Part shown: positions 1 through 26,650 of the stretch, one piece after another
Layout: every line of letters starts with the position of its first letter
How positions within the stretch are numbered: position 1 is the stretch's first letter
Notes under the pieces: model-generated
The model's input: only the letters and a program-made list of their open reading frames with translations
Told to the model about the DNA's origin: nothing
The model's database searches: none
Source of the DNA: a virus
DNA: 26,650 nt
Reading direction: 5' to 3' (one strand)
Virus record (IMG/VR): IMGVR_UViG_3300031952_002857
Location: 1-26,650 of that record
Program-made: the position numbers and the translations under genes

Positions 1-67
1 GGCGTGCCATCCCGGGTTTTTTGTGCGTAAGACCCCCAATTTCCGAAATAGCACATGATGAGGCGGC
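1..67. other. Leader upstream of the terminase genes (possible cos side)
   Basis: This is the short non-coding stretch before the small terminase gene. A CCCGGG followed by six T (13-22) could be the end of an intrinsic terminator whose left arm lies outside the window. TGTGC (22-26) and GCACA (51-55) can pair. The segment 23-33, read on the minus strand, is GTCTTACGCAC, which matches the repeat family near the attachment site. In lambda-like phages cos lies just before the small terminase gene, so cos could be here or just upstream, but I cannot identify it. Confidence 0.35.
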
Positions 68-589
68 ATGAGTGATGATGACCGAATTCTCAGGAATCAC
101 CAGGAGGCAGCGGACGCCATTGGGATGGGTCGTGATGCTATCAGAGGCGACGCGCGCAAGAAATGGTGGCCCGGCTACCCGATGACGGTCAGGCAGCTAA
201 AAGAGCTGCGGAAATTGAATGTTGGAAAACAAGGTGGGAACCATAAGAAGCCGCCAGCCGCAAAGAATCCAGACGGAGCATACGACCCGGATCTCGATGC
301 TGCTGTCACGGGCGACTCTCCGTGGTTGGAAGAGTATCGAAAATGGAACGCGGAGTACCGCCGCATCCAGGTGTTCGAAAAGCAGGGATCGTTACTGCCA
401 AGGGACAAGACTCGCGATGCCTTAACCGAGATGGCATCGCTCATTCGCGGCTGCTGCGAAGCACTCGCAACGAGATTCGGGCAGGACGCTGCGGACTTGC
501 TGACTCAGACTCTGGATCAGGTCGAAGGAAGGATTGGAAGCCTCTGTGGTGATTGCGGCGACGGAGATATTGGAGCGGGTGGCGAATAG
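68..589 (+). CDS. Terminase small subunit (Nu1-like, putative)
   Basis: This 173-aa protein is the likely DNA-recognition subunit of the packaging terminase, which would bind near cos or pac and hand DNA to the large subunit. Residues about 10-40 (NHQEAADAIGMGRDAIRGDA, then WWPGYP) look like the winged-HTH start of Nu1-type small terminases. The middle is basic and rich in K, P and N, and residues about 105-160 look helical and may oligomerise. GAGG at 60-63 supports the ATG at 68. The 3' end overlaps the start of the large terminase gene, which suggests translational coupling. The call rests on the HTH-like N-terminus plus position directly before an unmistakable large terminase. The sequence itself is not a strong family match. 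Confidence 0.7.
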   Translation: MSDDDRILRNHQEAADAIGMGRDAIRGDARKKWWPGYPMTVRQLKELRKLNVGKQGGNHKKPPAAKNPDGAYDPDLDAAVTGDSPWLEEYRKWNAEYRRIQVFEKQGSLLPRDKTRDALTEMASLIRGCCEALATRFGQDAADLLTQTLDQVEGRIGSLCGDCGDGDIGAGGE

Positions 590-2507
590 CTCGCTACGTG
601 ACGAGCTGCGAAGCCTCTCGCGATACTGGAAGCCGCGGCGACTGCGAACCATGCGTGAGTTCGCGGAACAGGAGATTATCCTTCCGACCGGCCCGAGTAA
701 GAATTGGAAATTCAGCGTCAAGACTCAGCCATTCGCCGCGCTGTGGTTCGCTGCGGTTGAGTCAGGCAAGTGGAATCGATTCGCAGCGACAGGCTGCCAG
801 CAAAGCGGCAAGACGCTGCTCTGTTTCATTATCCCGATTCTTTATCACCTGTTCGAAATCGGGGAAACCGTGGTTGTCGGTGTGCCGAACGGAGCGATGG
901 CAAAGGACAAGTGGATCAAGGACTTGCTGCCAGTGATTATGAAGTCACAAAAGTTCAAAGCGATGCTGCCGAAAAAAGGCGCTGGCTCACAGGGCGGTTA
1001 CGCGGAGTCGATCACGTTCACGAATGGGGCCACGTTGCGGTTCATGACCGGCGGCGGTGACGATAAATCTGTCGCGGGCTTCACGACGCGCATCGTCGTC
1101 ATCACGGAAACGGACGGCATGGACGCTCCTGGCGAGACGAGCCGCGAAGCTGATCGTATCGCACAACTCGAAGGCCGCACGCGAGCATACAACAATCAAA
1201 AACGAATCTACATGGAATGCACCGTATCAATTGAAGAGGGCCGGACGTGGCAGGAGTACACGAAAGGGACTGAAAGCCGGATCGTTATGCCTTGTCCGAA
1301 GTGTTTCGAGTGGGTGTCGCTCGAACGCGATTCGCTCGTCAACTGGAAACAGGGCGAAACGATCATCCAGGCCGAGAACGGCGCGTCATATTCCTGCCCT
1401 AAATGCGGTGAATTCTGGACTGAAAACGAGCGAAAAGCGGCAAATTATCTCGCTAAACTGCTGCACCGCGGGCAAAAGATCGGCACGGATGGCGCTATCG
1501 AAGGGCCGTCCCCAGAAACGCACACGCTCGGCTTTCGATGGACGGCGGGCAATAACTTTTTGTGTGACGCTAAGCAGATCGGCGGTGAGGAGTGGACCGC
1601 CGCGCAGAGCGACCCAGACGGCAGCAAGGAAAAGGCGCTGCGGCAATTCGTGTGGGCAATTCCAAGCGAACCCGACCGCCTGGACGACACGCCGATTGAC
1701 GAAGCGATGATCCGTACGCGACAGCATGACGAGAAGCGTGGTATCCCGCCCGCCGGAACATGCCGTCTCGCCGTGGGCGTTGACGTCGGCAAGCACTATC
1801 TGCACTTCTCCGTGATTAGCGAATCTGCCGGGCCGAAATTCCCGCTGATTGATTATGGAATCCGTGACGTCATGTCCACCGACATGGATATCGACGTCGC
1901 GATTCTCAAGGCGTTGCGAGATTTCAAAACAAACATCATCGACTTCGGTTGGTTGGGAATTCATCCCGACGAAATCTGGATCGACTCAGGGTACGAACCC
2001 GAGGCGGTGTACGCATTCTGCCGCGAATCCGGCGCGAAGTATCGACCGACGAAAGGACACGGCGCGCAGCGTTGGAATTCGTCCGCCTACAGCAAGCCCG
2101 CGAAGATCGGCCCGGAAGTTCGCTTCATTGGTGAGGGCTACCATCTCTCAAAGCAGCACAAAGCAAAATTGCAACTGGTTCACATCGACGCGGACTACTG
2201 GAAAACGAAAGTTCACCAGCGATTGACCAGTCCGATTTCTACCGCCGGGGCGCTGACGTTGTTCAATTGCCCGCCCGTCGATCATTCGAAAATTGCTCGG
2301 CAACTCACGTCGGAAAAGAAGGTGGAAATCTTCGAAAAGGGCGTCGGCACGGTCACTCGCTGGGAGCAAACCTCGAAGGCCAACCACTTTTTCGATTCGA
2401 CCGCGATTGCGCTGGCCTGCCTGCGACATCTCGGGTCATCCGTCATCGTCGAAAATCACCCCGCTCCGCAGCCAGAGGGCTGGTACGCTAACCAAACGAG
2501 ACGGTAA
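546..2507 (+). CDS. Terminase large subunit (GpA family)
   Basis: This is the ATPase/nuclease motor that cuts concatemers and pumps DNA into proheads. With the start at GTG 546 it is 653 aa, a normal GpA length. Walker A is GCQQSGKT (residues 83-90). A hydrophobic strand ending ITETD (183-190) fits Walker B. Two CPKC knuckles (C250/C253 and C283/C286) form the zinc-ribbon insert common in GpA terminases. The C-terminal nuclease fold shows acidic residues in VGVDVGK (D413), WIDSGYEP (D480) and FFDSTAIA (D617). The start is uncertain: GTG 546 or 549 follow GGAAG (536-540) at good spacing, TTG 534 is too close to its purine-rich stretch, and ATG 651 lacks a ribosome site and would remove the N-terminus. 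The gene overlaps the small subunit gene by 44 bp. Confidence 0.95.
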   Translation: MVIAATEILERVANSSLRDELRSLSRYWKPRRLRTMREFAEQEIILPTGPSKNWKFSVKTQPFAALWFAAVESGKWNRFAATGCQQSGKTLLCFIIPILYHLFEIGETVVVGVPNGAMAKDKWIKDLLPVIMKSQKFKAMLPKKGAGSQGGYAESITFTNGATLRFMTGGGDDKSVAGFTTRIVVITETDGMDAPGETSREADRIAQLEGRTRAYNNQKRIYMECTVSIEEGRTWQEYTKGTESRIVMPCPKCFEWVSLERDSLVNWKQGETIIQAENGASYSCPKCGEFWTENERKAANYLAKLLHRGQKIGTDGAIEGPSPETHTLGFRWTAGNNFLCDAKQIGGEEWTAAQSDPDGSKEKALRQFVWAIPSEPDRLDDTPIDEAMIRTRQHDEKRGIPPAGTCRLAVGVDVGKHYLHFSVISESAGPKFPLIDYGIRDVMSTDMDIDVAILKALRDFKTNIIDFGWLGIHPDEIWIDSGYEPEAVYAFCRESGAKYRPTKGHGAQRWNSSAYSKPAKIGPEVRFIGEGYHLSKQHKAKLQLVHIDADYWKTKVHQRLTSPISTAGALTLFNCPPVDHSKIARQLTSEKKVEIFEKGVGTVTRWEQTSKANHFFDSTAIALACLRHLGSSVIVENHPAPQPEGWYANQTRR

Positions 2508-2801
2508 ATGATGGTCGCTGAACTCGTTTGCCCGCGCTGCAACTGCAACGACTGCGAAAGCCGCGGAATGGCTACGCGATGGGGACTGCCGGTCGAAGCG
2601 TGGGAGTGTAATTTCTGCGGACACCAGTTTGCAAAGCAAGTCGAGATGGCTCCGCAAGACAAAACCATCTGGTATCACGTCCTGCTCTGCCCTGAGTGCC
2701 GGTCTGACCAGGTGAAGACCACATCGACCCGCGGCACCACGCGGCACCACAAATGCAAGGCGTGCGAATGCACATTCAAGTCCGCCGAAAAGCGGTCCTG
2801 A
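2508..2801 (+). CDS. Double zinc-ribbon protein of unknown role
   Basis: This small cysteine-rich protein (97 aa; 96 if ATG 2511 is used) begins immediately after the terminase stop. Two four-cysteine units are visible. The first has CPRC near the N-terminus and CNFC near residue 36, with additional cysteines at about residues 13-16. The second has CPEC near 62 and CKAC near 83. Spacing and aromatic residues resemble zinc ribbons such as those of transcription factors and the terminase zinc insert. Its place between terminase and neck genes suggests a part in packaging or in transcription of late genes, but no specific function can be read from the sequence. No catalytic motif is present. Confidence 0.7.
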   Translation: MMVAELVCPRCNCNDCESRGMATRWGLPVEAWECNFCGHQFAKQVEMAPQDKTIWYHVLLCPECRSDQVKTTSTRGTTRHHKCKACECTFKSAEKRS

Positions 2802-2815
2802 AAAACTTCTCGGCA

Positions 2816-2836
2816 GGATTACAACGCTTGTAATCC
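2816..2836 (+). other. Perfect 9-bp hairpin between packaging genes
   Basis: GGATTACAA (2816-2824), triloop CGC, TTGTAATCC (2828-2836) form a perfect stem in the 75-base gap between the zinc-ribbon gene and the next CDS. No T-run follows, so it does not look like an intrinsic terminator. It could be an mRNA processing or stability element, or a protein-binding dyad. Confidence 0.5.
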
Positions 2837-2876
2837 GCATCCTGACGCGGGAACCGCTCCCGAATAGATTCGGTGA

Positions 2877-3158
2877 ATGAGCGCCGCGCTAGTCAATTCG
2901 AACGTGACCGCTGCCGTTGCTGCGATGGGATCTGGAGATTGGTCGTCTGCGATCAATTATCTGACCCAAGCGCAGGCGTATTTGGTCATCATCCCGCGTT
3001 CAAAGCAGGGTGACACGGAAATGGAATTCGACGGGGCGGGAATCAATCAACTCATCGCGCAGTGCCGGAAGAATCTCGCGGGAGCAAACGGACTCGGGGC
3101 GTCTGGCGGAATCATGCAATCCCAAAAAGTGCGTTACGTCACGGAGGCGGACTGCTGA
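2877..3158 (+). CDS. Small neck or head-tail joining protein (gpW position)
   Basis: This 93-aa protein is encoded between the large terminase and portal genes, exactly where lambda has gpW, the small protein that completes the neck. The sequence shows an alanine-rich helical N-terminal half (GSGDWSSAINYLTQAQAYL). It is followed by a short polar beta-like segment (GDTEMEFDGAGINQLIAQ) that recalls the gpW C-terminal pattern of a hydrophilic strand and then a helix. Similarity is too weak to assert homology, so the function is positional inference. The stop overlaps the portal start in TGATG, indicating translational coupling. Confidence 0.6.
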   Translation: MSAALVNSNVTAAVAAMGSGDWSSAINYLTQAQAYLVIIPRSKQGDTEMEFDGAGINQLIAQCRKNLAGANGLGASGGIMQSQKVRYVTEADC

Positions 3159-4633
3159 TGTTTGAGCGGCTGAAAAACGCCTGGGGAGCGATTCGCGGCG
3201 AAGATCCGCTAGCCATGTCGCTGCGCCGGTGGGAGGCCGCCAAGACGGATCGTCTGAACTCCGCGCATTGGGCGAACGCACACAGCAAATCGGTCAATGC
3301 CGACCTGACTTTAGACCGCGAAACACTCGTCAAGCGGTCCATGTACGAAGCGGAAAACAACCCCTTCGTGGAAGGCGTGATTCAAACGCACGTCGCCAGC
3401 GTTGTGGGGGCCGATGGTCCGACGTTGCAGGTTCAGTGCGAGGGCCACAAAAACTATAGCGACGGGCTGGAAGGTGATTGGAACGAATTCGCCAAGGCTC
3501 CCGAGATCACGGGACAGCAGTCGCTTGTCGAAGTGCTCCGCGCGAATGTGCGGCTGCTCTGGACGAACGGCGATTGGCTCATCCAGGAAGTGGAACATCC
3601 GGACGCATTGCCGGGCGAGATTTCCTACCGCTGGAATGTGATTCACCCCCGCCGCTTGAAAAATCCGCTGTCTGGATACAACCGCCGCATCATTGACGGC
3701 GTGGAGCGCGACGAACTCGGCAGGCCGATCACGTACTACATCACCGATCTCGACACCGACGAATACGGCTGGCTCAACCAGGATTTCAATTCCAAGCCGT
3801 TCAGCGCCGGAAGAGTCATCCACGATTTCAATATTCTCGAACCCGGTCAAGTGCGCGGCGTGCCGCTGCTCGCGCCGTGCCTGCAACCGATTGCCGACCT
3901 CCGCGATTACGACACAAGCGTACTCGATGCCTGCCGCCAGGCCACCGACTTCGCGGCCATCCTGACCACGAATCATCCCGACGCGAATTACGTTGCGGTC
4001 AACGAATCGACAGACATCCCCCGCCGTCGGTTATCGACCGCGCCGCCGGGCTGGCAGTTGAATCAGCTTGACCCGAAGCATCCGACCACCAACTACGTCG
4101 ATTATCGCAAGGAACGTCTCCGCGAATTGGGCCGTCCCGTCAACATGCCGTTGATGATGGTCACGCTCGATTCCGGTGACCACAACTATTCCTCCGCGCG
4201 ATTCGACGGGCAACTGTTTAACCGCGGCGTCATCTGCTTTCAGTCACGCACGGATCGCGTCCTGCTCAATCGCTCGCTTGAGCGGATTGAACGGCAAGCC
4301 ATTCTCTCGGGCCGCATTCCAAAGCGTCCGAAGAATGTCAATTTCGAATGGACCTGGACCGCCGCGCCGCACGTCGATCCGCAGAAAGAAGCTCTCGCGT
4401 GGGGGCTGCTGATTCAGATCGGGGCCGCTTCCGAATACGACGCTGCCGCCGCGATGGGGCGTGACTTCGAGCGCGTGACGGCCGCACGTAAACGAGCCAA
4501 GGAATTGCTTGAGGCCGCGGGGCTTCCCCCAACTGGCACGTTACCAATGTCTGCCGCAGAGGAATCGTTGGCCGAAACAGCAGCCACATCGGCCAAACAG
4601 ACCAGCAAGAAGAAAGCGACGGTGGGAGCGTGA
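3158..4633 (+). CDS. Portal protein (lambda B-type)
   Basis: This 491-aa protein forms the dodecameric ring at the capsid vertex through which DNA enters and leaves. The sequence has the hallmarks of the lambda-type portal family: an N-terminal arm (WEAAKTDRLNSAHWA), then NPFVEGVIQTHVASVVG, a basic and aromatic core, IHDFNILEPGQVRGVPLLAP (about residues 223-242), and ATDFAAIL for the stem helix. Length is normal for the family. ATG 3158 is chosen because GGAGG lies at 3143-3147 and it overlaps the preceding stop (TGATG). An upstream in-frame start at 3062 would run through the previous gene and has no ribosome site. The C-terminus is alanine- and lysine-rich. Confidence 0.92.
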   Translation: MFERLKNAWGAIRGEDPLAMSLRRWEAAKTDRLNSAHWANAHSKSVNADLTLDRETLVKRSMYEAENNPFVEGVIQTHVASVVGADGPTLQVQCEGHKNYSDGLEGDWNEFAKAPEITGQQSLVEVLRANVRLLWTNGDWLIQEVEHPDALPGEISYRWNVIHPRRLKNPLSGYNRRIIDGVERDELGRPITYYITDLDTDEYGWLNQDFNSKPFSAGRVIHDFNILEPGQVRGVPLLAPCLQPIADLRDYDTSVLDACRQATDFAAILTTNHPDANYVAVNESTDIPRRRLSTAPPGWQLNQLDPKHPTTNYVDYRKERLRELGRPVNMPLMMVTLDSGDHNYSSARFDGQLFNRGVICFQSRTDRVLLNRSLERIERQAILSGRIPKRPKNVNFEWTWTAAPHVDPQKEALAWGLLIQIGAASEYDAAAAMGRDFERVTAARKRAKELLEAAGLPPTGTLPMSAAEESLAETAATSAKQTSKKKATVGA

Positions 4634-6840
4634 CCATCCAGCGAATGAATCAGGAACCCGCTCGCGACCTCTGGTGTCGCGGAATTGGAATGAATCAGGA
4701 ACCCGCTCGCGACCTCTGGTGTCGCGGAATTGAATTGCGTCCCGGCACGATCAACGAGGAGGAGCGCAGCGTCGAAGCGGTGCTATCCACGGAGAACCCG
4801 GCGTCTGTTTACGACTTCGCTCGCGATGAGGTGATTGAGGAAGTGCTGGTTGCTCGCGGAGCGAAGTTCCCAACGCAACTTCCCTTGCTTGACGCGCATC
4901 AACGACAGAGTACCGCGAACGTGCTGGGGTCGATCCGCAACATCCGAGAAGAGGGAGCGGAAGTCATCGGACGGCTGTTCTTTCTGCGAGACGACGCTGC
5001 CGCCGATCGCGCGTGGAAGCTCGTCAAGGACGGACATCAACGCGACGTGTCAATCGGCTACAAGCCGGAATCATTCCAGGACATCCCCGCTGGCAAGTCT
5101 CGCAGCATCGACGGGAAAACATACACGGCGGGCAATCGCCGCAAGCGAATCACTACGTCTTACCGGATTCGAGAAGGCTCGCTGGTTCCCATCGGGGCCG
5201 ACCAGGCGGCAAAGATCCGGGCTGAAGGTCTGGCCCCCTCATTGGAGAGAAGCATGAAACCAGAAACCAGGAAGTATCTCGAATCACTGGGCTTGCGAGC
5301 GGACGCAACCGAAGATCAGGCCGTGGCCTTCCGCGACGCGCTGGGAACCGAACAGGTCACCCGCGCCGCCGCGATTGAAGAGGGGAAAGAAGTGTTCCCC
5401 CCGGTCACTCCGCCCGCCGAACCGCAACGTGGCTTGGCCCCGGTTGCTGGTCAATCTGGAATGCCGCAGGGTAATGCCAATCACGGCGATGCCATCCGCG
5501 CTGAGCGTGAACGCATCGAAGCCATTCGCGAGTTGGCTGCCGACAGCACCGACCCGGAATTGATCAAGCGGGCCATCAAGGACGAATGGACCGTGGATCG
5601 CACCGCGCGGGCCATCTTGCAGCAAGAGCGGGACTCCGCTCCGCCTGCCGCGTCCCCGTTCGCGCAGCACAATCGCAGCCGCGAAAAGGACGTCAACCGC
5701 GAAGTTCTCGCGAAGGGTTTCCGAATCCGCACCGGCGGCCGGCTGTTCGATGCGGATCTCAGCGAACAGAAGCGGAAAGATCAGGAGGCGATTGCCGAAC
5801 AGGCACACCGCTTCCGGGACATGAGTCTCGTTGACCTGGCTCGCGAGTGCTGCCGCATCGACAAGGCCCGCATCGACGGTTGCGAGCCGCAGACGCGAGA
5901 CGAGTACATTCGCGCGGCTCTCTCCACGCCGACGCTTTCCTACGTGTTCACCGATTCGGTGAATTCTCAATTGATCGGGGCTTACGAAGAGGCCGGAGAC
6001 ACGACCGACTTCTGTGAAGTGGTCGATGTGACCGACTTCAAGCCGAACACGGCGATGGCTCTCGGCAAGACGGGACAGCTCACCAAGCTGCCGCGTGGCA
6101 AGACTGCGGATCACGCGACCTTCGACGACTCGAAGGAAACCTACCGCGTACAGCGATACGCCAGGCAGTTCTCCGTCGATGAGCAGGACATGATCGACGA
6201 CAGCCACAATGCGTTTTCGTCCATTGCACCGGGCATGGGCGCGGCATCGGGCCGGATGCGTCCCGATCTCGTCTACTCGATGATCCTGGCGAATCCGACG
6301 CTCTTGGCGGATAGCTTGGCGGTGTTTCACGCCACGCACGCCAACACCGATACCAGCGCGCTGAGTTCCGCGAACCTGAAAACCGGCGTCAGCAAGATTC
6401 GCAAGCAGACGCAAAACGGAGTGAACCTCAACATCACTCCGCAGTATTTGGTCTGTGCGACCACGCTGGAATGGACCGCTCGCGAACTGCTCAACAGTGC
6501 ATCTCTCCTCATTGCCGGAACCGCCGGGAGTGTGACGGAGCGCAGCAGCAAGAACCTGATTGCAGATATCGGATTGCAGTTGCGAATGGATGCCCGTCTC
6601 GACAACGGCGTGACCGACCCCGACACCGGGGTTGCCTCCACGCCGACCACGACCGCCTGGTATCTCTTCTCGAAAGCCTTCCGCACGATTCGCGTGGCCT
6701 ACCGCGCTGGTACGGGCCGACGTCCGTCCGTGCGTGACTACCTGTTCGACAAGGGCCAATGGGGCATGGGCTGGGATATCAACTTGGACATCGGCTGTAA
6801 GTTCCTCGATTACCGAGGCTGCTACCGAGGCAACGCTTAA
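4630..6840 (+). CDS. Prohead protease / scaffold / major capsid fusion protein
   Basis: One 736-aa reading frame carries three functions. Residues about 35-190 resemble an S78-type prohead protease: His in LLDAHQR (H90) and the nucleophile Ser in RDVSIGY (S141). Residues about 209-400 are a charged, alanine- and proline-rich helical linker suited to scaffold work. Residues about 400-736 are an HK97-fold capsid protein with Mu gpT-like landmarks (NPTLLADSLAVFHATHANTD, then WYLFSK near the end). Protease-capsid fusions are known in other phages, so self-cleavage during assembly is expected. GTG 4630 overlaps the portal stop (GTGA), but ATG 4645 or 4690 are alternatives because the 5' end is a tandem duplication. 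ATG 5254 is a well-placed internal start. Confidence 0.9.
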   Translation: MTIQRMNQEPARDLWCRGIGMNQEPARDLWCRGIELRPGTINEEERSVEAVLSTENPASVYDFARDEVIEEVLVARGAKFPTQLPLLDAHQRQSTANVLGSIRNIREEGAEVIGRLFFLRDDAAADRAWKLVKDGHQRDVSIGYKPESFQDIPAGKSRSIDGKTYTAGNRRKRITTSYRIREGSLVPIGADQAAKIRAEGLAPSLERSMKPETRKYLESLGLRADATEDQAVAFRDALGTEQVTRAAAIEEGKEVFPPVTPPAEPQRGLAPVAGQSGMPQGNANHGDAIRAERERIEAIRELAADSTDPELIKRAIKDEWTVDRTARAILQQERDSAPPAASPFAQHNRSREKDVNREVLAKGFRIRTGGRLFDADLSEQKRKDQEAIAEQAHRFRDMSLVDLARECCRIDKARIDGCEPQTRDEYIRAALSTPTLSYVFTDSVNSQLIGAYEEAGDTTDFCEVVDVTDFKPNTAMALGKTGQLTKLPRGKTADHATFDDSKETYRVQRYARQFSVDEQDMIDDSHNAFSSIAPGMGAASGRMRPDLVYSMILANPTLLADSLAVFHATHANTDTSALSSANLKTGVSKIRKQTQNGVNLNITPQYLVCATTLEWTARELLNSASLLIAGTAGSVTERSSKNLIADIGLQLRMDARLDNGVTDPDTGVASTPTTTAWYLFSKAFRTIRVAYRAGTGRRPSVRDYLFDKGQWGMGWDINLDIGCKFLDYRGCYRGNA
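4643..4732 (+). repeat. Perfect 45-bp tandem duplication at the 5' end of the protease-capsid gene
   Basis: Positions 4643-4687 and 4688-4732 are identical over 45 bp, and each flank differs at once. The unit is 15 codons, so the frame is kept and the peptide MNQEPARDLWCRGI appears twice. Each copy carries its own ATG (4645 and 4690). Absence of any mismatch points to a very recent duplication, or an assembly slip. Confidence 0.95.
5254..6840 (+). CDS. Internal-start product: scaffold plus major capsid (nested gene)
   Basis: ATG 5254 lies inside the fusion gene, in frame, and is preceded by GGAGAG (5244-5249) at ideal spacing. This is a better ribosome site than that of the full-length gene. 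Translation from it gives a 528-aa protein starting MKPETRKYLESLGLRADAT, which reads like a natural N-terminus of a scaffold-capsid polypeptide, without the protease. This parallels lambda C/Nu3, where scaffold is made from an internal start in the protease gene, except that here the nested product would also include the capsid. It would let the phage make many capsid subunits per protease. The inference rests on sequence only. Confidence 0.6.
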   Translation: MKPETRKYLESLGLRADATEDQAVAFRDALGTEQVTRAAAIEEGKEVFPPVTPPAEPQRGLAPVAGQSGMPQGNANHGDAIRAERERIEAIRELAADSTDPELIKRAIKDEWTVDRTARAILQQERDSAPPAASPFAQHNRSREKDVNREVLAKGFRIRTGGRLFDADLSEQKRKDQEAIAEQAHRFRDMSLVDLARECCRIDKARIDGCEPQTRDEYIRAALSTPTLSYVFTDSVNSQLIGAYEEAGDTTDFCEVVDVTDFKPNTAMALGKTGQLTKLPRGKTADHATFDDSKETYRVQRYARQFSVDEQDMIDDSHNAFSSIAPGMGAASGRMRPDLVYSMILANPTLLADSLAVFHATHANTDTSALSSANLKTGVSKIRKQTQNGVNLNITPQYLVCATTLEWTARELLNSASLLIAGTAGSVTERSSKNLIADIGLQLRMDARLDNGVTDPDTGVASTPTTTAWYLFSKAFRTIRVAYRAGTGRRPSVRDYLFDKGQWGMGWDINLDIGCKFLDYRGCYRGNA

Positions 6841-6894
6841 TCACGTCCGCCAGAAGCGGGTTTTCCAAACACAACTTTTCTCGGAGACGAAATC

Positions 6895-7866
6895 ATGGCG
6901 GAAGCGATTTACAAAAACGTGAGCAAGGAGCGAAAGCTCACTGCCGTTGCGGCGGTTGCCGCTGGCGAGATTTGGCAGTTGCCGGATGGCCGTGCAGCGG
7001 TGCAGCAATGCGCCACCGGCGTCAGCGCTGGAGATCCAGCGACGTTCTACACAAAAGGAATGTGGACCGTCGCCAAGACGGCCACGATGGTCATCCTTGA
7101 CGGCATGCCCGTGTTTTGGGACGTGTCGGCCAGCAAGTGCCATTACAAGAAAGTCAACGACAAGGACTTCTTCCTTGGTACTGCGGTTGGCGATGCGGCC
7201 AGTGCTGCGACCACGATGGACGTGAATATCAACGTCCAGCCCGTATGGGATATCGACTTCAACCGCGACGGCCTCTTGTCTGTTCCGACAGGAACGCAGG
7301 CCGTTGGTGCGTTCGGATACCCCAAGACGTTCGGCGGTGCTCGCTCGCTGGCTCTCACGGCCACGAACGAAGCGCAGTGCGTTGACATGCTGACGGTTGA
7401 CCGCTTCGACAAGGGCGCGAACGCCATCGCCCGATTCATTTTCCGGCTGGGAACGAACGGTTCCACGTCGGACGTGGATATCAATTTCGGTATCGCGAAT
7501 GGAACGAGCACTTCGGATGCCGACGCCATCACGGAACACGTTCTGTTGCACATCGACGGCGGAACGCTGACGATTCTGGCGCAGTCAAAGGACGGCACGA
7601 CCACGAACGCTGCGGCCACGACCGGCGTCTCAGCTACGGCTGCGGCTGCTGTTGCGGATCGTGTTGAATTGTGGATCGACACCCGCAACCCGGCGGACGT
7701 TGGCCTGTATGTCAACTCCGCTCGCGTCATCTCCGGCACGGCATTCAGGATCGATGGTGCCACCGGGCCGTTCGGCTTGCTTGCTCACGTCGAGAAGATT
7801 TCCGGCACAGCAACGGCTGGCCCGATTTACGTTGACGCGATGCAGGCCCACTACGCGGAGCAGTAA
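6895..7866 (+). CDS. Capsid decoration (DUF2190-like) protein with C-terminal beta-sandwich domain
   Basis: This 323-aa protein follows the capsid gene and probably binds the outside of the shell. Residues about 1-105 have the pattern of DUF2190 capsid-cement proteins: AGEIWQLPDGRAAVQQ, GDPATFYTKG, LDGMPVFWDVSASKCHYK, FFLGTAVGDA. Residues about 125-323 are an unrelated serine-, threonine- and glycine-rich stretch with alternating hydrophobic strands (HVLLHIDGGTLTILAQ, RVELWIDTRNPADVGLYVN, FGLLAHVEKI). This resembles a concanavalin/LamG-like jelly roll. The extra domain would be displayed on the capsid and could bind glycans. CGGAG at 6882-6886 precedes ATG 6895. Confidence 0.7.
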   Translation: MAEAIYKNVSKERKLTAVAAVAAGEIWQLPDGRAAVQQCATGVSAGDPATFYTKGMWTVAKTATMVILDGMPVFWDVSASKCHYKKVNDKDFFLGTAVGDAASAATTMDVNINVQPVWDIDFNRDGLLSVPTGTQAVGAFGYPKTFGGARSLALTATNEAQCVDMLTVDRFDKGANAIARFIFRLGTNGSTSDVDINFGIANGTSTSDADAITEHVLLHIDGGTLTILAQSKDGTTTNAAATTGVSATAAAAVADRVELWIDTRNPADVGLYVNSARVISGTAFRIDGATGPFGLLAHVEKISGTATAGPIYVDAMQAHYAEQ

Positions 7867-7868
7867 CA

Positions 7869-8225
7869 GTGTCTCGTTTCGCAGACGACTTCGCGGAAAG
7901 TGCGGTGGCGAACTTGCTGTATATCAACGGCGAGTCCGTCACCCACTACCCGCAAGGCGTCATCGCCAATGCGGCAGCAGTGACGGGGATTTGGACGCCG
8001 ATATCAGCAAACGAAAACCGATCCAAAGGCCGCACGAATGAACGATCCGGGACGCTGCAACTCGCATCGTCCGTCGTTGTCGATTCGCGTGACCTCTGGC
8101 TTATCGATTCCGAAACGTGGTCTGCCGGGCCGTGGCGAACGCTCCCTGGCGGGATGAAGGAAGCGACATTAAAGAAGCCGGATCAAGAGACAAGAACATC
8201 CACGCACAGCGGCGGTAAGTGGTAA
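7869..8225 (+). CDS. Head-tail joining or completion protein (putative)
   Basis: This 118-aa protein starts at GTG 7869, two bases after the previous stop, with GGAG at 7857-7860. It begins MSRFADDFAESAVANLLYINGESVTHYPQG, then shows a strand-rich core (SGTLQLASSVVVDSRDLWLIDSETW) and a polar tail. The size, beta-rich pattern and location after the decoration gene match lambda FII-type joining proteins, and the N-terminal phrase resembles proteins seen at this place in other tailed phages. The role is inferred, because no residue-level motif fixes it. The stop overlaps the next ATG (TAATG). Confidence 0.55.
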   Translation: MSRFADDFAESAVANLLYINGESVTHYPQGVIANAAAVTGIWTPISANENRSKGRTNERSGTLQLASSVVVDSRDLWLIDSETWSAGPWRTLPGGMKEATLKKPDQETRTSTHSGGKW

Positions 8226-8767
8226 TGGCCGTCACTCCCACGGGATTCCTGAGCGTCACGATTGATGCCCTGCGGCGCACAGTCGCAGCGTCAACGACGT
8301 TTCAATCCGTGACGAGTTCGGCGGATGCAACGGCGGCGCTCGCGCATGTGTTTTACGGCAAGGCTTCGGACCACATCGCGGCACAAGTTCCACCGCGAGC
8401 CATCATTGATTTCGACGAGACGGAGACCGAACAGGACGGAGGGATCGGCAGTAGCGGAACGCTGTCGGTCGTGATCCAGATTCCAGTCGGATCAAGCTAC
8501 GTGCAGTCGGCGACGTACCTGGTTGACGAGACGAAGTGGTCAGATGCCTGGCTCGATTTCATGAACAAAATCGGGGCCATCTGGCGCGAGATGGACGAAC
8601 TGATCAAGTCCGCGCAGTACGTCACGGCGAGACAAATCAAAAGCGGCGGATGCGGACTCGACAGAATCGGCGCGGAGATGAGCGACCGGAAGGACGAATC
8701 AGACAGCACACTCGCGGCGAAAGACACGTTTTATTTCGAACTGCTTTTGCCGTGGGATGGTGGCTGA
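8225..8767 (+). CDS. Tail terminator or minor head-tail protein (gpU/gpZ region)
   Basis: The protein is 180 aa from ATG 8225; GTG 8219 in frame is possible. The N-terminal part is a helix (TIDALRRTVAASTTFQSV) and the middle has beta strands (SGTLSVVIQIPVGSSYV). A helical segment rich in W, D and E follows (KWSDAWLDFMNKIGAIWREMD), and the end is FYFELLLPWDGG. This helix-strand alternation with a closing strand is typical of small tail-terminator folds, and it lies where lambda has Z and U. I would not assign one of them. It overlaps both neighbours by one base (TAATG and TGATG). Confidence 0.45.
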   Translation: MAVTPTGFLSVTIDALRRTVAASTTFQSVTSSADATAALAHVFYGKASDHIAAQVPPRAIIDFDETETEQDGGIGSSGTLSVVIQIPVGSSYVQSATYLVDETKWSDAWLDFMNKIGAIWREMDELIKSAQYVTARQIKSGGCGLDRIGAEMSDRKDESDSTLAAKDTFYFELLLPWDGG

Positions 8768-9249
8768 TGGCTGGCCGTTTTTCACTCGACATCACCTGGG
8801 ACGAAAACAGAATCACCGGCTTGTCGCATGGCAAGTTGATGAACGACTTGATGCGGGACATGGCGAATGCCCACAAGCTCCGGCATCTCCCGAAGCACTT
8901 TGAAGCATGTCCAGAAACGAGCGTCGGCGGTGCATACGGATACGCCAAGCGGTCATTGCGATGGCAGAAACGAAAGCAGCGTGAAGGCAGGCCATCTCAG
9001 GCAAACGTCTACACGGGGCGTATGCGGGAAACAGTTCTGAGGAATTCGCAGGTCACGGCCACGCAATACAAATCGACAGTGCGCGTCAAGAACTATTTCC
9101 CGATGAAGGATCAGCAGCGGAAAGAAATCGAAGCGGTCACACCGGCAGAAGTCGGCTACCTCGCGAAGCGTGTCGGCAAGAATTACGCGAACCTCTCGAA
9201 GTCTCAGAAGTATATGCGGAAACGGCGAGTCAAAGTTAAGTCACCCTAG
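8767..9249 (+). CDS. Basic tail-completion-like protein
   Basis: This 160-aa protein is strongly basic, especially after residue 60 (RSLRWQKRKQREGRPSQ) and at the C-terminus (KYMRKRRVKVKSP). The segment VYTGRMRETVLRNSQVTATQYKSTVRVKNYF has the turn and strand pattern of tail-completion proteins of the gpZ/HK97-gp10 type, and gene order supports that. Homology is not certain. ATG 8767 overlaps the previous stop (TGATG). An upstream in-frame start at 8536 would run inside the previous gene and was not used. This is the last gene before the hairpin terminator, so it closes the head module. Confidence 0.5.
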   Translation: MAGRFSLDITWDENRITGLSHGKLMNDLMRDMANAHKLRHLPKHFEACPETSVGGAYGYAKRSLRWQKRKQREGRPSQANVYTGRMRETVLRNSQVTATQYKSTVRVKNYFPMKDQQRKEIEAVTPAEVGYLAKRVGKNYANLSKSQKYMRKRRVKVKSP

Positions 9250-9263
9250 GGACGCGAAGCCAT

Positions 9264-9293
9264 GAGGCCGCGCGGATGCGCACGGCCTCTTTT
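9264..9293 (+). terminator. Intrinsic terminator or attenuator between head and tail modules
   Basis: GAGGCCG (9264-9270) pairs perfectly with CGGCCTC (9283-9289). CGC/GCG can extend the stem inside, and TTTT (9290-9293) follows directly. It sits 15 bases before the tail tube ATG, leaving no room for a new promoter. It is therefore more likely a partial terminator or a 5' mRNA stabiliser than an operon end. Confidence 0.75.
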
Positions 9294-9308
9294 CATTTGG
9301 AGCAAGAC

Positions 9309-10202
9309 ATGGATTCAGTATACGACGTCATCCTCGGCTCGCTCACGTTGCGGCAATGCCAAAACACGAACTTCAATCCGGCGGTTGAAGAGATCGTCGG
9401 ACGCTACTCCGGCGGCATTGATCCGCAGGCGCTGTATATCAGCAAGTCAACTCCAGTTTGCTCCTACGACACTGAGGATCTTGGCACGGGGCTTGCCATC
9501 GGAACGGACACGTTCTGCTCGGCTGGTCTGCACACGTCAAACGGCACGATCACCATTCCGTTTGCCCGTCGCGTCATCGGTGCTCAGTTCGCTGGCTCCA
9601 GTGCTCACATGCGGCTGAACGGCACGTACGCACTGCACGTCCCGACGAAGATTAGCGGGGCTCAGAATCAGAATGCCGTGATGAGCATTCAAAGCCACTT
9701 TTATACTCCGACCGGCATTATCCCTGTCACGGCGACCACTGGAAACAGCCTCGGCTCCCAGACGTTTGTAGCAACGTACACGATGGCCGGTGCGTGGATC
9801 ACTCCCGCCGACGGCTCATCAACGCAGGTTACGCAGGTCACAAACGTGACGGTCACGCCGGGCATCACGGTCATGACCGATTTCTTCGGCGGGGCCGCAT
9901 TCCCAATCTGGGTGGGAATCGAAATGCGTGAGCCAACCATTGAGATCACGACCAAAAACTTCGACCAGCTTGCGACATACGGGCCAATCGGCGGCGGAGT
10001 GGATGCCGTGCTCGCTCCATTCCGCAAGCGAAACCCCGGCGGAATCTACGTGGCCGACGCGACCGCCGAGCACATTGGATTCTCCGGCGGCGTTTCGATG
10101 GCCACGATCCAGAGCATCACCGGCAACCCCAAGACCGGCGAAGGAACGATCAAGCTGAGTCTGAAGTCCCTGACCTGCGACACCACTTACGCGCTGGCCT
10201 AA
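9309..10202 (+). CDS. Major tail tube protein (putative)
   Basis: This 297-aa protein is beta-rich and opens the tail module. ATG 9309 follows GGAGC (9299-9303). An in-frame ATG at 9276 lies inside the terminator stem and is rejected. The sequence starts MDSVYDVILGSLTLRQCQNTNF, then has repeated threonine-, valine- and glycine-rich strands (TQVTQVTNVTVTPGITVMTDFFGG) and ends GEGTIKLSLKSLTCDTTYALA. A closing segment of the form GEGTIKLSLK is common in tail tube proteins. The position before the tape measure gene agrees. A strong ribosome site and the preceding hairpin fit a highly expressed structural gene. Two immunoglobulin-like or LamG-like insertions cannot be excluded. Confidence 0.6.
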   Translation: MDSVYDVILGSLTLRQCQNTNFNPAVEEIVGRYSGGIDPQALYISKSTPVCSYDTEDLGTGLAIGTDTFCSAGLHTSNGTITIPFARRVIGAQFAGSSAHMRLNGTYALHVPTKISGAQNQNAVMSIQSHFYTPTGIIPVTATTGNSLGSQTFVATYTMAGAWITPADGSSTQVTQVTNVTVTPGITVMTDFFGGAAFPIWVGIEMREPTIEITTKNFDQLATYGPIGGGVDAVLAPFRKRNPGGIYVADATAEHIGFSGGVSMATIQSITGNPKTGEGTIKLSLKSLTCDTTYALA

Positions 10203-10844
10203 ATGCACTATCTGATTTGGATTCCTGATGGGACTGGCGAGCCGACCGACACCAAGGAAAAGGTGTTCGGTCTGGTGGGCTTGTCCGACCACGTTGAAAA
10301 CTCGGAAGCGATGCCAAGCATCGGGCCAACCGGCGTGCAAGGTGTGCTGTTTGCGTGGCGCAAGAATGGTCCGTGTGAGTTCAAGTTTGATCCTGCAAAT
10401 CAGGACTGGATTCCTGCTTCGCAACAAGGGGATTGGCCGCAAGGAAGGTACTGGGTTGGGATCTGGAAAAGCAGTCCACCAACTCCGGAAAACCTCGTGC
10501 GCACATATCCATACAGCGGCGGCACTGTGTCGCTGGGCGATGAGACCGTAACGCAATGGCTGGTTCCTGCGGCACTGGAGTTGCCTCAGAATCTCATTTT
10601 GATGGACGACGGTTCCACTCGCTTTGAAATCCAGCGTCGTTTCCATGCGTTTTGGATGCGATCCATCGATATCGCGAAGCGTCTCGCAGACGGGATTCCA
10701 TATTCGGAGTGTCGGCAGTTTTGCGTTGACGCCTTGCGCATCAACTACCGCCTAACCCCGGAAGTCGCCAGCAGTCTGCGGCTATTCAGCAACGTGACCG
10801 TCCGTCAGGTAATCAACGTCGTGGCGGGGGTCCGCGATGGCTGA
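10203..10844 (+). CDS. Unrecognised tail-assembly gene
   Basis: This 213-aa protein lies between the tail tube and tape measure genes, where lambda-like phages carry the tail assembly chaperones (G/GT). No frameshift site or second overlapping frame was seen, so it is not an obvious G/GT pair. Residues 1-80 are mixed and aromatic (YLIWIPDGTGEP, GVLFAWRKNGPCEFKF). Residues 85-120 are polar. Residues 140-213 are helical and end LRLFSNVTVRQVINVVAGVRDG. ATG 10203 starts directly after the preceding TAA. It overlaps the tape measure gene by eight bases, which suggests coupling. Confidence 0.55.
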   Translation: MHYLIWIPDGTGEPTDTKEKVFGLVGLSDHVENSEAMPSIGPTGVQGVLFAWRKNGPCEFKFDPANQDWIPASQQGDWPQGRYWVGIWKSSPPTPENLVRTYPYSGGTVSLGDETVTQWLVPAALELPQNLILMDDGSTRFEIQRRFHAFWMRSIDIAKRLADGIPYSECRQFCVDALRINYRLTPEVASSLRLFSNVTVRQVINVVAGVRDG

Positions 10845-12354
10845 TAACGATGTGACGATCACGTTCCTGGCCAAGCAGTCTGATTTGCTTGACGCGCTGG
10901 TAAAGCAGCAAGCGGCAATGCAGAAGACTGTTGATAAGCTCGGGAAGATCAGCGATTCCGGAAAGAAGGCGGGTGACGATCTCGGTGCGGCATTCGAGAA
11001 GGGGGCAAAGTCCGCTGTAAAGTGGGTTGCTGGAGTTGCCGGAGCTGGTGCCGTTCTTTCGTCGCTGATCTCTCAGTCAACGCAGCTCTATGAAATCACG
11101 GATGCGGCTGCTCAAAAGCTGGCCGAGATGGATAAACGCTTTGCTGTGCAATCAGGATTGCGCGGACTCGAAGGAGAGGCAGCGCAGAAGCGTATCCTAG
11201 GGATGGCCGAAAAGAACGCCGTTGCTCCAGAGGTGGCGAATCAAGCTGCTGTTGCGCTGGCATCTGGCGGGTTCTCTGCTGGCGATGCGAGCGGCGGCGC
11301 TCTCGATGTGATGCTTCAAGCTATGCAGGCATCGCTCAAGGGCGGAGAAGACCCTACGGGACTCGCTCAGTCTGCCGGTCAGTTCCTTGCTGCACAGGGG
11401 ATGAATAAGAACGCGGGCAACCTGAAGAGAATCATGGTTGCCTCTCAGCAGTTGTTCAAGACGACCGACTTCCAGATAAGCGACCTGACAAACCTTGCGA
11501 GCAAGTCGCAGGGAGCGGCAGGCATCATGTCGCCTGAAGAAGTGCTTGGCACGTTCAACGTCATGCGCGACAAGACGTCCGCAGATGTTGCATCGACCGG
11601 GTTCAAGATCCTTCTGGAACGATTGCAGACCGCGAAAAGCGACCCGCAGTCAGTGGCCGCACTGCGGAGATTGGGGCTTAAGCCGGAACATGTGGATTTT
11701 CAGGGCGAAGGGATCGGCCAGATTCTCGACAGCCTTGGAACTGGCCTGGACAAGCTGAAGCCAGAACAGCGTCCGATTGAAATGGAAAAACTGTTCGGGC
11801 GTGATGCACTCTCTCCAATCACAGGACTGATTCGTGACCGCGCGAAGATTCCTGCAAATGTCGCAGCGATGGGCAATGTCGCTGGCTTTGACGAGGACGT
11901 GGCCGCAGCCACGAGCGGAAAGCCCGCCGGGCGTGCGCGATTGGAGGCCCGCGAAAAGCGACGTCAGGCGGAGGCGGATACGGGCTTTGCTGACCGCGTA
12001 CTCGTGGCCAAGGATCTCGCCAGAGACGCTGGCGGCGATGAAATATCACTGGGGGTAAGCGAGTGGATCGCAAAGAAGGTTGCTGCGACAGCTCGGATCG
12101 CATTGCCTGCCGAAACCGCTGAGTCGTTCGGTATGCAAATGGGGTTTGGTCACTGGAAAGTTAATTCCAAGGACGTCGATGCTGGAGTAACCGGATCTCG
12201 CGACCCGGCAGAGAAGCAACTCAAGCTCTTGGAGGAAATCGCTAAGAACACCGGCAAGCCGCCTGTTGTTCTCAAGCCCGGTCCTGGCTTGAGAGCCGTT
12301 CCCGCCGCAGCCGGATTAGACGCTGGCGTTCGTGGTTCGGGGGGCCGTCGATGA
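10837..12354 (+). CDS. Tail tape measure protein
   Basis: At 505 aa this protein is short for a tape measure but has the expected features. There is a coiled-coil N-terminus (LDALVKQQAAMQKTVDKLGKI) and a hydrophobic, membrane-like segment at about residues 50-70 (VKWVAGVAGAGAVLSSLI). The central region is TP901-like: NAVAPEVANQAAVALASGGF, QSAGQFLAAQGM, and SQGAAGIMSPEEVLGTFNVM near residues 227-246. A charged C-terminal helix follows. Tape measures set tail length at roughly 0.15 nm per residue, so a tail near 75 nm is predicted if the whole chain counts. The stop overlaps the next ATG (ATGA). Confidence 0.85.
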   Translation: MADNDVTITFLAKQSDLLDALVKQQAAMQKTVDKLGKISDSGKKAGDDLGAAFEKGAKSAVKWVAGVAGAGAVLSSLISQSTQLYEITDAAAQKLAEMDKRFAVQSGLRGLEGEAAQKRILGMAEKNAVAPEVANQAAVALASGGFSAGDASGGALDVMLQAMQASLKGGEDPTGLAQSAGQFLAAQGMNKNAGNLKRIMVASQQLFKTTDFQISDLTNLASKSQGAAGIMSPEEVLGTFNVMRDKTSADVASTGFKILLERLQTAKSDPQSVAALRRLGLKPEHVDFQGEGIGQILDSLGTGLDKLKPEQRPIEMEKLFGRDALSPITGLIRDRAKIPANVAAMGNVAGFDEDVAAATSGKPAGRARLEAREKRRQAEADTGFADRVLVAKDLARDAGGDEISLGVSEWIAKKVAATARIALPAETAESFGMQMGFGHWKVNSKDVDAGVTGSRDPAEKQLKLLEEIAKNTGKPPVVLKPGPGLRAVPAAAGLDAGVRGSGGRR

Positions 12355-12764
12355 GCCTCACCCACGACGAAGACTACACCTACGGCGGCATCACGCTGCA
12401 TTCGCTGATCAAGACTGACGGCGATTACGACATGAACATCGTCAGCGGCCAGTTCATGGGCGTGAATGGCGAATCACATCTGATCGACGAAACAAAAGGC
12501 CGGACGCTTTCCTGCACTGTGATGCTGACCGGCTACGACACGCAGAGCGACATCAAGTCAGCCATCGCGGCCATCCGCGCGAAAAAGGGGAAGCTCACCG
12601 GGACGCTCACTCAGGATATCGGGGAAGCCGCTCCGCAGATTTACAACGACACCACATTCGTCTCATTCGAGACACAAGAACCATTCTACGACGGCAAGCG
12701 GCAGACACCGGACAAATGGTGCTGCAAAGGCCGTCTCACTTGGCGACAACGAAAGCGAGGCTGA
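12351..12764 (+). CDS. Minor tail protein, distal-tail region
   Basis: This 137-aa protein follows the tape measure gene, overlapping it by four bases (ATGA). Sequence features are YTYGGITLHSLIKTDGDYDM, QFMGVNGESHLIDETKGRTL and CTVMLTGYDTQSDIKSAIAAI. This is a beta-strand-rich opening and then a helix, like small distal or minor tail proteins at this position. The GG-I-L type opening is common to Mu- and lambda-like tail proteins that join the tube to the tip. No named family is asserted. The C-terminus is cysteine- and arginine-rich (KWCCKGRLTWRQRKRG). Confidence 0.5.
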   Translation: MSLTHDEDYTYGGITLHSLIKTDGDYDMNIVSGQFMGVNGESHLIDETKGRTLSCTVMLTGYDTQSDIKSAIAAIRAKKGKLTGTLTQDIGEAAPQIYNDTTFVSFETQEPFYDGKRQTPDKWCCKGRLTWRQRKRG

Positions 12765-12765
12765 C

Positions 12766-13020
12766 GTGAACGCGATTAAGAAGGCCATTTTGGAGATTGC
12801 CAAAACAAAGGGCGTGCGAACGATCACGGCGGATGACGTGGCCACCAAGCTCACGCTGGAACGGAATGCCACGTTCACGCCGAAAGAGGGCGATGACTTC
12901 CCGCCGTCAGTAATCGTTCCTCACGTTGAATTCGATTCGTCGATGGCGTCGGTCATGCACCGCGTTACGCAGGATGAGGCCAAGGCCGAAGCACTGAAAA
13001 AAGCCGAAGGGGGTAAATAA
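12766..13020 (+). CDS. Small unrecognised tail-region protein
   Basis: This 84-aa protein starts at GTG 12766, one base after the previous stop. The sequence (MNAIKKAILEIAKTKGVRTITADDVATKL) is a helix, turn and strand, and the C-terminus DEAKAEALKKAEGGK is a charged helix. The stop overlaps the next start in TAATG. Nothing identifies a function. It has the amphipathic, small, coupled character of accessory tail genes. Confidence 0.5.
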   Translation: MNAIKKAILEIAKTKGVRTITADDVATKLTLERNATFTPKEGDDFPPSVIVPHVEFDSSMASVMHRVTQDEAKAEALKKAEGGK

Positions 13021-13559
13021 TGGGACGCCAGACATTCGCCGAACTGATCAATATTCCGCCGATTGCGAACCTCTCGGCGGTCACGGCCACGACCGAAACT
13101 GAACTGTGGTCCGCCGCGCAGTATTCACCGCTTGATCCGATCCGGGATCAGGGGCCGGTCTGCTTTCGATTGACCGCTACGGGGATCATGTCGTTTGCGT
13201 CTACGGGGACGCTGATCATCACTCCGCGATACGGCTTGACCGTTGGCTCCGGAACCAGCATGGGGGCGTCCGTTGTCGCACTGACGACTCCCGGTGCGAT
13301 CACGGCTCATCCGTGGTTCCTGGACATGCTGCTCACAGTGCGTTCCGTTGGCGCTCCGGGTGCGAATTCTGTCGTCGTCTGTGGCGGCAAGTTCGTGACG
13401 GGCATTCCGTCCGCTGGATCACTTCCGGCAACTCAGGTTTTCGGCGGCACTCCCGCAACCGTCGATGTGTCCGTTGCCTCGGGGATCTGTATCGGCTGGA
13501 CGCTTTCCGTGGCTGGCACGATCACCCCGCAGCAAGTCGTTTTGCAAAGGCTGAACTAA
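13020..13559 (+). CDS. Beta-rich tail-region structural protein
   Basis: This 179-aa protein is rich in alanine, glycine, serine, threonine and valine, with many short strands: SFASTGTLIITPRYGLTVGSG, NSVVVCGGKFVTGI, SGICIGWTLSVAGTITPQQV. The pattern is that of small jelly-roll or capsid/tail surface proteins described in marine and environmental phages. The closing IGWTLSVAGTITPQQVVLQRLN resembles surface proteins whose final strand closes a sandwich. It starts one base inside the previous stop (TAATG). The role is inferred from composition and location. Confidence 0.5.
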   Translation: MGRQTFAELINIPPIANLSAVTATTETELWSAAQYSPLDPIRDQGPVCFRLTATGIMSFASTGTLIITPRYGLTVGSGTSMGASVVALTTPGAITAHPWFLDMLLTVRSVGAPGANSVVVCGGKFVTGIPSAGSLPATQVFGGTPATVDVSVASGICIGWTLSVAGTITPQQVVLQRLN

Positions 13560-13560
13560 C

Positions 13561-14292
13561 GTGGCAGCTTCCCGGCTATTGCGAATTGGCCCGCGTCCGA
13601 TGGCGAACTTCCCGCCATCGGTACGGAGGGTGCGCGTCGCAACATTGGTCCGGAAGCCAGCCGCGTACCTCGGCGGTTTTGCGATTACGTCGATCACCTG
13701 GAGCGGCACCAACGGCATCCGCGTGAACTTCACCACGACCTACACAGGACGGCACCACCAGCTCTACGCAGGCCGGACGCGAATCGGATCGACGAACGGC
13801 ACCGGCGAAACGGTCATCAACGCACCGCTGCAACCATCGTTCTATCCGCAGTATTTGCAACTCGTCAGCGTAGAAGAATCGGAACGCACCACGGACTACG
13901 GCGATTCGCTCCCAGATCGTCCGTACAACGTCGTGCGGCTCAGATGGGAAACAGCAGCCTCGGGCGATACGAAGTGGCTGGAGGTCACGGGAGGGGCTAC
14001 GCCGGGTGCTGCGGTTGACACTGCGAACGTCTTGGAAAACGTGCTGTTCGACACCGACCGCGTTTACGTCTGGACGTCGAAGCCTCTCAGCGGGTCAGGC
14101 ACATGGAATTTTGAAGTCGCTGGCCGTGACGACAAGCCATTGACCGGCAACCGTGGGACGGCACTTCCATTCCAAGCAACGGGAGTGCTCGCCTGCCCGC
14201 CGGATGTGGTGCTGAACTCGTCTGGGAATCGGCTTCGCGCGACCGTCGCTGCGGGTGTGGCCACTATTCGTTTTGACTATCCGGAGTGGTGA
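13561..14292 (+). CDS. Tail-region protein with immunoglobulin/FN3-like pattern
   Basis: This 243-aa protein starts at GTG 13561, one base after the previous TAA. Residues about 40-85 read as a fibronectin-III-like strand set (ITSITWSGTNGIRVNFTTTYTGRHHQLYAGRTRIG). A longer beta-rich domain follows (KWLEVTGG, RVYVWTSKPLSGSGTWNFEVAGRDD, VAAGVATIRFDYPEW). Related modules decorate tail tips and fibres and may bind host glycans. The arginine-rich first 25 residues are unusual. No catalytic motif is visible. Confidence 0.5.
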   Translation: MAASRLLRIGPRPMANFPPSVRRVRVATLVRKPAAYLGGFAITSITWSGTNGIRVNFTTTYTGRHHQLYAGRTRIGSTNGTGETVINAPLQPSFYPQYLQLVSVEESERTTDYGDSLPDRPYNVVRLRWETAASGDTKWLEVTGGATPGAAVDTANVLENVLFDTDRVYVWTSKPLSGSGTWNFEVAGRDDKPLTGNRGTALPFQATGVLACPPDVVLNSSGNRLRATVAAGVATIRFDYPEW

Positions 14293-14294
14293 CC

Positions 14295-14678
14295 ATGAAA
14301 GCCGCGATTCTCACAAGCTGGGTTGGAACTGGAAAGAGCGTTGGCGATTCCTTTCGTCCGGCACTGGCGGATCTCCGCATAGGCATGCAGGACATTATCC
14401 ACATTGACGCGAAGGATATTCGGACAGGAGGAACGCTCATGGTGCAGTGTGAACTCTCTGAGGCCGATGCCGCTAAGCTTGCCGCCGATCCTGGTCATGG
14501 ACCGGACGTGATTTTCGAACTTGGCAGCAGCAAACCGGAAGCGGCCAAGCAGGCAAAGTTTATCGAGGCGATGCGAAAGAGGGGGCTGGATATCTCTCCG
14601 AAGAAGGATGCCACTAGCGAAGAAATCATCTCTGCGGCAATCGCAGAAATTCGCAAACCGGAAGCGAGGGGCAAGTAA
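14295..14678 (+). CDS. Unrecognised 127-aa tail-region protein
   Basis: ATG 14295 follows GGAG at 14283-14286 with good spacing; two GTG codons just upstream are in frame but worse placed. The product begins MKAAILTSWVGTGKSVGDSF, then has LADLRIGMQDIIHIDAKDIRT and a charged helical C-terminus (PEAAKQAKFIEAMRKRGLDIS). The compact alpha/beta pattern differs from its beta-rich neighbours, so this may be an assembly helper and not a virion surface protein. GTGKS resembles a P-loop fragment but lacks the rest of a nucleotide-binding motif, so ATPase activity should not be assumed. Confidence 0.5.
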   Translation: MKAAILTSWVGTGKSVGDSFRPALADLRIGMQDIIHIDAKDIRTGGTLMVQCELSEADAAKLAADPGHGPDVIFELGSSKPEAAKQAKFIEAMRKRGLDISPKKDATSEEIISAAIAEIRKPEARGK

Positions 14679-15301
14679 TGGCGATACTCGACACCTTCAC
14701 CGGCTCCAATGGTACGAACATCAACGGTCGAACCAGCGATTCCGGACATACCTGGACAACTGGCTCCAACTACTCGATTCAATCGAACCGCTGTCAGTAC
14801 GCAAGTGTGGTTGGTGGAGTTGTGCTCGCGGTCCTCAGCGGTGGACAAGCTAACGACGTGCTCACGGCTACGATCCGTGCGTCTGGTGTCCATTCGTTCG
14901 GGCTCATTGGCCGCTATGTAGACGCGAGCAATTACTGGCTTGTCGTGTACGACTGGAACGCCGGAATGCTGATCCAGGAGGTCAACGCGGGTTCGTTCAT
15001 AACGCGAGCTAGCAATAGTGGAAATGCAGCCCCTGCGTTTAATACAGATTTCACGATGACGTTCACATTTTCGGGGACATCAATCTCAGCATCCTGCAAT
15101 GGTGTCACGATCAGCTACACATCCTCCGTGCATCAGTCGGCAACAGGCCGGGGGTTTGTGTCCTATCGAGACGGCGGAACTCCTTCAGGTTACACAGGCC
15201 TCTACAACTGGGACGGTTTTCGCGACAGCAGCGGTCGCTCGCTTCTGATCGGATCGAATCTTGTCAATAACTCAATCCTCACTAACGGATTAGCCCTATA
15301 A
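14678..15301 (+). CDS. Concanavalin/LamG-like tail protein (putative receptor binding)
   Basis: This 207-aa protein opens LDTFTGSNGTNINGRTSD, a phrase typical of single-domain jelly-roll lectin-like proteins. It continues with strands (HSFGLIGRYVDASNYWLVVY, FTMTFTFSGTSISASCNG) and a final RGFVSYRDGGTPSGY. The fold pattern suggests carbohydrate binding, useful for attaching to cell envelopes. It neighbours the long fibre gene and overlaps it by one base (TAATG), so the two may be translated together. The lectin-like call is inference from pattern; no ligand residues can be named. Confidence 0.55.
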   Translation: MAILDTFTGSNGTNINGRTSDSGHTWTTGSNYSIQSNRCQYASVVGGVVLAVLSGGQANDVLTATIRASGVHSFGLIGRYVDASNYWLVVYDWNAGMLIQEVNAGSFITRASNSGNAAPAFNTDFTMTFTFSGTSISASCNGVTISYTSSVHQSATGRGFVSYRDGGTPSGYTGLYNWDGFRDSSGRSLLIGSNLVNNSILTNGLAL

Positions 15302-17022
15302 TGTCCGCTGTCAACCTGGGTTTTTACAACACGTCCACCTCTCGGACGAAGGTGCGGTTTCAGTTCTCCACGCACGCTGCTGCGGGTGGAAACGTCGCCC
15401 CGCTGAGTGGTTTCGAGGCGGCGGATCTTCGCATCTACAAAGCGGCGGATAGCGCTGCGTTCTCTGCGACACAACGCAGCAGCGCGATCGGAATCACGAT
15501 GACGTCTCCGTTTGATTCCCTAACGGGATTCCATGACGTCGTGATCGACCTGACCGACAATACTGACGCCGGATTCTATGGCGGCGGGTTCTTCTCGGTT
15601 GTGCTAGCCCCGGACACCGAGACCATCGACAGCCAAACGGTCACGGCCATCGTGTTGGCATACTTTGAGATCGGCGTGCCAGCAGTCAACGCGATTCAAT
15701 TTGGCGGAGACACGGTTACCGCTTCTGGCGGGGTCATCCCCGTTGACGTCGTGAAAATCTCGGGCGACTCGACCGCAGCGGACAACTCCGAATCATTCTT
15801 CGACGGGACCGGCTACGCGGGAACTAACAACGTCATTCCGAGCGTCACGACTGTGACGGGGAATGTCACAGGAACAATCGGCGGGCTGACTGCTGCTGCG
15901 CTTAAGAAGTTCTTCGACACGGACAGCACGACCGTATATTCTTCCGCAGTCGCAGGATCTGTCGTCAAGGAAATCGCGGACAACGCGGGCGGCGCAACTG
16001 CCAATCCGTTCCTCATGGCTTCCGGGACCATTGGCTCAACTGGCAACGACGCAACTCATCTCCACCTGACAGGGCTGACGTTCGGCGACGATGAGATTAA
16101 CGATTGCATGCTTGTGATTCGCGACGTTTCCGAAAGCGAGTATCACGCTCGCTGGGTTGCCGACTGGGCAGACACTGGAGATCTTGCGACGGTTGCAACT
16201 CTTCCGTTTACTCCGCAGAACGGGACGGACACTTACAAGCTTCTCGCGATTCGTAGGGACGTGACCGGCGGCAGTGGACTCGATGCGGCTGGCGTTCGTG
16301 CGGCCATCGGACTGGCCAGTGCTAATCTCGACACACAGCTTGACGCACTTCCAACGAATTCCGAATTGGCGACTGCGCTCGGCACGGCTGATGATGCTGT
16401 CTTGGCCGCTATCGCATCGCTCAACAACCTGTCGCAAGCGAACATCAGAACCGCCATAGGGCTTGGATCGGCAAATCTGGACACTCAACTCGATGCGCTA
16501 CCGACGAATGCGGAGCTGGCAACGGCGTTGGGAACTGCCGACGATGCGACACTCGCGGCTATCGCGGCTCTGAATAATCTGTCTCAAGCAAATATCAGAA
16601 CGGCTATCGGACTCGGGTCTGCGAACCTTGATACGCAACTTGCGGACCTTCCGACGAATTCCGAGCTGACGGCAGCGCTCGCGGGGATCTCACCGAACTT
16701 CTACGTTCACGAATTCGACTCAGGTTTCACGAGCACATCGGGTGTTGTGTGGAACGGTCTGTTCTCGCTCGCCAGTCGCGGCGAGTTCGTGAATATCTAC
16801 TCCGTTGACTCTACAGCAACGCTGGCTGTCTCTGTTGTGGAAAGCACGAGCGGCCTGGAACTGTTCGCGCTGACTGCGGCCACGGTTGGCAGCGATGGAC
16901 GCTGGAAGCTCACGAAGAATACTCCGAACTTCACGGCGGATCGTCTCTATCGATTCGAGTTCACTGCCGTAGTTCTGGGAGTGACTACCCACTACGAATC
17001 CTATGTTCCGGTGCATGGATGA
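15301..17022 (+). CDS. Tail fibre protein with 50-residue repeats
   Basis: This is a 573-aa fibre-like protein. Residues about 1-130 form a beta-rich head domain that may attach to the tail (FYNTSTSRTKVRFQFST, TGFHDVVIDLTDN). Residues about 135-330 are a low-complexity, glycine-, threonine- and valine-rich shaft. Residues about 331-460 contain 2.6 copies of a 50-aa helical repeat with AIGLGSANLDTQLDALPTN as core, likely a trimeric coiled-coil stalk. Residues about 465-573 are a beta-rich tip (FYVHEFDSGFTSTSGVVWNG, RLYRFEFTAVVLGVTTHYESY). Such repeats are common in phage fibres. Host recognition is the likely role. It overlaps the next gene by four bases. Confidence 0.75.
   Translation: MSAVNLGFYNTSTSRTKVRFQFSTHAAAGGNVAPLSGFEAADLRIYKAADSAAFSATQRSSAIGITMTSPFDSLTGFHDVVIDLTDNTDAGFYGGGFFSVVLAPDTETIDSQTVTAIVLAYFEIGVPAVNAIQFGGDTVTASGGVIPVDVVKISGDSTAADNSESFFDGTGYAGTNNVIPSVTTVTGNVTGTIGGLTAAALKKFFDTDSTTVYSSAVAGSVVKEIADNAGGATANPFLMASGTIGSTGNDATHLHLTGLTFGDDEINDCMLVIRDVSESEYHARWVADWADTGDLATVATLPFTPQNGTDTYKLLAIRRDVTGGSGLDAAGVRAAIGLASANLDTQLDALPTNSELATALGTADDAVLAAIASLNNLSQANIRTAIGLGSANLDTQLDALPTNAELATALGTADDATLAAIAALNNLSQANIRTAIGLGSANLDTQLADLPTNSELTAALAGISPNFYVHEFDSGFTSTSGVVWNGLFSLASRGEFVNIYSVDSTATLAVSVVESTSGLELFALTAATVGSDGRWKLTKNTPNFTADRLYRFEFTAVVLGVTTHYESYVPVHG
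16294..16680 (+). repeat. Fibre repeat, 150-nt period, 2.6 copies
   Basis: Copies start at 16294, 16444 and 16594, exactly 150 bp apart, and encode nearly identical 50-aa units; the third stops after about 29 residues. At DNA level the copies differ mainly at synonymous positions: 8 of 12 codons for NLDTQLDALPTN differ between copies 1 and 2. The protein repeat is therefore kept while the DNA repeat has been broken up. Confidence 0.9.
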
Positions 17023-17708
17023 GACTCCGCAGCAAACGCACAATCCGCTCGCATCGCCCCTTCGAAGGACAGGGGGCTAGCCTGTACCGTGACGGTGAGT
17101 TTCGCCATTTGCGGTTGTGGTCCGGCATGTTTCTGCCGGGCGCTGAATCAACCATCGGCGGCAATAACGTCCAGAAGACCGCCCGCATCGACTTCGTTAC
17201 AGATCCCACAAATCAGTTTCTGGTCGATACGACCGCACTTGCGAATACGACCGTCGAGTTCCAGGTCAGGACGTTCAAGGATGATGTTGAGAACGAATCG
17301 AACTTCCGGCCACTCACGTTGTCGTTTGATGGGGATGGGGAGGATGTGACGTCGATTGTCGGGCGCGGGGTTCTGCTCAGCATTGAGATCCGTGCGGCTG
17401 GCATTGTCCGGCTTCGCTTCCGATGGGTTGCCGACCGATCCGGATTACAGCCAACTTCGTTCCTTGCAATCCGCACTGCTGGTCCGTCCAGTCCCGCGAA
17501 TGCAACCGTGACCGACAGCGACGGAGAGACACTGCAATCAGGCTACTACGAAATAGACACCCCGGCGCTGCTGGACTCGGCTCCCTACACCTACAAGCTG
17601 CAAGCCAAGAATGGTTCTGCAACGCTCGACTTCATCACCGGCATCACATTCACCGCAGACGCCACGGGACCAACCGCCCCGACTCATGGGAGCGTCGAAA
17701 TCATATGA
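17019..17708 (+). CDS. Beta-rich tail-tip protein
   Basis: This 229-aa protein starts inside the end of the fibre gene (ATGA overlap) with a very basic head (MRLRSKRTIRSHRPFEGQG). It continues with strands (LRLWSGMFLPGAESTIGG, NTTVEFQVRTFKDDVENES, VRLRFRWVADRSGL, APYTYKLQAKNGSATLDFI). The last 90 residues read like one immunoglobulin-like domain. No family is recognised. Location between the fibre and the large hub gene suggests a tip or fibre-base protein. Its stop overlaps the next gene by four bases. Confidence 0.5.
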   Translation: MRLRSKRTIRSHRPFEGQGASLYRDGEFRHLRLWSGMFLPGAESTIGGNNVQKTARIDFVTDPTNQFLVDTTALANTTVEFQVRTFKDDVENESNFRPLTLSFDGDGEDVTSIVGRGVLLSIEIRAAGIVRLRFRWVADRSGLQPTSFLAIRTAGPSSPANATVTDSDGETLQSGYYEIDTPALLDSAPYTYKLQAKNGSATLDFITGITFTADATGPTAPTHGSVEII

Positions 17709-19735
17709 GCGAAACCGCACCCGCAAACCCGCTTCAGTTGACCGCCAAGAGGCCGCGCAGGCCCGTCGTGCGTGTGTCTACAGACGGCACGAATCCCACA
17801 GAAGCGAATGAGGCAGACTTTCTCCAGGCAATGGAGATCCGGCACGTTTCCGGTTCTTCACTCATGGATACGTGCGAACTCTTCTGGGACATCGGAAAGA
17901 CCGGGCGGCGTGTCGTAGACCTGACTTCGCCAATTGGCTGGAACTTCCGCGTGGAAGTCTGGTTGCCAAATCAAGATGGCGAAGTCGAGGACGTAGACGG
18001 GAAGCTCGTGGGAACGCTCCTACATTGGGGCGAGGTGTCAATCCAGCAGATGACGATACGCGGCGGCAACAACGGCACGGAGGGGATGGCCCTGACGTCT
18101 CGCGTGGAACCGCGACACTTTGGAAAGATCCTACTCGGGCAAGTTGTCTGCGATCCCACATTCACGCTGCGGCAGCAAGATACCGAAGTCGTATTCAATC
18201 CGCTCTACAACTACGACAACAAAGTACGCGGCAACATGAGCAGCCGCCGAGAACCTGTAGAGCCGGAGCTTGGCAAGAATTGGTACAACGTCTTTGTAGA
18301 TCCTTCGTCGGCAGATTCTGGGCCAGCGGTCACAAGCAATCGCGGGCAAACCGCTTCGCTCTGGAAGATGGCCGATGCCGTCAAGTATCTGTGCTACACG
18401 CTGAACGGCGAAGAAAAGTGCATCGACAATCCGACCGTGAGGCAGATCGAAGATGCTTTGGGGGACATTGCAGCGGCCACGACGGCCAATCCCGGCGAAG
18501 TGATCCACCGCTCTCCAGAGTTGCGAAACTTCAAGGTCAAGCGCGGCGAGTATCTCCCCAAGGTTCTCGACCAGCTCTTGCAGCCGCACGGCTTCGACTG
18601 GTGTCTGGTTCCAACCACAAAGAAGGATTCCACCAACCGACTGCAAATCAAGCTCTACAAATTCGGTGAGGGAGACCAGAAGGACGTCTACCTGCAAAAG
18701 CCCGGCGAAGAACTCGACTTGGCGAAGTCGAATGTTCTCAACTACGACGGATCAATTAACGTCGCAGACTTGGCGAACAAGGTCATTTGCCAGGGCGACT
18801 TCATCGAGCGTGAGGTCACGGTCGAACTGTACCGAGCATGGCCGGAAGCTGACGACGGCATGAATGAGGTCGAACTCAGCAAGAAGACGCTAACGGATCA
18901 GTCGAAGCGTTTCGTCTGGCGCAAGTGGGTGCTGAACGAAGCGGGCGACTACACGGGACTACGGCACACGACATTCCCGATCCCGACATGGTTTTCCGTG
19001 TCCAGCTTCCTTGGCGATGCGAGCGTCATCAAGCGGCGGAAGTTTCACGACTGCCTTGCCTACGATCCGGACAAGAAACGCCGAGATCCCGTCATTGAAT
19101 TCCTAAACCCAACTCCGGACGAAGGGGCGGTGCCGAAGTGGGAGCGGGTTACTGATTCCTGCCATCTTCTCGAACACGAGTGTGGCGTGATGTTCGATGA
19201 GGACCAGCCACCGACGAAGCTGGTGTCGCTGGGAAACGATGCACGCATCCGAGTGACCGGCACAATTCGAGGAGATACCCGCGTCACTGGCACGGCAGAA
19301 CTTAGCCCGAATTCCCCGAACGCCAACGAAGTCATTTTGTATCTGGACGTGCATGACATCTTCTCGGACAGACTGGTTCAGAAGGTTGGCGACTATGCGT
19401 CATCGCTGGCCGCGAACAGCGCAGGCAGCGACGAGAAGGACGACACGGTTCCAATCCAGAAGTATGCAGAGGCAGTCCGCAAGCAAGAGGATGCCGCACG
19501 GCTTACCGCCAGCTTCGTGCTTCATGGATTGCACCCTGATTACGAAATCGGCCAGATCGTGACGAAGATCGACGGCAGAAACATTTCGTTCAACCGTTAC
19601 AACCCAGCGCAGGATGCGAAGAAGTTTCTCCAGATCGTGGCGGTAACTCACGATCCGCAAGCCCAGACAACCACGCTTCAGGTTGATTCGCTCGAACTGA
19701 AGAAAAAAGACATGGACACAGGATTCGCATACTGA
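17705..19735 (+). CDS. Large baseplate hub or tail-tip protein
   Basis: This 676-aa protein is the largest tail gene after the capsid fusion and the hub candidate. It starts MSETAPANPLQLTAKRPRRPVV. It has a beta-rich N-terminal half with a segment like gpJ/gp27-type hub domains (GKLVGTLLHWGEVSIQQMTIRGG, KVLDQLLQPHGFDWCLVP) and a long charged middle. The C-terminus contains EIGQIVTKIDGRNISFNRYN, which resembles late hub strands. ATG 17705 overlaps the previous stop (ATGA); an upstream in-frame ATG at 17423 lies in the previous gene. Hub identity is inferred from size, place and the mixed beta pattern, with no catalytic domain visible. Confidence 0.55.
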   Translation: MSETAPANPLQLTAKRPRRPVVRVSTDGTNPTEANEADFLQAMEIRHVSGSSLMDTCELFWDIGKTGRRVVDLTSPIGWNFRVEVWLPNQDGEVEDVDGKLVGTLLHWGEVSIQQMTIRGGNNGTEGMALTSRVEPRHFGKILLGQVVCDPTFTLRQQDTEVVFNPLYNYDNKVRGNMSSRREPVEPELGKNWYNVFVDPSSADSGPAVTSNRGQTASLWKMADAVKYLCYTLNGEEKCIDNPTVRQIEDALGDIAAATTANPGEVIHRSPELRNFKVKRGEYLPKVLDQLLQPHGFDWCLVPTTKKDSTNRLQIKLYKFGEGDQKDVYLQKPGEELDLAKSNVLNYDGSINVADLANKVICQGDFIEREVTVELYRAWPEADDGMNEVELSKKTLTDQSKRFVWRKWVLNEAGDYTGLRHTTFPIPTWFSVSSFLGDASVIKRRKFHDCLAYDPDKKRRDPVIEFLNPTPDEGAVPKWERVTDSCHLLEHECGVMFDEDQPPTKLVSLGNDARIRVTGTIRGDTRVTGTAELSPNSPNANEVILYLDVHDIFSDRLVQKVGDYASSLAANSAGSDEKDDTVPIQKYAEAVRKQEDAARLTASFVLHGLHPDYEIGQIVTKIDGRNISFNRYNPAQDAKKFLQIVAVTHDPQAQTTTLQVDSLELKKKDMDTGFAY

Positions 19736-20991
19736 TGAGCCAACAAGACCGAACGAACAAGAGAATGCTCGGGGATCGGATCGAAGGCACTGCTGGGATT
19801 CCCGGTCAGTTCTTCGTGACGAAGGCGGGACCTGGATCGACGCCTTATCCCGCCGACGGACTGACTCCGCCGACGAATGTTTATTACGCCGAGAAGGTGG
19901 TGAATGTGCGGTTTGCTCGGGCGGCCGGGGCGCAGTTAGTGGAGTTTGACCGCACTGGTTATCACGATTTCGTCTGCAACCTAGAGCCGAAGAAATATAT
20001 CGAGAATCCCTCTCTGATTCTTGGTTTCGGTATGTGCGGTCGATGGTGGACAATCGATAAGGTTCCCGGCCAGTTTGTCACCCATCGAAAGTATGGCACG
20101 GACGGTACGCTGCTGTGGAGCAAAGACCACGGCGCGACAGTCCACGACATTACATATGACGCTGACGGGAATGTCTATGTGATGGGGCTGGAGGCGGCGG
20201 ACGGCAACTACGTTCGGAAATACAGTGGCGACGGGGCTCTGTTACTGTCGATCCCACGAGGAACGCACGGTGTATTCACTGACGGCAGCTCTGCGGGCAT
20301 CGTCGTTGATAGCGCCGGAAATATCCTGGTGCTAGGAAGCGAAACGGTGAGGAAGTACAGCAGCACCGGCTCTCTGGTGTGGGAGACTGGTGGCGTGTTC
20401 GGCGGCGGGATAGCGCTGGCCACGGGGGATGGATTCTATTTGAGCGGAAGCGGCGGCGCTGCTGGAGACCTGTCTCTTTGGAACTCTTCTGGAGCATTTG
20501 TTCGCTATGCCTCTGGTGGACACGGCTCTGCTGGAAGTAGAGTCAGTAGCCGCGTGAGCGAATCAACAGTCATGAGTTCCAGCTCTGGTCGCTGGAATGC
20601 TGATCTAACGACGAAGTTTTCAACCTACAGCAACAGCGAGTCATATGGCATTGACCACACCGGATCGTCAACATGGTATGCGAGGCTTGGCGGCGGCTCC
20701 GTGAACTCGTGCTCAAAATGGACCGTGAATTTCGGATTCCCGTCAACATTCGACCAAGACTGGAACGTCGCCCAGCGTGGGACGGGCATCCTTGAGTATG
20801 ACATCTCCCTATTCGACTCGGGAAACTCAAAGGTGCTCGTCTGCGGGGATCGACACAGCAACATCACGCATCAGGCTCGCGATTCAGACACGGGGGGGCT
20901 GATTTGGGAGAAAGACCACAAGGGGCGAGTGTATTGCTGTGCGGGGGCGACAGGAAGCGTCGTGATTGGCGGGGAAAGAATTGCCGAGTAG
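19735..20991 (+). CDS. Tail-tip protein with beta-propeller-like repeats
   Basis: This 418-aa protein is the last gene of the tail operon. Residues about 115-330 contain repeated blade-like strands of the form KYGTDGTLLWSKDHG, DITYDADGNVYVMG, VRKYSGDGALLLS, IVVDSAGNILVLG and VRKYSSTGSLVWE. This is the signature of NHL/PQQ-type propellers, in which an aspartate-glycine turn precedes each strand. Such domains bind surfaces or glycans, so a role in host contact is likely. The N-terminal 110 residues appear to be the attachment module (FFVTKAGPGSTPYPADG). It overlaps the hub gene by one base (TGATG) and ends one base before a converging gene. Confidence 0.65.
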   Translation: MSQQDRTNKRMLGDRIEGTAGIPGQFFVTKAGPGSTPYPADGLTPPTNVYYAEKVVNVRFARAAGAQLVEFDRTGYHDFVCNLEPKKYIENPSLILGFGMCGRWWTIDKVPGQFVTHRKYGTDGTLLWSKDHGATVHDITYDADGNVYVMGLEAADGNYVRKYSGDGALLLSIPRGTHGVFTDGSSAGIVVDSAGNILVLGSETVRKYSSTGSLVWETGGVFGGGIALATGDGFYLSGSGGAAGDLSLWNSSGAFVRYASGGHGSAGSRVSSRVSESTVMSSSSGRWNADLTTKFSTYSNSESYGIDHTGSSTWYARLGGGSVNSCSKWTVNFGFPSTFDQDWNVAQRGTGILEYDISLFDSGNSKVLVCGDRHSNITHQARDSDTGGLIWEKDHKGRVYCCAGATGSVVIGGERIAE

Positions 20992-20992
20992 C

Positions 20993-21598
20993 CTACTTCA
21001 CTTTCACGCCGGGGGGAATCGCCGTGGGATTCTGCTGGGGCGGAACCGCCTTGCGATCCGCTTCAGTTGTCTCCTTTTGCACGTTCTTCATTTTTCCGGT
21101 TACTGGATCGATCTCCCTGACTATCGTGTAAGACTTTCGCTTCACCGGCTGTTGAGCAATCGCCTTGGTATCTTCCTTCACTTCCGGAGGAGGCTCCGGA
21201 TAAGTGACCCTCTTCTCTTTCAGATCACGTTGACGCTTCTGAAATTCCTTGCGGAACTCTTCCTGTGTCTGCAAATTGAATCGCTTCATCGGCACAGCAA
21301 AGAGGTGCATCTGCTTCACGGGAATCGCACCGACGGTTGGCGCAGCGTCCACGCCAAAAACATAGGTGCCATTCTTGATCGTCACGAAGCGGGCTTGAAA
21401 GTTCGAGAACCCTCCCTGGTCTGTCATGATCCACAGCTTATACGGCCCGAACTGCTCGTGATACTTGACGGGGATCGTCCCCAGCGACGATGAGCGCGAA
21501 GACAGCTTGCGGATCGTGTCGTCCATCTTCAGGCGGTCAAAGTTGTCATCCGCCGCAGCCACCCCGCAAAGCCCCAACAATATCACGAGCGTTCGCAT
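20993..21598 (-). CDS. Secreted protein with weak SHD1-like domain (possible lysogenic-conversion gene)
   Basis: The 201-aa product begins MRTLVILLGLCGVAAADD, a typical signal peptide with cleavage after the AxA. Residues about 50-110 (KLWIMTDQGGFSNFQARFV, then FGVDAAPTVGAIPVKQMHLF) weakly resemble the SHD1 domain frequent in planctomycete secreted proteins. A long charged helix (EEFRKEFQKRQRDLKEK) and a proline-rich C-terminus follow. The start was moved to M 21598 because AAGGG lies upstream at the proper distance; an upstream in-frame ATG would add ten non-signal residues. The gene converges on the tail operon with one base between stops and sits where lambda carries lom/bor, so a cargo role is possible. 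Confidence 0.65.
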   Translation of the reverse strand: MRTLVILLGLCGVAAADDNFDRLKMDDTIRKLSSRSSSLGTIPVKYHEQFGPYKLWIMTDQGGFSNFQARFVTIKNGTYVFGVDAAPTVGAIPVKQMHLFAVPMKRFNLQTQEEFRKEFQKRQRDLKEKRVTYPEPPPEVKEDTKAIAQQPVKRKSYTIVREIDPVTGKMKNVQKETTEADRKAVPPQQNPTAIPPGVKVK

Positions 21599-21826
21599 CT
21601 GCTTACCCTTTGTGAATCCAACTGCCACTGGAAGGATTATCGACCATCAGGCTACACCGTTCCCAATGTGCAACGCAAGAGGAGTGAGGTTCAAAAAATC
21701 CCTCCCGTGTCCACCTACTTTCCAGTTGCATCGCGCACTGAACCGACGTACAGTATCCGCATAAGGGATCGGGCAGCGTCTCATGGATCGGCAGACACCT
21801 CGCATCGGACTGGGTTCCGGCCACCA

Positions 21827-22180
21827 TCATTGCGGGCGGGTTCTGCTCAATTCGTCAGTCACGAGCAGATAGGTATGATTCCCATGCCGAACTGACCCCG
21901 CTGGGCGATCGGCTCCGATAGCATCCTTCTCCTCCTCCAGCTCCACGAGCCGAGCCTGGATTGTGGTTGCCCGCTTGAAGTCCCCGGCCTTGGTCGCGGT
22001 CTTCAGCAAATCCCGATACCCCTTGAGCCGCTTCTCGTTCGCCACTTTTTTCAATTTTGTCGCGTCAGTATCCGCTTTCTGAGCAACTGTCTGGTAAGAA
22101 GACTCGAGAAGTTTCGCGGCAGGATCCTCAACGGGGTCCGCGGCAATCATGGCGAGAGAGAGAAGCAGGGCATATCGCAT
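21827..22180 (-). CDS. Short secreted protein, possibly a truncated lectin-type protein
   Basis: The 117-aa product has a signal peptide (MRYALLLSLAMIAADP) and a charged helical middle (TKLKKVANEKRLKGYRDLLK, KRATTIQARLVELEEEKDA). It ends HGNHTYLLVTDELSRTRPQ. The phrase GNHTYLLVTDELS resembles the first strand of a C-type lectin fold in planctomycete proteins, but the gene stops there, so the lectin domain seems to be missing. AGAGGA upstream of M 22180 supports the start; an upstream ATG at 22249 has no such site. The next 200 bases hold no clean reading frame that would complete the domain. It may be a broken relative of an envelope protein. Confidence 0.5.
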   Translation of the reverse strand: MRYALLLSLAMIAADPVEDPAAKLLESSYQTVAQKADTDATKLKKVANEKRLKGYRDLLKTATKAGDFKRATTIQARLVELEEEKDAIGADRPAGSVRHGNHTYLLVTDELSRTRPQ

Positions 22181-22303
22181 GGGTATTCCTCTGAGTATTT
22201 GTGACGGGAATCTCAACACCAGCAGAATCGAGAACGTGGAAAGTGTCAAGCAGGTTCACACCTGCACCCAAACCTGTCCACCTAAATTCCTCCCCGAATC
22301 CCC

Positions 22304-22332
22304 TTGCACCCGCCCCGCCCGCGCGGCATAAT
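22304..22332 (+). promoter_or_regulatory. Weak plus-strand promoter candidate
   Basis: TTGCAC (22304-22309) and CATAAT (22327-22332) are separated by 17 bases. The spacer is very GC-rich, which would hinder melting. It could serve the small ORF at 22704, but it remains tentative. Confidence 0.25.
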
Positions 22333-22462
22333 CTGAACATGCGTGCAGTAGCTGTTCGCGGGGCATGACCGCGGCTGACTTGCCAGTGCAAGCCGATCCA
22401 GGGCGGGTCGCGACCAGATTGACCTCTCTCAATTCTGGTTCCCCTTCCAGCGGAATTCTAGG

Positions 22463-22499
22463 TGCCACACGGTTTGTGGCAATTCCACACGGTTTGTGG
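22463..22499. repeat. Two tandem CCACACGGTTTGTGG dyads
   Basis: The 15-mer CCACACGGTTTGTGG occurs at 22465-22479 and 22485-22499, a 20-bp step, close to two helical turns. Each is an inverted repeat (CCACA/TGTGG around CGGTT). The first extends to TGCCACA/TGTGGCA. This pattern suits cooperative binding of a dimeric regulator, or a partition or recombination protein site. Confidence 0.7.
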
Positions 22500-22703
22500 T
22501 TCCCCATTTTCAGGAACATTCACTGTGCTTTGTCGTTTGCTCGTTTTGCTGTCGCTGTTCCGGCCCGTGCTGGAATTCGAAGCGGTTCCCGTTGCCGTAC
22601 GTGAAGTAGGACGCTGAAGTTTACATGCAGGCACAAGACGGCCTGCACACCGCGCCTGCGGGGTCTTCCGGGGCAGATTTGAGCCGATGCCAAAGGCTGA
22701 ATG

Positions 22704-23003
22704 ATGAAACTTAGAAAGAGATCGAACAAGACCGCCGCCGGGACGTGGCGGGTTGCTGTAATTGAGACTGGCAGGGGATGGCGCCCCGCGATGTATGACG
22801 AATGGCCAATTAAGGGCCGAGTGCAGATCATTCACCAGGCGGAAACCTATTCCATCGCCGTGGGGATGTTGCTGCATTTCAACCACCGCAGGATCTCCCA
22901 GGGGCTGCGATCCGGGCTATGGGCGGTCATCCTGAACCCTGAGGCATGTCTCCGGGTTGGCGAGCCATGCTATCGCGGAATGCCGCTGTATGATGCGGGG
23001 TGA
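22704..23003 (+). CDS. Small unrecognised ORF before the attachment region
   Basis: This 99-aa product starts MKLRKRSNKTAAGTWRVAVI and continues with WRPAMYDEWPIKGRVQIIH and SIAVGMLLHFNHRR. The sequence looks protein-like, with alternating strands and an aromatic core, and it lacks the arginine-serine-rich look of shadow frames. ATG 22704 has AAAGG at 22692-22696; an ATG at 22701 is too close. Nothing indicates function. It lies between the conversion-type genes and attP, where phages often keep accessory genes. Confidence 0.5.
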   Translation: MKLRKRSNKTAAGTWRVAVIETGRGWRPAMYDEWPIKGRVQIIHQAETYSIAVGMLLHFNHRRISQGLRSGLWAVILNPEACLRVGEPCYRGMPLYDAG

Positions 23004-23026
23004 GTTGCTGACGTGTTATCCACCGG

Positions 23027-23086
23027 CCAAAAAGATTACGCACCATTTGCACCAAATAGCGCAAAGTCGGTGCGTAAGTCTTTTGG
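23027..23086. repeat. 18-bp imperfect inverted repeat over the integrase promoter
   Basis: CCAAAAAGATTACGCACC (23027-23044) and GGTGCGTAAGTCTTTTGG (23069-23086) form an inverted repeat with three mismatches. The central TTACGCACC/GGTGCGTAA arms are perfect. The right arm overlaps the -35 box (23083-23088), so a bound protein would block or regulate the integrase promoter. It may also serve as a recombinase arm site. Confidence 0.7.
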
Positions 23087-23110
23087 CAATTCTGTCAAAT
23101 CTGCTATAAT
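23083..23110 (+). promoter_or_regulatory. Strong sigma70-like promoter for the integrase
   Basis: TTGGCA (23083-23088), a 16-base spacer, then a perfect TATAAT (23105-23110). Transcription would start near 23117 and read through the attachment core into the integrase gene at 23350. Integration would then change what lies upstream of the gene. Confidence 0.65.
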
Positions 23111-23172
23111 CGAAACCTAGTTTTGTTCATTCCTGTCTTACGCCACAACAGGTTACGTTCAATGTACGCTGT

Positions 23173-23215
<43 letters not shown>

Positions 23216-23349
23216 TTCGCATTACGACGATTCGCGTGGTTGGAATGCACCAATCCACGCACCAATCAGCTTGTTTCCACTCTCTTTCTGGGTAGAGTCT
23301 CGGCTATCTGGCTGGCGAATTCCGCTGGCCTTACGCCTGGAGACCACCC

Positions 23350-24402
23350 ATGCCGCGCCAAGCCAAGCCCTGGTATCGCAAAAGCGATGATCACTGGTAT
23401 CTGAGCACCATGCTGAAGGGGAAGCGGGTCCAGTTCCGACTCGCTCGTGGCAAGGACAATCGCCCGGCAGCATTCCAGCGTTACCACGAGATCATGGCCG
23501 CTAAGCCGGCGGCTGGTCCGGTCCAAAGGCCGCTGGGGATCGAGGGGGCCGTGCTGGACATCCTGGATGCCTTTCTGCTGCACGTTCAAAGGAACCTTGC
23601 GGCCACAACGCTGGAATGGCACAAGCGATATCTAAATGATTTCGCCGGAGATCTCTCGGATGGCATGCTCGCGGAGCAACTGAAGGTCCACCACTTCACG
23701 GCCTGGCTCGATGCTCACGAGGACTGGGGAGATTCCAGCCGATCGGCGGCAACGCGGTCGATTCGCACGGCATTCAATTGGGCAAGGAAAGAGGAATTGA
23801 TAACCGGCCATTCGCTTTGCAACATCTCGGCGCCGGCCACCCCCACTCGCGAAACCATTCTTGATCAGCCGGAGTTTGATCGGCTGCTCGCCGAGATCAA
23901 GGATCCTGATTTCAAGGAGGCGGTACAATTCGTTTGGCTCACTGGAGCTCGTCCGCAGGAACTGCGAATTATCGAGGCTCAGCACTGTGCGACGATTGGC
24001 GGCATCTCGAGGATCATCCTGCCCCCGTCCGTGTCCAAGGGGAAGAAAGGGAAGAAGCGAGCACCGCGCGTCATCTATCTGAGCGATGCGGCTCTTGAGA
24101 TCGTCGACCGACTCTGCCGGCTGCGTCCCACTGGTCCGATTTTCCAAAACAAAACCGGCCCGTGGAATAAAGACAAGATCCGCCAGAAGTTTCGACGCAT
24201 CAAGTTGCGAACAGGAACGGGGTATTGTCTCTACAATCTGCGGCATTCGTGGGCCACCGAGGCACTCACCAACGAAGTCGATTCAACGACAGTTGGCGTG
24301 CTGATGGGGCATAGCAACCCAGCGATGGTAAACAAGACCTATCAGCATTTGGCGAAGCGGCCGGGGTATCTCCAGAAGGCTGCGGAAAAGGCGAGGGGCT
24401 GA
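23350..24402 (+). CDS. int: Tyrosine recombinase (phage integrase)
   Basis: This 350-aa site-specific recombinase would integrate and excise the phage at the tRNA site just upstream. The N-terminal part shows an arm-binding-like segment (WYRKSDDHWYLSTMLKGKRV), then a core-binding helical domain (residues about 65-165). The catalytic domain has R201 in TGARPQEL, K230 in VSKGKKGKK, YNLRH with R298, H321 in LMGHS and nucleophile Y331 in NKTYQHL. Box II has Tyr (Y295) where His is common, a tolerated variant. GGAGA at 23339-23343 supports ATG 23350. A strong terminator follows. Confidence 0.95.
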   Translation: MPRQAKPWYRKSDDHWYLSTMLKGKRVQFRLARGKDNRPAAFQRYHEIMAAKPAAGPVQRPLGIEGAVLDILDAFLLHVQRNLAATTLEWHKRYLNDFAGDLSDGMLAEQLKVHHFTAWLDAHEDWGDSSRSAATRSIRTAFNWARKEELITGHSLCNISAPATPTRETILDQPEFDRLLAEIKDPDFKEAVQFVWLTGARPQELRIIEAQHCATIGGISRIILPPSVSKGKKGKKRAPRVIYLSDAALEIVDRLCRLRPTGPIFQNKTGPWNKDKIRQKFRRIKLRTGTGYCLYNLRHSWATEALTNEVDSTTVGVLMGHSNPAMVNKTYQHLAKRPGYLQKAAEKARG

Positions 24403-24436
24403 CAGTTTCCAAGGCTGGAAAGAATTCCAGAAACTG
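24403..24436 (+). other. Hairpin directly after the integrase stop
   Basis: CAGTTT (24403-24408) pairs with AAACTG (24431-24436) and CTGGAA (24415-24420) with TTCCAG (24425-24430), with six unpaired bases on the left side. No T-run follows, so termination is left to the stem downstream. It may protect the integrase mRNA or act in retroregulation, as in lambda. Confidence 0.45.
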
Positions 24437-24521
24437 CTCTTGGCATTCTCCCCCTCTCTATGCGACCATTTCGCCTGCTGAGGGTAAGCGGTTGTTTGCA
24501 CAAGACAGAAATCGAATTAAT

Positions 24522-24582
24522 CCGTTGTCCGCGCCTTCGACCGTCCCTCAGCAAGACACGAAGCGGGCAACGGATTTTTTTT
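24522..24582 (+). terminator. Intrinsic terminator of the integrase transcript
   Basis: CCGTTGTCCGC (24522-24532) pairs with GCGGGCAACGG (24563-24573) with one G-U pair, and an inner CTTC/GAAG extends the stem. A and eight T follow (24574-24582). This is the clearest terminator in the window. Confidence 0.85.
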
Positions 24583-24594
24583 GTTGCCCGGAAT

Positions 24595-24629
24595 GAAAAC
24601 ACCCAGCCGAGATTGCTCAGGGCTGGGTG
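24595..24629 (-). terminator. Intrinsic terminator for the minus-strand excisionase unit
   Basis: CACCCAGCC (24600-24608) and GGCTGGGTG (24621-24629) form a perfect 9-bp stem. Read on the minus strand it is followed by TTTTC (24599-24595). It lies about 310 bases beyond the end of the HTH gene and would also stop antisense transcripts before the integrase. Confidence 0.65.
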
Positions 24630-24702
24630 CGACTTGAAAGCTGAAGACCGCGCGTCGGTCAGTTCCTCACTTTTGCAGGGTCAGGACTGATCGGCTCGCT
24701 TC

Positions 24703-24775
24703 GCCCCCGTAGCTCAATGGATAGAGCACTTCTTTTGCGAAGACGGAGATAGAGGTTCGACTCCTCTCGGGGGTG
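24703..24775 (+). tRNA. tRNA gene, anticodon UGC, with arginine-like body
   Basis: The 73 bases fold as a cloverleaf: acceptor GCCCCCG with CGGGGGT, D arm GCTC/GAGC, 7-base anticodon loop TTTGCGA with anticodon TGC, T arm AGAGG/CCTCT around TTCGACT, G at 73. CCA is not encoded. The anticodon reads GCA (alanine). However, pair 3-70 is C-G and not G-U, and the D loop AATGGATA is typical of arginine tRNAs. Pair 1-72 is G-U, and the anticodon stem has a U-C mismatch at 28-42. It could be an altered phage tRNA. It lies after the integrase terminator. Confidence 0.8.
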
Positions 24776-24806
24776 TTTCAGCGTTTCGAGTTTCGAAAGA
24801 ACTGTG

Positions 24807-24837
24807 TAACGACCTTCTAACGACCTTCTAACAACCT
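24807..24837. repeat. Direct repeats TAACGACCTTC next to the tRNA
   Basis: TAACGACCTTC occurs back to back at 24807-24817 and 24818-24828, followed by the partial copy TAACAACCT at 24829-24837. The 11-bp step is one helical turn. Such sets can bind excisionase or replication proteins; here they lie 31 bases after the tRNA end. Confidence 0.75.
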
Positions 24838-24939
24838 GATTCTGAAATGCGGCGGGACGATATTCAATCCCCATTGTTCCGTAAACCCCGGAATTCTCGA
24901 AATCGTCGCGATCCTTGGGTAACGGTACACCGGTTCAGG

Positions 24940-25287
24940 CTACCCCGCTTTTGCCTTGGCCCTGGCCCGTTTCTGCACTTTCCGGCCCGGCTCTAATACG
25001 GCAAACTTTTTTGACTTTCGCCGCGGGGCGGCAGTCTCATTGGCTGGCGTGGGCTTTTGCGTGCGCCGTGATTCGATGTAGGCCGCAAGATCGCTGCGGT
25101 GGATGCGGCGGGCGCCTTCTTTGGGACCGAATGGGTAGAACGGAATTACCCCGGCATTCAGCAGATCCGTGACCGTCTGCCGTGATACGCACATGCGTTG
25201 TGCGGCTTCTCTAGCCGAAAGAAATTCCGGGGCATCGCCGACTTCAGGCTCCGTGACACATTCAGCGGAATTGGATGAATCAATCAT
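24940..25287 (-). CDS. Excisionase-family HTH protein
   Basis: This 115-aa protein carries one clear HTH_17/excisionase domain at residues about 21-75: EFLSAREAAQRMCVSRQTVT, DLLNAGVIPFYPFGPKEG, RRIHRSDLAAYIESRR. The C-terminal 40 residues are strongly basic (RRKSKKFAVLEPGRKVQKRARAKAKAG shortened: RRKSKK then KRARAKAKAG) and should bind DNA nonspecifically. Its place near the integrase suggests a recombination directionality factor or a regulator of it; the domain alone does not separate these. GGAGAG precedes ATG 25287 at good distance. It is transcribed away from the early genes, with a strong terminator at its end side. Confidence 0.75.
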   Translation of the reverse strand: MIDSSNSAECVTEPEVGDAPEFLSAREAAQRMCVSRQTVTDLLNAGVIPFYPFGPKEGARRIHRSDLAAYIESRRTQKPTPANETAAPRRKSKKFAVLEPGRKVQKRARAKAKAG

Positions 25288-25325
25288 TTTTGGCTCTCCG
25301 TGGCAGAATCAACCAGACGGACAGC

Positions 25326-25353
25326 ATTTTGACATATTCTGCGTGCGCGTCAA
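25326..25353 (-). promoter_or_regulatory. Candidate minus-strand promoter for the HTH gene
   Basis: On the minus strand TTGACG (25353-25348) and CAAAAT (25331-25326) are 16 bases apart, about 40 bases before the HTH gene start. TTGAC and GTCAA form a short inverted repeat around the spacer that a regulator could bind. Confidence 0.3.
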
Positions 25354-25361
25354 GCACGTAT

Positions 25362-25673
25362 TTATTTTGTACCTTTGCTTTTCTTTGCGAGTGCCTCTCG
25401 CCGGCGCTTCGCGTAATCGCGTTTCGCAATCATGCGATCTAGCGTCCCGTCCTCGACCGCTTCCATCATTTCGAACATATCGCGGTAGAGCTTCTTTAGG
25501 GTCGGTACTGCCCGAAGCCCCATCTTAATCTTGAGCGGAAGCCCGGTCTTCGGGATTTTCCCGCTATTTATCAACTTTTCCATACGTGTCAGGCCACGAC
25601 GAAATCGGATCACGACTTTCGTCAACGGCGTCACCAACTCGCTCCGCAATTTCTCGGGGCCGTAGTCTGGCAT
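25362..25673 (-). CDS. Unrecognised basic helical protein in the control region
   Basis: The protein is 103 aa from M 25673; AGGAA (25681-25685) precedes this start, while the longer reading to 25781 (139 aa) lacks a good site. The sequence MPDYGPEKLRSELVTPLTKV, FRRGLTRMEKLINSGKIPK, LKKLYRDMFEMMEAVEDG and a lysine-rich end (RREALAKKSKGTK) is helical and basic, with no recognised HTH. It is divergent from the early genes and lies where a repressor or antirepressor would be. That placement makes a regulatory role plausible, but the sequence does not show it. Confidence 0.5.
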   Translation of the reverse strand: MPDYGPEKLRSELVTPLTKVVIRFRRGLTRMEKLINSGKIPKTGLPLKIKMGLRAVPTLKKLYRDMFEMMEAVEDGTLDRMIAKRDYAKRRREALAKKSKGTK

Positions 25674-25806
25674 TCTCGAATTCCTGTATTTTCCCGGAAA
25701 CAACCATACAGCCTCCATGATAGCGAAACTGCAATGCTGGCAAATACTTGCGGCATTGTGAGAAAAATCCATTCCCGTCAATCTTGTCGATTTATTTAAT
25801 TAGTGC

Positions 25807-25834
25807 TTGACACATACTGACAGTTGAGTATCAT
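25807..25834 (+). promoter_or_regulatory. Early promoter with operator-like dyad
   Basis: TTGACA (25807-25812), 16 bases, TATCAT (25829-25834). The spacer holds the palindrome ACTG A CAGT (25816-25824), a likely operator half-pair. Transcription would start near 25841 and run into the leader RNA and early genes. A divergent minus-strand promoter may overlap this region. Confidence 0.6.
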
Positions 25835-25840
25835 GAGTAC

Positions 25841-25967
25841 CGTTGCGATCAGCGCACGTCAACCCAAAACCGGTCGTCTCGGACCGCTCCAATGCTGAAC
25901 ACGTATACGCCTGCCGGAGTTTTCACAGCGTCCGAGACCGCTGTGGATACCGGCAGGCGTTCTTTTT
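25841..25967 (+). ncRNA. Structured early leader RNA with intrinsic terminator and kissing loops
   Basis: About 127 nt from the predicted start to the T-run. Hairpin A: TGCG (25844-25847) with CGCA (25853-25856). Hairpin B: CGGTC (25871-25875) with GACCG (25882-25886), loop GTCTCG. Hairpin C is the terminator: ACGCCTGCCGG (25907-25917) with CCGGCAGGCGT (25950-25960), inner CACAGCG/CGCTGTG, an 8-base loop, then TCTTTTT. Loop B (GTCTCG) is fully complementary to CGAGAC (25933-25938) in loop C. A longer 9-base match, 25876-25884 with 25930-25938, also exists. The arrangement fits an attenuator or an independent small RNA. Confidence 0.7.
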
Positions 25968-26033
25968 CATCCCAGCCCGCCAGCATCTCACACGAGAGCG
26001 GCGGTGCTCTGGGGCATAGAGGAGAGGGAAATC

Positions 26034-26222
26034 ATGACAACCGTAGCCGACTACATGAACTCGATTCACAAGACGCTCAGCAAGGTCAGCAAGCGAATTG
26101 TTTTGGTGGACCCTGATGACAAGAACGAGGAATTGACGACCGCCTGGACCGGCGTCAATGACGCTGAAACCGAAGTCCGCGAAGTGGCGAAGATTCTCGG
26201 AATCAAACTGGAGAACTCGTAA
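26034..26222 (+). CDS. Small early protein
   Basis: This 62-aa protein starts at ATG 26034 after GGAGAGGG (26021-26028), a strong ribosome site. MTTVADYMNSIHKTLSKVSK, VDPDDKNEELTTAWTGVNDA and EVREVAKILGIKLENS describe a short helical, acidic protein. No family is recognised. It is the first gene after the structured leader and overlaps the next start by one base (TAATG), so it starts the early operon. Confidence 0.65.
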   Translation: MTTVADYMNSIHKTLSKVSKRIVLVDPDDKNEELTTAWTGVNDAETEVREVAKILGIKLENS

Positions 26223-26578
26223 TGGCTCAAATCACCATCGGTCTGAAAACCGAATCCGACGTCAAGCGCGGCATGCTTCCGTGGAGCGTCTGGAAGAATC
26301 CCGGCGGACCCGGAGACCAACCGGCTTTCCCGTGTGTTCGCGATGGCAGCGGACTGCCGCATGGTGCGGACATCGTTTGCGAGACCCTTGGCGACTCCGA
26401 CGAATGCAAAGCCAACGCTCGCCTGATCGTCGAGGCCGTGAACTCCCACGACCAGCTCAAGCAGCAGCGGGATGCGTTGCTCTCGTTCGCCCAACGCGTT
26501 GCGGACCATTACGAGGACACTGACGCACCGCTTGGAATCACGGCACGCGAACTGATTGCCGCCGCGAAAGGAACCTGA
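26222..26578 (+). CDS. Small early protein with C-terminal helical segment
   Basis: This 118-aa protein is coupled to the previous gene by TAATG. The first half (MAQITIGLKTESDVKRGMLP, PWSVWKNPGGPGDQ, GSGLPHGADIVCETLGDS) is polar with aromatic residues. The second half is helical (ANARLIVEAVNSHDQLKQQR, DALLSFAQRVADHYED, ARELIAAAKG). The segment NARLIVEAVNSHDQL resembles short stretches found in phage early proteins of unknown role. I do not assign a function. Confidence 0.6.
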   Translation: MAQITIGLKTESDVKRGMLPWSVWKNPGGPGDQPAFPCVRDGSGLPHGADIVCETLGDSDECKANARLIVEAVNSHDQLKQQRDALLSFAQRVADHYEDTDAPLGITARELIAAAKGT

Positions 26579-26581
26579 CCC

Positions 26582-26650
26582 ATGCAATACACCAGCCTGC
26601 CAATCGTCTTCCGAGACGATGACCGTGGCATCCAATACAGCGCGACCGCG
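26582..26650 (+). CDS. Early gene, truncated by the window end
   Basis: ATG 26582 lies three bases after the previous stop, with AAGGAA a few bases upstream. Only 23 codons are visible (MQYTSLPIVFRDDDRGIQYS...), and the frame is open to the last base. Operon spacing supports a real gene, but no function can be judged. Confidence 0.5.
   Translation, partial: MQYTSLPIVFRDDDRGIQYSATA

Follow-up and report, generated by a model that had tools for sequence, protein, structure and literature searches.

The window analysed here is the whole of IMG/VR record IMGVR_UViG_3300031952_002857 (26,650 bp). It encodes a GpA-type terminase, a portal and capsid genes, followed by an integrase, an excisionase-like helix-turn-helix (HTH) protein and small ORFs (Table 1). 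Capsid relatives, at 32–45% identity, are carried by other viral contigs and by planctomycete MAGs. The attP-like core upstream of the integrase recurs, with two mismatches or fewer, in 68 of 398 Planctomycetia genomes, many of the copies being exact, and ARAGORN calls a tRNA-Ala (GGC) at the core match in the one host locus checked. The capsid relatives, the presence of this tRNA-end core in Planctomycetia and an integrase family of that class together identify the record as a temperate phage of Planctomycetota, with a host probably in the class Planctomycetia. Temperate phages of planctomycetes seem to have received little study. The phage also carries a tRNA-Ala (TGC) of its own at 24702–24776, which differs from the host tRNA-Ala (GGC) that matches the core at the one locus checked.

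Phage sequence flanks the attachment core on both sides, so the segment near the right-hand end that concerns us looks like phage rather than flanking host DNA. Here a promoter-like sequence and two hairpins precede two rightward ORFs, with a further ORF diverging to the left; the latter contains, at 25449–25461, the third exact copy of GTCNNNGACCGCT in the window. The window stops at 26650, and further genes of the early operon, a repressor or antiterminator gene perhaps among them, would fall outside it.

Table 1. Features of the early region and of the integration module (positions in the window)
Feature	Position	Strand	Remarks
attP-like 39-nt core, from a tRNA 3' end	23177–23215	+	just upstream of the integrase
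Tyrosine integrase	23350–24402	+	family common in Planctomycetia, identity up to 41%
Excisionase-like HTH protein	24940–25287	-	HTH_17; phrog_66
Divergent ORF, 104 aa, function unknown	25362–25676	-	no relatives
Sigma-70-like promoter, TTGACA-16-TATCAT	25807–25834	+	11/12 consensus matches
Predicted terminated leader or short RNA, ~125 nt	25841–25967	+	predicted from the promoter and the terminator; z of the fold -4.64
Hairpin A, 5 bp, CGGTC-GTCTCG-GACCG	25871–25886	+	loop GTCTCG at 25876–25881; in the MFE fold
9-nt inverted repeat, left half GTCTCGGAC	25876–25884	+	
Intrinsic terminator hairpin, 11 bp + 9 bp	25907–25960	+	8-nt loop TCCGAGAC at 25931–25938, then TTCTTTTT
9-nt inverted repeat, right half GTCCGAGAC	25930–25938	+	
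First downstream ORF, 62 aa from ATG 26034	26034–26222	+	upstream Shine-Dalgarno-like GAGGAGAGG; phrog_16815 match sub-threshold
Second downstream ORF, 118 aa	26222–26578	+	phrog_1273 (unknown function) matched weakly, E 0.0011
TCCGAGACGA, 10-nt complement of hairpin A (25874–25883)	26610–26619	+	5' part of a third, truncated ORF

The predicted leader and its terminator

An earlier reading of the sequence alone had placed a promoter ahead of the hairpins and the whole unit before the first early gene. The near-consensus promoter confirms the former; position, strand and the strong Shine-Dalgarno sequence before 26034 agree with the latter, the order of the early genes being itself predicted. 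Promoter and terminator are 125 nt apart, and when the window was scanned together with 39 related phage or prophage loci for promoter-plus-terminator units, this one ranked highest for both promoter score and hairpin stability. Around the -10 element (25814–25839) lie operator-like repeats, ATACT...AGTAT together with two copies of TGAGTA 9 bp apart. An imperfect direct repeat (14 of 17 positions) relates 25830–25846, ATCATGAGTACCGTTGC, to the start of the first early gene at 26031–26047, ATCATGACAACCGTAGC. A leader peptide beginning at ATG 25833 was considered and set aside, as the codon shares positions with the -10 element and precedes the expected transcription start.

The computed minimum free energy (MFE) fold of 25841–25970 has an energy of -52.0 kcal/mol, equalled by none of 200 shuffled sequences, and includes both hairpin A, with the 6-base loop that had been described before, and the terminator. 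The latter comprises an 11-bp stem (ACGCCTGCCGG/CCGGCAGGCGT), a 4x2 internal loop, seven Watson-Crick pairs and the apical loop; the earlier 11+7-bp description is thus accurate for the Watson-Crick pairs, and two further pairs bring the upper stem to nine in the MFE fold. The hairpin has a stability of -36.7 kcal/mol and, as in a typical intrinsic terminator, a GC-rich stem is followed by a U-run, TTCTTTTT. A few hairpins as stable or more so are present in larger pieces of sequence, from four related phages and three integrase regions, and the strength of the terminator is by itself not unique. Of the 4227 Rfam models, applied at their gathering cut-offs, the only one to match the window is a tRNA, and permissive settings over 25700–26100 gave nothing below E 3.5, in agreement with the earlier statement that no known RNA family is recognised.

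We consider that this segment is probably the default-terminated leader of the rightward early transcript and the source of a short RNA. RNA polymerase would start near 25841, and most transcripts are predicted to stop in vivo, by default, at the intrinsic terminator and to end near 25967, yielding a structured RNA of ~125 nt. The early operon from 26034 would be fed by a minority of read-through transcripts, or by read-through promoted by a phage or host factor, since no second promoter-like site was found between 25968 and 26034 in a search for the sigma-70 consensus, which could miss other promoter types. The integrase, the attP-like tRNA fragment, the excisionase-like protein and the strong Shine-Dalgarno sequence before 26034 are all consistent with a temperate-phage leader. 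If the leader gates early transcription, it would offer an accessible entry to lysis-lysogeny control in the temperate phages of planctomycetes.

Complementarity between the two loops

The sequence-only reading drew attention to a complementarity between the loop of hairpin A and the apical loop of the terminator. This is borne out, and the true match is a perfect 9-nt inverted repeat, GTCTCGGAC (25876–25884) and GTCCGAGAC (25930–25938), such that the 8-nt terminator loop TCCGAGAC is complementary across its entire length to the hairpin A region. An 8-nt match between the terminator loop and the upstream 66 nt arose in 13 of 5000 dinucleotide shuffles (0.26%) and in 11 of 20,000 natural fragments; among natural 80-nt fragments, 0.0575% contained such a match. 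The single-test probability is thus about 0.0006 to 0.003 (0.06–0.3% of controls). Loop-loop matches of at least 6 nt were seen once among 670 hairpin-terminator pairs in 3.3 Mb of fetched loci, both strands counted, and none of the additional terminator-like sites from integrase loci and related phages had a loop complement of 8 nt.

Taken as a single test, the match is therefore rarer than expected by chance; it was, however, chosen post hoc from a 26-kb window, and its p values are those of single tests. Whether it is a coincidence we regard as an even question, and one compatible with the leader being an ordinary terminator-gated transcript. Very many features were inspected in the sequence-only reading, the window holds 52 8-nt inverted repeats spaced by 20–110 nt (overlapping ones counted separately), and the feature is absent from the relatives that were searched. 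Set against these are the low single-test p, the exact alignment of the match with both loops and the recurrence of the same theme at a second terminator, described below.

The searches for relatives covered IMG/VR, phage records, about 400 Planctomycetia genomes and Rfam, and revealed no homologue of the leader or of early ORFs 1 and 2. At the protein level, none of early ORF 2, the divergent ORF or the integrase had a match in IMG/VR, where the HTH protein gave two weak, partial ones; early ORF 2 had no match in GTDB genomes and one marginal match among 392 Planctomycetota genomes (E 7.6e-4, within a 695-aa frame). Matches of tblastn and blastn to phage records were at chance level only. A search of IMG/VR for the loop-pair pattern returned 118 stretches, which are taken to be chance matches, none of the fetched loci having both hairpins; stem patterns with the loops left free gave 0 matches. 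The sequence-only reading had proposed covariance-model searches with Rfam and with a custom model: Rfam provided no family, and the custom, single-sequence model recovered only the window itself from 26 related records. The same model gave nothing in 398 Planctomycetia genomes under stricter filters, which could miss weak matches, and nothing convincing beside 23 related integrase loci (best E 0.27).

Energetics of the competing fold

The sequence-only reading had likened the arrangement, kissing loops joined to a terminator, to riboswitch-like switches and some phage antitermination sites, and had noted that a 9-base version of the pairing would also break a hairpin that it named B. Folding of the growing transcript reveals that hairpin A forms first. 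For transcripts ending at 25938–25950 the most stable fold is a long-range one containing the 9-bp helix, 1.4 to 4.5 kcal/mol ahead of those in which hairpin A is retained, and from an end of ~25954 the terminator fold wins. The 9-bp helix does therefore compete, but once the terminator has been transcribed it loses (-35.6 against -52.0 kcal/mol), by 16.4 kcal/mol at 25970 and by 18.5 kcal/mol at 26060. Loop-loop pairing, for its part, leaves both stems intact. As the stems survive and the competing fold loses, there is no clear way for a switch in cis to act on the terminator other than kinetically. The loop match does not work in cis as an on/off switch at equilibrium, and the kissing-switch reading is weakly supported; what stands of the original proposal is that a promoter precedes the early genes, followed by a structured leader with a strong terminator.

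Should the loop match be functional, it could form a transient 9-bp helix during transcription, before the terminator is complete, and so act in cis by kinetic delay or antitermination. Alternatively, the released short RNA could act in trans, by pairing with early mRNA or with leaders still being transcribed, much as P4 CI RNA or Gifsy-1 IsrK do. We regard a functional pairing of either kind as rather unlikely. It is favoured by the perfect 9-nt match that spans the whole terminator loop at the p given above, by the alternative fold being the MFE fold at transcript ends 25938–25950, and by the 10-nt complement of hairpin A at 26610–26619 in an early ORF (with hairpin A taken alone p is 0.0086, with the whole leader 0.076). 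It is disfavoured by the undisturbed terminator stems, by the final deficit of 16 kcal/mol and by the failure to find leader homologues in the searched sets, with every test being post hoc.

A functional pairing also gains from the other strong plus-strand terminator of the window, at 24519–24576 after the integrase, which likewise has an upstream 9-nt loop complement (p 0.0017). Its loop holds CCCTCAGCA, complementary over 9 nt to 24476–24484, and the alternative helix has two parts, 24476–24484/24545–24553 (9 nt) and 24488–24494/24538–24544 (7 pairs). At a transcript end of 24582 the terminator and alternative folds are within 1.6 kcal/mol of each other (-41.6 and -40.0 kcal/mol), and the alternative forms first. 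The region 24460–24640, between the integrase and the tRNA-Ala, is thus bistable, with two nearly isoenergetic folds, and on this modelling its resemblance to a genuine attenuator or 3'-end control element, in this case for the integrase mRNA, is closer than that of the early leader. It is quite unlikely, in our estimate, that this planctomycete phage controls the early operon, and possibly the integrase transcript as well, by pairing an upstream hairpin with the apical loop of an intrinsic terminator, the released leader RNA acting in trans on that operon as an RNA-based immunity.

The repeats may instead belong to the DNA. The repeated element, TCCGAGAC or, as a direct repeat, GTCNNNGACCGCT, would then be a protein-binding site, and the RNA complementarity a by-product of opposed sites. 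This appears unlikely to us. TCCGAGAC is found three times in 26.65 kb, in both orientations and always in the last 775 bp (25876, 25931 and 26610), a clustering that would suit RNA regulation and a DNA operator alike. The two leader sites also form an 11/14 direct repeat, and GTCNNNGACCGCT is present in three exact copies (25449, 25876 and 25930) with no one-mismatch copies elsewhere. As the conserved GTC...GAC ends are palindromic, three further bases suffice for the seeming full complementarity. Neither leader copy, however, overlies the promoter: they lie 40–100 bp downstream, one of them inside the terminator loop, and the further copies at 25449 and 26610 sit within coding regions. Moreover, GTCNNNGAC is not enriched across the window (14 found against a mean of 9.75 expected), and the motif was picked post hoc.

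Comparison with known leader RNAs

The proposed default-terminated leader has features in common with three characterized systems. The attenuator of pT181 likewise has a loop-loop contact beside an intrinsic terminator in a 5' leader, but there an antiterminator captures the 5' half of the terminator's stem, and an antisense RNA is involved (PMC4878617). In the phage leader it is mainly the terminator loop that the alternative helix occupies, and this helix wins for truncated transcripts only, being 16.4 kcal/mol worse once the terminator is complete, and a sigma-70-like scan of the minus strand found no promoter-like site for an antisense RNA downstream of the leader, up to 26650.

In the Gifsy-1 prophage, a promoter gives rise to the short RNA IsrK, which is stopped at an intrinsic terminator with partial read-through into downstream genes (PMC4825925). 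This is the plan predicted for the phage leader, and in both cases the short RNA is complementary to the longer transcript; the partner of IsrK, however, is orf45, which lies beyond the terminator, and the pairing regulates translation (PMC4825925), whereas the main match of the phage leader is to the terminator loop. We found no sequence relation between the two.

The CI RNA immunity of satellite phage P4 would share with the phage leader an early operon whose untranslated leader is terminated before the genes and carries complementary sequences able to act in trans, and differs in that the processed CI RNA pairs with the flanking seqA and seqC (PMC4825925). The phage leader offers a single hairpin and a single terminator loop, with no more than one additional site, the complement at 26610–26619, which for trans action of the P4 CI or IsrK type is suggestive only. 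The likeness of the phage leader to the IsrK and P4 leaders is one of layout only.
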